This document shows positions 1 to 53,705 of a DNA stretch of 53,705 nt, one piece after another; within the stretch, counting starts at the first letter, position 1, and every line of letters begins with the position of its first letter. The notes beneath the pieces are model-generated. The model saw only the letters and a list, made by a program, of their open reading frames with translations, was not told where the DNA came from and made no database searches. The stretch spans positions 1 through 53,705 of IMG/VR virus record IMGVR_UViG_3300009154_000070. One strand, written 5' to 3'. The translations under genes and the position numbers were made by a program. The DNA comes from a virus.

Positions 1-57
1 AATTAAAGAATAGTTTGATAGATTATCTTCATATTTCTTTATCTCATCGGGTTTCAT
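1..57 (-). CDS. N-terminal fragment of an unidentified gene (runs off the left edge)
   Basis: An ATG at 55-57 opens a minus-strand frame that stays open to the window edge and gives 19 residues starting MKPDEIKKYEDN. The start follows an A/T-rich leader as in neighbouring genes. Too little is present to assign a function, and the rest lies outside the window. Confidence 0.4.
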   Translation of the reverse strand, partial: MKPDEIKKYEDNLSNYSLI

Positions 58-102
58 AACCGTTCAATTTTATTAAATTGACCGAAAAAAGAGATATTCA
101 TT

Positions 103-489
103 TTAACGAGCCCCGAAAAGAATTTTTACTACTATGGCTACAATAGCACCGAATATAATCCAAAGAGCTTTATTCGCTCCATTTTGCCATTTCTTCATAA
201 AATCAACATCTTGTTTTATGGCAAAATATTCATCGTATCTCCCTTCCTCCTGTACTCTAAATTTAGTATTTTCGTTAACTTTAACTATTACACCATCATC
301 AGGATCCAAAAGTTTCTTTTTCATTTCCGAAAGATCCTCCTTCATTTCTTTGAAGCTCTTTCTCATTTCATCCATTCCATCCTGCATGCGTTTAAGCTCT
401 CCGTTTGGCAATTTACCCTTGATTGTGTTCATTTCATCAAGAATTTGCTTCATTAAAAAAGAATAGCTTACATTATCTTCTCCTGACAT
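103..489 (-). CDS. Coiled-coil protein with a C-terminal membrane anchor
   Basis: 128 residues. Residues 10-65 are a charged, Met/Lys/Glu-rich coiled coil (MQDGMDEMRKSFKEMKEDL), followed by a DPDDGVIVKVNENT segment. A single transmembrane helix lies near the C-terminus (ALWIIFGAIVAIVVKILFG). This coiled coil plus C-terminal anchor layout resembles XhlA-type or holin-associated phage proteins, but no lysis gene is adjacent, so a lysis role is only a possibility. It may equally be a membrane-tethered scaffold. A GATATATAA box lies 40 bases upstream of the ATG. Confidence 0.7.
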   Translation of the reverse strand: MSGEDNVSYSFLMKQILDEMNTIKGKLPNGELKRMQDGMDEMRKSFKEMKEDLSEMKKKLLDPDDGVIVKVNENTKFRVQEEGRYDEYFAIKQDVDFMKKWQNGANKALWIIFGAIVAIVVKILFGAR

Positions 490-528
490 ATATTTTTAGA
501 TATTTTTTAACTAGTCCTAAGTTATTTA

Positions 529-537
529 TTATATATC
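529..537 (-). promoter_or_regulatory. Candidate late-type promoter box GATATATAA
   Basis: On the minus strand this reads GATATATAA, 40 bases upstream of the coiled-coil gene starting at 489. The same 9-mer lies upstream of genes starting at 7522, 32881 and 34431. It resembles the T4 late promoter TATAAATA in composition and position. The assignment is by recurrence only, in AT-rich DNA. Confidence 0.35.
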
Positions 538-560
538 AAAGAAGAGAACATATACTATCC

Positions 561-785
561 CTATCTTAGGGTTTTTTCAGGAGGTAACTCCAGTGTTATG
601 TCGCTGGAAAATTCTGATAACAAATCAAAAAATTCTTCCGATCCATTTACATGAAAAACACCATAAAAATCACAATCTTTATCGCAAATTTCTGCAGACA
701 CCACCTCGGCTAAAAAGTAGGATATAAAAGAGCATGCCTCTATATGTCCTTTAGGATTTAGTGATTTTATATAGAATGTTAACAC
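561..785 (-). CDS. Small hypothetical protein
   Basis: 74 residues. The start is a GTG directly abutting the TAA stop of the upstream gene (786-1052), which suggests translational coupling. The acidic, aromatic-rich sequence (CDKDCDFYGVFHVNGSEEFFDLL) has no family I recognise. It is in the same tight operon as the ThyA-like gene. Confidence 0.55.
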   Translation of the reverse strand: MLTFYIKSLNPKGHIEACSFISYFLAEVVSAEICDKDCDFYGVFHVNGSEEFFDLLSEFSSDITLELPPEKTLR

Positions 786-1052
786 TTACTTGTCTAAAAT
801 TAATTTAGTAATAGGTGAACTGTCTAGCCTATAATATTTCCCGTTTTCATCTTTAACAAGCATTAGATTTGAATCTATTGTCCCCATTAGAGTAAGTTTT
901 TTTTCGTCATACTCAAATTCAGACCCAAGATGTTCAACCTCTAAACGAGATTTTCTGATAAATTTCTCCTGATTTCTTTTATAAAGTGACTTGTAGTACT
1001 CTAAAGTCTCTTTAAATGGCTCCTTGATGGGCTGTAATTTGTAATCTTCCAT
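786..1052 (-). CDS. Small hypothetical protein
   Basis: 88 residues, charged, with a helical N-terminal half and a C-terminal beta-rich segment (LTLMGTIDSNLMLVKDENG). It sits 3 bases downstream of the ThyA-like gene and abuts the next gene, so it is almost certainly co-transcribed with both. No recognised domain. Confidence 0.65.
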   Translation of the reverse strand: MEDYKLQPIKEPFKETLEYYKSLYKRNQEKFIRKSRLEVEHLGSEFEYDEKKLTLMGTIDSNLMLVKDENGKYYRLDSSPITKLILDK

Positions 1053-1055
1053 TTT

Positions 1056-1898
1056 TTAAATATTTGATTGTTTAAGAATTCCTTTTTCTTTACTAAAACA
1101 ATGAAGTGAAACTATATGCATTGCAAGATATCCAGGTTTAACGCCCCTCCAGGTCTTATTATCAAGACTTTTTAATTTTTCCAGTAACCACATTAGTTTT
1201 CGACAAGCGAGGTAAATATCATCCCTAAAATGCCTTATACAGTCACAAGATCTAATAAAATAAACTATATGAAGTCTGTCTCCTCTTCGCATAAAGTGAT
1301 ATCCAATAGTGCAGGGAACTCTTTCGTTATGGGTAGTTCCGGTATCCTCTGGAAACCAGATTGGGAGAAAGGCTTGCCTGGTGAAAGGTTCTCTGTGCAT
1401 TAAATCGACAACGTCCTTAAAATCGCCATACTTAAATCTAACACCGCCTAATGGATATTTGGGTATAAATAAATTGTTTGGGTCTTTTTTGAATTCCTCT
1501 ATATCCTCAATCTTTGTTTCTTTGTAATAATCAGATCCCGCATACTTTGGCCATATCCTTTCAGGGTAAGTGTGAGAAAATCTACTGTGTCCTCCGAATT
1601 GTGAATTACTCTTTTGAGCAAATGGCCAGTTTACATGGGAGGGTGGAGGGTTGTAGGGTTTACCGCTAACCCTTTCATCAAAGTGTTCGTCTGCCCAAGG
1701 TAGATTTGGGCGTACCTCTGTTACTAGTTCTTCTATTGTTTCAGGTATAAAGAATTGAAAAGAGTGATTCATTATTTCCCACATATCATCTGGTGATTCT
1801 ATACCCTGCCACTTTTCAGTCTTTACAATATAACCATGATCTAAGAGTTTTTCTTTTGTCCATTTTATAGCTTCACTCGGTTTAGAAAAGGTTTTCAT
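1056..1898 (-). CDS. Thymidylate synthase-family enzyme, predicted dCMP-directed (dCMP hydroxymethylase-like)
   Basis: 280 residues, close to the size of ThyA and T4 gp42. The catalytic region is clear: RQAFLPIWFPED matches the R-x-x-Q/A-F strand, VPCTIGYHF carries the nucleophilic cysteine (Cys196), and RSCD (216-219) binds phosphate. The Cys-to-Arg spacing of 20 residues is the same as C146-R166 in E. coli ThyA. Counting on, the position of E. coli Asn177, which reads the uracil face of dUMP, is Asp227 here. Asp at this site is the hallmark of dCMP hydroxymethylases (Asp179 in T4) and is known to shift TS specificity towards dCMP. The likely product is therefore 5-hydroxymethyl-dCMP or another 5-substituted dCMP, rather than dTMP. 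The family call is firm; substrate specificity is inferred from one residue. The N-terminal 60 residues are divergent. Confidence 0.8.
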   Translation of the reverse strand: MKTFSKPSEAIKWTKEKLLDHGYIVKTEKWQGIESPDDMWEIMNHSFQFFIPETIEELVTEVRPNLPWADEHFDERVSGKPYNPPPSHVNWPFAQKSNSQFGGHSRFSHTYPERIWPKYAGSDYYKETKIEDIEEFKKDPNNLFIPKYPLGGVRFKYGDFKDVVDLMHREPFTRQAFLPIWFPEDTGTTHNERVPCTIGYHFMRRGDRLHIVYFIRSCDCIRHFRDDIYLACRKLMWLLEKLKSLDNKTWRGVKPGYLAMHIVSLHCFSKEKGILKQSNI

Positions 1899-1950
1899 TA
1901 AATTTTTTATTTTTATATTTTTATATTTTACTTGTAAGTGTGAATATATT

Positions 1951-2475
1951 TCATCGTTTCATCATCAATTCGTCTAAATATTCAGCATTTATTTTGTCAT
2001 GATTTAGAAAATTAGATCCAAGAGATCCTGAATCATCTAATGAGTCTTTCCCGTTGAATTTTTGATACACATCATTTAAGAAATTCGTCTCATTCTGGCT
2101 AACCTCTTTATCTATATAAGACATTTCCCTTTCAATCCTTGCCTTTGCGATATTAATAATCTCCTCGCCAACCCCGTCCATCAGATAAGAGGTAAAGAAA
2201 AATTTATGGTTTGTTATGCTAATTTTATAAAGATCGTATATGATAACGATTTCTTTATTTGCGGAGTGGACATAAACCTTAGCAGATATGGGGGAAAAGA
2301 AGACATGCATGTCATCGTTTTCCAAAAGTGATCTAACCAATTTTAGAAGCATTCTGTCCTGAGATGTTTTTTTAATTCTTGAAGCTCCTACTGAGTGTTT
2401 AACTCTTCTAAAAAATTTAGCCATTGAAATTTTCATGACTTTAATTTCTCTTTGGATTCGGTGGAGGTCTAGCAT
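1951..2475 (-). CDS. Hypothetical protein
   Basis: 174 residues with a basic N-terminus (KFFRRVKHSVGASRIKK), a central beta-rich section (KVYVHSANKEIVIIYDLYKISI) and an acidic helical C-terminus. No family recognised. The start at 2475 is favoured over internal ATGs because a promoter-like CGGGG-N8-TATCTTTG element ends 17 bases upstream. It forms its own short transcription unit between the terminator at 2521-2550 and the ThyA operon. Confidence 0.6.
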   Translation of the reverse strand: MLDLHRIQREIKVMKISMAKFFRRVKHSVGASRIKKTSQDRMLLKLVRSLLENDDMHVFFSPISAKVYVHSANKEIVIIYDLYKISITNHKFFFTSYLMDGVGEEIINIAKARIEREMSYIDKEVSQNETNFLNDVYQKFNGKDSLDDSGSLGSNFLNHDKINAEYLDELMMKR

Positions 2476-2492
2476 TTTATTTTTAATTTTTA

Positions 2493-2513
2493 CAAAGATA
2501 ATCGAAAACCCCG
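2493..2513 (-). promoter_or_regulatory. Promoter, CGAGA-N8-TAnnTTTR class
   Basis: On the minus strand this reads CGGGG, eight bases, then TATCTTTG, a perfect Bacteroidetes -7 element (TAnnTTTG). It lies 17 bases upstream of the gene starting at 2475 and just after the terminator of the preceding gene. One of five sites sharing the same upstream pentamer and exact spacing. Confidence 0.55.
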
Positions 2514-2520
2514 GACAAAA

Positions 2521-2550
2521 AAAAATCTGCTTAAAAAAAAGCAGATTTTT
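2521..2550 (-). terminator. Rho-independent terminator
   Basis: A perfect 10-bp stem (AAAAATCTGC / GCAGATTTTT) around a 10-base loop is followed on the minus strand by more T residues. It ends the transcript of the gene at 2570-3064. The T-rich flanks on both sides mean it could work in both directions. Confidence 0.8.
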
Positions 2551-2569
2551 AATAATGTATTTTATTCGA

Positions 2570-3064
2570 TTAGCTTAGCAAAAGACCACCTCTTCCTGGT
2601 TTTTTCCCTTTTTTAGCATTCATTTTTTTAGATCCTTTCTTTTCAACTTTCTTGATTTCCTTCTTCTCTACTTTCTTAGGTTCTTTCTTATCAACTTTCT
2701 TAGATTCTTTCTTATCAACCTTCTTGGGTTCCTTCTTCTCGATTTTCTTAGATCCTTTCTTAATCTCTTTCTTTTCTGGCTTCTTATATGACTTGGAAAC
2801 CTTTTTAAGAATAATTGATTCTGTAGGGACCTCAGCAATAAATGAATCTTTAATCGGAGATTCTGGCTCCTCTATTTTTTCTTCTGTAACCACTTTAGGT
2901 TCTTCTGAAATAACTGGTTCCCATTCCCAAGTTGCTTTTTCAGTGTCAGGCAGAAGATCGTCGTGATTTGGACAACATCCTGATTTTTTCTCTTTTCTGA
3001 TAATTTTAGTTAGCATTAATGCCATTAAAGCTATTATGATAACAGATGTAACGATTGTAACCAT
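2570..3064 (-). CDS. Membrane-anchored, lysine-rich repeat protein
   Basis: 164 residues. One N-terminal transmembrane helix (residues 1-22, VTSVIIIALMALMLTKI) is followed by a Cys-Cys pair, an acidic linker (35-85), and from about residue 95 a run of 8-residue Lys-rich repeats of the KKVEKKEP/KKVDKKES type. It ends in a basic Gly-rich tail. The repeats suggest an extended polycationic rod or nucleic-acid/acidic-surface binding region. Repeat number may vary by slippage. Function unknown. Confidence 0.65.
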   Translation of the reverse strand: MVTIVTSVIIIALMALMLTKIIRKEKKSGCCPNHDDLLPDTEKATWEWEPVISEEPKVVTEEKIEEPESPIKDSFIAEVPTESIILKKVSKSYKKPEKKEIKKGSKKIEKKEPKKVDKKESKKVDKKEPKKVEKKEIKKVEKKGSKKMNAKKGKKPGRGGLLLS

Positions 3065-3098
3065 TTTTTTATATTTTTGTTTATTATATATTCCCTAC

Positions 3099-3130
3099 AA
3101 AAAAAAGTTCCCCATTTAGAGGAACTTTTC
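3099..3130 (-). terminator. Terminator of the tmRNA gene
   Basis: On the minus strand, AAAAGTTCC and GGAACTTTT form a 9-bp stem with a 9-base loop, followed by a run of T. It begins within a few bases of the 3' end of the tmRNA. Confidence 0.85.
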
Positions 3131-3133
3131 GTG

Positions 3134-3573
3134 TGGATCTGGAGGGATTCGAACCCTCGTCTCCATCAGTTAATTAATTGAATTCATTCACAGGCTTAGC
3201 ACTGTTTGTGCTGGAAAGATCCCAAACACATTCTGCACCGTAGGTTTGTACTAGAGGTATGAGGGGCTACGTAAATACGTGTCAGCCAAACAATCTCTTG
3301 CACCGTAATGGGACCTTTCGGCCACTCCACCATCACATTTTGAGAAAACGCGAAAAACAGGTTTGCAACTTTCTGTTCCTGGGCAGTTACCGCACCGTTG
3401 GACTAGGCAGCTATCGCTTGCTTAGTTGTTACAGGAGCACCAAATTTATTGATGGCTTCCCATACGTTGGCTTTTTTGCCGTTTAGATTTTGTATAGAGG
3501 ATTAAAGAGTTTCCGATACTAACTCTGCCTGCATTCAAAGAACTACGCCTGCGGATCAATTCCAGTCAGACCC
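3134..3573 (-). ncRNA. ssrA: Transfer-messenger RNA (tmRNA), phage-encoded
   Basis: About 440 nt before CCA addition. The 5' end GGGUCUG pairs with the 3' end CAGAUCC over 7 bp and contains the G3-U70 wobble that specifies alanine charging, with discriminator A at 3134. A D-loop-like ACUGGAAUUGAU follows, and the T-arm is GAGGG-UUCGAAU-CCCUC. The long P2 helix is visible: UUGAAUGCAGGC (3527-3538) pairs with GCCUGU (3190-3195) plus AUUCAA (3178-3183). The reading frame at 3403-3480 starts most likely at GGC, begins GKKANVWEAI, ends TTKQAIAA and stops at UAG. The AIAA end fits the usual ALAA-type degron, though 25 residues is long for a tag. CCA is not encoded (ACAC follows). It rescues stalled ribosomes and marks their products for proteolysis. 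The resume codon is the least certain part. Confidence 0.9.
3403..3480 (-). other. tmRNA tag-peptide reading frame
   Basis: Inside the tmRNA, a 25-codon frame begins GKKANVWEAI, continues through NKFGAPV and ends TTKQAIAA, then UAG at 3403-3405. The hydrophobic Ala-Ile-Ala-Ala terminus is what ClpXP-type proteases read. The start at GGC is inferred from the A-rich sequence before it and the Gly-initiated tags of Bacteroidetes. An AAC or CUA start one or two codons upstream cannot be excluded. Confidence 0.7.
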
Positions 3574-3598
3574 ATTATATTTATCTAAGGAAGAACTT

Positions 3599-3660
3599 AA
3601 AAAAACGGGATTGCTTTGTTTATCTTAAATTGTTGATTTTTGATTTGCTGAAACAATCCC
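3599..3660 (-). ncRNA. Candidate structured RNA element B, ending as a terminator
   Basis: On the minus strand GGGATTG (3654-3660) and CAATCCC (3607-3613) form a perfect 7-bp closing stem around a 40-base, A-rich interior, followed by a run of seven T. It shares the sequence TTTCAGCAAA and following A-rich pattern with element A just upstream. Either a long-loop terminator of the DUF2828 gene or the 3' part of a small stable RNA. Confidence 0.45.
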
Positions 3661-3671
3661 TTAAAAATTAC

Positions 3672-3757
3672 AGAATCGGGTTTTGGTGAGAAGGATACGA
3701 GTATCGTTTCTCGATGATTGAATTGTATAGTTTTTTGGTTTTTGCTGAACCGATTCT
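3672..3757 (-). ncRNA. Candidate structured RNA element A
   Basis: On the minus strand AGAATCGG (3750-3757) pairs with CCGATTCT (3672-3679), enclosing an interior hairpin GATAC-TC-GTATC. The 5' part GGTTCAGCAAAAACC matches element B (GTTTCAGCAAATCAA). It lies between the DUF2828/Ro-like gene and the tmRNA gene, with no open frame. End-to-end pairing with an open middle is reminiscent of Y RNAs, but this is by-eye folding only. Confidence 0.4.
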
Positions 3758-3790
3758 TTGATTATTATAGTTGAATTCATAAAAAAGTTT

Positions 3791-5212
3791 CTAGATAGAA
3801 ACCTCTTTATATCTTGGTAAATTTATAGTATCAAACATAATAGAGTTTGGATCTATGCTCTTCCCTCCTAATACTGATGCCATTATAGAAGGTGAGAATC
3901 CACTAATTAAAGCTGTTCCAGTTTCATCGAATCTAACAGGAACGTTATTTCCTCTACTTTGAACATTCCAGAATATAACAGAAGGCATTTGGTAACCCTT
4001 CTCCTCATATTTAGCTCTTATCATTTCCATAGCAGAAAGACTTCTTTCTCCATTTATAGCCGAATCAAATTCCATATCTGAAATGATCAGGATCTTTTTA
4101 GGCATTTCTTTCTCATCGATCTGATGAAGAGATGCTTGCCTTAATATTTGTGAAAAAACAGATTCAAGATCAGTGTTCATACCCCATTCAGAAAACTGAA
4201 GCTGGTTGTATCTTTCCAATAAAGAACCTTTTAATTTCTGCAATTGAGGGGTTTCGGAGAACGTAATAAAAGAATCTTTAAAAGCACCTTCATTTCTTTC
4301 AGAAATATAAAGACCTAATGAGATGGAAACGTCAAGACAAGATAAAGATCCTTTATTGTTAACCGGGGTCGACATTGATCCCGAAACATCAACAACAGGA
4401 AGTATCATTTCATTAGATCCTTCTAAATAGTTCGGTAATGCTTTCCATTGCTCATTAGCAACCTCTTCTATTCCCCTTTTAAGTGACTTGATAACATCAT
4501 AAGGATAAACTGCAGATGCATTAATCTTAACCTTCTTATTAGGATCTGTTGAGGTTAGATCGGTAACGTATTGACCATATCTTTCGCCATCGTTCCTAAG
4601 GAAAGCTTTTTGATATCTAGCAGCAGCTAAAGATGGAACCTGTGAATATTCGATCTCCTTCCAATTCTTAGAGCACATACTGGTTTCAATAGCCTTAGTT
4701 GCTCCAACCAATATTTTTCTATACTCTTTTGGGATTAATCCCATATGCTTTCTAAGTGTATTTGCGATTGGACCTTTTCTAGGCATCCACTTTGAACAAA
4801 GACCATTACCTAAACGAAGAGCGTCAGAGATCAATTCTAATGCACGTGATTCTGCATTTGTTCCAATCAACTCTAACACATCGTCCCATCTTCCAAATTC
4901 CGGAATAAGGTGAATATTCTTTATGACTGCACCTGGATGATTCTCTGCAAGATATTTGATACAAACTCTAAAAACTCTTCTTTCCCCTGCACCTCCTCTA
5001 ACATCTCTAGACCAGAAAAGAATCCTCATAGCATCTAAAGGTGACTCTAGAAAAGCCAAAGAAAATTGGCGAACAATATCTTTCTCCTCAGCTGCTCTGT
5101 ATGCACCTATCTTAAAAAATAGATCCAAGCAGTTGTTAAGAGAGCTTGAATTTGTTACCATTCCATTTTCGGTAACTGTATCTTTTTGTTGCAAAGCAGA
5201 GATTAAGTCCAT
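3791..5212 (-). CDS. DUF2828/vWA-domain protein (Ro60/TROVE-like)
   Basis: 473 residues. The N-terminal two thirds match the DUF2828 (mimivirus L728-like) helical-repeat family: TENGMVTNSSSLNNCLDLF, SPLDAMRILFWSRDVRGGAGERR and IPEFGRWDDVLELIG. The C-terminal third is a von Willebrand A domain with an intact MIDAS: DVSGSMS near residue 275, then MNTDLES and IISDMEFD. This HEAT-like ring plus vWA layout parallels Ro60/Rsr, which binds Y RNAs and misfolded RNAs. The gene is followed at once by two structured non-coding elements and a tmRNA, which supports an RNA-related job. The family match is good; RNA binding is inferred, since DUF2828 proteins are poorly characterised. Confidence 0.8.
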   Translation of the reverse strand: MDLISALQQKDTVTENGMVTNSSSLNNCLDLFFKIGAYRAAEEKDIVRQFSLAFLESPLDAMRILFWSRDVRGGAGERRVFRVCIKYLAENHPGAVIKNIHLIPEFGRWDDVLELIGTNAESRALELISDALRLGNGLCSKWMPRKGPIANTLRKHMGLIPKEYRKILVGATKAIETSMCSKNWKEIEYSQVPSLAAARYQKAFLRNDGERYGQYVTDLTSTDPNKKVKINASAVYPYDVIKSLKRGIEEVANEQWKALPNYLEGSNEMILPVVDVSGSMSTPVNNKGSLSCLDVSISLGLYISERNEGAFKDSFITFSETPQLQKLKGSLLERYNQLQFSEWGMNTDLESVFSQILRQASLHQIDEKEMPKKILIISDMEFDSAINGERSLSAMEMIRAKYEEKGYQMPSVIFWNVQSRGNNVPVRFDETGTALISGFSPSIMASVLGGKSIDPNSIMFDTINLPRYKEVSI

Positions 5213-5260
5213 AATTTAAGTTTGTCAAATCTCTATTGGAAAGTGAATAAAAAGTTTCGA

Positions 5261-5578
5261 TCAATACTGAAATCTTTGTACTTGATCTATATTAGTGTAT
5301 TGGAATTGTGCGTCGGGTGCCATAACAACAGAGAGTCCATCTGATAATTTATATAAACTTTCCAAGTAGCTCTTAACCATTTCACCTTTCTTAGGATCAA
5401 TCTCTAGTTGATTTAAACAGTCATCAGTGAGCTCTTGAACAGAGCCTTCAAATTCGTGGGTGTCATAGAGATTAAAATACTTCTCGTATTTTTTAACCCA
5501 CTCTTTAATTAGTCCCATTTCAGATTCACTAAGGCTGGAATTGCTCTCTTGGTATTCTAAAAATTCTAAAATTCTCAT
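5261..5578 (-). CDS. Hypothetical protein with capsid-targeting-like N-terminus
   Basis: 105 residues. It opens MRILEFLEYQE, which resembles the T4 capsid-targeting sequence MKTYQEFIAE and the starts of several other proteins in this window. The rest is acidic and mostly helical. It lies 48 bases upstream of the DUF2828 gene. No known domain. It may be packaged in the head. Confidence 0.6.
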   Translation of the reverse strand: MRILEFLEYQESNSSLSESEMGLIKEWVKKYEKYFNLYDTHEFEGSVQELTDDCLNQLEIDPKKGEMVKSYLESLYKLSDGLSVVMAPDAQFQYTNIDQVQRFQY

Positions 5579-5619
5579 AGCTTAATATATATTCAATACA
5601 TTCTATAAATTACTTTACT

Positions 5620-5874
5620 ATGGACCAAACAGCAGGCGATCAAATGAACCCTGAAATATCATTGGGAGGAACCGAAAGGTCTGAGGGCTCACCCACATGG
5701 GATAAGCACGAAAAAGAAGTCCACCAAGAAGGAGATTTGCACAAAAATCAAGACGGAGCAAAATCAAAAACTCTAAAGGATAATTCAGTAAATCACCAAG
5801 AAGCTGAGGGCAAAAAAAACACCCAGAAGGTTTCATCCAGCCGGGTGCTAAAGTTTTCAGAATACTTCTCTTAA
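5620..5874 (+). CDS. Small hydrophilic hypothetical protein on the plus strand
   Basis: 84 residues, very hydrophilic, rich in Glu, Lys, Asn, Gln and His, likely disordered. It ends VLKFSEYFS, which resembles the targeting-like motif seen at the N-termini of other proteins here. It is divergent from 5261-5578 and its stop overlaps the stop of the minus-strand gene at 5871-6050 tail to tail. The minus-strand frame over the same bases encodes an unlikely hydrophobic protein, so the plus strand is preferred. Moderate confidence only. Confidence 0.45.
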   Translation: MDQTAGDQMNPEISLGGTERSEGSPTWDKHEKEVHQEGDLHKNQDGAKSKTLKDNSVNHQEAEGKKNTQKVSSSRVLKFSEYFS

Positions 5875-6050
5875 TCCTCTGGGGTTTTACCAAGATCTCT
5901 TCTAATAAGATTTCTCACATATTGTGAAATTGAAACTGGGGTTTCTCCTTTAGATAGTGCTTTCTTAGCAATTTTACGACCAAGATCTGTAAGATCCTCT
6001 TCTGAAAGAAGAACTTGTATTTTTTCCGTTTTCTCTTGTTGATTAGACAT
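5871..6050 (-). CDS. Small ribbon-helix-helix-like DNA-binding protein
   Basis: 59 residues. The order is a short strand (KIQVLLSEED), helix (LTDLGRKIAKKALSKG), loop, then helix (PVSISQYVRNLIRRDLG). This fits the ribbon-helix-helix fold of Arc/MetJ/CopG regulators and is about the size of a single RHH unit. It lies 11 bases upstream-to-downstream from the RimK-like gene and is probably translated from the same transcript. It is a candidate phage transcription regulator. Its operator is unknown. Confidence 0.65.
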   Translation of the reverse strand: MSNQQEKTEKIQVLLSEEDLTDLGRKIAKKALSKGETPVSISQYVRNLIRRDLGKTPED

Positions 6051-6061
6051 ATGTTTTTATT

Positions 6062-7522
6062 TTATTTTGAAAAGTAAATTCCTGCGTGTTCTTTCCCCTT
6101 AGCGCTTTTTGGACTATAGTCATCTTCAGGTAAATCTGTAACAACAAAGGCTTTGTTTGGATTAACGATCATCCCTAGAGTTCTCATTAATATACGATTA
6201 GCTAAGAATGGTGTACTTTTACCAGTTCTGTCTATAGGAGAAACCCTAACAGCTGGAATTTTAACATCGTTAAAAACTATATCCATTTCTATAACTGGTC
6301 TTCTATCTCTACTCTGTCCAACCTCTGCATCTGAATATCCTATAATATCGCTAGAGAACTTCTTGTCTCCGCAAGTCCAAATTAATTTCTTACCTTTTTC
6401 CTCCACACTGTCAGCATGAATGCTACAAGAGGTAGATCCATTTCCGGTATCAAATTTTGCTACCACCTTTCCAATACCAGGAACTTCTAGCATTTCAAGA
6501 TATCCAGCTTCTATAGTAGAAAAGCTCCAGTTTTCAGAATCTGTAATATAATCTAAAACGTCATTAACGATTGGTTTACCAATTGCTTTAGAAATACCTT
6601 CTGTCCCAGGTGAAGAGTTAACCTCAAGAATATAAGGCTCTTTTGTTTTCTTGTCAATCATGATATCAACACCACACCAGTGACACCCAACTGCATTGGA
6701 AGCTCTGCAAGCTATATCTCTAATTTTATCGTCAATCTCAAACTTGGTAACTTGACCACCTAGAGAGTAGTTTGTTCTGAAGTCTTTTTTAACTGCAGAT
6801 CTTTTCATAGAACCAAGTATAATGCAGTTGTCTTTAGCTGGAGTGATTGGATCAAATTTCTTAACTATAACCTGGATTCTCAAATCAAAATTAGAATCAA
6901 TCTTTTCTTGAATTAGAATCTCACTAGATTCGTCCAGTTTTCTGATGGTCTGATAAACTGATTTATATGAAGCATATGAATCAACAATAGAAACCCCAAT
7001 ACCTTGGGTACCGGACAAAAGCTTCATAACTATGGGGAAATTACCTCCAATTTCTTCAAGAGCGCTATCCAATGCATCTTCATTAGGAACTAAGGCATAT
7101 TTAGGAACTGGTAGTCCTGCACTAGCTAGAACGTGTGAAGTAACAAACTTATTTTCGCAAATTTCGATAGATTCCAAGCTGTTTATTGTGAAATATCTAG
7201 ATTCCTCCAGTTCTGTCATAATTTGCTTTGTATAAGAATTAGAGATTACCCCTCTTCTTGGGACTATCACGGTATTGGTTGGGTCGATTGATACATTTTC
7301 TTTTTCTGACTTTAAAACGTGCCCGTTGTACACTTTCTCAAGGATCACATTGTTTATATCGACAGTATGACACTCTAGTCCTCTCTTTTTACAAACCTTC
7401 TCAAATGACTTCGATGTTTTGCTACCTGCTGAATTACCCGTTAAAACTACCACTTTTATTTTCTTTTCTGTAGAGGCTTCGTTTAAAAACCCCCAGAAAT
7501 CTAGTACATTTTCAACGCTCAT
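6062..7522 (-). CDS. RimK-type ATP-grasp ligase fused to a RimB-like retropepsin-fold domain
   Basis: 486 residues. Residues 20-335 form an ATP-grasp amino-acid ligase: GGNFPIVMKLLSGTQGIGVS binds ATP, EILIQEKIDSNFDLRIQV follows, and PYILEVNSSPGTEGI carries the Mg-binding Glu/Asn. RimK adds glutamates to ribosomal protein S6. Residues 345-475 match the RimB/ATP-dependent zinc protease family, with the retropepsin-type AKFDTGNGSTSCSIHADS and later RRPVIEMD and FLANRILMRTLGM. These are usually separate proteins. The N-terminus (VLDFWGFLNEASTEKK) precedes the catalytic fold and resembles the targeting-like motif of other proteins here. Plausibly it modifies the host ribosome or another protein tail and trims it. 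The substrate is unknown. Confidence 0.8.
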   Translation of the reverse strand: MSVENVLDFWGFLNEASTEKKIKVVVLTGNSAGSKTSKSFEKVCKKRGLECHTVDINNVILEKVYNGHVLKSEKENVSIDPTNTVIVPRRGVISNSYTKQIMTELEESRYFTINSLESIEICENKFVTSHVLASAGLPVPKYALVPNEDALDSALEEIGGNFPIVMKLLSGTQGIGVSIVDSYASYKSVYQTIRKLDESSEILIQEKIDSNFDLRIQVIVKKFDPITPAKDNCIILGSMKRSAVKKDFRTNYSLGGQVTKFEIDDKIRDIACRASNAVGCHWCGVDIMIDKKTKEPYILEVNSSPGTEGISKAIGKPIVNDVLDYITDSENWSFSTIEAGYLEMLEVPGIGKVVAKFDTGNGSTSCSIHADSVEEKGKKLIWTCGDKKFSSDIIGYSDAEVGQSRDRRPVIEMDIVFNDVKIPAVRVSPIDRTGKSTPFLANRILMRTLGMIVNPNKAFVVTDLPEDDYSPKSAKGKEHAGIYFSK

Positions 7523-7537
7523 TGTTTGATTTTTATT

Positions 7538-7546
7538 TTATATATC
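7538..7546 (-). promoter_or_regulatory. Candidate late-type promoter box GATATATAA
   Basis: Minus strand reads GATATATAA, 15 bases upstream of the RimK-RimB fusion start. Same 9-mer as at 529, 32908 and 34400. Low individual certainty. Confidence 0.35.
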
Positions 7547-7559
7547 TAGTCTCAAACAG

Positions 7560-7805
7560 CTAAAATCTAAGAAACCTCCTTACCTGGAGGGCCATAGAAA
7601 TATTATTTAGCTCTTTAATTATCTCATATTCACCCTCAACGTAAAAAAAGTCACTAAGACTGCTTATTTTAACTATTTTTCTATCTATTTCTTTTCTGTC
7701 CCCCAACAAAAAAACTTTCTTGTTAGAAAGTATTTTTTCGGTTTCTTCTAAAACTAGAGACCGATATGCTTGATAATTCTCGGAGTTATCTATTACATCC
7801 TTCAT
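7560..7805 (-). CDS. Hypothetical protein
   Basis: 81 residues, charged, helical start (NYQAYRSLVLEETEKIL) and a basic end (LQVRRFLRF). Its start overlaps the end of the upstream 66-residue gene by 20 bases, typical of tight phage operons. No recognised family. Confidence 0.55.
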   Translation of the reverse strand: MKDVIDNSENYQAYRSLVLEETEKILSNKKVFLLGDRKEIDRKIVKISSLSDFFYVEGEYEIIKELNNISMALQVRRFLRF

Positions 7806-7986
7806 CGCTTTCGGATTTTTTCACATCTTCCCAAATTTCATCAAGATATCTATGCGATTCTGAAGGTCCTGTCAGGACTTCGGATTTACCAACGATAAAT
7901 TTAATAAAATCTTTAGGGGTTTCAAATTTTTCTCTTATTTTCTTAAGCTCTTCCAGCTCAGGAAGGTGTCTTCTGTTAAATCCCAT
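7786..7986 (-). CDS. Small hypothetical protein
   Basis: 66 residues, charged and helical (LPELEELKKIREKFETPKDF). Its ATG overlaps the TAA stop of the DNA polymerase C-terminal half as TAATG, implying translational coupling with the polymerase. No recognised family; possibly a polymerase-associated small protein by position alone. Confidence 0.55.
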   Translation of the reverse strand: MGFNRRHLPELEELKKIREKFETPKDFIKFIVGKSEVLTGPSESHRYLDEIWEDVKKSESDEGCNR

Positions 7987-9134
7987 TAAAATAGTGCGTT
8001 TATCATGAATAAATTTGGACTAATTGGATTATATCCCATAACCTCAATGAATCTATTTATGGGATCCAAGATTGTTTTAGTAAACTGCTCATCATAATCG
8101 ATAGGAGGTGCATATTCATACGGAAACGTTCCTTGTGCATAGGCGAAAACGTTATTATCAGCAGCAGATTTAATCTTAACAAAATAATAGTTTACCTTTT
8201 CGCTACTCCTTATCAAAGCATATTTATCTTTATACTTAGAATTATTAAGAAGGTAATTGTGATAAGCAGAGGCTCTAACATGGATAGGACAAGCTTTGGC
8301 AACCTCTAGAGCTGTTGTGTCATTTAGGATAAACTTCTCATAGTTGTTAACATTAACAGAAGCTGAGATGTTTCTGGGCTCTTGTATCTTAAACTCCTTC
8401 TTTATTTCCTTTAGCTCCTTTACAAATTCCCTTATGTTAAATTTCTTACCTTTCGAGAAAATAAACTTTGTTAGGTATTCGAGCTTTTGTCTTACGAATG
8501 GAGGAGTTCCACCTTTAATCATTTCAACACCCACAATCTTCATTCGATCTAAGGGATCAATATGAACACCATCCTCATAGACCAGATTTGACACGTACTT
8601 CTTTTTACCTAAGAATATGCCATTAAGTGCAATATTCTCAAGTTCAAAATCCATATAGTTGTCTGTGTTCCATTTCTTGGAGTAGATGTCAAAGCAGTTC
8701 TTTAAATATGACTTAAGTCTATATTCATTGATCTTAAGAATTAAATCTTTAGGGTCACCTGTCCAATCGCATGAAGTTACAACCTCTTGAAACGTGACAT
8801 AGTTAGAATCAGTGTCACCGTATACAGTAAGGGGTCTAACAACTTTTTTAACAGAGGTGATCCCGAGCTTTTCATGAAGTTCTGTATCTACATGCCAGAA
8901 CTCGTTAAAATATTTGAAAATAATCTTCTCAGAATATTTAATCAAATCCTGACCCTGCAGAGTAACAGCCTCAGCTACATCAGTATTGAAACAAACGAAC
9001 CAGTTATTACCAATCGCTCCATATATAGAGTTCATTGTTAATTTGACCGCTTGCTCTTCATTCTTCAACTCATTTTTTAATGAGATCAGAGATTCTATTT
9101 TCTCCTTTATTTCCTTTATTTCGGATTCTGTCAT
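7986..9134 (-). CDS. DNA polymerase family B, C-terminal half (motifs B and C)
   Basis: 382 residues from the ATG at 9132-9134. An in-frame TTG at 9149 would add five residues, but overlaps the clamp gene. The N-terminus is a charged helix, followed at once by polymerase motif B (KLTMNSIYGAIGN) and then motif C (YGDTDSNYV) with its catalytic aspartates. A thumb-like C-terminus follows. Motif A and the exonuclease are absent and are found in the protein at 32946-34346. The cut falls within the fingers helices between motifs A and B, so both parts must assemble for activity. It follows the clamp gene by 4 bases. The T4-like relative RM378 of Rhodothermus also has a divided polymerase. Confidence 0.88.
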   Translation of the reverse strand: MTESEIKEIKEKIESLISLKNELKNEEQAVKLTMNSIYGAIGNNWFVCFNTDVAEAVTLQGQDLIKYSEKIIFKYFNEFWHVDTELHEKLGITSVKKVVRPLTVYGDTDSNYVTFQEVVTSCDWTGDPKDLILKINEYRLKSYLKNCFDIYSKKWNTDNYMDFELENIALNGIFLGKKKYVSNLVYEDGVHIDPLDRMKIVGVEMIKGGTPPFVRQKLEYLTKFIFSKGKKFNIREFVKELKEIKKEFKIQEPRNISASVNVNNYEKFILNDTTALEVAKACPIHVRASAYHNYLLNNSKYKDKYALIRSSEKVNYYFVKIKSAADNNVFAYAQGTFPYEYAPPIDYDEQFTKTILDPINRFIEVMGYNPISPNLFMINALF

Positions 9135-9138
9135 ATTG

Positions 9139-9906
9139 TTATTTTTCAACTAAGCCGATTGCAATGGAAGTAGACGATTGATCTGAGATTAGAACTAATC
9201 TATTTCCGTGAATAAAAACCTGACATGTTTCTGCTTCCATATAGGAAAGCTGATTCTTGTAGATATTAGAGGTTGCTTCTTCAGCATCTTTGATTGAGAT
9301 TTCAGAAGGACTAAGATTTAATTTATATCTGAAAGAATCCCCTTTTGCATGTGCACTCTTGGTGTTAACCTCAAAAACTAGAATTTCCTCTGAGTTTGTT
9401 TCCAATCCGCACAATGAAAGAACTGTTGTGAAATCCGATTGATAGATTTTAAAGTTGGATAATGCATCATCCTTGCTGTGAACCATTGAGAGAATTTTAT
9501 CATCAACATAGGAAAGCAAAGAAAGATCTGCGCATCTCAACTTGATGTTAAGTGAAGCTGAGGTAAGCTTAATCTCTGTTGAAATTGATTGATCATCTAC
9601 TGTGTCCACATTTAATTCAATGTAAACATCTTCCTCTGGTCTAAAGTGTTTAAAAGCTTCGATCAAACGGGTAATGTCTATTATACCAACTTTAACTCTA
9701 TTGTCGACATATTTGGTCCAGTCAGCTTCTCCTTCCAAAACATCAGATAAAGAAACGCTAGAGTATTTCATAACGGCTTTATCTGGTGTGTGAACCTTAC
9801 TGAATAGCTTATCCTTGGTTAGCTCTAAGATAACACTTTTGTCAACTGACTTTAATCTTTTAAGAAATGTGATTAAATTCTGAATGCTTGTAATTCTTAA
9901 TTTCAT
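9139..9906 (-). CDS. Sliding-clamp candidate (gp45/PCNA-like)
   Basis: 255 residues, somewhat longer than T4 gp45. Sequence identity to known clamps is weak by eye, but the alternating beta pattern, the acidic character, the segment VKVGIIDITRLIEAFKHF (like the gp45 IYDLNGFLGILSLV region) and the position directly before the polymerase half all fit a processivity clamp. Its product would ring DNA and tether the split polymerase. Alternative: another beta-rich DNA-binding protein. Structure prediction would settle it. Confidence 0.6.
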   Translation of the reverse strand: MKLRITSIQNLITFLKRLKSVDKSVILELTKDKLFSKVHTPDKAVMKYSSVSLSDVLEGEADWTKYVDNRVKVGIIDITRLIEAFKHFRPEEDVYIELNVDTVDDQSISTEIKLTSASLNIKLRCADLSLLSYVDDKILSMVHSKDDALSNFKIYQSDFTTVLSLCGLETNSEEILVFEVNTKSAHAKGDSFRYKLNLSPSEISIKDAEEATSNIYKNQLSYMEAETCQVFIHGNRLVLISDQSSTSIAIGLVEK

Positions 9907-9945
9907 TTTATTTGAATTGTTTTAATTTTTAGACAATTATACCGA

Positions 9946-11349
9946 TTAAATTTCATCTTCCTCAGTCTCTTCCGAAATTATTTCCTCTTCTTCCTCAATT
10001 TGAAAAATTTCGATTCCGTTCATTTGACTAGGCTCGAAAAGATTAGCTGACATTTTATTGACTTTAATCTTACCACTTTTTTCTATGATCTTAGCTACTT
10101 CCTTGTGTATTTTTTCCTGCTCTTTTATTTTCTTTTTAACCTCTGCTATTTTAGCCTTTATTTCCTTTATATCAATCTCAGTTTGCTTGATGTGATCTGA
10201 ATTAAGTTTAACTATTTCTATCTTCTGAAGTCTTACTGAAATCCAATTTTCAAATTGAGCAACAAACTCTACAATCTCATTATTTGTTCTCTTTTTAGCT
10301 ATCATGAAATTCAAAAATTTAAGCTTTGCTTCTAGAAAAGCAAGTTCTCTTGAATAGTCTTCAGAGTCTCTTACTAGTCTTCTTAGTTTAACAAATTCTA
10401 GTTGTCCTTTGAAATTGTCCAGATATTCTTTAACTGATGAGAATTCTACCACTCCTCCGTCTTTAACAAACACGACGTCTTCCTTAACTATAATTTTACA
10501 TAGCTTAGAAACCTGATTTACAATTTCCTGAAATCTAGTTTGATCAACCCCTCTGATTGCAACAATCAAATCACATTTACTTTGAGATCTGTTTTCTATC
10601 CTGTATTCAACCCCTGTGCTTTCTAATCGGAGATCTAGCTTATTAATAAAACTATCATATCTCATAACAGGAGGTAAATCATAAATGTGAATTGTCTTCT
10701 TTGTTGTGTCCACCTCGAATCCACTTTCTATAAGCCACGTGCTATCCTCATTTTGGAATCTTGTTATCTTACCGGAAAAATCCTTAAAATATGGTTTAAG
10801 AAGTTTAGAAGATCCGTCTAAATATTCCTGGATGTCCTCAAATTTACGAGGAAGTATATTACTTCTATATCCAACCGCAATTCCAATCACATGGGTTAAT
10901 AAACCTATTGGAACTTCTACATGAAGCCAATCATATCCACCCTCCTCGTTCTTCTCATTAAGATCATAGTTTTTAAAAATGAGATCTTTAACTTTATTGT
11001 TTATTTTAACAGAGGTATATCTGGGAGCAGATGGATTTGGATTTACTGGAGAACCGAAGAATCCATCTCCTTCTAATATTCCGTATGAGCAGCCAAAAGG
11101 TCTAGCCAATTTGGAAATGGCACCGGACAAAGAGGCATCACCGTGATGATATAGTCCAGTCTTAATTACTTCACCAACTACCCCAATTGTTTTATTAAAC
11201 TTCGATGGTGAATTTTGAAGTATTAACCTTTGGACCGGGGTTAAAGCGTCATAAAAATTTGGAATTCCTCTCCCTTGGAGAACATATATCGCATATGAAC
11301 GATATTGACTATTGATCTGATCTGAGATCCCTAAAGACTTTGAAGCCAT
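9946..11349 (-). CDS. Type II DNA topoisomerase, DNA-cleaving subunit (gp52-like)
   Basis: 467 residues, near T4 gp52 in length. It begins as GyrA/ParC-type subunits do (YAIYVLQGRGIPNFYDALTPVQRLIL), and the catalytic tyrosine lies in APRYTSVKI. GLYHHGDASLSGAISKLARPF is the conserved WHD region. Residues 330-430 are a long Lys/Glu coiled coil, and the C-terminus is strongly acidic. With the ATPase subunit at 14309-16099 it forms the heteromeric enzyme that relaxes or decatenates replicating phage DNA. Co-oriented with the clamp and polymerase genes. Confidence 0.92.
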   Translation of the reverse strand: MASKSLGISDQINSQYRSYAIYVLQGRGIPNFYDALTPVQRLILQNSPSKFNKTIGVVGEVIKTGLYHHGDASLSGAISKLARPFGCSYGILEGDGFFGSPVNPNPSAPRYTSVKINNKVKDLIFKNYDLNEKNEEGGYDWLHVEVPIGLLTHVIGIAVGYRSNILPRKFEDIQEYLDGSSKLLKPYFKDFSGKITRFQNEDSTWLIESGFEVDTTKKTIHIYDLPPVMRYDSFINKLDLRLESTGVEYRIENRSQSKCDLIVAIRGVDQTRFQEIVNQVSKLCKIIVKEDVVFVKDGGVVEFSSVKEYLDNFKGQLEFVKLRRLVRDSEDYSRELAFLEAKLKFLNFMIAKKRTNNEIVEFVAQFENWISVRLQKIEIVKLNSDHIKQTEIDIKEIKAKIAEVKKKIKEQEKIHKEVAKIIEKSGKIKVNKMSANLFEPSQMNGIEIFQIEEEEEIISEETEEDEI

Positions 11350-11382
11350 TATTTGATTTTAAAAGTTCTATGAAAAAATTAA

Positions 11383-11718
11383 CTAAAAGTTCTTCTTGGA
11401 TGCTCCTTTTACAAAAAAGATAATAACAGATTCTATAATAACAGAGACACCACTTTGTAAGAATGGAAACATTAAATAGCTAAACCAATGAGGGATTGGC
11501 TCTTGAAATACGTAGCTCGCATACCCGTTATATAACAGAGGCCAAAATAATGCTGCACCTATCCAGACGCTAAGACACATAACACAAGAGAAAAGTTTTC
11601 CGAAGAAAGGGGAAGTAACAATCAGATAGTTTCTGAACTTATCAAAAATAGATCCGTTGACTAAGATGCTGGTAACACACCAGCCAAAAAATAGAAATAT
11701 TAGATTTATCTGTGTCAT
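11383..11718 (-). CDS. Small integral membrane protein with a CxxC motif
   Basis: 111 residues, three probable membrane helices (INLIFLFFGWCVTSILVNG, FSCVMCLSVWIGAALFWPLL, SYLMFPFLQSGVSVIIESVI). The CVMCLSVWIG segment resembles the Cys-pair and WxG helix of DUF1360-like phage membrane proteins. It is sandwiched between the topoisomerase and dnaJ genes with 3-base spacing to the latter. Function unknown; a membrane-remodelling or holin-like role is speculative. Confidence 0.65.
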   Translation of the reverse strand: MTQINLIFLFFGWCVTSILVNGSIFDKFRNYLIVTSPFFGKLFSCVMCLSVWIGAALFWPLLYNGYASYVFQEPIPHWFSYLMFPFLQSGVSVIIESVIIFFVKGASKKNF

Positions 11719-11721
11719 ATA

Positions 11722-12741
11722 TTAAAAAATTTCTAAAGCTTTCTCTTGCTCTTTTGTTAATTCAGTTGGTATTTTCAAATTGATTTTTACCATAATGTCT
11801 CCCTGCCCAAATCCACTAAATTCAGGAATACCCTTTCCTTGCAATCTGAATATTTTACCTGGACTGGTTCCTGCTGGAACCTTTATTCTGAATGAAGACC
11901 CTTTCAAATTATCAAATTCAACTTCTGTTCCAAGGCAAGCCTCTTTAAAGGTTATTTCCTTTTCGCAAATTAAATTCAGTCCATCTCTTTTATATGTAAT
12001 ATGAGCATACTCTTCAACACCAATAACAAGATCACCAGGGTTACATGGTGCTTTAGTCCAATCACCCTTTCCTGCCATTAAAAAAGATACACCTGAGACG
12101 GATCCCTTTGGTATATTTATATCAAGCTCCTCCATTTTTCTCTCAGTCCCAGATCCCTGACAGGCTCCACAAACTTTTTTAGCTGTACTCCCCTGTCCTT
12201 GGCAAGGTCTACACGTTTCCTGAGTTACCATTTCTCCAAATGGATGCATGATCTTTTTGGCTATTCTGCCAGATCCTCCGCAATTCGTACAAGGTAGCAT
12301 TTCCCCTTTTTCTGCTCCGCTTCCACTACATGGTGTACACGGTACTCTCCTCCAGATCCTTATTTTCTTATTAGCCCCAGTCATCATCTCCTCTAAAGTG
12401 AGAGTGACCATTGTGTTGATATTCTTTCCCTTATTGATTTGCTTTCCCTGATTTCTAGCACCACCGAAAAGATCTTGGAATCCTCCAAACGGATCAAATC
12501 CACCGAATCCTCCACCAAAAGATCCACCGAACGGATTAGGGTTATCGTATTTAGTTTTTTTATCCGGATCTGATAAAGTTTCATAAGCCTCAGATATCTC
12601 TTTAAACTTTGCTTCCGCAGAAGGATTGTTTGCGTTTTTGTCTGGGTGATACTCTTTAGCTAAATTTCTGTAAGCTTTCTTTATTTCTTCAGGGGAAGAT
12701 CCTTTATTGACCCCTAGTATGGAATAGTAATCTTTCATCAT
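11722..12741 (-). CDS. dnaJ: DnaJ (Hsp40) co-chaperone
   Basis: 339 residues, slightly shorter than bacterial DnaJ. It has a J domain (residues 4-68) with the HPDK motif that stimulates DnaK, a Gly/Phe-rich linker (70-95), four CxxCxGxG-type zinc-binding repeats ([31 protein letters not shown] region) and the substrate-binding C-terminal domains. The start is Met-Met, and either ATG is possible. Its partner DnaK is encoded at 37274-39148, and no GrpE is visible. Located inside the replication operon, consistent with remodelling replication complexes, or with folding the very long fibre proteins. Confidence 0.95.
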
Positions 12742-12749
12742 TTTAATTT

Positions 12750-13085
12750 TTATTCTTTTGTCCTAAAAAGATCTCTTACTCTAATCAGCCCAACAGAGGT
12801 TTCTGACATATCCCGGTTTGACCATTTCTCTTTAAACTCCTTGGAAATTTTTACCACTTCCTGACAAATTTCATATTTCTCTAATTCCTCCCAGTATGAT
12901 AGGATTCTTTTAATGAATGCGTCTATTTGTTCCTCGGTAGAAAAAACATAAAGAAGTTCAGGAGACTGTGTTCTTAGGGATTCTAAGAATAGATCCTGAA
13001 CTGCTCTTTCTATATGGGATTTGAGCAGATTAAACTGTGGATGTTCTTGACCTCCGTTAGGATGAAAAAAATTATGTCTGTTCAA
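12750..13085 (-). CDS. Hypothetical protein
   Basis: 111 residues, predicted mostly helical and charged ([22 protein letters not shown]). It lies 8 bases upstream of dnaJ. It does not look like GrpE: the length and central pattern do not fit. No family recognised. Confidence 0.6.
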
Positions 13086-13114
13086 TTTCGTTTAGTGATT
13101 TTTTTAATACTTAC

Positions 13115-13351
13115 TTAGATTGTTGACAGTGTTTCCAATATCAATGCGTAGTATTCAGTGTCTCCAAGTTCTAAAAATCCTTTACCGTTATCTCTTAGAA
13201 CCTCATCAACTCTATCCTTACCATAGGTCTCTTGTAAAAAGTCATATCTAACTGCACCTTCTAGATCCCTGTCGATGCTATACTTAATGTCATTGTTGCT
13301 ACCTTCTGTTAGTAGGGTTTCTTCGAATTGATTTAATGTGATGTCTTCCAT
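13115..13351 (-). CDS. Small acidic hypothetical protein
   Basis: 78 residues. The start MEDITLNQFEETLLTEGS is weakly similar to the targeting-like N-termini of other proteins here. The rest is acidic and helical (KDRVDEVLRDNGKGFLELG). It lies 3 bases after the UV endonuclease gene. Function unknown. Confidence 0.6.
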   Translation of the reverse strand: MEDITLNQFEETLLTEGSNNDIKYSIDRDLEGAVRYDFLQETYGKDRVDEVLRDNGKGFLELGDTEYYALILETLSTI

Positions 13352-13354
13352 TTG

Positions 13355-14272
13355 TTATATTATTTTTTTAGAATTTATGTATCTTAAAAGTGCTAAATCT
13401 TTCTGCTTCACCTCAAATTCTATATCAAAAACCATGCCATAAGTTTCAGGGGTTTCCCAGATCCAATCTGAGTGTGCAACCTCCTTAACCGATTCATCTT
13501 CAAATATTTTTCGGGAGTCTGAGTAGTGTGTTATAGCAGGAATCCCGTTTTTCCACGTAGATAAGCAAAGTTTTAAGGCTTGCTCCTCGGTTAAATCCGG
13601 ATGTGGGTTGCATTTGTTGTGGAGATAATCGAAAGTTAAAGGAATTCCTATTTTACTGTGAACTAGATCAAAAAGATCTTGGGCATTATACTGTGACTTT
13701 TTGTCATCCACTTCTAAAACAAGTCTAGATTTGGCACTATCTGAAAGAAGATGAAAATTATCGCAGAATCTTTGAGCAGCTTCCTCCTTGGTTGGCTTTG
13801 TTGTGTTGACGTGAATGTTGATTGGGTAGAAGTGGGTTCTATCCAAGCCCATTAAGTCCATTATTTCACCATGCTGTGATATTTCTTTGATAGCCTTTGT
13901 AACAACATCAGGACGATCTGAAGCTAAAACACCATAAGGTGAAGGGTGGAAAGTGATTCTTTGATCTGTTGATTTAGCTAAATCACCAGCCTCCTTTAGG
14001 ATTGAGTGGATCTCTGCAAAATCTTTAAGATCTGGTATTTCATATTCAGAGCACCAAGGAAATATATCAGATGACATTCTATACATTCTGATTCCGTTAT
14101 CTGAATTCCATTGAATTATTCTTTTGAGATCCTTGACATTAAGCAAGGCAAGATCTGAAACGTAATCGAGTCCTTTTTGATCAAAAGTTTTTCTGACCAT
14201 TCCACGATTAGTTGACACTTTCTCTTTGGAGAGAGATAAATTTATACAGCAGTAACCATATCTTCTATTCAT
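13355..14272 (-). CDS. uvsE: UV damage endonuclease (UVDE family)
   Basis: 305 residues, usual for the family. The TIM-barrel start RYGYCCINLSLS, the following RGMVRKTF, and the metal-binding segments ITFHPSPYG, INIHVNTTK, LVLEVDDKKSQY, PLTFDYLHNKCNPH and PAITHYSDSR are all typical. It nicks DNA 5' of cyclobutane dimers and 6-4 photoproducts, starting repair without the Uvr system. A promoter-like CGAGA-N8-TATATTTA lies only a few bases before the ATG, so the transcript may be nearly leaderless. Confidence 0.92.
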   Translation of the reverse strand: MNRRYGYCCINLSLSKEKVSTNRGMVRKTFDQKGLDYVSDLALLNVKDLKRIIQWNSDNGIRMYRMSSDIFPWCSEYEIPDLKDFAEIHSILKEAGDLAKSTDQRITFHPSPYGVLASDRPDVVTKAIKEISQHGEIMDLMGLDRTHFYPINIHVNTTKPTKEEAAQRFCDNFHLLSDSAKSRLVLEVDDKKSQYNAQDLFDLVHSKIGIPLTFDYLHNKCNPHPDLTEEQALKLCLSTWKNGIPAITHYSDSRKIFEDESVKEVAHSDWIWETPETYGMVFDIEFEVKQKDLALLRYINSKKII

Positions 14273-14276
14273 AATG

Positions 14277-14297
14277 TAAATATAAAAGAACCTCTCG
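14277..14297 (-). promoter_or_regulatory. Promoter-like element, CGAGA-N8-TAnnTTTR class
   Basis: Minus strand: CGAGA, eight bases, TATATTTA. It ends 4 bases before the ATG of the UV endonuclease gene, so if it is used the mRNA would have almost no leader. Spacing identical to the sites at 2493, 22656, 25698 and 37200. Confidence 0.4.
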
Positions 14298-14308
14298 GGA
14301 TTAAAAAA

Positions 14309-16099
14309 TTAAACCTCTCTATTAAGCCATTTCTTTCTTTCCTCTGATGATTTACCGAAGGCCATTTCCAAATGGTATTTAGTTTTCTTGTCCTCTATAA
14401 CTGTTATGATTCTTTTATTCTTCATGACATGATCCCAATCATCCAGGGATAAAGATCCTAGTCCTTTTAGATACCTAACATTTGTCTTATCTGATTTACC
14501 TGCATTCTTTTTAAACTCTTCTAATGAGTAGTAATACTTTTTAGATTTGTCCCCGGTGGTAACAAGAGGTGTTTCTAAGAATTGAACCCTTCCCTGTTTA
14601 ACAGTCCAAGGAAACCAAATATAGAAAAGATTAATCAGGAGCGATGTAATATGTGCACCATCTGGATCCTGATCTGTTGATATAACAATTCTTTCGAATG
14701 GACAAATTAGATCTTGACCCTCTGGATCTAAATTTAGAATTTGCATAAGTTCTAAGATCTCTTTATTCTCTGCCAGGTCTGACAGAGTTCTAGCATTTTT
14801 TATTTTACCTTTCAGAGCATAAACACCGTCCTTCCTAGGATCTCTTTTTTGTAGGATAGATCCCATAGCACTTAGTCCTTCCACGATAAATAGATTTTCT
14901 GCCTTTGAAGAAGTTGGAGGAAAGTATTTGTTGGAGTGTCTAATTCTAATTGACTTCTTATCCTTTCTTATTTTTTTAAGTTCTGACTCTTTCTTACGAT
15001 CGTCTACGAGTTTCTTTATTTTTTTAAAGGTCTCACTTTTAAAGAACTTTTCCAGAATCGAATCGAAATTTTTTGCAATAGTTGGCTCAACCTCTTCCCT
15101 CTTTGAAACAAATTTAGTTTTGTTCTGATCTCCAAATCTGACCATACCCGGAGGAAGATTTAGAATAATCAACGTGTCATAAAAATGGTGTCCCAAAGAA
15201 TCTTCGAGCTTTGCGTTAATTCTATCTAGGATTATCTTTTGATGAATTCCGGTACACAGTGCGCTATTAACAAAGGAGAACGAAGAAGAATCACCCTTCT
15301 TTTCCCATATCATAATTTCCCCAATTGGTGTGTCAGCAGACCAATTTGGTTTTAACTCATCAACAATATATTCCGACTTGCTGTCCCAAACCATCTTCAC
15401 CTTTAGGTTGCATGTTTTTTTCTCCGTCTCCAAAACTTTCTTTCTAAGGAGAAGGTAGGTTCTGATTGTTTTGTAATCCCATTGCATGTTATCAAAAACA
15501 TCAGCTCGAGGAATAAAACTAACCGCAGTTCCTTTGGGTGTTGATTTTAATCTTTTAGAAATCTGTGGTGTCGATGCTTTGAACCTATTCCAACATTGAT
15601 AATAAACCTCAGTCTCATTAGCTGTTGAAATGTCAAATTTCTCAGAGAGAGCATTCACCAAGCTCACACCCATACCATTAGTACCAACAATAGATTCACT
15701 AATATTGTCATTATCGAAATTAGATCCTGCTCTAAGCATAGATACTGCAGTCTCGATATTACTTAATCCACTCTTCTTATTAATAGAAGATCCATTAGTA
15801 AATCCGTCACCGGTATCTGATATAGTTACAGTATTTGTCTTGGTGCTGATCTCAACTACAATTTCCTTCATCGCGGAAGACATTCTTTTAGCTTCGTCTA
15901 CACAATTTGAAAACACCTCATCAAACAGCTTGTACATTCCAACAGAATGTTCTTTCATAAATCCCTTTATCACACCATCCTCAACTATAGGAACCATCTC
16001 CTCAGTTTTCTTAACACTACCAACATAGATTGTTGGTCTTTTAATAATGTGCTCAAAGTCCGTAAGTACCTCTATTGACTTATTAACCTTATTTGTCAT
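14309..16099 (-). CDS. Type II DNA topoisomerase, ATPase/TOPRIM subunit (gp39-like, undivided)
   Basis: 596 residues. The GHKL ATPase domain (1-230) has DEVFSNCVDEAKR, ITISDTGDGF and VGTNGMGVSLVNALSEKF. A transducer domain follows, then TOPRIM: ENLFIVEGLSAMGS, then IVISTDQDPDGAHITSLL with the metal-binding DxD, and YLKGLGSLS. In T4 the equivalent is split into gp39 and gp60; here it is one chain. It pairs with the cleavage subunit at 9946-11349. First gene of the replication block, preceded by a GATATAAAA box. Confidence 0.95.
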   Translation of the reverse strand: MTNKVNKSIEVLTDFEHIIKRPTIYVGSVKKTEEMVPIVEDGVIKGFMKEHSVGMYKLFDEVFSNCVDEAKRMSSAMKEIVVEISTKTNTVTISDTGDGFTNGSSINKKSGLSNIETAVSMLRAGSNFDNDNISESIVGTNGMGVSLVNALSEKFDISTANETEVYYQCWNRFKASTPQISKRLKSTPKGTAVSFIPRADVFDNMQWDYKTIRTYLLLRKKVLETEKKTCNLKVKMVWDSKSEYIVDELKPNWSADTPIGEIMIWEKKGDSSSFSFVNSALCTGIHQKIILDRINAKLEDSLGHHFYDTLIILNLPPGMVRFGDQNKTKFVSKREEVEPTIAKNFDSILEKFFKSETFKKIKKLVDDRKKESELKKIRKDKKSIRIRHSNKYFPPTSSKAENLFIVEGLSAMGSILQKRDPRKDGVYALKGKIKNARTLSDLAENKEILELMQILNLDPEGQDLICPFERIVISTDQDPDGAHITSLLINLFYIWFPWTVKQGRVQFLETPLVTTGDKSKKYYYSLEEFKKNAGKSDKTNVRYLKGLGSLSLDDWDHVMKNKRIITVIEDKKTKYHLEMAFGKSSEERKKWLNREV

Positions 16100-16145
16100 C
16101 GCTTCTTTTTTATTTTATATCTGAGACACCAAAAAAGATTCCAAT

Positions 16146-16170
16146 AAAAAATCCGGGGTTACCCGGATTT
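16146..16170 (-). terminator. Rho-independent terminator
   Basis: Minus strand AAATCCGGG-TAAC-CCCGGATTT followed by TTTATTGG. A GC-rich stem with a T-tract immediately after the gene at 16174-17379, separating it from the topoisomerase gene. Confidence 0.85.
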
Positions 16171-16173
16171 ATA

Positions 16174-17379
16174 CTATTTCTTTTTGATCTTTTTGGTCTT
16201 TCTGTTATTCTTAACCTTCTCTTCTTCCGGATCCTTCGCTATAAATTTAGCAAGCTTCCAGGCTAGTCCAAACCAAAACTTAGCATTTTCGTAAGATCTT
16301 TTAATTCCTTTCCATTTCTCCTTTGTCCTTTCTATGATCCCTTTATCTAATGGTGTTTTTTGTTCCTGAATAGTGGAGAGATAAGAATCTAGGTCTTTTT
16401 TAATCTGATCTGCCCTTTTAACGATTTCTTTCTTGCCTATTTCATATTTACTTTTGATCTCACTTAATCCTTTAATTCCTATTTTTTCTATTATAGAACT
16501 CTTTATTTCTCCAGTGTTTTTAGGGTCTGGTTTTTTTGCCCATTTGAATATCCTATAAACACCATATAAAGGGAAAAGTGCAGACACACCGATTAAAAGC
16601 TTTAATTCCAATCCAGATTTAAGGTGATTCCAAAAAAGTGATGTTATGCACTCTTTTTTTAATTTAATAGATCCTGAATCCTTAACTGAGGTGGCAGTTA
16701 ACTTTACGAAATTTTTAACGACGTCTATATCATTTTTAACCTTGGGTGTTTTCCATATGCTTATGCCTTTTGTTGTGATCCATTTCCCAATCTGTGCTAC
16801 CGCATAAATTGTATTAGGCTCTACTGAAATAGTCGAAGAATTAGAAGACCCCGAGAATCCACTAATAATAGTTGCTGCTTGAAGCATCATTTTCGCTACC
16901 TCTTTCTGAACTACCCAAGCTCCGGATAACGTGTAAACCAAAGCCTTTCCGTCGGCAGCAGCTGCATGCTCTAAAAAGCTAAATCCACCATTAAGAAGTC
17001 CTTCTTTTTTTAGTGCTTCTATTTTTGTTTTTACCCCAGCCTTAGGAATTAGTACAACATATGGAAAATTTGCGCTGCCTTTTGGTTTTAAGGTAATAAC
17101 CATTCCGGCTTGAAAGAGATCGTAGAAATTTGGGTTCTCGTATATTTTAGGTTTCGGTAAACCCTGTCCCTTTATAACATCCTCTTTTATCTTACCTGCT
17201 CCCAATAGATCAAACACATCGAAAACAGATTTTGGCCCTCCTGGGATTTTATAAGTGTTGGGATCAACTAATAGATCTTTAGGTTTAGCTACAATTGCCA
17301 TCTTGCTTCCCTCCAATAGGAATTCTTCAGATTCATAAAGGGGATCAAACTCAGAAAAGGATAATAGACGCGTTTCCAT
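16174..17379 (-). CDS. Hypothetical protein with capsid-targeting-like N-terminus and membrane segment
   Basis: 401 residues. It starts METRLLSFSEFDPLYESEE, resembling the T4 head-targeting leader. Residues 150-190 are small/hydrophobic (QKEVAKMMLQAATIISGFSG), a probable membrane helix occurs around 255-275 (LELKLLIGVSALFPLYGVYRI), and the last 120 residues are strongly basic and helical, ending KKIKKK. A basic, partly membrane-active protein with such a leader could be an internal head protein delivered with DNA, but this is inference. No known domain recognised. It ends its own transcript with a strong terminator. Confidence 0.6.
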   Translation of the reverse strand: METRLLSFSEFDPLYESEEFLLEGSKMAIVAKPKDLLVDPNTYKIPGGPKSVFDVFDLLGAGKIKEDVIKGQGLPKPKIYENPNFYDLFQAGMVITLKPKGSANFPYVVLIPKAGVKTKIEALKKEGLLNGGFSFLEHAAAADGKALVYTLSGAWVVQKEVAKMMLQAATIISGFSGSSNSSTISVEPNTIYAVAQIGKWITTKGISIWKTPKVKNDIDVVKNFVKLTATSVKDSGSIKLKKECITSLFWNHLKSGLELKLLIGVSALFPLYGVYRIFKWAKKPDPKNTGEIKSSIIEKIGIKGLSEIKSKYEIGKKEIVKRADQIKKDLDSYLSTIQEQKTPLDKGIIERTKEKWKGIKRSYENAKFWFGLAWKLAKFIAKDPEEEKVKNNRKTKKIKKK

Positions 17380-17392
17380 TTAGTTTTTTAAT

Positions 17393-17767
17393 TTATTCTA
17401 TATATCTTCTCTCCCTATTTGCGGTGTCTATTAGGCGGTTTAAACAAGCTATAGTGGCATCATCATAATTCTTGAATGCACCATGGCTAAAATGCTCTAT
17501 ACGAAGGTCTGGGTACCTTATAACGTAGTCGTAAGTGTCACCGGCATAGAGCTTTACATATGAGATCATACCACAATTCTCTCTAAACCATCTAAAGGCT
17601 TGTTGGTAAATCGGTGCATTAATATTCGGAATATCTTTTGAGCCATAAACAAAATTATCACCTTTAAAGTAAAACTGACCTAGCACATAAGCAGCCATAC
17701 AAGGTTCATCAAAGCCGAGTTCTTTAAGTTGTAAGGCTTGTTCGTAAGAAATGAATTCTTTTTCCAT
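17393..17767 (-). CDS. Small accessory protein, paralogue of the next gene
   Basis: 124 residues. It shares with the 138-residue neighbour the opening EFISYEQALQLKELGFDEPC, the central QAFRWFREN and a C-terminal YDDATIACLNRLID segment, so the two are tandem duplicates. Proteins of this type are common in Bacteroidetes phages and mobile elements and have no known function. Start follows the upstream stop by overlap (17767). Confidence 0.75.
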   Translation of the reverse strand: MEKEFISYEQALQLKELGFDEPCMAAYVLGQFYFKGDNFVYGSKDIPNINAPIYQQAFRWFRENCGMISYVKLYAGDTYDYVIRYPDLRIEHFSHGAFKNYDDATIACLNRLIDTANRERRYIE

Positions 17768-18183
17768 TATTGATTTTTTAATATTTCAATAAGTTTCTTT
17801 AGACAAGCAAGCTCTGCTTCTTCATAGGTATAGTATAAATCAGAGTTGTAAACTATATTCTCCCAGCCTTCAAAAAACTGAGTTGACTCATATCTAGATA
17901 TAGAGTAACAGAACTTTGGCTCCATCGTTTGGTCAGCATTTATCGACGAAAATAACAAATAGTGTTCTCTAAACCACCTAAATGCTTGTGAGAATGTTGG
18001 TGCAATACATTCTCCTATTTTATCCATGTCTTGTGGGGTATAAAAAAAATCTTTGTCTTCATAACCAATAATGACATCTGATAACAATTCCACATTTATG
18101 TTATACCAGGCAAAACATTGTTCACCAAACCCAAGTTCTTTAAGAGCTAATGCTTGTTCGTAAGGGATAAATTCTTTTTGCAT
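17767..18183 (-). CDS. Small accessory protein, paralogue of the previous gene
   Basis: 138 residues. Same layout as 17393-17767: EFIPYEQALALKELGFGEQC at the N-terminus, QAFRWFREH in the middle and YEEAELACLKKLIE at the end, with a longer, more variable central loop. The conserved Cys and Trp-Phe-Arg suggest a compact fold with a shared role. The last base of its stop is the first base of the next gene's start codon region, so they are translationally coupled. Confidence 0.75.
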   Translation of the reverse strand: MQKEFIPYEQALALKELGFGEQCFAWYNINVELLSDVIIGYEDKDFFYTPQDMDKIGECIAPTFSQAFRWFREHYLLFSSINADQTMEPKFCYSISRYESTQFFEGWENIVYNSDLYYTYEEAELACLKKLIEILKNQ

Positions 18184-18188
18184 GCTAA

Positions 18189-19025
18189 TTAGATTTTTCC
18201 GAATGATATTTCTTCGTCATTGATAATAAGATATTCCCCACTAGTGCCTAAGCAGTCTATAAACCAATATCTTCCACCAGTAGCCCCTCCCTTCTTATCA
18301 ACTCTTTCAACCTGTGTGTGACCAACGATCTGGATAACATCTTTCCTCAGTGTGTCTCTGTTAGCCTTCATCAAAGATCTAGGCCTAATCCAAATAGGGG
18401 ATTGCCGTATATCATCTCCGTAAGGATCGGTAATTCTAGTTTGGTCACAGTAAGCACCAAACGTAAAAGATTTTGGTTTATATCTATGAAGTTCGTTTAG
18501 GTCCGTAGCTAAAGTTTCGGTCTTCCATACATCCTTTCCAAAAGCACTATCCATAAAGTCACTGCTCACCCCTGCGTGTGTGAATAGGAACTGTCCCATC
18601 TGGTATGCCATTTGGAGGTGTTTTTTATTTTCACCTATTATGTAACTTATAGATGGAGCTAATAAGTGTTGGTATCCACTTGTTCCTGTATCGCCAACTT
18701 CAGGAAAATAGTGGTGATCGTGATTCCCTATTAAAAGAATGACCTCACATATCCCGCTCTCTTTGAATTTAAGTATATCCTGAAAGTTATTAAGCTGATC
18801 ATTTCCTGATATGTCAAACGAATCAAAATAATCTCCTATGAATATCATTCTATCGGGCTTCTCTAATTCATAGATCAATTTCCAAACTGATCTACCGTGA
18901 ACATCTCCTATTACTACAGTTTTCATTTTTCTTTTATTTTCTAGCCAATTACTTAAAGATTCATCGGTTTCTTCAGATAAAGCTTTATCAATTTTTTCTT
19001 CTAATTTTTTTAAATCTATTGCCAC
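18189..19025 (-). CDS. Calcineurin-like metallophosphoesterase
   Basis: 278 residues. All five metal-binding motifs are visible: GDVHG (about residue 39), GDYFD, GNHDH, THAG and GHTQ. A 33-residue charged N-terminal extension precedes the catalytic start MKTVVIGDVHG. The PP2A/lambda-phosphatase-like arrangement suggests a Ser/Thr or nucleotide phosphatase. With the kinase and ligase downstream it might supply 2',3'-phosphate or 3'-phosphate removal in RNA repair, though a protein or Ap4A phosphatase role is equally possible. Confidence 0.88.
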   Translation of the reverse strand: MAIDLKKLEEKIDKALSEETDESLSNWLENKRKMKTVVIGDVHGRSVWKLIYELEKPDRMIFIGDYFDSFDISGNDQLNNFQDILKFKESGICEVILLIGNHDHHYFPEVGDTGTSGYQHLLAPSISYIIGENKKHLQMAYQMGQFLFTHAGVSSDFMDSAFGKDVWKTETLATDLNELHRYKPKSFTFGAYCDQTRITDPYGDDIRQSPIWIRPRSLMKANRDTLRKDVIQIVGHTQVERVDKKGGATGGRYWFIDCLGTSGEYLIINDEEISFGKI

Positions 19026-19027
19026 AG

Positions 19028-19243
19028 TTAATCTTTTTTAAATGTTTCTTTATAGAATTGTTCTCCACAATTTTCTTCATCAACCATTGGAGATTGATTG
19101 ATATATCCATTATACCAAGTATTAATTATCTCTTGCTTGTGCATTTCTTTAGCTTGTTCAACTAATTCATCCATTATAAAAACATCCCCTTTAATTTCAA
19201 AGTTTTTATAAAGTTGAGTAACAAACCATTGTATTGATGTCAT
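19028..19243 (-). CDS. Small accessory protein, MTSxxWL family
   Basis: 71 residues from the ATG at 19241-19243, chosen because MTSIQWFVTQL matches the start of the protein at 19858-20157 and the longer frame overlaps the upstream gene. The centre LVEQAKEMHKQEIINTWYNG is a motif repeated in this family in Bacteroidetes phages. Function unknown. Confidence 0.65.
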   Translation of the reverse strand: MTSIQWFVTQLYKNFEIKGDVFIMDELVEQAKEMHKQEIINTWYNGYINQSPMVDEENCGEQFYKETFKKD

Positions 19244-19250
19244 AACTTTT

Positions 19251-19442
19251 TTATTTTTGATCAAACCAATACCAACCCAATAATATTCTCATAAATTGTC
19301 TATGGAACCAATTTGGTTTATATGTTAAATTGAATTGAATATATCCAGTGGTTGATTTACCTATTCTATATCCTCCCACATATTCTGGAGGTGATACTAA
19401 TGTATTTAGTTTGATTGTTTCTCCTTGTAAATTGTAATTCAT
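19251..19442 (-). CDS. Small hypothetical protein
   Basis: 63 residues, beta-rich, with aromatic C-terminus (FMRILLGWYWFDQK). It lies 2 bases after the KGxLxKT-family gene and 7 bases before the next start. Similar short basic aromatic proteins are common in Flavobacterium phages; no function known. Confidence 0.6.
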   Translation of the reverse strand: MNYNLQGETIKLNTLVSPPEYVGGYRIGKSTTGYIQFNLTYKPNWFHRQFMRILLGWYWFDQK

Positions 19443-19444
19443 AA

Positions 19445-19855
19445 TTAATCTTTTTTAGGTTGTTTAAGTGATTGGATGATTTCTGTTTTTTCAGAAACAA
19501 GTAAATAACCATATTTATCTGCCATATTTATTGCATCCCTAACTTGTTCCTCTGTATATAGAGTTTCTTGTTGGGGAAGTTCTACCATTTTGCTGATGTC
19601 AGAAATATGGCCAGATTTAATTAGTTTGGCATAAATTCCCATCAACACATTATCATCATCAGATAAAGTATTTTTATTAGAAACTATATTAACTATCTCA
19701 AACTCTACATCTTGTGTAAATTTAGAAGTGAAGCAAGTATCCATTAGTTCTATAAAGTCAGGGTGTAAGGGAAGTGTTTCCCAATCATTCTTATTAATAG
19801 AATAGTTATAGTTTACCACCCATCCCTTTTCTGTTTTAGTTAATATTCCTTTCAT
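19445..19855 (-). CDS. Small accessory protein, MKGxLxKTxxGW family
   Basis: 136 residues. N-terminus MKGILTKTEKGWVVNYNY, then PLHPDF and DVEFEIVNI, and a C-terminal TLYTEEQVRDAINMADK. It is a clear paralogue of the proteins at 20776-21333 and 25085-25633. The N-terminal part looks like a small beta domain and the C-terminal part a helix-turn-helix-like tail that is swapped among small proteins of this region. Function unknown. Confidence 0.7.
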   Translation of the reverse strand: MKGILTKTEKGWVVNYNYSINKNDWETLPLHPDFIELMDTCFTSKFTQDVEFEIVNIVSNKNTLSDDDNVLMGIYAKLIKSGHISDISKMVELPQQETLYTEEQVRDAINMADKYGYLLVSEKTEIIQSLKQPKKD

Positions 19856-19857
19856 AA

Positions 19858-20157
19858 TTAATCTTTTTTAGTTTTTTGATAAAATCCACTACTGTTTTCC
19901 CAATCTTCATTTGTTGTATTTTGTTTAAACAAATCTCTCATTTTAAGTGTAACTTTCGACCAATCTTTACCATTAGCCAATGTTTCATAATACAATTCTA
20001 CATCTGAATCACCCAATCCATCAAACCCATCTTCTGCACCTGCACTAAAAGCATTTACTATTTCTTGCTTGTGTAATTTATTAGCATATATAATCATTGC
20101 TTCTGTAGGATGATGAACCTTTTTAAGTTCTTCTAATAGCCAAGTTACTGATGTCAT
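19858..20157 (-). CDS. Small accessory protein, MTSxxWL family
   Basis: 99 residues. MTSVTWLLEELKKVH at the start and ANKLHKQEIVNAFSAGAEDG in the centre match 19028-19243. It ends in the QKTKKD tail that recurs on neighbouring products (FKKD, PKKD). The acidic C-terminal half is unique. Function unknown. Confidence 0.7.
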   Translation of the reverse strand: MTSVTWLLEELKKVHHPTEAMIIYANKLHKQEIVNAFSAGAEDGFDGLGDSDVELYYETLANGKDWSKVTLKMRDLFKQNTTNEDWENSSGFYQKTKKD

Positions 20158-20161
20158 AAGT

Positions 20162-20323
20162 TTAGTCTTTTAATTCTTCTTTAGTTAATTTATACATTAT
20201 ATAAGCTATTTGTGTAGCTAATAACATTTTAAGCATTTCTTCTATTGTAGCACCTTTCCATACATTAAATGATATAAGAATAGATGCTAACCATACAATT
20301 AGGAATAGTCCAAATGTTTTCAT
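20162..20323 (-). CDS. Small membrane protein
   Basis: 53 residues. One strong N-terminal transmembrane helix (KTFGLFLIVWLASILISF) is followed by an amphipathic helix (GATIEEMLKMLLATQIAYIM) and a charged tail KLTKEELKD. Spacing of 4 bases to the next gene and an A-rich leader like its neighbours support it. Possible membrane-active accessory protein. Confidence 0.6.
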   Translation of the reverse strand: MKTFGLFLIVWLASILISFNVWKGATIEEMLKMLLATQIAYIMYKLTKEELKD

Positions 20324-20336
20324 AATTAATCTTTTT

Positions 20337-20663
20337 TTAGCCCTTATTTTTATTTTTTTTAAATATATTTAATAAATCTATCGTTCTCTCAGCTCCATCA
20401 TACTTTGATTTAGCATGTAACATATCACCATTTACATTTTTGTTTTTATCAGGATAAGTAGCTACAAATTCTGCAAACTCACACATTTCTTTTATATGAA
20501 TTTCTTTTGCACCTTTCTCTATTTCTTCATCTGATATTTCTTGTTTGGGATATGTAACAAGTTTTTCAAGTTCAGAAATATATCTTAACACACTAATAGG
20601 TGTAGTCATATAATCTTCTTCACAATTATTCTTCCAATAGTTTATGTCTTTTTTTTGTGTCAT
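20337..20663 (-). CDS. Small accessory protein, MHKQEI-like family
   Basis: 108 residues. The centre EEIEKGAKEIHIKEMCEFAEF is a diverged copy of the AKEMHKQEI motif of 19028 and 19858. Its ATG overlaps the stop of the upstream small membrane protein (ATGA), implying coupling. Function unknown. Confidence 0.65.
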   Translation of the reverse strand: MTQKKDINYWKNNCEEDYMTTPISVLRYISELEKLVTYPKQEISDEEIEKGAKEIHIKEMCEFAEFVATYPDKNKNVNGDMLHAKSKYDGAERTIDLLNIFKKNKNKG

Positions 20664-20773
20664 AGTTTATCTTTTATTTTTTCTAATGTTTTATTAATTT
20701 CTATTAAGTTATAAGATATACTCATAAGACCTATAAATATTATTATTCCAATCATTCCTAAAATAACTATCAT
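20660..20773 (-). CDS. Very small membrane protein
   Basis: 37 residues: a transmembrane helix (IVILGMIGIIIFIGLMSIS) and a charged tail (EINKTLEKIKDKL). Its TGA overlaps the ATG of the next gene, and its own ATG follows the upstream gene by 2 bases, the same spacing as neighbours. Short length keeps confidence moderate. Confidence 0.5.
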   Translation of the reverse strand: MIVILGMIGIIIFIGLMSISYNLIEINKTLEKIKDKL

Positions 20774-20775
20774 AA

Positions 20776-21333
20776 TTAATCTTTTTTAGGTTCTGAAATT
20801 AATTCTACAATTTCATCATCTGTGTATGCGTGTAGCTTCAATCCATTTCCCATAACATTTTCCGTATTAGTTACGCGAGATTTTCTGATTGCCAATCTAA
20901 CTTGCTCTTCTGTGTATAGAGATTTTTTTTCTTCTTCTACTAACTTTTCTATTAAATCCCAACATTTAATTCTTTCATCAAAAGGTAATGACCATATTGC
21001 ACCATCTATTAAGTCCGTTGTTGTTGTAGGATAATCACTATCTTCTTTTGGAGCATCTTTAGAATCTTCCCCCATTATCTCTGTGAGTATCTGTTTTGTA
21101 TTGCTTCTAACGAGTTTAGCAACCTCTATTGGTTGCTGCATTTCATCTGTCCAATAGTATTTTATCTCAAACTCCACTTCACCATCCTCGGCATCTTCAT
21201 CTAAGAGATAAACCTTTACGTAGTCCGGGTGTATTGGATACGTTCCACCTACACATGGCATTCCTGTAAAATCATAAAATGGGTCTTCAACTACCACCCA
21301 TCCTGTTTCTGTTTTATGCAATTTTCCCTTCAT
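20776..21333 (-). CDS. Accessory protein, MKGxLxKTxxGW family
   Basis: 185 residues from ATG 21331-21333. A longer frame begins at 21369, but the family consensus MKGKLHKTETGWVVVED marks the true start. It shares IHPDYVKV, EVEFEIKYYW and PIEVAKLVRS with 25085-25633, and a C-terminal SLYTEEQVRLAIRKSR with 19445-19855. Overlaps the upstream gene by 20 bases. Function unknown. Confidence 0.72.
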   Translation of the reverse strand: MKGKLHKTETGWVVVEDPFYDFTGMPCVGGTYPIHPDYVKVYLLDEDAEDGEVEFEIKYYWTDEMQQPIEVAKLVRSNTKQILTEIMGEDSKDAPKEDSDYPTTTTDLIDGAIWSLPFDERIKCWDLIEKLVEEEKKSLYTEEQVRLAIRKSRVTNTENVMGNGLKLHAYTDDEIVELISEPKKD

Positions 21334-21571
21334 CTTCTTGATTTTTTGATTTGTTGTAAAGATCTTCATGAGAAGATGTTATAATTATATTCCTTACTTC
21401 AGACCAGAACTCGTAACCTCTATCTGCACCCATATAACTTAGTACATTATCGCAAACGTACTTGCATATAGATTTAGCTGTTAATACATTCTTCTCGTGC
21501 GATAGCTCATAGCACCATCTAGTATATGAGTCTCTGTATAATTCTTGTGCTTTTTCTTTTGCTGTTATCAT
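21314..21571 (-). CDS. Small hypothetical protein
   Basis: 85 residues, helical (ITAKEKAQELYRDSYTRWCYEL), with several aromatic and Cys residues. Its start overlaps the stop of the kinase gene by 4 bases. The AKEKAQELY opening recalls other phage accessory proteins in this region. Function unknown. Confidence 0.6.
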   Translation of the reverse strand: MITAKEKAQELYRDSYTRWCYELSHEKNVLTAKSICKYVCDNVLSYMGADRGYEFWSEVRNIIITSSHEDLYNKSKNQEDEGKIA

Positions 21572-21951
21572 AACTTTATTTGAAATCTATTTTTCATTTG
21601 TTCTATCTTATCGTCTGGACATCCGTGAACATTTACTCCTTCGTGTCTATTCTCTACTATGATGGAATGTACCCTGAAATTATACTTCCCCCCAAGTTTA
21701 ATATAGTTTTCCATCTCCCACTCTTGGGTGAATGTATTAGAGACAACAATCTTGTCCTCGCCTCTTCTCATCGCAGTTTCGGTGCTGTGTAGACACCATT
21801 CGTGAGCGTCTTTTAGCCCAGCAGGATCAAAGTGATAAGTTCCATTCTCCATGAAGTACATATCTGCTTCAAGATGTGTGCCTTCTATTGCTTTGGCTAG
21901 TGTTGATTTACCTGCACCCGGTAATCCTCTTAATAGTATTAGTGTTTTCAT
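21568..21951 (-). CDS. P-loop kinase, N4BP2/polynucleotide-kinase-like
   Basis: 127 residues. Walker A is LLRGLPGAGKSTLA at residues 4-17. LEADMYFMENGTYHFDP carries the D-x-Y-F segment, and LKDAHEWCLHSTETAMRRGEDKIVVSNTF is typical of the AAA_33/N4BP2 branch, which includes 5'-OH polynucleotide kinases. Short for a full PNK; no phosphatase domain, but a phosphoesterase gene lies just upstream. With the Rnl5-type ligase it could rebuild 5'-phosphate ends of cleaved RNA. Confidence 0.82.
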   Translation of the reverse strand: MKTLILLRGLPGAGKSTLAKAIEGTHLEADMYFMENGTYHFDPAGLKDAHEWCLHSTETAMRRGEDKIVVSNTFTQEWEMENYIKLGGKYNFRVHSIIVENRHEGVNVHGCPDDKIEQMKNRFQIKL

Positions 21952-21952
21952 T

Positions 21953-22633
21953 TTATTGTTCTCCTTTTAATCTTTCTTCATGATGATCGAATGGTAAAAC
22001 GTTTGCTTGAACTGGACGCCCAGATAGCATTCTAACCACCTCACCTAAAGGATAAGGAGTTAAATTGTTACCATCACATCCAACATCCATTGATCTACCC
22101 CCCATCAGTTTCTTATTGGCAGGTAAATGTACGTGACCAAATAAATGAAATCTGCCTTTGCTCATATCATGCCAGCTAGTAAGAGGATAGTGCATTAATA
22201 CAAACTCGAATTTCGATTTAGCAGCCATCTTATTTTCAATCTCAACAGATAATATGGTGTATTGACTTACGCTTGAAAATAAGCTCTGAACATCTCCTCT
22301 GTTATTTTCGATATGGTGATCGTGATTTCCGAGAATTAAATGTATGTTCTTACAGATAATTCTATCTCTAAATTCTTTGATTGAATCAAATCCACCAAAT
22401 GACCAATCACCCAAATGAATCAGTATATCATCTTGGCCTACTGTCTTGTTGATATTATCAACAATAACAGAATTCATATGCTCTAGATTCTGAAAGTCCC
22501 TAGTCTGATCGATTGGAATAGAGCCATCCTGACGTCTCCAGTTAGTTACTCCTCTACATATATTCTTATGATTATAATGAGTATCAGAGGTGAAGAATAA
22601 CTTTTGTCCAGGCTCCAACTTTATATTTAACAT
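21953..22633 (-). CDS. Metallophosphoesterase
   Basis: 226 residues. SDTHYNHKNI, HLGDWSFGG, ILGNHDHH, MHYPLTSWHD and FGHVHLP are the metal-binding motifs of the calcineurin-like superfamily, in the branch commonly found in phages and plasmids with the THxNHxNI start. It lies 1 base before the kinase gene and has its own strong promoter. Together they could act as phosphatase plus kinase in end healing. Substrate unknown. Confidence 0.88.
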   Translation of the reverse strand: MLNIKLEPGQKLFFTSDTHYNHKNICRGVTNWRRQDGSIPIDQTRDFQNLEHMNSVIVDNINKTVGQDDILIHLGDWSFGGFDSIKEFRDRIICKNIHLILGNHDHHIENNRGDVQSLFSSVSQYTILSVEIENKMAAKSKFEFVLMHYPLTSWHDMSKGRFHLFGHVHLPANKKLMGGRSMDVGCDGNNLTPYPLGEVVRMLSGRPVQANVLPFDHHEERLKGEQ

Positions 22634-22655
22634 AAAAACTTCTTTTTAATCTTTG

Positions 22656-22676
22656 CAAATGTAGGGAGATTTCTCG
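22656..22676 (-). promoter_or_regulatory. Promoter, CGAGA-N8-TAnnTTTG
   Basis: Minus strand: CGAGA, eight bases, TACATTTG (perfect Bacteroidetes -7 element), preceded by a T-run. The ATG of the metallophosphoesterase is 22 bases downstream, an ideal leader. Nearly identical to the element at 25698-25718, including CGAGAAAT. Confidence 0.65.
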
Positions 22677-22687
22677 GGGTAAAAAAA

Positions 22688-23836
22688 TTAGTGGGAATCT
22701 CCAATATCATGTTTCTCTCCGTAGATTAGATAATCTGGATTGATCACCTTGGCAATCTTATTACGTACACCGTGTACATGCTTCACTACAACACCCTCGT
22801 GTGGTACTTTTGTCCCATTTATAAAGTTATTAAATACAAACTTGTCTTGAATCTCTTGTGACCACTTACCAACATAAAGTATATCCGCATGAGATAGTTC
22901 CAAATCATTTTCTATAACCATCTTTGCAAGAAGAGTTGATAAATATTCTCCGTCCCACATAACATCAAATCCACAAAATTTAATATCATCTAACCCGTAA
23001 TCATATCCTTTCTGAATTCCTTTACCGTAAATTTCGCCATATAAAACAACTCCCGAACCTACTTCATCCGACATTTTCTCCTTAACAAACTTCCATAATT
23101 TCTCTTTGATCTTGTATTTGTCAGCAATCTCATACCATACATTCGTATCGTAGAATCCTTGTGAGTCTGATCCCTTCTCAACATTATGCGAACCAACAAC
23201 AAACTCATATTCAGACCATTTCCAATCAGGCTTTATCTTTCTTGCAAGTGCTAGCTTTATCTTGTCTAATAGAGACAATTTTGTTTTTCTTACTATACCA
23301 TATCTTGCGTTTGTACCATGTATCTTTCTAGTAATTTGAACCAGATCTTCCTCAGTGAACATTCCAGTAACATTCTTCATATTAGGAAACTTGTAATACA
23401 CAAGGAAATTTGGATTATCTTGATATCTTATTTTTCTACCTGAACCAAGGGTTATTTGTTTAACCGGGGGTTCATACTTGAAGATGTTTAACTCCTTCAT
23501 CATATCTCTACCCTCGTAATATTCGTTAGGGGTTCCTTTATAAGAAATAAACTTTAAAGGTATTATCAAACACTCACTATACACACCTCTTAACTTTACC
23601 GTTTTAACCCTCTGTCCCCTGCGGAGATAGTTGGTTACGTTCATATCATCGGATAAATCTTGGGGTATAACCGCATCGGTGGTTGCAACAACAACCAAAT
23701 CCCCAACATTATATTCCCCCTTCTGTATGATGCAATTCCATCCACCGATGCGGGCTTGTTCTATTTTATCTGCACCCGGAATGTTTTCAATTACATCTAT
23801 TTTTGCTACATAGCAGCAGCTGTTTACATTTTGCAT
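22688..23836 (-). CDS. RNA ligase, Rnl5 (DRB0094/DraRnl) family
   Basis: 382 residues from the ATG at 23836; the longer frame overlaps the upstream gene. The N-terminal domain (1-110) is the OB-type module typical of Rnl5: KIDVIENIPGADKIEQARIG, VGDLVVV, LRGVYSECLIIPL. The nucleotidyltransferase domain then has motif I KIHGTN with the adenylated Lys, EFVVGSHN, VVLYGEIYGKGIQKGY, FCGFDVMWDGEYLS and motif IV EGVVVKHV. DraRnl seals 3'-OH/5'-PO4 nicks with RNA on the 3'-OH side. It probably counters host RNA damage together with the adjacent kinase and phosphoesterase. Confidence 0.9.
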   Translation of the reverse strand: MQNVNSCCYVAKIDVIENIPGADKIEQARIGGWNCIIQKGEYNVGDLVVVATTDAVIPQDLSDDMNVTNYLRRGQRVKTVKLRGVYSECLIIPLKFISYKGTPNEYYEGRDMMKELNIFKYEPPVKQITLGSGRKIRYQDNPNFLVYYKFPNMKNVTGMFTEEDLVQITRKIHGTNARYGIVRKTKLSLLDKIKLALARKIKPDWKWSEYEFVVGSHNVEKGSDSQGFYDTNVWYEIADKYKIKEKLWKFVKEKMSDEVGSGVVLYGEIYGKGIQKGYDYGLDDIKFCGFDVMWDGEYLSTLLAKMVIENDLELSHADILYVGKWSQEIQDKFVFNNFINGTKVPHEGVVVKHVHGVRNKIAKVINPDYLIYGEKHDIGDSH

Positions 23837-23846
23837 TTTTAATTTT

Positions 23847-24458
23847 TTAAGGCATGTATAAAATAGTAGGATTATCTTTATGGATGTCCACTTTTGCTTT
23901 GTTGTCTGCAAGAAACTGGGTCATTCTTTGAATGTTAAACGGTCTCGTAATTAAATGATAACCATTCTTGGTTGGAATCATTTCCATCATAGGTTCTCTG
24001 CCGGTCTCTTCCTGAAGATCCTTTATCCTTTGATGCATAACTCCTAAAAATGCTTTACGTCCTTCGAAGTCTTTCCAGTCAATGTCAACAATCCACTTCT
24101 TATCATCGTCACCATGAAACTCACCTGAGACCGAGCTAAAGGCAAATCTAACCGCCTTGTAATCTTCAGACATAATAATATCAGTTACTCGCTTTAGCAT
24201 TTGAAATGCTGTCTTCTTTGCACTTCTTTTGTTTATTCTGAAGTAAGCTCTTGCATTATTAGTATCACACGTTTGGATAATAGAATCCATTATGGCATCA
24301 AAGTGTGCTAGGTTATAAATAAAAAGGTCATCAATAACAACCATATCTTTAGCAAGCCCAGGATTATCCTTTCTCCTCTTCAGGATTTCAAGAAAATAAT
24401 AGGTGTCCGAATCTGAGAAATCCAGGAGTGGTCTAATTAGATCGAAGTTGTTTATCAT
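23847..24458 (-). CDS. Hypothetical protein, possible primase-polymerase (AEP) fold
   Basis: 203 residues. Two segments recall archaeo-eukaryotic primases: KKWIVDIDWKDFEG (hhhDhD metal site) and PTKNGYHLITRPFN (G-x-H strand). FRINKRSAKKTAFQML lies before them. Zinc site and helicase are absent, so if the fold is right it is a minimal catalytic core. It sits 10 bases upstream of the RNA ligase gene and could be a partner in repair. The match is from motifs only and is uncertain. Confidence 0.6.
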   Translation of the reverse strand: MINNFDLIRPLLDFSDSDTYYFLEILKRRKDNPGLAKDMVVIDDLFIYNLAHFDAIMDSIIQTCDTNNARAYFRINKRSAKKTAFQMLKRVTDIIMSEDYKAVRFAFSSVSGEFHGDDDKKWIVDIDWKDFEGRKAFLGVMHQRIKDLQEETGREPMMEMIPTKNGYHLITRPFNIQRMTQFLADNKAKVDIHKDNPTILYMP

Positions 24459-24461
24459 CTT

Positions 24462-25073
24462 TTATTTTTTAGGTGTTAAATATTTTGGTTTAATCACAAG
24501 ATTGTAGTAGTCAATGGTCTCTTCACTTTCATCACCACGGTGGGCAGTCCAAGTTTGAGGAAACTCTTCTCTGCATTGAGCCACTCTTTCTTTTCTTGAT
24601 TTAGTTTTGTCTGTAGCATATTCATAGTACAACCAGCATTCCCAATAATGGGGTTCAGGTGCATTAACCGTTACTGCTACTTGCCATTTAAAAAATACAA
24701 ATGAGATTAAGGGAGACCATTCAAATCTAAAGTCATTATCACTCCATTTAGTTTTCCATCCTAATCTAACAAAGTCAAATCCCACTTTTTTTGGAACTGC
24801 TTTCATAAAGCCTCTAGATTTCTCAATCCATTGATCGAGTGTTAACTGGGGAACGTTGGGATTAACAGCCACAGCTTTTATTTGCTTGTCTAACATTCCC
24901 TGAGCCTTTTCTCTAACCTCATCTTCATTGAGCTTTCTCCATCTTCTTGGAAAGAAGTAAGGAGTACCAATAGCAATCTTCCCCGCGTAGAATTTTAACC
25001 CGAAAGGCTTAAATGGGCTAAATAAAGCCTTGAAAAATTTTAGATCGTTTAGTATAAACTTTAATTTTCTCAT
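24462..25073 (-). CDS. Hypothetical protein
   Basis: 203 residues, basic N-terminus with many Phe/Lys (NDLKFFKALFSPFKPFGLKF), then a central FPRRWRKLNEDE segment and a beta-rich, Trp-rich core (HYWECWLYYEYAT). Similar to uncharacterised proteins found in Bacteroidetes phages; no domain recognised. It lies 3 bases upstream of the primase-like gene. Confidence 0.6.
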   Translation of the reverse strand: MRKLKFILNDLKFFKALFSPFKPFGLKFYAGKIAIGTPYFFPRRWRKLNEDEVREKAQGMLDKQIKAVAVNPNVPQLTLDQWIEKSRGFMKAVPKKVGFDFVRLGWKTKWSDNDFRFEWSPLISFVFFKWQVAVTVNAPEPHYWECWLYYEYATDKTKSRKERVAQCREEFPQTWTAHRGDESEETIDYYNLVIKPKYLTPKK

Positions 25074-25084
25074 TTTTTATCATT

Positions 25085-25633
25085 CTATTTTTTAAGGTAC
25101 TCTTGACACCAATAACATGCTCTGATAAAGCTCGTTTCTGCAACCCCTTTATTCATGAAACTAGAAGAATATTCCGAGGCAGCCTTTTTTATATATTCGT
25201 CAGGAATCTGTGCATCATAATAATTTAGTCCAGAAACGAATCCTTTCATCCAGAAGTTCTTATCGCTCTCATCACATCCATCGCATCCTTCCCATAAGCT
25301 TTCCGCCAGATCGTATTTCTCTTTTAATTCCCTCTTCTCAATAATTTCATTGCAAATTTTTAAAGTTCCATCTATAAGGGGATAACCAGTTTCATCTATT
25401 TGAATGTCAGTGTTGGCAACTCTAATGGGCTCTTCCAATCCAGTTTCCCAAAAATCTTCTATCTCAAATTCTACTTCTTCACCATCCATATCTCTACCGA
25501 GTTCATAGTTTGGTTCTAAATAAGGATGTAACGGAATCTCTTTTGAAACGGTTTGTGGAAATGGGAATACCCTCAGGTAATCCTCATATTGAACTGTCCA
25601 GCCGTTTTTAGTTTTATGTAATTTACCTTTCAT
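25085..25633 (-). CDS. Accessory protein, MKGxLxKTxxGW family
   Basis: 182 residues. MKGKLHKTKNGWTVQYEDY, IPLHPYLE, EEVEFEIEDFW and EEPIRVAN align with 20776-21333; the C-terminal half differs and contains DGCDESDKNFWMKGFVSG, a small recurrent helical module. It is expressed from its own CGAGA-type promoter with a 64-base leader. Function unknown. Confidence 0.72.
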   Translation of the reverse strand: MKGKLHKTKNGWTVQYEDYLRVFPFPQTVSKEIPLHPYLEPNYELGRDMDGEEVEFEIEDFWETGLEEPIRVANTDIQIDETGYPLIDGTLKICNEIIEKRELKEKYDLAESLWEGCDGCDESDKNFWMKGFVSGLNYYDAQIPDEYIKKAASEYSSSFMNKGVAETSFIRACYWCQEYLKK

Positions 25634-25697
25634 CTTTATGGTTTATTAAACACAGGATCAATGACCACATAAATCACTGTGCTTTAGTTATACAAAG

Positions 25698-25718
25698 CAA
25701 ATGTAAGAAAATTTCTCG
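25698..25718 (-). promoter_or_regulatory. Promoter, CGAGA-N8-TAnnTTTG
   Basis: Minus strand: CGAGA, eight bases, TACATTTG, after a T-run, 64 bases upstream of the gene starting at 25633. The leader contains a CACAG/CTGTG inverted repeat (about 25655-25682). Confidence 0.65.
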
Positions 25719-25752
25719 AAGAAAAAATAAAATTAAAGAAAAATAGGGATTC

Positions 25753-26286
25753 CTATTTGGTAGGAACGTAAGTAACCTGTTCTATCTGCTCTGGTAGAAT
25801 GCAGATAGTGTAATCAGAAGCTAGTTCAGGTTGTCTCTTAGTTTTAATATAAAATGATCTGGGGATGGCGAAAACGCATTCAGCTCCGTCTTTTTGGCCA
25901 ACCCCAGTCACTACAAATTCTACGTCGGTGAAAATATTGATAGCATCCGTATAATCATCTTCTGGTCTGTCGTCTCTTTCTGTTCTGCTTCCATAGATGG
26001 CATATTTTCTTTTAGCCATTCTTTCTCTTTCTCTTTCCGCTTCTCTTTTAATATACTCTGGAGCATTTTTACCTTGACTAGGTAATATAGTCTCAACAAC
26101 AACCATTTCAATCTCGCCACTAGCCTGAGATCCTAAGAAAATGTTGATAATTTCGGTTAGATCTTCAGTAGGCACACTCATTTCAGGCTTTGAATCATGG
26201 CCTCTGTAATGTGCTTCGTTGTAAACTGGCACTTTGGCTTCGTTTAAGCTAGATTCATATGATTCAAATTCCAGAAGGTGTTTCAT
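25753..26286 (-). CDS. Hypothetical protein with capsid-targeting-like N-terminus
   Basis: 177 residues. It opens MKHLLEFESYESSLNEAKVP, the closest match in this window to the T4 leader MKTYQEFIAEA, with Glu-Ala at the expected cleavage point. The middle has a highly charged helix (EYIKREAERERERMAKRK) and the C-terminal third is beta-rich (FVVTGVGQKDGAECVFAIPR). No known domain. Likely a packaged internal protein if the leader is functional. Confidence 0.65.
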   Translation of the reverse strand: MKHLLEFESYESSLNEAKVPVYNEAHYRGHDSKPEMSVPTEDLTEIINIFLGSQASGEIEMVVVETILPSQGKNAPEYIKREAERERERMAKRKYAIYGSRTERDDRPEDDYTDAINIFTDVEFVVTGVGQKDGAECVFAIPRSFYIKTKRQPELASDYTICILPEQIEQVTYVPTK

Positions 26287-26291
26287 GCTAA

Positions 26292-27551
26292 TTATCTTTT
26301 TCCATTATATATCGCTGGATTCTGAGCTTTTTTGGCTTGCTCCACTTGTTTAGCTTTCTCTTTAGCTGCAGCTTGATAGAATTCTAGGTTCTTTTTAAGC
26401 CTATCCCTTTCAAAATCTGGAATACCGTTGAAAAATTCAGATTTAACGATGGCAGTAGTTTTTTCTAAAGCAATCTCTGGGTTTCCAATATAATGTGCAG
26501 CCAATGAGTACTCATCAAGAAGTCTCCATTGCCAGATCTCAGGTTCAACGAAAAGAATATCTGATGTTCCTCTAGTTTTAATAGCTACGTCTCCATAGGC
26601 AAAAGCGATCAAGAATCTTTTCTGTTCTCTTAACTTTCTCATAACGTGGAATGCACACTCCAATCTCGATGGTCTGTATTCCCATGCCTTTGAGTAAAGA
26701 TTAACAACCTCATCGATTGGATAGTTTAATCTCTCCTTTATTTTAGCCTCCATGTACATCGAATAGTAGACTTCTTCTTCCCAGCCACCCATCTCAGCTC
26801 TTTTAACATAAGCTTCTATCGACTTCTCATATTGCTCAGAATCTCTATAACTTTGAGCTAGATAGAAAACGTATCTGGCATTATCGGGTTCTTTTTCTAA
26901 AGCCTCTTCTAGAATTTTAGCGTCATTAGAGTATTTCTCTTGAAGACTCGATGCTCTCTTAAGAGGCGAGATGTCCGCAATAACGTGAGAATGCGGAATT
27001 GTGCCCTGGATTAGGTTTTGCTTATCTGTATGTAGATATTCATGAAGAACCCCTTTATAACACCAATCAACATCAGATCTAACTACCTGAACACGATGGT
27101 ATTGAAGAGCCCCTAATCTGTACATGATCTGGTAAGCATCTGGGGTCTTATCCAAACCAGCAAAAGGATTTCTTCCTGGCATTTCTGCAATGAAAGTGTC
27201 ATCGGCATCTATAATCCATCTGTAATCACATTTACCCTTAGCCAACTCAAGACTCTCTGTTCTGTTAACTTCGAAATTTACCCATGGACGCTCGTGAAGT
27301 TCACCAGGAATTCCAAGTTTTTCCATTGTTGAATTAATAACCTCTTTGGTCTTATCCTTAGATCCGGTGTCGACAATTACCCAATATGAAATATACGGAG
27401 CAACTGCTGAAAGACATTTTTCGATAGTGTCCTCCTCATCCTTAACTATCATAACCAAGCAAAGCTCAATTGTTTGCTTCAATTCCTGCATCTTTACAAT
27501 AGGCTTAGGAATACCCATTGGGATAGATTTCTTTTGATTCTTTTTGCTCAT
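26292..27551 (-). CDS. Family 2 glycosyltransferase with TPR-like C-terminus
   Basis: 419 residues. Residues 30-230 are a GT-A catalytic domain: LCLVMIVKDEEDTIEKCL, VIVDTGSKDKTKEVI and IIDADDTF with the D-x-D metal site. Residues 235-400 form helical repeats of TPR type (DNARYVFYLAQSYRDSEQYE, then AFAYGDVAIKT). This architecture matches bacterial glycosyltransferases of the SunS/WcaA-like set, which modify proteins or surface glycans. It might decorate virion proteins, modified DNA bases or the host envelope. The acceptor is unknown. Confidence 0.88.
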   Translation of the reverse strand: MSKKNQKKSIPMGIPKPIVKMQELKQTIELCLVMIVKDEEDTIEKCLSAVAPYISYWVIVDTGSKDKTKEVINSTMEKLGIPGELHERPWVNFEVNRTESLELAKGKCDYRWIIDADDTFIAEMPGRNPFAGLDKTPDAYQIMYRLGALQYHRVQVVRSDVDWCYKGVLHEYLHTDKQNLIQGTIPHSHVIADISPLKRASSLQEKYSNDAKILEEALEKEPDNARYVFYLAQSYRDSEQYEKSIEAYVKRAEMGGWEEEVYYSMYMEAKIKERLNYPIDEVVNLYSKAWEYRPSRLECAFHVMRKLREQKRFLIAFAYGDVAIKTRGTSDILFVEPEIWQWRLLDEYSLAAHYIGNPEIALEKTTAIVKSEFFNGIPDFERDRLKKNLEFYQAAAKEKAKQVEQAKKAQNPAIYNGKR

Positions 27552-27578
27552 TTTATATTACTTTTAAGTGTTATACAG

Positions 27579-28220
27579 CTATTGTTTGTTTTTCTTTCTC
27601 TTTTTTTTATTTAATTCAAAAAAAATCATTTCCCCTATATCGTTAAGATGAACATGGATCTGGTATTTCCCATCCTCCGTGTCAATATTCTGTTTTTTCT
27701 TGTTACGATCCTTTCCCCTTAGTGAAATTTTATAGGCATCAAATTCATCATCAAAAACCCAGAATGAGAATTCGTGATAGCTTTTATCTAATAAATAGTA
27801 CTTAATAGGTGATTCTAGCGTGGAGATCCTAAGTTTATAAAGATTGTCCTTCTTTGAATAAACGTCGATGAAAAAAATATTATGTGGGTTTCCTGAACTA
27901 ACCAATCTGTTTTCAAGATCTACCCAAACCGCAAATTTGCTTTCTGTTAATTCTTTTGACTTGTATTTTATCTCATTAAGGGATAAACAATTCTTTATTG
28001 ATTCGTGGGGATTGTTAGAACATAATACATCTAGCAAGAAGCAAAAATCTCTACTCTCAAATTGGCTAATTGATCTCAGATTTAAATCTGTATTTTTAAA
28101 AACTGAAACTAGATAATCAACGCAATCTTTAAGGATATTCTTTTTAAACTCCTCATGAATTTTGGAATCTAAAATTTTACTCTTCAAACTATTTACAAAA
28201 TCGTCAGCCGCACTATTCAT
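27579..28220 (-). CDS. Hypothetical protein
   Basis: 213 residues, helical N-terminal half (VNSLKSKILDSKIHEEFKKN), beta-rich C-terminal half (HEFSFWVFDDEFDAYKISL) and a strongly basic end (NKKKRKKNK). It lies 4 bases downstream of adenylate kinase. No recognised family. Confidence 0.6.
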   Translation of the reverse strand: MNSAADDFVNSLKSKILDSKIHEEFKKNILKDCVDYLVSVFKNTDLNLRSISQFESRDFCFLLDVLCSNNPHESIKNCLSLNEIKYKSKELTESKFAVWVDLENRLVSSGNPHNIFFIDVYSKKDNLYKLRISTLESPIKYYLLDKSYHEFSFWVFDDEFDAYKISLRGKDRNKKKQNIDTEDGKYQIHVHLNDIGEMIFFELNKKKRKKNKQ

Positions 28221-28224
28221 TCTA

Positions 28225-28839
28225 TTAAGATTTCTTTAATCCAAGTTTTTTAACAACAGCAGCTAGAACTTCATCTTTACCGCTCTCTGCCTCTACCTTA
28301 ACCAACTTTCTGCACTTTTCATAGAAGTCAACTAGAGGTAAAGTTTTCTCCTCATATTCTTTGAATCTTTGATTTACTATCTCGTCACTAGAATCATCTT
28401 TTCTGTTCTCCTCTTTAGCTCTAGCCTTAATTCTATCCTTTGCTATCTCATTTGGCAGATCCAGATAAAAAGCATGATTCAGACCCAATCCCATTCTGCC
28501 TAACATTGTGTCTAATCTTCTAGCTTGTTTAATTGTTCTTGGAAATCCGTCGAGAATAATTCCTTTAGAAACGTCTAGAGATTTAAGTTCTTTTCTAAGT
28601 ATTTTAACCATCATATCGTCAGGAATTAAATTCCCACCTTCGATAATTTTCTTTAATTCCGGATCGTCGGAGTTTCTGATAATATCACCCGTTGAGATGT
28701 GTGAAAATCCGTAGGTCTTTTTTAATTCTTTCGATAAAGTTCCCTTACCTGAACCAGGAGCTCCAAGGACGATCATTATTTCACCCTGATCCGAAGATTC
28801 GTTAATTTCAAATTCTGAAAGCTTTTTAATCTTTGCCAT
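28225..28839 (-). CDS. adk: Adenylate kinase with an N-terminal targeting-like extension
   Basis: 204 residues. Catalytic core: IVLGAPGSGKGTLSKEL (P-loop), FSHISTGDIIR (AMP site), GIILDGFPRTIKQA, YLDLPNEIAKDRIKAR, and VNQRFKEYEEKTLPLVDFY. The LID is short and lacks the zinc cysteines. It converts AMP and ATP to ADP, supplying the reductase encoded just downstream. Unusually, about 20 extra residues (MAKIKKLSEFEINESSDQGE) precede the usual start and look like the capsid-targeting leader of other proteins here. Confidence 0.93.
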   Translation of the reverse strand: MAKIKKLSEFEINESSDQGEIMIVLGAPGSGKGTLSKELKKTYGFSHISTGDIIRNSDDPELKKIIEGGNLIPDDMMVKILRKELKSLDVSKGIILDGFPRTIKQARRLDTMLGRMGLGLNHAFYLDLPNEIAKDRIKARAKEENRKDDSSDEIVNQRFKEYEEKTLPLVDFYEKCRKLVKVEAESGKDEVLAAVVKKLGLKKS

Positions 28840-28853
28840 TTTTAGTATTTTAT

Positions 28854-31343
28854 TTATGAGCTACATAGTACACAATCATCTGGATTATCTAGACTACACA
28901 TTATGCCTGAAGCAACCTCTTCCGCAGCTTTACTTAACTCCTCACTGGTCATTCCTTCCAATTCTACCTTTGCCTCACTTACTGGTGTAATTTCTTTCTT
29001 TTCCTCAGAAAGTCTAAGTGCCTTTTTTGTTTTCTCCATATCTATCCCTAGACCTGCCATAGCATCTACAGCAGATTTAGTTCTCAAGTAGTACATGCCT
29101 GTTTTAAGTCCAAGCTCCCATGCATAGAAGTGCGCAGATGTCAATTTAGCTGAATTCACTCCCTCAATGAATAAATTTAGTGATTGCGATTGGCAAATAA
29201 ATTTACCTCTATCGGCTGACATTTCAATTATATCCTTCTGTTTAATCTCCCAAACTGTTTTGTAGACTTCTCTGATATTTTCTGGAATTTGTGGAATCTT
29301 TTGAACTGATCCTTTATGAAGTATAATTAAATTCTTAATATCCTCATTCCAAAGACCCAGAGAGATAAGATCAGCAACCAAGTGTTTGTTTATCAATATA
29401 AATTCCCCACTAAGTGTTCTTCTTGTGTAGAGATTTGAAGTAAATGGTTCAAAAGCCTCATTGTTGCCCATGATCTGAGCTGTTGATGCTGTTGGCATTG
29501 GAGCAAGAAGTAGTGAATTTCTAACACCGTTCTTCATAACATCTTTTCTTAATTTATCCCAGTCCCATCTTCCTGATAATTGATTATCTTCAAATCCCCA
29601 AAGGTTGAATTGGAATTGACCTTGACTTAAAGGTGATCCAGGGAAGGTTTCATATGCTCCATCCCTTTTAGCTAAATCCATTGAAGCAGTCATAGATGCA
29701 AAGTAGATGGTTTCGAAAACATCCTCGTTAACCTTTCTTGCTTCCGGAGAAGTGAATGGAAGACGCATCATTGCAAACAGATCTGCTAAACCTTGAATCC
29801 CTATTCCAATTGGTCTGTGTCTAAAGTTTGATTTTTTAGTTTCTGGTGTTGGATAGTAGTTTACGTCAATTACACGATTTAGATTTATTGCTGTTTGATA
29901 AGCAACATCATAAAGAGACTTATGATCAACTTCACATTTTCCTCTAATTATTTTGGAAGTTCTTGCATCAGTAGATTTCAAAAATTTATTAACAGGAATA
30001 GAGGCTAGATTACATACTGCTTGCTCATCTTTATCTGTGTACTCTAAAATCTCAGTGCACAGATTTGAACTTTTAATTGTTCCTAAATTCTTCTGATTTG
30101 ATTTTCTATTAGCAGCATCTTTGTAAAGCATATAAGGAGTTCCAGTTTCAACCTGTGATTCCAAAATCTTGCTCCAAAGATCTCTTGCTTTTATAACTTT
30201 TCTAGCTTTCCCTGAAGCTTCAAATCCTTCGTATGCTTTCTCGAATTCTTCGCCATACTTTTCCCAAAGACCTTCTGCATCAGACGGTGAGAATAAAGAC
30301 CAATCAGAATCTTCCTTAACTCTTTTCATAAATAAATCAGGAACCCATAAAGCCAAGAAAAGATCTCTGGCTCTTAATTCCTCTTTACCTGTATTCTTTC
30401 TTAAATCTAGGTAATCTTCTATATCAGAATGCCAAGGTTCAAGGTAGATTGCAAAAGATCCTTTTCTCTTTCCCCCGCCTTGATCAACGTATCTTGCAGT
30501 TTCATTGAAGACTTTTAACATAGGAACTATTCCATTAGATGTTCCATTTGTTCCTTTTATATAAGATCCGGTACTTCTAACATTATGAATAGCTAAACCT
30601 ATACCCCCAGCATTCTGTGAAATGGTAGCAACATCAGATAAAGTTTTATAAATTCCTGAAATTGAATCATCAGACATCATTAACAAGAAACAAGAAGATA
30701 ATTGGGGTTTTTTAGTTCCAGCGTTGAATAATGTGGGTGTTGCATGAGTCATCTGATGATTAGATAAAAGCTCATAAGTTTTAATAGCATTTTTTACATC
30801 ATCACCCCAAATTCCCACAGCCACTCTCATATACATGTGTTGTGGGTTCTCCGCTGGTTTACCATTCATTTTTAGAAGATAACTCTTCTCTAATGTTTTG
30901 AACCCAAAGTATTCAAAATTAAAATCTCTCTCATGAATAATAGCACCATCAAATTTTTGCTTGTGCTTTATTACTGAATTATAGGTCTCGTCATTAATCA
31001 AACCTGCTGGTTGATTAGTCTCTGGATCGATATACTCATAAAGATCTTTAATGGTTTCCGAAAATTTCTTCTTATTTGTTTTGTGAAGTCTAGAAACTGC
31101 TATCCTTGAAGCCAGAATGGAATGATCAGGATGTTTAGGAATCAGCGAAGCCGCTGTCTCAGCTGCTAGATTGTCTAGCTCCTCTGTAGTAATCCCATCA
31201 TATATTCCAGCAATAACTTTCTGTGCTATTTCAGTCGAATCAATATAATCTGTATTCAGATCATATGTCATTCTTCTAATTCTATTGGAAATTTTTTCAA
31301 ACTTAACGGGCTCTCTAGAGCCATCTCTCTTTACTACTTGCAT
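28854..31343 (-). CDS. nrdA: Ribonucleoside-diphosphate reductase, large subunit (class Ia)
   Basis: 829 residues. An N-terminal ATP-cone ([20 protein letters not shown]) gives allosteric control. The barrel contains [16 protein letters not shown], the radical-transfer pair in MYYLRTKSA and the C-terminal redox cysteines in DDCVLCSS. It reduces NDPs to dNDPs using the tyrosyl radical of NrdB (31382-32371). Complete, without intein or split. Followed by adenylate kinase. Confidence 0.97.
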
Positions 31344-31381
31344 TTTACCTTATGGTTATTTTTAAAATTTATTTTTGATTC

Positions 31382-32371
31382 TTAGAAATCCTCATCCATT
31401 ACGAACCCGTCATTATGATTCGAGTTCATAACTCCAGATTTCTGGTAGTCTGGGTTTCTTTTTTCGAAGAAATTAACTTTTCCTTGTAGAGCAATATTGA
31501 CCATGAAGTCAAAAGGATTTTCTGAATTGTAAACCTTAGAGCATCCCAAATCAACTAGAAGTCTATCGGCAACAAATTCAAGATATTGTTTCATTAGATC
31601 TGAATTCATACCTATCAATTTAACAGGAAGAGACTCTGTAATAAACTCTTTCTCTATTTCTAAGGCACTCATGATAATCTCCTTGATCTTGTGTTCAGGA
31701 ACTCTGTTAGCCAAGTGGTTGTTATGTAGCATTACAGCAAAATCGCAGTGCATTCCTTCGTCTCTTGAGATCAGCTCATTAGAGAAAGTTAAACCCGGCA
31801 TAAGTCCTCTTTTCTTCAGCCAAAAGATTGAACAGAAAGATCCACTAAAGAATATACCTTCAACTGCAGCAAATGCAATTAGTCTTTCTTGGAAATTTGG
31901 GGAATCTATCCACTTTAATGCCCATTCTGCTTTTTTCTTAACCGCATCGATGGTTTCAATAGCTCTGAAAAGTCTGTCCTTCTCTGCAGGATCCTGAATA
32001 TATGTGTCAATTAGAAGTGAATATGTTTCCGAGTGAATATTCTCCATCATGATCTGAAATCCATAGAAAAATTTAGCTTCTGTGTACTGTACTTCAGATA
32101 CAAAATTCTCTGCTAGATTCTCATTTACAATTCCATCTGAAGCAGCAAAGAAAGCTAGAACATTCTTAACGAAATGTCTTTCGTCGTCATTAAGCTTGTT
32201 TCTCCAGTCATTTAGATCTTGAGCTAGGTCAATCTCTTCTGCTGTCCAAATACAAGCTTCTTGCTGTTTGTACATTTTCCAAATGTCGTGATGCTCTATA
32301 GGAAATATAACAAAACGATTTGGGTTATCTTTTAAAATTGGTTCTGGTAGTGGGTATAAATTTTCTGACAT
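31382..32371 (-). CDS. nrdB: Ribonucleoside-diphosphate reductase, small subunit
   Basis: 329 residues. Di-iron ligands are visible in FFAASDGIV (Asp), [13 protein letters not shown] (Glu, His and the radical Tyr), [10 protein letters not shown] (Glu) and [10 protein letters not shown] (Glu, His). It generates and keeps the tyrosyl radical used by NrdA. C-terminal [12 protein letters not shown] is the usual tail that docks on NrdA. Directly upstream of nrdA in the transcript, 38 bases apart. Confidence 0.97.
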
Positions 32372-32386
32372 TTCGATTTAAAAATT

Positions 32387-32881
32387 TTAGTAGTTATTTT
32401 TTTGACGGTTTCTATTTTCTTCATTCTTGCTCATGTACATATTATACATTTCCTGTGAGGTCATTCCAATTGATGCTGCATAGTTCATAAAGAAATGCAA
32501 CATATCAACAATTTCAAATTTACACTCAATCTTATCAGTCTCAGAAAGATCCGAGAATTTCAAAGAATCGTAGCTGGAGTATGCAGATTTCCATTTCTTC
32601 CAGATAGCATTTCCGTTACCATCTTTGATGCCTCCCAGTGCATCAGTAGCCTCATAGATTTCATCTATTAAAGCGTGCTCGTTCATGTGCCAGAAGTTCA
32701 TAACTTCTCTAAGACTCATGTTCTCGAAGTCGTAACCGTAAACGTTCTTCTGAGTTTCTGCTTGTAGATTAAGAATATCCCCTAGGGTATCAATCTTTTC
32801 ACCTAAAGTCGAAGCTTCTGTAGCATCAGACCAAAGGTCTTCAATCAATAGATTTGCGCAAGAATTGTCTTTGTTTGCCAT
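32387..32881 (-). CDS. All-alpha dUTP/dCTP pyrophosphatase (dUTPase_2/gp56-like)
   Basis: 164 residues. The two metal-binding helices typical of the dimeric dUTPase/MazG superfamily are present: ALIDEIYEATDALGG (ExxE) and CKFEIVDMLHFFMNYA (ExxD), and it ends with the conserved MYMSKNEENRNRQKNNY. It hydrolyses dUTP, and in T4 also dCTP, to the monophosphate. That would feed dCMP/dUMP to the ThyA-like enzyme and, if the latter is a dCMP hydroxymethylase, remove dCTP from the pool. Placed immediately before nrdB. Confidence 0.88.
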   Translation of the reverse strand: MANKDNSCANLLIEDLWSDATEASTLGEKIDTLGDILNLQAETQKNVYGYDFENMSLREVMNFWHMNEHALIDEIYEATDALGGIKDGNGNAIWKKWKSAYSSYDSLKFSDLSETDKIECKFEIVDMLHFFMNYAASIGMTSQEMYNMYMSKNEENRNRQKNNY

Positions 32882-32907
32882 ATTTGTTGTTTTTTAGTGG
32901 GCTCTTT

Positions 32908-32916
32908 TTATATATC
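32908..32916 (-). promoter_or_regulatory. Candidate late-type promoter box GATATATAA
   Basis: Minus strand GATATATAA, 26 bases upstream of the dUTPase/dCTPase start and thus of the nucleotide operon. Same 9-mer as at 529, 7538 and 34400. Confidence 0.35.
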
Positions 32917-32945
32917 AAAAGCATTTGGAGGGCCCTATTTATTAA

Positions 32946-34346
32946 TTATTTATTTTCTATACTTCTTTGTAACTGATCTATTTCGATCTGAAGGGCAAGC
33001 ATTCGATCTTTTGTTTTTCTCCTTTTCGAGTAGAGATCCTTGATTATTGTTCTGATAATAGGATTTTCCTCGTCTGATCCAAAATAAGCACCCGAGGCTG
33101 TTCGTGTCCATTCCTCTTTAGGGTTAACCGGATCCTTACCTTTATATGACTCTGGAGAAATGCCCCATTGAACCATGGTATTGGGATAGAGCGAAGCAAA
33201 GTCATAACAAGCAATCCATTCATGAAGTCCGGTTATTGGCTCTTTTACATATCCACCTGCAAATTTAACATGAACCTCATCCTTTTTTTCTTGAACGAAA
33301 ATCTGCTTTCGTTCTAAGAATTTTCTCAACATCATGATCTCTGTTGACCAAACTGGAGAAAGGGATCTATTTATCTCCACACCTGCGATTTGAGCTATCT
33401 TGAAGAAGGTCTGCATGGTTTTGAGCTTTTGATCGATATAGTGAACAAGAGCACAGTCAACTGCGTTATAGTAAATGAAATCTTCAAAATTGGATTGGTA
33501 AAGATCTCTAAGTGTTCCGTTGTATTCTATTTTTTTAAGACCTATAGCTTTATTTGCAACATAATCTAATCGGTTACTTTCTTTGATTTTAATAACTCTG
33601 TCCCATTTTTTATAGATCTCCAGGTAATCGACCATTAGTAGATGCGCGGGTAGCTGTTCCTTTCCTAGAAGATATCCTCCGGGTGAAATGATTTTTGGAT
33701 CTATGCCTAATTTTTTAGCTCTGTTTAGCAAATAAGGCCAGTCATATCCTAACCAGTTCCATCCAGTAATTAAAGGCATTTTAGGACCCAGATCTTTAAA
33801 AAACGTGTAAACTAGATCATACTCAGTTTCGAATTGTTTATATTTAAATGACCACTCATCACCAGTTTTTTCGAAGTATGTGTTGAGCTTCTTGTAGATG
33901 CTTGCTTGCTGTTCAGGGGTCAAAGGGTCTAGTCCTAAAAGGATAAGCTTGCATTTATCTGTTGCAATACCTATAGATAGGATCCTATTCTTTGCATTAG
34001 CAGTATCCAAAGCTGCTGCCATCTCCTCTGTAATCTCAACCTCAATATCGACAAAATATTTTTTAGGTGTTTGGAATTCCCAAAGTGGAGCGGTTAGTTC
34101 TTTTGGGGCTTCCTCTAAAATCTGAGCTATTCTATATTTGTCATATCTTTCAGTTTTCACTTTCTTCACAGGTTCACCCGTCCAAGTTTTCCACTCTCTA
34201 TCTTTAGACGAATTACTGGGGGTGCACTTCTCCCAAACAAATCTTTCTGATTCTGGGATAGGTACTGTTATGAATGCTAGATCTCCGTCTTTGGTGAAAT
34301 GTGAAACTTTTAAAGATTTGCCTTGATTCTCTATGTCTACGATCAT
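32946..34346 (-). CDS. DNA polymerase family B, N-terminal half (exonuclease and motif A)
   Basis: 466 residues. It carries the 3'-5' exonuclease motifs: Exo I KYFVDIEVEI, Exo II GWNWLGYDWPYL and Exo III YYNAVDCALV, then polymerase motif A CYDFASLYPNTMVQWGISP. It ends right after the fingers start (IIKDLYSKRRKTKDRM) with a charged helix, before motif B. Motifs B and C are in the protein at 7986-9134, 24 kb away. There is no trace of the C-terminal part after the stop at 32946, so this is a true split and not a frameshift. Proofreading and palm are thus on a different chain from the other catalytic Asp pair. Confidence 0.93.
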   Translation of the reverse strand: MIVDIENQGKSLKVSHFTKDGDLAFITVPIPESERFVWEKCTPSNSSKDREWKTWTGEPVKKVKTERYDKYRIAQILEEAPKELTAPLWEFQTPKKYFVDIEVEITEEMAAALDTANAKNRILSIGIATDKCKLILLGLDPLTPEQQASIYKKLNTYFEKTGDEWSFKYKQFETEYDLVYTFFKDLGPKMPLITGWNWLGYDWPYLLNRAKKLGIDPKIISPGGYLLGKEQLPAHLLMVDYLEIYKKWDRVIKIKESNRLDYVANKAIGLKKIEYNGTLRDLYQSNFEDFIYYNAVDCALVHYIDQKLKTMQTFFKIAQIAGVEINRSLSPVWSTEIMMLRKFLERKQIFVQEKKDEVHVKFAGGYVKEPITGLHEWIACYDFASLYPNTMVQWGISPESYKGKDPVNPKEEWTRTASGAYFGSDEENPIIRTIIKDLYSKRRKTKDRMLALQIEIDQLQRSIENK

Positions 34347-34399
34347 TCTAAGGATGTTTGATTGTTATAATGGTTATCACGGGTTAAGTTCCGGGATTA

Positions 34400-34408
34400 G
34401 ATATATAA
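34400..34408 (+). promoter_or_regulatory. Candidate late-type promoter box GATATATAA (plus strand)
   Basis: GATATATAA on the plus strand, 22 bases upstream of the first gene of the plus-strand island. That the same 9-mer here faces the opposite direction, matching its gene, supports its being a promoter. Confidence 0.45.
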
Positions 34409-34430
34409 CCTATAAGATTTTTATTAGAAT

Positions 34431-34730
34431 ATGGCAAAAAATTTCACAGACTTCTTAAATGAATGGTTAGACTCTCCAGGAAGCGTTGATGTTCCGGCAC
34501 AAAGTACTGAAGTAAGGGTAAATTCTAGGAATTACACCCCAGCAAACCCAAGTATGCCAGAAATTGTTGATGCAATGTATGAGGCAAATTATTTCCACGA
34601 TTTTTTGGATAAAGAGGGTAAGTCAGAGGAATTCAATAAATTCTTAAAAGGCAAAAAAAGATCTGGATCTGATATTACAAGATACCTTAAAGATTCATTC
34701 CAAACAAAATCTTCTAAAAAAGAAAAGTAA
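34431..34730 (+). CDS. Hypothetical protein with capsid-targeting-like N-terminus
   Basis: 99 residues. It starts MAKNFTDFLNEWLDSPGS, with the F-x-x-F-L-N-E signature shared with the RimK fusion (FWGFLNEA). The rest is helical and ends in a basic tail (SSKKEK). Its final base is the A of the next ATG, so it is translationally coupled to the peptidase gene. Function unknown; likely virion-associated if the leader is real. Confidence 0.7.
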   Translation: MAKNFTDFLNEWLDSPGSVDVPAQSTEVRVNSRNYTPANPSMPEIVDAMYEANYFHDFLDKEGKSEEFNKFLKGKKRSGSDITRYLKDSFQTKSSKKEK

Positions 34731-35737
34731 TGTACCATAAAATATACGAATTCTGTAAAGTTAAAAATAAAGGGGTCTGCTACAAAAATGGGGTTGATCC
34801 TACCCCCAGAGTTCAATATATTCTTGATTTATGTAAAGAAATGGGGCTTAGTGCAGAATTGGACATTTGGGGAACTGATGAGGAAGTTTTTGATTATTTA
34901 ATTATGGACGCACCTGAAATTCTTAGAACAAAAACGGATCTTGATCCAGAGAAGGTTAAAGCGGTTAGAAGTCTATATTTTGAATTTAGCAAAGAAGCCG
35001 AAGATTTTCTAAGTGACAAGGGGGTAGACGAGGATCCAAAATTCATAGAGCCTGATATGATGGACATGCTTGGTGATGAGTACGGTGACATTGTTGACAA
35101 ATATACAGAGGAATTAAAAGATATAGTGGGACAGGTGGTTAAGGAGAGAAATAATTTCTTTAACATTATGCTTACCGGAAGCTCTGATAAATTTGTGGTT
35201 GCTCACCACGATATAGTGAATCCAAACTCTGATAACGCTAACGATAATTCTTGCTCAGTTATAAACGCTCTAGCTATTAAGAAAAAAAGACCCAACGTGA
35301 ATGTGGTTATTTTAGATGGCGAAGAGGTTGGTGGAATAGGTTCAGATAGATTGTCTCAAAGAATAAAGGGAGGAGAATTCAAATGTAAATGGATTCTAAA
35401 CCTAGAACTGACAGGCAGAGGAGGTACAAACTTCTTTGTTGGAGCAATGGGAACTAATCTTACCCAATGGATAGCAAACAGATTTGAATGCCCTATAGTT
35501 AAAGTTCCATTCAATGACTCTGTTATCTTTAAAAAGTATGGTATAGATTCAACAGTAATAAATCCACTACCAATAACAAATAAAGAAACACCGATAATCA
35601 ATAAAGACGGGGATTATCTTGACTATAGCATGTTATTTAATTGTCACAAAATGACAGATTCTGTAGATACGATTGATGTGATAGACATGAAAGAATTTGT
35701 TGAGGACGTATGCTTAAAAATAATTGACGAAGCGTGA
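34730..35737 (+). CDS. M28-type zinc aminopeptidase
   Basis: 335 residues. The catalytic domain (about 165-330) has the M28 pattern: VAHHDIVNPNS (His and Asp), NANDNSCSVINALA (bridging Asp), ILDGEEVGGIGSDRL (catalytic Glu pair), LELTGRGGTNFF, and CHKMTDSVDTIDV with the last His. The N-terminal 160 residues are acidic and helical and unique. M28 enzymes cleave N-terminal residues or short peptides. No signal peptide is visible, so it acts in the cytoplasm or is delivered with the virion. It is the central gene of a plus-strand trio flanked by two short targeting-like proteins. Confidence 0.82.
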   Translation: MYHKIYEFCKVKNKGVCYKNGVDPTPRVQYILDLCKEMGLSAELDIWGTDEEVFDYLIMDAPEILRTKTDLDPEKVKAVRSLYFEFSKEAEDFLSDKGVDEDPKFIEPDMMDMLGDEYGDIVDKYTEELKDIVGQVVKERNNFFNIMLTGSSDKFVVAHHDIVNPNSDNANDNSCSVINALAIKKKRPNVNVVILDGEEVGGIGSDRLSQRIKGGEFKCKWILNLELTGRGGTNFFVGAMGTNLTQWIANRFECPIVKVPFNDSVIFKKYGIDSTVINPLPITNKETPIINKDGDYLDYSMLFNCHKMTDSVDTIDVIDMKEFVEDVCLKIIDEA

Positions 35738-35844
35738 GAAGAATAAAACTATTTGAAGAATTTGTACAGTTAATCGCACCTAAGAAGAAGGTGAAAGATG
35801 TTAACAAAAGAGTGGTTGTAATCCCAAGCTGGAATATATACTAA
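35734..35844 (+). CDS. Short protein with capsid-targeting-like N-terminus
   Basis: 36 residues from a GTG that overlaps the peptidase TGA (GTGA). The sequence begins MRRIKLFEEFVQLIAP and continues with a basic stretch (KKKVKDVNKRVVVIPSW). The leader again follows the L-F-x-x-F pattern. Short, so moderate confidence; overlap with the peptidase stop argues for it. Confidence 0.45.
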   Translation: MRRIKLFEEFVQLIAPKKKVKDVNKRVVVIPSWNIY

Positions 35845-35933
35845 AATCATAAAAATAGAGATGTATAGCAAATCACAAAATCGAACGCACAAGAAAGCAA
35901 TAAATAGAACATTTCTATTTCCTATATTATTTT

Positions 35934-35966
35934 AATTTCCCTTCTTTTAGAAGGGATTTTTTTTGA
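35934..35966 (+). terminator. Rho-independent terminator
   Basis: Plus strand TTCCCTTCT-TTT-AGAAGGGA followed by eight T. It ends the plus-strand trio and separates it from the synthetase-like gene. The 90 bases before it (35845-35933) hold only a small AAATAGA/TTCTATTT hairpin. Confidence 0.8.
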
Positions 35967-36003
35967 GGTTTAAATCCAACTTAAAATAAAAAAAAAACAA
36001 AAA

Positions 36004-36825
36004 ATGAAAAACACAGAAATCTACAACGAACTAGTGCAGAAAATGAGGGAGTTCTTTCTAGCAAAAGGTTACAAAGAAGTACCAACGCAATCACGTTTAT
36101 CAATCCTGGCGGCATGCGAGAATCCACATTCTATAGCTACCTTCAACTATCAAGGTGAGGTTTGGCCTTTACCCCAAACTGGACAAATGTGGCTAGAGTA
36201 TGAGCTTCTAAAGAATCCGGAATGGCCTGGTGTATTTTGTTTAACAACTTCATACAGACAGGAAAAAAATCCAATTCAAGGAAGACATGACCTAATCTTT
36301 CCTATGTTTGAATTTGAAAGTAAGGGTAATATAATTGATCTGGATAACTTAGAGAGGGAGCTATTAGTTCACTTAGGATTTGATAAACCAAATGCTGTTG
36401 ACTATGAAAGGTTATGCCAGGAGTATGATACGTCTATTCTTGAGGCTGAGCACGAAACTAAAATGTGGAATGAAATTGGATCTGTTGTATCACTACAGAA
36501 TTTTCCAATTAGAACAAATCCATTTTGGAATATGAAACACCTAGCAAATGGGGTATTCAACAAAATAGACGTTATCCTATATGGACAGGAAACCATAGGA
36601 AGTGCAGAACGTAGCTGTGACGTTAATAAAATGAGGGAAATGTTCTACACTATAGAGAATGGAAATTATTGTGCTAAGCTATTCGAATTATTTGGGAAAG
36701 AGAGAGTTGAAAAGGAATTAGAGGAATTTTTATCATTTGAATTCTTCCCTAGATTTGGAGCTGGAATAGGAATGACTAGATTGGAGAGAGCTTATCTACT
36801 TAAAAAAGCTGAGGTAAGCAAATAG
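36004..36825 (+). CDS. Class II aminoacyl-tRNA synthetase-like catalytic domain (AsnRS/asparagine synthetase-like)
   Basis: 273 residues, catalytic core only. Motif 2 is TTSYRQEKNPIQGRHDLIFPMFEFES (Arg-x-Glu followed by His and Phe-Glu) and motif 3 is GAGIGMTRLERAYLL. Between them QETIGSAERSCDV resembles the GGSQRE region of AsnRS/AspRS. No anticodon-binding OB domain, so it is unlikely to charge tRNA in the ordinary way. Size and architecture fit AsnRS-derived asparagine synthetases of archaea, or a modifier of another small molecule or protein. The substrate is not predictable from sequence alone. A short A-rich leader precedes the ATG. Confidence 0.85.
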   Translation: MKNTEIYNELVQKMREFFLAKGYKEVPTQSRLSILAACENPHSIATFNYQGEVWPLPQTGQMWLEYELLKNPEWPGVFCLTTSYRQEKNPIQGRHDLIFPMFEFESKGNIIDLDNLERELLVHLGFDKPNAVDYERLCQEYDTSILEAEHETKMWNEIGSVVSLQNFPIRTNPFWNMKHLANGVFNKIDVILYGQETIGSAERSCDVNKMREMFYTIENGNYCAKLFELFGKERVEKELEEFLSFEFFPRFGAGIGMTRLERAYLLKKAEVSK

Positions 36826-37182
36826 CTTCTTGTCGCGAGTTTGAATTGATAAATCCTTATTAATAAAGATCTCCCAAGAATCCTTCCCATACTGTCCAAT
36901 TCCTGGGAGATCCTTTATATCATCAAATCCTTCTAGCCATTTCCGGCTAAGGTTAATTATCCGGGAGGCTTTTACATTTTGAAATCCGGTTGTTTTTATG
37001 ACCGCTGCCAAGCTTTCTGGGTTACACGTTATAGCTGATTCGGGATTTGGAATAAGTCTAAATACGGAGCTTAAAATCGGCCTTACCTGTTTGTTATTTG
37101 TTTGATTCAGAAGGACACAACAAACCAGCATTTTCCAAGGATCGTCTAAATACTCCTCTTGTATAAGAATTTCTCTTTTCAA
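36796..37182 (-). CDS. MBD4-like HhH-GPD DNA glycosylase
   Basis: 128 residues. DPWKMLVCCVLLNQTNNKQV matches the MBD4/MED1 opening (DPWKLLIATIFLNRTSG), then GFQNVKASRIINLSRKWL, the helix-hairpin-helix LPGIGQYGKDSWEIFI and, after it, TRDKKLFAYL, where the Asp corresponds to the catalytic Asp of MBD4. It lacks the Fe-S cluster of Nth. MBD4 removes T or U from T:G and U:G mispairs, that is, products of cytosine or methylcytosine deamination. It may protect modified cytosines in this genome. The 3' end overlaps the synthetase gene tail to tail by 30 bases. Confidence 0.85.
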   Translation of the reverse strand: MKREILIQEEYLDDPWKMLVCCVLLNQTNNKQVRPILSSVFRLIPNPESAITCNPESLAAVIKTTGFQNVKASRIINLSRKWLEGFDDIKDLPGIGQYGKDSWEIFINKDLSIQTRDKKLFAYLSFFK

Positions 37183-37199
37183 TTTTTCAATTTAGGCGG

Positions 37200-37220
37200 T
37201 AAAGATATGGTAAAATCTCG
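37200..37220 (-). promoter_or_regulatory. Promoter-like element, CGAGA-N8-TAnnTTTR class
   Basis: Minus strand: CGAGA, eight bases, TATCTTTA, 17 bases upstream of the glycosylase ATG and directly after the dnaK terminator. Same spacing as the other four. Confidence 0.55.
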
Positions 37221-37224
37221 GAAC

Positions 37225-37252
37225 AAAAAAAGCCGGGGTTACCCGGCTTTAT
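37225..37252 (-). terminator. Rho-independent terminator after dnaK
   Basis: Minus strand AAAGCCGGG-TAAC-CCCGGCTTT then TTTTGTTCC: a strong GC-rich hairpin with a T-tract 22 bases after the dnaK stop. Confidence 0.88.
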
Positions 37253-37273
37253 TGTAAATTTAGAATTTGGTTC

Positions 37274-39148
37274 TTATTTAGACTCAGATTCTTCGAAAAC
37301 GACATCTTCAACATTAGTATCTGCTGAAGGTTGTTCTGGGGTTTCCTGAGCTTGGCTGTAAATTCTGCTTGAGATTTCAGAAAGTTTCTGAGCCACTTCA
37401 TTCATTTTAGCTTCAATGGCTTCTACATCCCCTTCTTCCTTTACTTTTTTAAGCTCTTCAATCTGAGTAGAGATTTCTGTCTTCTCCTCATCAGTTAGCT
37501 TCTCGTCAAGATCCTTAGCCATTTTCTCTGCCTGGAAGATCATAGAATCAGAATCGTTTGTAATTTTAACTTTCTTCAATCTATCCTGATCTGTCTTTTC
37601 GTTGTTTTTAGCCTCGTCTTTCATTTTTTGGATTTCATCGTCACTAAGTTTAGATCCAGATTCAATTTTGATCTTTTGTTGTTTTCCTGTTCCTTGATCC
37701 TTAGCTGACACGTTAATGATACCATTAGCATCAATATCAAAGGTTACTTCGATTTTAGGAACCCCTCTTGGTGCTGGTGGGATATCAGTAAGCTGGAATT
37801 TACCAAGGGTTCTATTATCTGCTGCCATTGGTCTTTCCCCCTGAAGAACGTGAATGTCTACGGCTGGCTGACCATCTGAAGCTGTGCTAAAAACTTCGCT
37901 CTTGGTTAAAGGGATAGTTGAGTTGGATTCGATCAACTTGGTGAATACCCCACCCATAGTTTCGATACCAAGTGAAAGTGGGGTCACATCTAATAGCAAG
38001 ACATCTTTAATGTCTCCGGCTAAAACCGCTCCCTGAATAGCAGCGCCCATTGCCACTACCTCGTCGGGATTAACATTCTTGGATGGCTTTTTGCCAAATA
38101 GCTTCTCCACTTCCTCTTGGACTTTGGGGATTCTTGTTGAACCACCAACTAGGATAACTTCGTCAATATCAGATGCTTTTAATTTAGCATCAGCTAAAGC
38201 TTTAGTACAAGGTTTCAATGTTTTCTGAATTAAATCATCGCACATTGACTCGAACTGAGCTCTGGTAATTTTCTTTACAAAGTGTTTTGGACCTTCTGCA
38301 CCAGCACTTAAGTATGGAAGGTTTATTTCAGTTTCAGCAGAAGCTGATAACTCAACTTTAGCTTTCTCTGCAGCTTCTCTGATTCTTTGGTAAGCCATAG
38401 AATCTTTAGAGGCATCAATTCCACTTTCCTCTTTGAAAGCTTCAACTATCCAATCGATAATTTTCTCATCAAAATTATCTCCACCTAAGTGGGTATCACC
38501 ATTGGTTGAAAGCACTTCAAATACCCCATTACCAATTTCAAGAATAGAGATATCAAAAGTACCACCACCTAAATCGTATACAGCCACTTTTAAGTCCTTT
38601 TCTCCTTTATCAAGACCATAAGCTAGGGCTGCTGCTGTAGGCTCGTTAATGATCCTTAAAACCTCCAATCCGGCAATTTCTCCAGCTTCCTTGGTGGCTT
38701 GTCTTTGACTGTCATTGAAATAAGCTGGAACGGTGATAACAGCTTGTTTAACTTCTTCACCTAAATACTCTTCTGCAGTCTTTTTAAGGTTCTGCAAAAC
38801 CATAGCGGAGATCTCTTGTGGGATATAAGATCTTCCATTGGTGTCAACCACCACCTTTTCACCATCAGAAGACTTCCTCACTTTGTAAGGCATCTTTTTG
38901 GCCTCGTTTTTAACCTCGCTGTACTTAGATCCGATAAATCTCTTAACAGATGAGATTGTGTTCTCTGGATTGGTTACCGCCTGTCTTTTGGCTGGATCTC
39001 CAATTTTAATTTCCCCGTTTTTGAAACTCACAATACTTGGGGTTGTTCTTTTTCCTTCTTGGTTCACAATAACTACTGGTGCGTTTGCTTCCATTGTGGA
39101 AACGCAAGAGTTGGTTGTGCCAAGATCAATTCCGATTACTTTTGCCAT
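37274..39148 (-). CDS. dnaK: DnaK (Hsp70) chaperone
   Basis: 624 residues, near full bacterial length. Nucleotide-binding domain: [63 protein letters not shown] and [10 protein letters not shown]. Substrate-binding domain with [16 protein letters not shown] and [12 protein letters not shown], then the helical lid ending in a disordered acidic tail ([10 protein letters not shown]). It folds proteins by ATP-driven cycles stimulated by DnaJ (11722-12741). A host-acquired gene kept intact is unusual for a phage. A conserved-looking inverted repeat lies upstream. Confidence 0.96.
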
Positions 39149-39205
39149 TGTTTTTAAAATTTATTTTTTAGTTTTATTGAATTACCTTGAAAAGATTTCT
39201 TTTCT

Positions 39206-39237
39206 TTGGCAAATAGATAGTTCAAATTCTTTGCCAA
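39206..39237 (-). promoter_or_regulatory. Inverted repeat in the dnaK promoter region
   Basis: TTGGCAAA and TTTGCCAA, a perfect 8-bp inverted repeat separated by 16 bases, 58 bases upstream of the dnaK ATG. Within it, TCTATTTG is a one-mismatch match to TAnnTTTG with a TTG 17 bases before. It may be an operator overlapping the promoter, in the manner of heat-shock repressors. Confidence 0.5.
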
Positions 39238-39299
39238 TGGGGATTTATAGACAAAATAGCATATTATGATCGACATAATGGCGAAACGAGAGCAACAAA

Positions 39300-39322
39300 A
39301 AAGCCCGTATGTCACGGGCTTT
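39300..39322 (-). terminator. Rho-independent terminator
   Basis: Minus strand AAAGCCCGT-GACAT-ACGGGCTTT then TTTTGTTGC, ending the transcript that carries the gene at 39345-39815. Confidence 0.85.
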
Positions 39323-39344
39323 GTTTTTATAGGGATTGGATTAT

Positions 39345-39815
39345 TTATTTTCTTCTCTTTCTCTTCATAAAATCAAGGTAGTTCTTAACTATCTTAGATT
39401 TAGTCTGTTTAGATCTAGCTGATGGCGTTCCTGCAGAGAGACTTGGAAATTTATCACCAGATCCATTAAGAGAGTTATTATAAAATCCGGCATTAGTTCC
39501 TCCATTCATAGGAGCTTGCACGTTACCCATACCTGGGGTATTTCCTAGAGTTGCAAGTCCAGGAGCTGGTGATCCAGCTGCTGCCCCCCCTGCCATATCT
39601 TCATTAACAAGATCCTCGTCAAGTCCTTTCTCTTTAAGGTACTCTTTAAGCTGCCAAGATTCTGCGCAACACTCTGTTTCGTCAAGCCATTCTCTAATGC
39701 ACTCTAGCATGCAATCCTCGTTACAGTCTTCTGTTACTGCATCTATTTCTGGTCTTGAATCATCTAGACAGATAACTAATTTTCCGTTTGGAACTTTTCC
39801 TGATGGGTAAAACAT
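39345..39815 (-). CDS. Hypothetical, probably virion-associated, Cys-rich and Gly/Ala-rich protein
   Basis: 156 residues. The N-terminal half is acidic with a cluster of cysteines (CNEDCMLECIREWLDETECC), the centre is a flexible Gly/Ala/Pro region (GGAAAGSPAPGLATLG) and the C-terminus is basic (KNYLDFMKRKRRK). Cysteine pairs suggest metal or disulfide stabilisation. It ends the structural transcript. Function not recognised. Confidence 0.65.
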   Translation of the reverse strand: MFYPSGKVPNGKLVICLDDSRPEIDAVTEDCNEDCMLECIREWLDETECCAESWQLKEYLKEKGLDEDLVNEDMAGGAAAGSPAPGLATLGNTPGMGNVQAPMNGGTNAGFYNNSLNGSGDKFPSLSAGTPSARSKQTKSKIVKNYLDFMKRKRRK

Positions 39816-39817
39816 AT

Positions 39818-40045
39818 TTAATCTAATATTTGTTTAACATTCTTTCTGAATATCCTGATTGTGTTTCCACTTTCGTTCTTAGCCACATAGCCAATAATGT
39901 CTCCGTATATATCATGGATCGGAGAGTTAACCAGAAGTTTTCGATTTTGATTGTCAAGAATCCACTTATTATCTATCTGGCTCACCTCCTTCTTGTAGTG
40001 GTCAAGATAAACAATATCACTTTTTCTTTCATTACAGTCACACAT
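39818..40045 (-). CDS. Hypothetical protein
   Basis: 75 residues from ATG 40043-40045, one base after the upstream TAG. An in-frame extension up to 40183 exists but would overlap the upstream gene by 137 bases, so the short start is preferred. Charged sequence with two Cys near the start (MCDCNERKSD) and a beta-like C-terminus (DIIGYVAKNESGNTIRIF). Function unknown. Confidence 0.6.
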   Translation of the reverse strand: MCDCNERKSDIVYLDHYKKEVSQIDNKWILDNQNRKLLVNSPIHDIYGDIIGYVAKNESGNTIRIFRKNVKQILD

Positions 40046-40046
40046 G

Positions 40047-40526
40047 CTATCTAAAATCTCCTTTTTGTTGTTTTCTAATAAGGTACTCGTAAAGGTATCT
40101 AAGACCTTTTCTGTAATCGTTAGCGGTTTTAAAAGGTTTAAATTTCTTAATATCATTTCCGTTTCCTTCTGGAGTTTCTTCACTTCTTATAGGATTATAT
40201 CTCCTAACTGTTCCCGATGGATGAACGGTGTAAAAAACATCATCATGTCCTCTCTCCTTTTGCTTCTTTGTTGTTCTTACGAATTTAATGGTATTATTAA
40301 GTTCCTGCTGATGTGAAGTGTCATCTTTGAATCCAAGTCTTATAATCTTCATGTATTCTGGGGTGTTTCTGATAGCATCAAGATTTAACTCCCTACGGGT
40401 CTCGACTTTATATTCACCCTCTGGATTGTAATTTTTAAAGCTTAAAAGATTCTTCACAGTGTATATATCTCTGCTCAGATCCGTATGATCCATTAAATTA
40501 CAAACCCTCATGATTTTCAAGAGCAT
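40047..40526 (-). CDS. Hypothetical protein
   Basis: 159 residues; ATG at 40526 or 40511. Highly charged and basic overall (RTTKKQKERGHDD, FKTANDYRKGLRYL). It is translated just upstream of 39818-40045. Could be a small virion or assembly protein by position. No domain recognised. Confidence 0.6.
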   Translation of the reverse strand: MLLKIMRVCNLMDHTDLSRDIYTVKNLLSFKNYNPEGEYKVETRRELNLDAIRNTPEYMKIIRLGFKDDTSHQQELNNTIKFVRTTKKQKERGHDDVFYTVHPSGTVRRYNPIRSEETPEGNGNDIKKFKPFKTANDYRKGLRYLYEYLIRKQQKGDFR

Positions 40527-40554
40527 TAGCTAATTATGGAGATCACCTTCGAAA

Positions 40555-42618
40555 TTAGTAGGTAATGTTTACGTTTCTTAATGTTACAGTATCTGTTGCA
40601 TCGGATAATTGGAAAGATATAAACAAATAATTAGTTATCGCTGTATTAAAAGATATTGATAATATTGCTGCTTGGGATGCACCAGTACCAGTTGCGCTAT
40701 TTGTGGTTTGCGGATATCCTATCAATAAACCTGATTGGAGGGAATATGACCTTGAAATCTGAGCAAATAAATTACCACCTGCACCAAAAGAATAATTTGA
40801 GATTTGTGTTGCACTTCCAAATACATTTGTAGTTCCTGTCCATATTTTTACTTGTACTCCAGCTAATGTTGTACCTGATTGTTCAAACATTATACTACGT
40901 ACGTTTAAATAATCTGTTAAGGAATTTGCTGGTATTGTTATTGTTAATAAATTAACTGTTGCTGTTGTTCCAGTTGATGTAATACTTCCTGAAAAATTAT
41001 ACCCATATGCTACACTAAGTTTACCAGTATTATCAGTTGCCACTACTCTTGTTCCAGTTCCTCCAAGATCCGTTAAAGTGTTTGTCCCTGTTGTTTTAAA
41101 TGTGCCAGTAACTTGTAGATTCTGGCCAGTGTCGGTAGTTGTTCCTATAAGTACATTTCCGCGAAGTATTGTTTTTATAGTACCTGTACTTCCTATAGTG
41201 GTTGTGAAGGATCCATATCCTGTTGCGCCATAGCCTATAACTATTTGACCCGTTTGACCCACAGCTTCTGGATAAACATTAGTTCCTATCAGTATACTGT
41301 TGTCTGCACTTGTAAGAGTGGTTATTCCGTTACTAGCGTAGCGGCCAGTATTAGTTCCGATTGCAATATTTGATCCTCCGCTTGTTAGATTACTAAAAGT
41401 TGCATAGCCTAGACCAAAATTACCATTCCCTGTTGTATTAGAACCTAAAGAAGCAAACCCAAGAGCCATATTACCAAAACCATAGGTGTTAGAATTTAAT
41501 GCGCTTTGACCTATAGCAGTATTTAATGTTCCGAGAGTGTTGCTGTTTAATGCTTGATACCCTATACCAAGATTACCGTCTGTTGAAATTGTGTTAGCCC
41601 CAGCTTGGTATCCTATAAAAGTGTTATAAGTTCCATTGACAAGCCTTTGCCCGGCATAAAGGCCCATTGCAAAATTGGTATTAGATCCAGATGCACCTCC
41701 AAAAGCCCTTATTTCATTAGATGATGTTCCCCCGCTATCAATCATTGTAACGGTAGCGGTTCCTGCGGTTACCCGCTTTATGGAGAGCGAAACGGTTCCA
41801 TCAAAACTGTTTGTTGGAGTTACTGTCAATGCAGTACTTGTGGTTGCTCTAAATCCTGAATATAGAGTTTTGGTGATATCACCCTGGTTAATATCAACAC
41901 CACCGAAAACTACCCTGATACTTCCAGCAGTTCTGTTAGTAATCGTACAGACAACTTGATAATAGTTACCACTTGTTGCTGATACCGTGTTTGACAGTAC
42001 GCTGGTATTACCTGTATTATGGGTAAATGTTGGATATACAGGTGTCCATCCTGTTGAAGTCCAGCCTGCTGAAGATAGAAGCTCGTTTCCTAACTGGCCA
42101 CCGTCCATAGCGGAGGTGTTAGTTATCTGAAGTCTTCCTGCTGAGCTAGCGGTAGCACCTATAGCGACACTTCCATTCTTTCCAACATTAAATAATTCAG
42201 AGCTTCCGTTTTTAATTTGGAGAGAATATGATGCATTTATAGCATTATCACTGTCCTGATTGGTGGTTATTAATAGTGATCCAGTACTTGGATAGAAGAC
42301 AAAATTTGCATATCTATTAACATCACCTAAATATATTGAGCTATTCGGCTCGCTATAAATGTTTGTGTATGTCTGTGCAAGACTCATTTTATATCTGTCC
42401 CCAGCTCCATATAAAAAGTTATTGCTTTTTAAAGATGTGAATGTTCCAGTTCCATTTACGATCAAATCATTAGTAGTGGTATTACCCACGTCCGTTACAT
42501 ATTGCAGAGAGAGATTTGTAGTAGAGCTCCAGGCATACCCATTATACGTCCATGTTACACCATTATAAGTGTAGGTTTGGCCTGCCGTGGCGGGATATGG
42601 GAAATTTATATTTGGCAT
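40555..42618 (-). CDS. Tail-fibre-like protein with YadA-head-like repeats
   Basis: 687 residues. The N-terminus (INFPYPATAGQTYTYNGVTW) is a small beta domain also seen at the start of the 748-residue fibre. The middle (310-430) has repeats of N-T-x-x-G-x-x-x-L/A-x-x-x-x-x-G-x-x-N (NTFIGYQAGANT, NTAIGQSALNSNT, NMALGFASLGSNT) resembling the left-handed beta-roll of trimeric adhesin heads. The C-terminus is a beta-rich domain. Probably a distal fibre that contacts the host surface. Confidence 0.75.
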   Translation of the reverse strand: MPNINFPYPATAGQTYTYNGVTWTYNGYAWSSTTNLSLQYVTDVGNTTTNDLIVNGTGTFTSLKSNNFLYGAGDRYKMSLAQTYTNIYSEPNSSIYLGDVNRYANFVFYPSTGSLLITTNQDSDNAINASYSLQIKNGSSELFNVGKNGSVAIGATASSAGRLQITNTSAMDGGQLGNELLSSAGWTSTGWTPVYPTFTHNTGNTSVLSNTVSATSGNYYQVVCTITNRTAGSIRVVFGGVDINQGDITKTLYSGFRATTSTALTVTPTNSFDGTVSLSIKRVTAGTATVTMIDSGGTSSNEIRAFGGASGSNTNFAMGLYAGQRLVNGTYNTFIGYQAGANTISTDGNLGIGYQALNSNTLGTLNTAIGQSALNSNTYGFGNMALGFASLGSNTTGNGNFGLGYATFSNLTSGGSNIAIGTNTGRYASNGITTLTSADNSILIGTNVYPEAVGQTGQIVIGYGATGYGSFTTTIGSTGTIKTILRGNVLIGTTTDTGQNLQVTGTFKTTGTNTLTDLGGTGTRVVATDNTGKLSVAYGYNFSGSITSTGTTATVNLLTITIPANSLTDYLNVRSIMFEQSGTTLAGVQVKIWTGTTNVFGSATQISNYSFGAGGNLFAQISRSYSLQSGLLIGYPQTTNSATGTGASQAAILSISFNTAITNYLFISFQLSDATDTVTLRNVNITY

Positions 42619-42642
42619 TATCTCTTATTTATCACTATCTTT

Positions 42643-42996
42643 TTATGGATTATTAGGATCTGATATTGGCTCTGGATCTGGAGTTGGATCCGGAACTGGA
42701 TCAGACGTTGGGGTCGGATCTGGAGTTGGCATTGGCGGAACATAGTCACCTGTAATTGTTAAATTAAGTTGTGCAGCAACCCAATCCCATGCGTAGTCAT
42801 TAGTTCCGTAATCGACATATGCTTGGCCTTCCATGTTTAGATTACCGTCAACTAGTGAGGATAATTCCATAGTTAATAACTGATAATAAAATGACGCAGA
42901 TGTTTTTAGATTGTCATTTATGACAACAGCGTTTAGAACCTCTGCATTTTTAATTTCCCCATTTTTCCAGACCGGTACTGCTTGAATTGTTTTCAT
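42643..42996 (-). CDS. Hypothetical structural protein with Pro-Asp-Thr-rich tail
   Basis: 117 residues. A mixed alpha-beta body (KTIQAVPVWKNGEIKNAEVL) is followed by a C-terminal repeat PTPDPTPTSDPVPDPTPDP that forms a stiff spacer. Spacing and strand put it in the fibre operon. Possibly a small adaptor or tail-fibre chaperone. Confidence 0.65.
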   Translation of the reverse strand: MKTIQAVPVWKNGEIKNAEVLNAVVINDNLKTSASFYYQLLTMELSSLVDGNLNMEGQAYVDYGTNDYAWDWVAAQLNLTITGDYVPPMPTPDPTPTSDPVPDPTPDPEPISDPNNP

Positions 42997-43040
42997 ATCA
43001 TATTTGTTTTATTGTAAGTGATTTTATTTCAATTATCAAA

Positions 43041-45287
43041 TTAAGTGTTTTTAGTTATCAAAAAAGAACTCAAACAAGCTAGATCTGGGTTATAAGTTGT
43101 AATTTGAACCGTTATATAAAATTGAGTTGCTGGTATTGAGACAGAGCTTATCCTGTTTGAAGTATTTTGACTATTTGCAGTGGAAGTTGTAAAATCTCTA
43201 CCATAAAGTAAGCCCCCAACTATCCAGTAAACCCTATTCATAGGGTAATAGGCATTCCCAAAGTTTCCCCCATATTTAGCTATCTGGGTTCCACCGGCGG
43301 TCGCTCCAGGTATTGAATTGATAAAATACAGAGTTTCAACACCTTGTGTATTTGATGAAACTGTTGTTGTTGTAACCAAAGTCTGTATGTTTAGGGTGTC
43401 ACCTGCTGAAAAAGCAGCTGAAGATATAGCCGATGAAGAATACACAACTATACCTGAAGAAGATTGATAAGTGTTAGAACTAAATTTATAAAATGTGCTT
43501 AATGCCGCTGATATATCCGATAACAAATAGGTGTGAACTATCCCACTTGAGCCAATTGTTAATATTTTAGCATCTGAGGTTGCACCAGTAAGACCAGTTA
43601 TTTTAATAGGGTCTGAGGTATCTGAAACAGATAATTTACCGTTTACATTTAATTTATAGCCAGAATCAGTTGTTGTTCCTATAAGTACATTTCCAGATGG
43701 GTTTATTCTTAGTCTCTCTGTGCCGTTAGTGTTTACCACAAAAGTTCCATCAATACCAGCGTCACCTATCCAGCCATCAGTATCAGTGTTCCAATAAAGG
43801 GAATTGGCTCTAAGTGATCCACCAAAAGTACCCCCCGCAAGAGTGTTAAATCCACCTAGTCCATCTATCTGAAATCTTATTTCATTTAATTGATTATTTA
43901 CACCCCTTATAAAGGTTCCGCCTACTCCGCCATTCTGATTTACCAGTAATAAAACTCCCTCATTATTGCCAGTATCTCTAGTGTTTTGTATTTTAGAAAC
44001 AAACCCTTTATATGCAGTAGGACCAGCATATCCAGGGTTAAGATAAGTCCCAGTAGTTCCTGTACCCCCTATAACATCAAAGAAGCTGGAAGGTCCAGTA
44101 GTTCCTATAGCAGCTTGAATTCCATTATCATAGATTACGGAGTTATCTAAATCTACCGAGGATTTCCATCTAGCTAAGTATCCAGTTGCTCCAGATCCGC
44201 CTACGGTTCCAGAGGCACCTTTTGGTCCGGTGGCTCCAATTGCCCCTGTAGATCCAATTGGTCCAACTGGACCAGCACTTACTGGATTAACCCATTGAGA
44301 ACTGTTCCCGTCATCTATCCAAACATATTCTACGCCGCTTGAAAGATCATACCATCTTTCACCAGAGGTTGAACCAGTTGGCGCAGAGGAAGCTCCTTGA
44401 ACATAGTACTTTCCTGAACCTGCAGGACCAGTTGATCCGGTAGAGCCAGTAGCACCTGTTGATCCAGTTGCTCCCGATGATCCAGTTGCTCCCGTAGCCC
44501 CGGTAGAACCTGCTGTTCCGGTTGATCCTGTAGAGCCATTAGATCCAGTAGGACCTGTAGATCCAGTAGCTCCAGTAGCTCCTGTCCCAGTTGGTCCAAT
44601 CTGAATGTACATAACCTGTTGAACTGTTAATATAATAGACGGAATAGCCGGAATTGCTGGTGGACCTGTCTGTGGTACTTTTGCTAATATCCTCATATTG
44701 GCATCATCGCTGTGCCAATATAATTCTAGATATTCGTTAGGTCCAGTGGAGCTATAGAAAAAATTCCATGCGGGTATGGCTTTAGCGTCATTTCCAGATA
44801 GTGTTATCTGACTATTTGTATAAGGAACATTTTGTCCATTTGCGGAAAGCCAGATATCTGCAACATCATCACCGGAATCAGTTTTATCGAATTGTGCGGA
44901 GAATTGTATATTATATGTTCCCGGATTGGCTAGGGTTATTCTGGAAGCTGTGGCCCCTGTACCCCCTGTAGCTGTTAGAACGGAAACCCCATTCGCCCCC
45001 GCAGTGGTGTTAAAGGTCATCACATTCGCTCCAGTAGAACCTTTTACATTTGTTTGTGTGGTGGTGTCATAAAAAGATCCATAGTAGCCAATAGACCCAA
45101 CACCAGGGGATCCGGTAGGACCAGTTGCACCGGCTGAGCCAGTTGCACCGATTGGTCCAGTTGCACCGCCTCCACCACTACCAGCAGTAAAATCCCACTG
45201 ATAACCATTCCAAACCCAGATAACATCTTGTCCGGTTTCACGGTTTATAAAAACTTGTCCAACACGGGGATTTTGAGGATATATCAT
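43041..45287 (-). CDS. Collagen-like tail fibre protein
   Basis: 748 residues. N-terminal beta domain ([19 protein letters not shown]) shares the layout of other virion fibres. Three Gly-X-Y tracts occur at about residues 37-62, 229-290 and 335-365 ([19 protein letters not shown] and similar), separated by globular beta domains. The C-terminal half has strand-rich regions like pyocin-type fibres ([19 protein letters not shown]). Trimeric triple-helical segments are likely. Expressed from the structural operon. Confidence 0.85.
44424..44600 (-). repeat. Collagen-like Gly-X-Y repeat tract
   Basis: Short 9-base units encoding G-A-T, G-S-T and G-P-T in the fibre at 43041-45287, about residues 229-288. 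Low codon variety between units makes slippage likely. Confidence 0.85.
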
Positions 45288-45304
45288 CGATTTTATATAT
45301 CGAA

Positions 45305-45751
45305 TTATTCAAAAGGAGATGATTTAACATCAACACTAACTTTGATGTTCTTTTTAGCTATTCCAGACGGTCTAGAAAGATCAACAGCAATCTCGTCCCT
45401 ATTCTGTCTGAGAGGTTTCATCTCTATATTAACATTGATTCCAAACTGATTTAATGTGCTCTTGATATGGTGAGCAGTAACCTTTATTTCTTTGTTGACC
45501 TCTTTTGTTTTCTCTAGATCGTTAACTCTAATAACGATTTTCCTGAACTGGTCAACAACTTTGCGATCTACCTTGTTTTCTAACCACTTCCAAGGCTCCT
45601 CGTCAGGGATAAATCCACCAGCACCTCCTACCGCATTACCAATCTCAACGAGAATATAAACTTCGCTCCAAACGAAGTCTATAGTTCCTGGTGGTCCCCC
45701 GCTCCAGTAAACTCTAGGATCACTCCATGGTAGGTATATCTTTTCTGACAT
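45305..45751 (-). CDS. Hypothetical virion protein
   Basis: 148 residues. N-terminus [21 protein letters not shown] is aromatic and Gly/Pro-rich, the middle charged and helical ([13 protein letters not shown] at the end). No known family. Located between two long fibre genes on the same strand, so probably a baseplate or fibre-linking protein. Confidence 0.65.
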
Positions 45752-45764
45752 CTATTAAAAAATT

Positions 45765-48700
45765 TTATCCAACACCACCTGCTCCCAAAAGAGATTGTGA
45801 ACTAGGTGCAGCTGTAGCTATAAATCCTGTGCTTGATCCTATTGAACTATTAGCTCCTATATACCAGGTGTTTGTTGCAGGACTTGGTGTTAAAACACCT
45901 AAAGTGATATAATCACAATAACAAACTATTCCTTTTCCAATTTTTGCTAATATTGGAGTTGGTGCAGCTGGTCTATTCATAGTTATTAAATTTCCAGCAC
46001 TTCCTCTAACATTAAATTTATAAAAACTTTGTGTACTTGAAGATGCAAAAGTTATTGTATGAGCTGCTGTAGATGTATTATCTATAAAGTTTGCAAATGT
46101 ATTATTACCGGATATAGTTGTTGCAGCTGTGGAAGATCCTTTTGCAAGTTCTACTGTATAATAGGTTAATCCACCTCCTGCAAATGTGCAAGCTGTGACT
46201 GAGGTGTTAGTCATTACTATTCTACTTTGCTGAGCATTGAAAGTAAGACTTGTTGCTAAAACATTCCAAATTGTACCTGTACCTGTAAGTGTCCATGTTC
46301 CCCATCCCATATTAATAGTTCTCGTATTAGCAACTGATGATGCAAACGATCCGCATGTTATATTAGCCCCGTTATTAACATTAATTGTTCCTGCTGTAAG
46401 TGTAAATGCACTTGATGAGCCTATAGATAAATTAGCATTTACACTTAAAGTTCCCAATGTTACAGTTAAAGTTCCTGTTATAGTTAATGTCCCTGAATTT
46501 TGAACAGTCGTGGTAGCAGAATTTATAATGATACCTGTGCCAAGAGTTATAGTTAACCCGTTAGATGTTATTGTTTGCGTAACGGATGTTCCTAAAAAAG
46601 TTAATAATCCTCCTGATACTGATGTTGCTGTTGAAGATAGGGTAAGATCCCCATAAAAAGAAGCACTACTTAAACTAATAATTCCTGAAAATCCTGTGAA
46701 GTTTACTGTTTTATAGTTTGCAGTAGATATGGCTACAGTATCAGAACCGTTAGTTACATTAACATTTATGGCATTAGCTTCTGCTACAAGACCACTAGAT
46801 ATCGTTCTAGTTGCTGCACTTCCTGAGTAAGTAAGGTTAATAGTAGGATTTGTGCCCGATATAGTTAATCCTGTTGTTGTCCCGGTGTTCCAAATTGTTT
46901 GCCCACTCCCCGTAATATTAACTGTCGATGTTCCAAAATTTATTGTTCTAGCACTAGAAGTACTAGAACTAAATACAAATATATTATGAGTATAGCTACC
47001 AAAATTCAATGTTCCTGCTGTTAAGATAAGTTGGGATGCATTAATTGTAGAGTTTGCATTAAAATTAGTCGACCCACAACTGGTTATTGTTACCGTAGCA
47101 TTAGTGGTAAACACATCAACAAAAGTGAAAGTTCCAGTAAGAGCACCAGATGAACTTAGTGTGTCATTTAATGTAACTGTTCCTGTAACAAGACTTTTGC
47201 CTGCAAGGGTTATCCTTGAGTTACTTGCTAATGCATATCCTGATCCTCTAAATGTAAATGAAGGCGTAGCTATTGGGGTTGCCATTGTAGAGACAAAAGT
47301 AAGATCGCCATCTATAGTTAAAGTATTACCAGCTGCATTATTTAAAACTACATTTGTTCCTCCACTGAATATGAGTTCAGCCATATTACCGGTAGTGAAA
47401 GAAACTGTAGCTCCCCCTGTATTTGTTACATAAACTCTAGGATCCCCGGTAGTAGCCACAGCAAGTGTTATTGCTCCCGCTCCAGTTCCCCCAAGTTCAC
47501 AATATCCGCTTCCTGGATAAACCACAGTATTGAATGTCAGGGTTCTAGATGCTACTTGTCCGCCCCAGACGTATATCGAAGCTATACCCCAGTTTAAATT
47601 TGTAGTTGTTGTTGCTGTTATTAGTGTACCAGATCCAGTTAAATATAGATCAGAGCCATTTCCAAATGTTCTAACTGCTGTGCCTGACGTCGACACGTTA
47701 CCTATAAAGGATGTGGTTTGAGGAGAAAAATATCCAGCAGTTAAAGTTAAGGTTCCTGATAAATAAAAAGTGTCATTCACAATAAGTCCAAAACTGGGCG
47801 TGCCAGGTTGGCTTATTGTTATATTTCCTGTTAGGGTTTTACCGTTAAACGTAAAATAAACATAACCAGCTGTTCCCGGATTAGATATGGTTATAGGAGG
47901 GGATGCTGTTATGGTCATAGCTGTGCTGAGAGTTAAAGCCCCGGCATCGGTGCTAAAGGTGACAGCATTTGCAGCACTATTTAGATTAACATTGGAATTT
48001 ACTACACCCGGTCCTGGATATACATCAGTAAAAAGTAAATAATAAAAATTACTAACACCAAAACTAACACTAGCTCCACCCGTGTTTAAAATGGAAAAAT
48101 AGTAGAGGTTACCTGTTATTGTATAAGATCCAGTTCCGCTTCCTGTTATGTACATACCATTTTGGGGAATTGATGCTACAGCTAGGGTTTGTGTTATGGT
48201 CTTAGCTGACGATGTTGCATCATTAAACTCATAGTATGTGAAATTAGTTAATGAACAGTTAGTACCAGTAACATTCCAGATTGTACCAATTCCGGTAATG
48301 GAAAATGTTTGTCCATTTCCAAATAAACTCCTAACAAGAGATCCGGTTGATACAAATAAACCAACAGAAAATCCATAGTATGGCTGAAGGTTTCCTTGGG
48401 TTAGGGTTAATGTTGAAGTCGATAGGGTTATAAAATCATCATTGGTGTACCAGTTAGATCCTGATCCGCTAAAGGTAACGTTCCCTTGAATAATCTTTCC
48501 GCTAGTGTAGATATTCCCCGTTACACTGGTTCCTGCAAAAGTGATTGTACCATTATAGGTAAGAGTCATCCCTGGGGAAAACACCAAAGACTGAAGGCTT
48601 ACATCGGCCCCATTAATCGCTAATGTAAAAGTGGTTCCGGATAGAGTTCCGGTATACCCTGTCATTACAAGGCTTTTACATGTAGCATTAACTGATATAG

Positions 48701-48833
48701 TGCAGTTACCATTATATGTGTTATTGAATATAACATCATCAGCAGCAAGAGGCACAGCAGCAGGAGACCAGTTTGCAGCTGTTCCCCAGTTAGCTCCTGT
48801 AGCACCTGCGTATATCCAAGTCTTAGTTGCCAT
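45765..48833 (-). CDS. Large beta-solenoid adhesin-like tail protein
   Basis: 1022 residues, almost entirely Thr/Ser/Asn/Gly-rich beta-strand repeats. The start MATKTWIYAGATGANWGTAA followed by NWSPAAVPLAADDVIFN is the opening typical of phage and bacterial fibre proteins with parallel beta-helix bodies. Repeated phrases such as NVTFSGSGSNWYTNDDF and TITGNLYYFS alternate with SGTGT turns. No catalytic motif visible. It is likely a trimeric receptor-binding fibre. The length and regularity suggest a rod of dozens of coils. Confidence 0.8.
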   Translation of the reverse strand: MATKTWIYAGATGANWGTAANWSPAAVPLAADDVIFNNTYNGNCTISVNATCKSLVMTGYTGTLSGTTFTLAINGADVSLQSLVFSPGMTLTYNGTITFAGTSVTGNIYTSGKIIQGNVTFSGSGSNWYTNDDFITLSTSTLTLTQGNLQPYYGFSVGLFVSTGSLVRSLFGNGQTFSITGIGTIWNVTGTNCSLTNFTYYEFNDATSSAKTITQTLAVASIPQNGMYITGSGTGSYTITGNLYYFSILNTGGASVSFGVSNFYYLLFTDVYPGPGVVNSNVNLNSAANAVTFSTDAGALTLSTAMTITASPPITISNPGTAGYVYFTFNGKTLTGNITISQPGTPSFGLIVNDTFYLSGTLTLTAGYFSPQTTSFIGNVSTSGTAVRTFGNGSDLYLTGSGTLITATTTTNLNWGIASIYVWGGQVASRTLTFNTVVYPGSGYCELGGTGAGAITLAVATTGDPRVYVTNTGGATVSFTTGNMAELIFSGGTNVVLNNAAGNTLTIDGDLTFVSTMATPIATPSFTFRGSGYALASNSRITLAGKSLVTGTVTLNDTLSSSGALTGTFTFVDVFTTNATVTITSCGSTNFNANSTINASQLILTAGTLNFGSYTHNIFVFSSSTSSARTINFGTSTVNITGSGQTIWNTGTTTGLTISGTNPTINLTYSGSAATRTISSGLVAEANAINVNVTNGSDTVAISTANYKTVNFTGFSGIISLSSASFYGDLTLSSTATSVSGGLLTFLGTSVTQTITSNGLTITLGTGIIINSATTTVQNSGTLTITGTLTVTLGTLSVNANLSIGSSSAFTLTAGTINVNNGANITCGSFASSVANTRTINMGWGTWTLTGTGTIWNVLATSLTFNAQQSRIVMTNTSVTACTFAGGGLTYYTVELAKGSSTAATTISGNNTFANFIDNTSTAAHTITFASSSTQSFYKFNVRGSAGNLITMNRPAAPTPILAKIGKGIVCYCDYITLGVLTPSPATNTWYIGANSSIGSSTGFIATAAPSSQSLLGAGGVG

Positions 48834-49084
48834 TATACTATAGCTTCAGTAAGATTTAATTGTTGAAGCACATAGTCTTTCACAACGGTATCATCTACCC
48901 CCCATTGATCGATAACCGATTGGGGCAAGACCATGGTTCCCTCTTTAGAAATGCCATTACCACTCACTGTCCAAAGAATCGTAATTTCAGTAGGAAATAG
49001 TGAAAATGGATTTACTATTATTTCTAATTGATCAACTAATTGTGTTAAAGGAAGTTGAACATAACTTGTAGGTGTAATTTGCAT
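48833..49084 (-). CDS. Small virion-associated protein
   Basis: 83 residues from ATG 49082-49084; the longer frame overlaps the upstream gene. MQITPTSYVQLPLTQLVDQL start and VVKDYVLQQLNLTEAIV end. Beta-rich and acidic. It shares one base with the start of the adhesin-like gene (48833), so it is coupled to it. Perhaps a fibre-assembly partner. Function not recognised. Confidence 0.65.
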   Translation of the reverse strand: MQITPTSYVQLPLTQLVDQLEIIVNPFSLFPTEITILWTVSGNGISKEGTMVLPQSVIDQWGVDDTVVKDYVLQQLNLTEAIV

Positions 49085-49094
49085 ATTGATTGAT

Positions 49095-49808
49095 TTATTT
49101 ATAATAAATGTTAATAATAAGATCATTAATACCAACTGATGTAGTACCAGTATCTGTCAAATCAGTAACTGTGGAGATTCCTATTCCGTTACTAAAGTCT
49201 ATACCATTAGGAAAACTTACGTTAGTTGCAGCAAGACCTGGAATAACTATAGCTGAATGCAATGCTGTTGTATTTAATACCGGTGGATTTGCAGCAGAAT
49301 TGTAGAAGTTTACTTTTCTAGATGAAGCATTAGAATTGTATATGTACCATCCTGTTACTTTTCTTTGCCCTGATACTATAAGTTGAGCATTAGTTCCAGT
49401 TGCAGAGACGAAGTGAAATGTACTATCTCCACCAGTAGCCGAAGAAGCTAATGCTACATATAAAGGATTAGTGGAACCTACTGCTGTACCGCCTTGATAA
49501 TTCTCAGCCTGCGTTTTAAGGTTTGTAGCAGTACTTTGAACCACTGTGGCATTCAAGTTGGCTGCTGTGGCTTGGGATGCTATAAAAGAAGTGTTTGTAA
49601 TAGATCCAATAGCATTTGTTCCAGCGCTCAGACCAACAGTCCAGGAGCCAGATTGAGTAGAGGCAAAGGATGTATTACTTATTGATCCTGATATATTGGC
49701 AGACACAGTTCCTGTAACTGTGATAGCTGATTGATCGTTAGCTATGACTACCGGTGCTGAATTTGCACTAGATGTTTGACCGTTGGGATTATTTGGATTG
49801 TATGCCAT
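49095..49808 (-). CDS. Virion tail protein, beta-rich
   Basis: 237 residues. SANSAPVVIANDQSAITVTG is a phrase common to phage tail and neck-associated proteins in many Bacteroidetes phages. Later residues are strongly Ser/Thr/Ala-rich with periodic strands (SGSISNTSFASTQSGSW). Likely a small fibre or decoration protein. Same operon as the collagen-like proteins. Confidence 0.7.
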   Translation of the reverse strand: MAYNPNNPNGQTSSANSAPVVIANDQSAITVTGTVSANISGSISNTSFASTQSGSWTVGLSAGTNAIGSITNTSFIASQATAANLNATVVQSTATNLKTQAENYQGGTAVGSTNPLYVALASSATGGDSTFHFVSATGTNAQLIVSGQRKVTGWYIYNSNASSRKVNFYNSAANPPVLNTTALHSAIVIPGLAATNVSFPNGIDFSNGIGISTVTDLTDTGTTSVGINDLIINIYYK

Positions 49809-49823
49809 GATTTATATATTTGA

Positions 49824-51497
<1,674 letters not shown>

Positions 51498-51541
51498 TTA
51501 TGAGTTTCTTTTTTCACTGTCCAAAAGAGAACCTTTGCCCT

Positions 51542-52888
51542 TTATATATTAAAGTTTGCTGCTATTCTAATACCATACTGACTATTTTTCGATTCTAAGC
51601 TTGGCACCATATCGTCGTAGTGGTAATAAACTCTCCATGCTCCATTAGGGTTAGGTTCTTCCCCTCCATTTGTTTCGCTTGAAGTCCAGTAATAATAATA
51701 TGGATTATACGCATCACCAATTGCATCTAGCCTTTTATTAAAAAAATCTTTATGGTCACTTATATAAGTGTGATAAGAAAGAGTTGGCAAAAATGCATCC
51801 GGATATCCTGCAAGGTTTCCATAAGCTCTAGCAGCCCATGCAGCAGTTGCTTCATAGTTAGGATATCCTGATGAGTATGCAATAATAGTATCGGTATTAC
51901 TCTTACCTGCTGTTATGTCATTAGATGTACCCAATTCTATCAAAGGAGCTTCTGGCTGTGTCCAGTCCATATTACCAGCATCGGAAGACCAGCCTAAATC
52001 AACTATTCCATCGGCATGACCATTTTGGAGATTATTTATCGTTATGATAGTACCGCCACCGTAAGACTGTCCAACAAATAGAGGATTATTTTTTTTATAT
52101 CTCACAGCAAACTTACTGTACATGTAGGCTACTTCTTGCGCTGACAATACTCTGTTATACATCATTGCTATAGACATCATTCCGTACATGTAGTTGTGAT
52201 TTTCAAAAACCTCTAGAAAATCACCTATTTTAACTATTTGATCATTTTCAGTGCCGTATAGAGGGGTGGTATCATCATAATTAGATGCCTCTAAAATACC
52301 ATCTATATAAAGACTCCATCCAGCATCTACAGACCAGGTAACGCAAACAAAATACCACGTGCCAGGAAGTATTGGATGATTTTTATCTCTATCTGTTTTA
52401 ACACCTCCTCCTCCGTTATTATTTGCCCATATGTTTGCGCCATCATACCATAGCCTATGTGGGGATCCTGCATTTGTAATAGTACCACTAAGAATGTCTT
52501 GTATGAAAGATTGGCCATAGTTAGGTCCTGAGTTATAACCTATACTATTAAAATTAACCCAAACACATTTGCTATAACTTGTGTTTGGAAACTCGACGCC
52601 AGTAATAGGGGCTGGCCGATCTCCTTCAAATGTTAAAGCCCCAATACTTTTCTTTCCATTGTCCGCGTAACCCCAAGTGTCCATCCCAGCTGAAACGTTA
52701 AAAGCAGTGTTTCTTCCCCGTCCGCTTAAATCATACCACTCATGTGTGGTAATAGAAGAATCAGTCCATGAATAGGGGTTTCCTGCATCAAGGTATAAGA
52801 TTAGCCCATCCGTTATAGGATCTATTTGGTTAGCCCCAACGGTAACTCTGCCAGTAAGATTAGCGCTGCCTGCAATGTTTACACTCAT
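51542..52888 (-). CDS. Tail protein with LamG-like lectin domain
   Basis: 448 residues from ATG 52886-52888, which overlaps the upstream TGA as ATGA. Residues 30-240 match concanavalin-like/LamG folds ([58 protein letters not shown]). The C-terminus ([33 protein letters not shown]) resembles the sugar-binding C-terminal region found in Bacteroidetes surface proteins. A carbohydrate-binding receptor-recognition role is likely. The start at 52918 would overlap the upstream gene. Confidence 0.8.
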
Positions 52889-53705
52889 ATAAGTCTTGCT
52901 CCAATTTTTATTATCCAATCACTGGTACCTGTTACATTCGAATATAATGAAATGCCAGTGCCACCGTTATTTACCACAGTAAAAGAAACTTCAGACGTTC
53001 CTGTTGTTCCTGCTGCATCCGGCGTGGATGTGTCAGTCCACCTTACGTCTCCTGCCGCATTCCAAGCAGCCATCACTGTTCCTGCTCTAAAACTTGACAT
53101 TTCATCATCTATATGATAGTCAAAATAAGCCGCATGATAATTTCCAGAAGATATATCAAAACCTATTAGTAGAGACGGGGAAATAGCAGTATTAACAAGT
53201 GATGTAATAGTATTAATATAATATGTCCCATTAGAATTAACTGCAAATGCAGGATTGCCTTGTATTTGGCCAACAGAGAGGATATTCCCATTAGTCCCTG
53301 TATCTCCAGTTAATGTAAACACAGTTCCAGAAGCTCCAATCACATTGACTATATCCCCCGATGTTCCGCCAGCAGCACCAATCTCCAGAAGAGTGCCGTC
53401 AAATGTCATATTGGCCTCTGCATTGGCAGCATTAGTAGTCCCATCGGATGTTAAAATCCGGGTTGCACCTGGATTAGAGATTGTATCAAATCCAGGACCT
53501 TGTGGTCCTGTCTCCCCTGTTGATCCAGTAGCTCCAGTTGATCCTGCAGTTCCGGTAGCTCCTGTAGCTCCTGTAGCTCCAGTTGATCCAGTTGATCCAG
53601 TTGATCCAGTAGCTCCAGTTGATCCAGTTGATCCAGTTGATCCTGTAGCTCCAGTTGATCCAGTTGATCCAGTTGATCCAGTAGCTCCAGTTGATCCTGC
53701 AGTTC
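52885..53705 (-). CDS. Collagen-like tail protein, 5' end missing (right edge)
   Basis: An open frame runs from beyond the right edge to the TGA at 52885-52887, giving at least 273 residues. The first 60 or so visible residues are Gly-X-Y triplets (GST, GAT), then [20 protein letters not shown], and a beta-rich domain starting [16 protein letters not shown]. An internal Met at 53409 has been open to misreading as the start, but the frame continues in phase upstream. It is the first, or an earlier, gene of the fibre operon and is coupled to the LamG-like gene. Confidence 0.85.
53520..53705 (-). repeat. Collagen-like Gly-X-Y repeat tract at the window edge
   Basis: Near-perfect 9-base units (GGATCAACT, GGAGCTACT/ACA) in frame with the partial gene at 52885; several consecutive units are identical. 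Confidence 0.9.

Follow-up and report, generated by a model that had tools for sequence, protein, structure and literature searches.

A phage thymidylate synthase-superfamily protein with a cytosine-type aspartate: a predicted dCMP-modifying enzyme, on balance a 5-hydroxymethylase, in a deep clade apart from T4 gp42

The window analysed here is a 53,705-nucleotide stretch of viral DNA (IMG/VR record IMGVR_UViG_3300009154_000070). Near its first end, an open reading frame of 280 aa with an ATG start runs on the minus strand, the opposite (plus) strand being full of stops. The frame is real and its coordinates are those of the original prediction, which gave no strand. The gene and the codons of its key residues, numbered against E. 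coli ThyA (Ec) and T4 gp42, are the following:

1056..1898, minus: dCMP-type thymidylate synthase (TS) superfamily enzyme, predicted to be a dCMP 5-hydroxymethylase or another dCMP C5-modifying enzyme (ATG open reading frame, phrog_160, TS fold of the AF2 model)
1218..1220, minus: codon of Asp227, at the position of EcAsn177 and T4 Asp179 (alignments; invariant in 46/46)
1242..1253, minus: RSCD motif, Arg216 to Asp219, Asp219 corresponding to EcAsp169 and T4 Asp171 (alignment)
1308..1313, minus: codons of Cys196 (the nucleophile, EcCys146) and Thr197 (EcHis147 position; Thr as in T4 gp42) (alignment; invariant in 46/46)

The encoded protein matches phrog_160 'thymidylate synthase' with E=1.2e-23, while its score against Pfam PF00303 is sub-threshold (E=0.0027, 17.3 bits, cut-off 24.3), and we therefore consider it a remote member of the TS superfamily. 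Specifically, it contains a Cys in a PC motif, an RSxD motif and an SxH motif toward the C-terminus. The AF2 model (mean pLDDT 75.2, pTM 0.76) finds its best matches among TS-superfamily structures (Foldseek E 7.6e-11; VIA-align Z 15.9-17). The top Foldseek match is the CMP 5-hydroxymethylase MilA (PDB 5jnh, 5b6d; E 7.6e-11), and the top VIA-align match is the dCMP hydroxylase 9iqu/9iqc (Z 17.0), with ordinary TS at about 16 and thus tied within 1. Membership of the ThyA family, as initially proposed, holds at the level of the superfamily by both phrog_160 and the fold.

The active site was compared in a MAFFT alignment of the window protein, 46 family members, E. coli ThyA and T4 gp42, the latter two taken from their own genome records. 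In this alignment Cys196 corresponds to EcCys146 and T4 Cys148, Thr197 to EcHis147 and T4 Thr149, Arg216 to EcArg166 and T4 Arg168, Ser217 to EcSer167, Asp219 to EcAsp169, and His266 to EcHis207 and T4 His216. Asp227 falls on EcAsn177 and T4 Asp179, which confirms both the position and the numbering originally given for this residue. With T4 gp42 (PDB 1b49, 6a9a, 6l18) the window protein thus has in common the TS fold and matches to Cys148, Thr149, Arg168, Ser169, Asp171, Asp179 and His216. With canonical ThyA, both that of E. coli and the huge-phage copies, it shares the superfamily, the catalytic Cys, Arg166, Asp169 and His207, whereas the window family has other residues at Asn177, His147, Arg127 and Tyr209 and, as read by MAFFT and hhalign, at Glu58. 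At Asp227, Cys196 and Thr197 all aligned members (46/46), down to about 40% identity, have the same residue, and Asp227 is not there by chance; overall, the Cys, Asp, Arg and His are strictly kept in 46/46. Asp also occupies the 177 site in Muddy, GTE2, Serbin, STP12, Triscuit and DP SC_6, with the Thr197 site reading Ser in one. Muddy gp46, Zuko gp76, Serbin gp50 and GTE2 gp38 (phrog_160) belong to the same family at 37-44% identity, with the same Cys-Thr pair and Asp.

Comparison with MilA bears on base and sugar alike. The HMMER alignment sets Asp227 against the 'SDVF' of MilA, matching the equivalent of Asp186, the cytosine-specific residue that MilA has in common with T4 (PMC5175136). As to the sugar, Ser167 and Arg126 mark the deoxyribose enzymes and Ala/Lys the CMP enzymes (PMC5175136). 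At these selecting positions the window family carries Ser217 (41/46) and Arg174 (46/46), unlike MilA, which has Ala176/Lys133 for ribose; by the MilA rule, a deoxyribonucleotide substrate is therefore predicted.

Other parts of the active site depart from the known enzymes. The EcArg127 position is Gln in all members and the EcTyr209 position is Phe, Trp or His; in T4 numbering, Arg124 is replaced by Gln and Tyr218 by Phe (Phe/Trp/His across members). T4 Asp145, which activates the attacking water, is not kept, its place being taken by Arg193, three residues before the Cys, in 46/46. The position of EcGlu58 (T4 Glu60) reads Asn/Asp at residue 65 by MAFFT and hhalign, in a helix whose alignment is locally ambiguous. 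An equally plausible gapless reading of the helix against RB69ORF048c sets acidic residue 70 at the Glu60 position. This residue is acidic in 43/46 and Glu75 of the same helix is invariant, the AF2 confidence there being moderate, and either of the two could stand in for Glu60. The identity to T4 gp42 in the profile alignment is about 20%, with a long insertion before the core, and the chain ends about 14 residues past His266, without the C-terminal part of about 55 residues present in E. coli ThyA.

Two variants of the gene were observed among the relatives. In two huge phages, L044:6001-7914 (G007) and L320:1151-3046 (G028), the D-type TS (that is, with Asp at the 177 site) is interrupted immediately ahead of the catalytic Cys by an intein of about 370 aa, for which this Cys provides the +1 residue; the two inteins are near-identical in clearly different host proteins, suggesting a recent horizontal transfer. 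In addition, a TS-like paralogue lies directly upstream of the D-type gene at L033:5298-5996, with Thr for the catalytic Cys and Asn at 177, possibly an inactive partner subunit.

The remainder of the window holds several genes of nucleotide metabolism, together with a glycosyltransferase gene:

26292..27551, minus: GT2-family glycosyltransferase with TPR (Pfam)
28225..28839, minus: adenylate-kinase-family nucleotide kinase (Pfam ADK 1.3e-38)
28854..32371, minus: class I ribonucleotide reductase, large and small subunits, a dNDP source adjoining the dCTPase (Pfam)
32387..32881, minus: dCTP/dUTP pyrophosphatase, T4 gp56 homologue (dUTPase_2 / all-alpha NTP-PPase; 32% identity to T4 gp56)
36796..37182, minus: MBD4-type HhH-GPD DNA glycosylase, 128 aa, TTG start predicted (Pfam HhH-GPD 1.3e-9)

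Both accompanying enzymes named in the original prediction are borne out. The dCTP/dUTP pyrophosphatase aligns with T4 gp56 across its whole length (E=9e-25), and its best named phage matches are T4-like dCTP pyrophosphatases. The best PDB matches of the glycosylase are all MBD4 (E=1.1e-15), and its TRDKKL stretch, with the catalytic Asp, aligns with the PEDHKL of MBD4. MBD4 excises T and 5-hydroxymethyluracil paired with G (PMC11201982, citing Hashimoto 2012), and deaminated 5-methylcytosine is its classic repair target (PMC11201982). T and 5-hydroxymethyluracil are the bases to which 5mC and 5hmC deaminate, and such a glycosylase is compatible with modified cytosine without pointing to a particular kind. 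A role for it as a base-transferring hypermodification enzyme was considered and rejected, the matches being specifically to MBD4. The adenylate-kinase-family protein is a possible modified-dNMP kinase; a T4 gp1-like dNMP kinase was not found in 14 relatives, in a search run without a positive control.

The relatives extend this setting. The window is matched from position 11344 to its end, at 99.99% identity, by an overlapping 141-kb IMG/VR contig. Contigs carrying close relatives within the family reach 434 kb, and the window polymerase finds its nearest phage-collection matches in Lak phages and in huge uncultured phages (460-735 kb); we take the window to derive from a very large phage. 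Among 29 large relatives, whose records may be fragments, the D-type TS was found in 27/29, the dCTPase in 27/29 and the MBD4-like glycosylase in 25/29; these are core-gene counts rather than measures of association, the set holding no contrast relatives without these genes. The three look like core genes of the group. A canonical ThyA scores above the Pfam cut-off in 12/14 large contigs and a dCMP deaminase occurs in 11/14. The ten canonical ThyA that were translated (nine full length, one split) carry Asn177, His147, Cys146, Arg127, Tyr209 and Glu58, the last lying on the other piece in the split copy. This copy, in L220 (G009:219800-222500), is in two pieces, possibly broken by an inserted element. 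In Microbacterium phage Triscuit, a D-type and a canonical TS stand back to back. This corresponds to the arrangement in T4, with one enzyme set serving dTMP and another, as predicted, the modified dCMP; like T4, the relatives are such that they combine a gp56-type dCTPase, here encoded in the window, with a separate ThyA in their genomes.

All together, the invariant Asp, the separate Asn177-type ThyA, the T4-type dCTPase, the MBD4-type glycosylase and the published Asp177 association lead us to infer that the enzyme very probably acts on dCMP, not on dUMP, and that virion DNA likely contains a modified cytosine. Concerning the published association, Asp177 belongs to the pair of residues that most clearly distinguish the TS of phages with cytosine-modified DNA from other TS, and these TS co-occur with dCMP deaminase and MazG-like proteins (PMC8670742). 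The proposal that the phage modifies cytosine, perhaps to hmC or a glycosylated form, is thus upheld, by inference, in its first part.

The nature of the added group is a separate matter. The initial statement that the Asp marks dCMP hydroxymethylases stands as far as the cytosine base is concerned and does not establish a hydroxymethylase: RB69ORF048c has this Asp too, and a single Asn-to-Asp change makes ThyA a dCMP methylase (Hardy & Nalivaika, Liu & Santi 1992, cited in PMC8670742), so that it marks the base and not the C5 chemistry. A hydroxymethyl group is nevertheless somewhat favoured, and on the whole we lean towards reading the protein as a dCMP-specific member of the TS superfamily, most likely a dCMP 5-hydroxymethylase, in a deep clade apart from T4 gp42.

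The mechanism that we propose is modelled on T4. In T4 gp42, Asp179 orients the cytosine and protonates its N3, Cys148 attacks C6, methylene-tetrahydrofolate is the one-carbon donor and water finishes the reaction; the D179N replacement abolishes activity and D171 is pterin-linked in the structure (PMC6400193). By analogy, the gp56-like pyrophosphatase would convert dCTP (dUTP) to dCMP (dUMP), keeping ordinary cytosine out of the phage DNA. Cys196 would then attack C6 of dCMP while Asp227 would recognise and protonate the cytosine ring, the activated C5 would take the one-carbon unit from methylene-tetrahydrofolate, and water, not hydride, would end the reaction to give 5-hydroxymethyl-dCMP. 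A kinase would bring the product to the triphosphate for insertion by the phage polymerase, a separate canonical ThyA and dCMP deaminase (both found in relatives but absent from the window fragment) would supply dTMP, and the MBD4-type glycosylase would excise the T-like bases that deamination of modified cytosines leaves behind.

In favour of the hydroxymethylase, besides the evidence for dCMP given above, are the deoxyribose-type Ser217 and Arg174, the Asp219 kept as in folate users, and the short chain after His266. Against it may be set the R127Q change, Phe/Trp/His at Tyr209, Asn/Asp at the Glu58 position and the replacement of Asp145 by Arg193, as well as a clade that is not nested with T4 gp42 and a top VIA-align match to the flavin-dependent dCMP hydroxylase 9iqu/9iqc. 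Specifically, an IQ-TREE analysis resolved the window family (support 100/97), the T4 family (97/93), the RB69 family (100/99) and canonical ThyA as four separate supported groups with long branches between them. A search of the literature found no published nucleoside composition for this phage or for clade members and no member that is solved or functionally tested.

These same data allow a possible, though doubtful, alternative: the clade may be a third, separately diverged dCMP-modifying TS-fold enzyme, with an active site of its own (Gln for Arg127, His for Gly173 and a displaced catalytic acid), possibly its own C5 chemistry, and an undescribed cytosine modification in huge phages and in many small actinobacterial and proteobacterial phages.

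Rather unlikely, in our view, is a 5-hydroxy-dCMP synthase, namely a TS-fold flavin-dependent monooxygenase that places OH straight onto C5 of dCMP, as in the RB69 relatives, in which case the phage DNA would carry 5-hydroxycytosine, perhaps with a sugar. Such a chemistry has a phage precedent, since Mosigvirus DNA is reported to contain arabinosylated 5-hydroxycytosine, made from 5-hydroxy-dCMP by an RB69ORF048c-type enzyme (PMC13390438). RB69ORF048c is near-identical to 9iqc/9iqu (riboflavin-dependent monooxygenase / dCMP hydroxylase; AfhB of phage HY126), and the window protein shares with these the TS fold, the Cys, the Thr, the 177-site Asp and a Phe at EcTyr209; the best VIA-align Z score falls to them too, in the tie with TS described above. 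The window-family profile shows no preference between the RB69 family (E=1e-8) and the T4 family (E=5e-8), the window family being about equally far from both. However, RB69ORF048c has Asn at the EcAsp169 position, where all window-family members have Asp, which favours folate chemistry; moreover, the N-terminal halves are unlike, and in the tree the RB69 type groups with T4 gp42 (88/62), not with the window clade. Short of a dedicated search, no genes of an arabinose pathway came to notice either. A first guess of a flavin enzyme, made from the loss of Glu58, was dropped in view of the ambiguous local helix alignment.

A dCMP methylase, giving 5-methyl-dCMP and 5-methylcytosine DNA as in Xanthomonas phage XP12, seems improbable. 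The window protein ends early and lacks the C-terminal part with which TS shuts its active site during hydride transfer; in addition, Thr197 resembles T4 gp42 and not ThyA. In its favour are the single-residue conversion of ThyA mentioned above and the classic role of MBD4 at deaminated 5-methylcytosine (PMC11201982). Finally, that cytosine in the DNA is not modified at all, the protein being an accessory TS-like dUMP enzyme or a regulatory protein in which the Asp is a coincidence, is hardly likely: databases do label the family thymidylate synthase and the TS active site is altered at several residues (R127Q, Y209F), but the Cys, Asp, Arg and His are strictly retained, the relatives already have a canonical ThyA, and the gene is linked with a T4-type dCTPase.

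Returning to the favoured hydroxymethylase, glycosylation of its product, the second part of the earlier proposal, is without direct support, as nothing in this analysis shows a sugar on the DNA. The T4 alpha-glucosyltransferase family PF11440 was not detected in 14 relatives, some records of which may be fragments (the T4 control was positive). The GT2-family protein with TPR is conserved in all 14 (61-74% identical in 13 other large relatives, 100% in the overlapping contig). Its PDB neighbours are the protein glycosyltransferases GmaR and SunS, and it could be considered a weak candidate for DNA decoration. Carbamoyltransferases acting on 5hmC occur in cytosine-modified phages; a protein of this type (562 aa, PF02543) was found at L318:2043-3731 (G022), and we did not use it as evidence because it is present in one relative only and in an apparent glycan-gene cluster.

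The family extends to cultured phages. A tblastn search recovered it, with matches spanning most of the protein, in about 106 records of cultured phages (130 records at E<1e-3), mostly Gordonia. In Muddy, GTE2, Serbin, Triscuit, Zuko, Strzyga and a Yersinia phage, the D-type gene sits in a cassette with a dNMP kinase, a dUTPase/MazG gene and an additional gene, ORF X, often followed by a dCMP deaminase and then DNA polymerase I. ORF X (phrog_13667 and relatives) is a very divergent second TS-like protein beside the D-type enzyme of small phages, with examples at:

L036:4628-5662
L048:11141-11980
L321:3069-3962
and others

Its motifs are GxC and SRxS, with an Asp that follows the Arg at a distance of 11 residues, and its model, of low confidence (pLDDT 60.7), finds MilA, T4 dCH and thymidylate synthases as top matches. 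In the huge phages, unlike in the small ones, a search for ORF X gave no match (positive controls responded), and the window enzyme therefore presumably works without it.

If the prediction is true, many phages labelled as having an ordinary thymidylate synthase, including mycobacteriophage Muddy and many Gordonia phages, would carry modified cytosine, with consequences for their encounters with restriction, CRISPR and modification-dependent nucleases and for their behaviour in nanopore sequencing. In addition, within the clade the base specificity conferred by Asp177 can be studied apart from the C5 chemistry (hydroxymethyl, hydroxy, methyl), and the prediction is open to direct test by LC-MS in cultured members such as Muddy, GTE2 and Serbin.

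Further genes of the window encode topoisomerase subunits, Hsp70/DnaJ, UvdE and an RNA ligase, besides the ribonucleotide reductase. The family-B DNA polymerase is in two genes about 24 kb apart (32946-34346 and 7986-9149), one with the exonuclease and the N-terminal polymerase part and the other with the C-terminal polymerase part. A phage-encoded tmRNA, missed by ARAGORN, lies at 3131-3573 on the minus strand (Rfam RF00023, 68 bits, E 1.5e-24); its reading frame at 3403-3480 would give the tag GKKANVWEAINKFGAPVTTKQAIAA, with the typical AA end. A RimK-like ATP-grasp ligase with an extra C-terminal region of about 150 residues is encoded at 6062-7522 on the minus strand, and two putative fibre proteins, at 49824-51497 and 52885-53703, contain collagen-like G-x-T repeats (ATGSTGSTG type).

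What the first reader, a model, noticed from the sequence alone, without database searches (positions are those of the whole stretch)
3574..5212. Ro60-like protein next to two related structured RNA elements and a tmRNA: a candidate phage RNA-surveillance cassette
The DUF2828/vWA protein has the layout of Ro60/Rsr. Immediately downstream lie two elements (3599-3660, 3672-3757) that each close with a 7-8 bp end stem and share TTCAGCAAA plus an A-rich run, then tmRNA. Bacterial Rsr genes are often near Y RNA genes. If the elements are Y RNA-like, the phage would carry its own Ro/Y RNA plus ribosome rescue in one locus, which I do not know to have been described.
Basis: inference. Interest (0 to 1): 0.85.

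Follow-up and report, generated by a model that had tools for sequence, protein, structure and literature searches.

The report
Phage Ro60-like protein with Y-like RNAs
Next to its Ro60-like RNA-binding protein gene this phage carries two small structured RNAs of a widespread, apparently uncatalogued family that looks like the protein's own "Y RNA", and whose signature unexpectedly matches the orphan Class I RNAs of social amoebae.

Summary
On the minus strand lie a DUF2828/vWA gene (5212-3791), RNA elements B (3759-3668) and A (3663-3603), and a tmRNA (3573-3131). The elements belong to a family I could define: AAG-stem-U(A/U)CAGCAA...stem-CUG. A covariance model built without the window finds both (E 1.5e-6, 0.0016). 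In 53 DUF2828 phage records it gives 77 hits, all on the DUF2828 strand, 38 within 500 nt. Among 29 related records picked by topoisomerase, it hits 3 of 4 with the gene's vWA domain and 0 of 25 without (E<=0.01). The same RNA lies beside DUF2828 in bacterial and archaeal assemblies, and inside phage tRNA arrays. Some members carry YrlA-like permuted tRNA domains. The predicted protein fold best matches Ro60/TROVE. A Ro/Y-like RNP is therefore well supported; binding is not shown. The signature is that of Dictyostelium Class I RNAs, reported as dictyostelid-only: Rfam's amoeba model hits DUF2828 phages (33/33 on the gene strand). Phage Ro proteins and Y RNAs were proposed before; I found no earlier description of this RNA family or its Class I link. 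A joint cassette with tmRNA is plausible but unproven.

The parts
3791..5212 (-). DUF2828 + DUF7788 (vWA) protein, 473 aa, Ro60-like predicted fold
   Evidence: Pfam PF11443 E 7.6e-33 and PF25043 E 1.8e-50; PHROG 850 'RNA-binding protein'; model pLDDT 82, top PDB matches TROVE/Ro60
3668..3759 (-). Element B: end stem AGAAUCGG/CCGAUUCU, UUCAGCAAA, extra internal hairpin, 3' end CUGU
   Evidence: R1 model built without the window: E 0.0016, 24.2 bits; z -2.65
3603..3663 (-). Element A: minimal form, end stem GGGAUUGU/GCAAUCCC, UUCAGCAAA, A-rich loop
   Evidence: R1: E 1.5e-6, 36.5 bits, E 0.0011 in a full-sensitivity scan; z -3.85; Rfam RF01414 15.7 bits, below cut-off
3131..3573 (-). tmRNA
   Evidence: Rfam RF00023, 68.3 bits against a cut-off of 47
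3403..3480 (-). tmRNA tag reading frame GKKANVWEAINKFGAPVTTKQAIAA*; exact resume codon not determined
   Evidence: translation; core NVW(D/E)AIN.FG conserved in L023 and L084

Best explanation
Elements A and B are small RNAs that act as the Y RNA-like ligands of the neighbouring DUF2828 protein, which has a Ro60-type fold (helical ring plus vWA). Proposed mechanism: the protein grips the terminal 7-bp stem plus the single-stranded U(A/U)CAGCAA beside it, as Ro60 grips the lower stem of Y RNAs. The distal part is an exchangeable module (A-rich loop in A, hairpin in B, permuted tRNA domain in relatives) that gates the ring or tethers partner enzymes, so that the RNP can capture ends of damaged or misfolded RNA during infection. 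The adjacent tmRNA adds ribosome rescue to the same stable-RNA cluster. Shown here: the RNAs form a covarying family that tracks the gene across phages and bacterial and archaeal assemblies, and the predicted protein fold is Ro60-like. Inferred: transcription in this phage, binding, the gate/tether role, and any cooperation with tmRNA.
For: Strand-specific recurrence beside DUF2828: 59 hits against 1 on the other strand and 0.8 in shuffles. Covarying 7-bp stem in fixed register with the motif. The held-out window elements are found by R1. Co-occurrence in a set not chosen by DUF2828: 3/4 against 0/25, p 0.001. Bacterial and archaeal assemblies: the 12 best R1 hits are all on the gene strand. 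Copies in tRNA arrays packed between tRNA genes. YrlA-like permuted tRNA domains inside the same end stem. Ro60/TROVE are the top fold matches. MIDAS residues D275, S277, S279, T347, D379 invariant.
Against: No expression or binding data for this phage. Element stems were a selection criterion, which inflates the percentage paired, and R1 was trained near the gene. Several DUF2828 phages (KVP40, Aegeus, pEa_SNUABM_50, F86) gave no R1 hit. No TROVE profile match in any of 32 homologues. In CKA15 the most transcribed region is not one of these elements.
Confidence: 0.75

Rival explanations
1. The elements are transcription terminators or processing hairpins at the end of the DUF2828 transcript and before the tmRNA.
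For: Element A's closing stem is followed by GTTTTTTT, and both elements lie between two transcription units.
Against: The loop is about 40 nt; no terminator-like site is found there. Most family members have no T-run after CUG. They occur upstream of the gene in many lineages and inside tRNA arrays, and keep a loop-side CAGCA sequence that a terminator does not need.
Confidence: 0.05
2. The elements are cis-acting mRNA elements by which the DUF2828 protein or a ligand regulates its own transcript.
For: They often lie in the untranslated regions next to the gene; one Vibrio phage match overlaps the gene's start (L021 3954-4080).
Against: Half of the R1 hits are more than 5 kb away, many in tRNA arrays; the position switches between upstream and downstream across lineages.
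Confidence: 0.08
3. They are independent phage RNAs that merely share a stable-RNA cluster with DUF2828, tRNAs and tmRNA, with no role with the protein.
For: Many copies sit in tRNA arrays away from the gene; tmRNA and tRNAs cluster here too.
Against: No hit at E<=0.01 in 25 related records without the gene's vWA domain. They recur beside DUF2828 in bacterial, archaeal and unrelated phage lineages. The protein's predicted fold is that of a Y RNA-binding protein.
Confidence: 0.1

Closest known systems
Dictyostelid Class I RNAs (Rfam RF01414; Kjellin et al. 2021, PMC7919456)
   Same: End stem joining the 5' and 3' ends, start AAG, end CUGU, UUACAGCAA beside the 5' arm, about 60 nt, variable loop, many genes per genome. 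The Rfam model hits phage elements down to E 3.4e-6 per genome, all 33 hits at E<0.01 on the DUF2828 strand.
   Different: Eukaryotic, with a DUSE promoter; reported only in dictyostelids; the known direct binder is the RRM protein Rnp1A. No phage element passes Rfam's cut-off (best 36.1 against 41.5 bits). Presence of DUF2828 in dictyostelids was not checked.
Bacterial YrlA Y RNA (Rfam RF02553) with Rsr
   Same: RNA ends form the stem; some relatives hold a circularly permuted tRNA domain (E 4e-11 to 2e-8); partner is a Ro-fold protein.
   Different: Different end-stem sequence (YrlA consensus ggCgaAUGC.../...cUuGucGccg); the window elements lack the tRNA domain and do not match the model; the partner is DUF2828, not TROVE.
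Vertebrate Ro60 with Y RNAs
   Same: Full-length predicted fold match of the protein to Ro60 (1yvp, 1yvr); RNA with a terminal stem and variable distal part.
   Different: About 15% identity, no TROVE profile match; the Y RNA stem sequence is different (my own knowledge of Y RNAs).
Listeria phage CKA15 putative Rsr/Y RNA pair (PMC12282133)
   Same: Its DUF2828 protein CKA15_055 was recognised as Rsr-like by HHpred and abundant non-coding RNAs were suggested to be Y RNAs; elements of this family lie directly upstream of that gene.
   Different: That paper gives no motif, structure or family, and its most transcribed region (26,236-26,727) holds none of these elements.

Membership tests
Ro60/TROVE protein family | TROVE sequence profile match | tested here: not met
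   No TROVE hit in the window protein or 31 homologues; all 32 match DUF2828 and DUF7788
Ro60/TROVE protein family | Helical ring plus vWA fold | tested here: met
   Foldseek against PDB: 9kop E 4.6e-10, 1yvp 6.2e-8, 1yvr 8.2e-8, TM 0.52-0.60; next hit 2.5e-3. Based on a predicted model (pLDDT 82)
Ro60/TROVE protein family | MIDAS metal site in the vWA domain | tested here: met
   D275-x-S277-x-S279, T347 and D379 invariant in 32 sequences
Ro60/TROVE protein family | Binds Y RNA | not testable with these tools
   Needs EMSA or CLIP
YrlA Y RNA (RF02553) | Covariance-model match | tested here: not met
   No match in the window at E<=5
YrlA Y RNA (RF02553) | End stem plus permuted tRNA domain | tested here: inconclusive
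   End stem met; tRNA domain absent in A and B but present in relatives
Dictyostelid Class I RNA (RF01414) | Covariance-model score over Rfam cut-off | tested here: not met
   Element A 15.7 bits against 41.5; best phage member 36.1
Dictyostelid Class I RNA (RF01414) | 11-nt motif positions T3, C6, C9, A10, A11 beside the 5' arm | tested here: met
   Element A 5/5 (UGUUUCAGCAA); element B 4/5 (CGGUUCAGCAA); direct reading against PMC7919456
Dictyostelid Class I RNA (RF01414) | Ends AAG ... CUGU with a closing stem | tested here: met
   B: AAG...CUGU; A: AAG...CCGU with a compensated pair; family AG 93-95%, CU 93-95%, G 100%
Dictyostelid Class I RNA (RF01414) | DUSE promoter element | not tested
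   A dictyostelid promoter element; not expected in a phage
tmRNA (RF00023) | Covariance-model match over cut-off and a tag frame | tested here: met
   68.3 against 47 bits; tag frame ending AIAA; ARAGORN negative

The most novel reading that the evidence does not exclude
Dictyostelium Class I RNAs and these phage, bacterial and archaeal RNAs are one family: the cognate Y RNAs of DUF2828-type Ro proteins, an ancient RNP present in phages and in all three domains. It takes minimal, hairpin, permuted-tRNA and tRNA-embedded forms, and would explain the orphan amoeba RNAs.
Probability: 0.45. Interest if true: 0.92.

Novelty: new variant of a known kind. Interest (0 to 1): 0.83.

Why it matters
It gives a concrete, searchable RNA ligand candidate for a protein family known only as DUF2828 or 'RNA-binding protein' and found in 682 annotated phage records. 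It offers a sequence-level lead on a major orphan RNA class of social amoebae. It makes phage-encoded RNA quality control directly testable: one protein, two RNAs and one tmRNA in a compact locus. The series of forms (minimal RNA, permuted tRNA, tRNA with the hairpin in place of the anticodon arm) bears on how YrlA-type tRNA mimics arose.

Tried and rejected
blastn of the 701-nt RNA region against phages: no match. Exact S13 motif in IMG/VR: none. SNORA12, MESTIT1 and other Rfam matches on the window elements: far below cut-off, taken as chance. YrlA membership of the window elements: rejected. Terminator reading: rejected (see rivals). A weak RF01414 hit in T4 (132052-132103, E 0.0024) lacks the AAG...CUG ends and R1 does not report it, so it is taken as chance; it warns that RF01414 E-values are somewhat optimistic in AT-rich phages. 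B's internal hairpin gained no covariation support from four relatives. The idea that CKA15's most abundant RNA (26,236-26,727) is the same RNA is not supported: no element was found there. A first alignment of untrimmed elements split the 3' arm, so trimmed, anchored segments were used. Chen 2014 and Sim & Wolin 2018 on bacterial Y RNAs were not in the library, so they are known here only through citing papers.

Full report
WHAT IS THERE. The window is a 53.7-kb virus record. On its minus strand the order is: RimK-like ATP-grasp gene, two small ORFs, DUF2828 gene (5212-3791), element B, element A, tmRNA (3573-3131). TTCAGCAAA occurs exactly twice in the window, once in each element. Both elements have an 8-pair end stem; A folds clearly better than shuffles (z -3.85), B less so (z -2.65). 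The tmRNA is real by Rfam. Its tag frame ends in AIAA, and its coding core NVW(D/E)AIN.FG is conserved in L023 and L084.

THE RNA FAMILY. Eighty DUF2828 loci were fetched from IMG/VR. Scanning them for T(T/A)CAGCA plus a closing stem gives 59 hits on the gene strand, 1 on the other strand and 0.8 in dinucleotide shuffles; 39 of the 80 loci have at least one. Fifty-seven non-redundant elements, window left out, align without a gap: AAAGGAUnnn-U(A/U)CAGCAA ... nnnAUCCUG. C14, G16, C17, A18 and G44 are invariant. All seven stem pairs change on both sides somewhere, with up to four Watson-Crick types per position; shifting the partner by one column drops the pairing from 91% to about 42%. Stems were a selection criterion, so the percentage is inflated.

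INDEPENDENT TESTS. (1) Model R1, built without the window, finds element A at E 1.5e-6 and B at 0.0016. A full-sensitivity local scan of the window scores A lower, E 0.0011, and reports B only as a partial match at E 2.9. (2) Over 53 DUF2828 phage records R1 gives 77 hits at E<=0.01, all on the gene strand, 38 within 500 nt where 2.4 are expected. Part of this reflects training near the gene, and many such phages are coded mostly on one strand. (3) In 29 records chosen by topoisomerase instead, hits at E<=0.01 occur in 3 of the 4 with DUF7788 (the fourth has the gene cut at the contig edge) and in none of 25 without; p 0.001. At E<=0.05 one record without the gene is also hit. G055 and G056 look like close relatives, so the counts are not all independent, and records may be fragments. 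(4) Five phages used as DUF2828-free controls: best E 0.4; that they lack the gene is from my own knowledge. (5) Thirty-three DUF2828 loci from bacterial and archaeal assemblies: the 12 best R1 hits are all on the gene strand and mostly within 650 nt upstream of the gene; the pattern search gives 36 against 4. Some of these contigs may be phage. (6) Copies far from the gene lie as tight units between tRNA genes, for example between tRNA-Ile and tRNA-Arg with gaps of a few bases, as expected of stable RNA genes and not of terminators.

FORMS. About half of the members are 40-70 nt long. Others insert a hairpin (window B), a circularly permuted tRNA-like domain as in YrlA (L009 5679-5803, L015 5979-6095, L013, L019, L092, L093), or unknown domains of 100-150 nt. 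In Cronobacter S13, Citrobacter Ci1 and Aeromonas Ahp1 and Aeh1, 'tRNAs' of 113-122 nt near the gene carry the same element in place of the anticodon arm. There the element is itself permuted: the hairpin loop reads CUGU-C-AAG (Ahp1 CAUCCUGUCAAGGAUG), which is the 3' end joined to the 5' end of the free form. This is read from the sequence; how these RNAs are processed is unknown.

THE PROTEIN. DUF2828/DUF7788 has no TROVE match by sequence. The predicted model's only strong full-length PDB matches are TROVE/Ro60 structures (9kop 4.6e-10, 1yvp 6.2e-8, 1yvr 8.2e-8; next 2.5e-3). MIDAS residues are invariant. So it looks like a Ro protein by fold, while sequence membership of the TROVE family is not met.

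LINK TO CLASS I RNAs. Rfam RF01414 flagged element A unprompted, although not significantly by itself. Dictyostelid Class I RNAs start AAG, end CUGU, have an end stem and an 11-nt motif beside the 5' arm (Rfam consensus CCUUACAGCAA), and were reported as unique to dictyostelids (PMC7919456). The amoeba-trained model finds phage elements at E as low as 3.4e-6. All 33 hits at E<0.01 are on the DUF2828 strand and 11 lie within 700 nt of the gene, where 1.5 are expected. In the topoisomerase-selected set its three best hits fall in DUF7788-bearing phages. None passes Rfam's cut-off, and a T4 hit at 0.0024 shows that the E-values are optimistic. Homology and convergence onto one binding motif cannot be separated here.

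PRIOR ART. Ro-like proteins in phages are known (annotations; jumbo-phage review PMC7824862). Y RNAs in mycobacteriophages and a Ro/Y pair in Listeria phage CKA15 have been reported or proposed (PMC12282133). In CKA15 elements of this family sit immediately upstream of CKA15_055, whose product was detected in virions. I found no description of this RNA family, its motif or the Class I link, but the library holds open-access papers only.

MECHANISM. Most likely the stem plus CAGCAA strand is the protein grip and the rest is an exchangeable gate or tether, giving a phage RNP that captures aberrant RNA ends. This follows from what is established for Ro60 and Rsr (my own knowledge, and PMC12282133) and is inference here. 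tmRNA lies directly or shortly after the elements in close relatives (L025, L023, L084), but only 16 of 45 records have one above cut-off, so a joint surveillance unit is plausible, not shown. The window also encodes an RNA ligase, a possible downstream enzyme.

Noticed in passing
window 7986-9149 and 32946-34346: Family B DNA polymerase is split into two genes about 24 kb apart: the C-terminal part at 7986-9149 and the N-terminal part at 32946-34346.
   Followed up: no
window 6062-7522: RimK-like ATP-grasp ligase encoded close upstream of DUF2828, on the same strand.
   Followed up: no
window 22688-23911: RNA ligase (PHROG 968, E 7e-59) in the same phage, a candidate partner for RNA repair.
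   Followed up: no
L003 4856-5098, L006 5982-6095, L007 8328-8441, L009 5994-6107, L011 8184-8305: Genes annotated as long or pseudo tRNAs (Ser, Asp, Val CAC, OTHER) near DUF2828 carry the element in place of the anticodon arm, so they are probably not decoding tRNAs.
   Followed up: partly
L002 2006-2343: A permuted alpha-type tmRNA, tag ANDNNAYGAFALAA, lies about 1.6 kb upstream of another phage's DUF2828 gene.
   Followed up: no
L090 3556-3746, L094 4470-4626, L097 1713-1878, L099 4480-4635, L101 6356-6512: Longer elements of 150-190 nt have the same end stem and motif but an unidentified distal domain.
   Followed up: no
L128 2547-2728, L136 2771-2901, L119 2509-3898: The same elements lie beside DUF2828 in Methanobrevibacter, Gastranaerophilales and Clostridiales assemblies.
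   Followed up: partly
L021 3954-4080: In Vibrio phage F86 a motif with half a stem (AGACATTTTACAGCA) overlaps the start of the DUF2828 gene; it could be autoregulatory or chance.
   Followed up: no
L147 (contig IMGVR_UViG_3300010334_000030): A 141-kb contig has a topoisomerase 100% identical to the window's but gave no DUF7788 or R1 match; it may simply not cover that region.
   Followed up: partly
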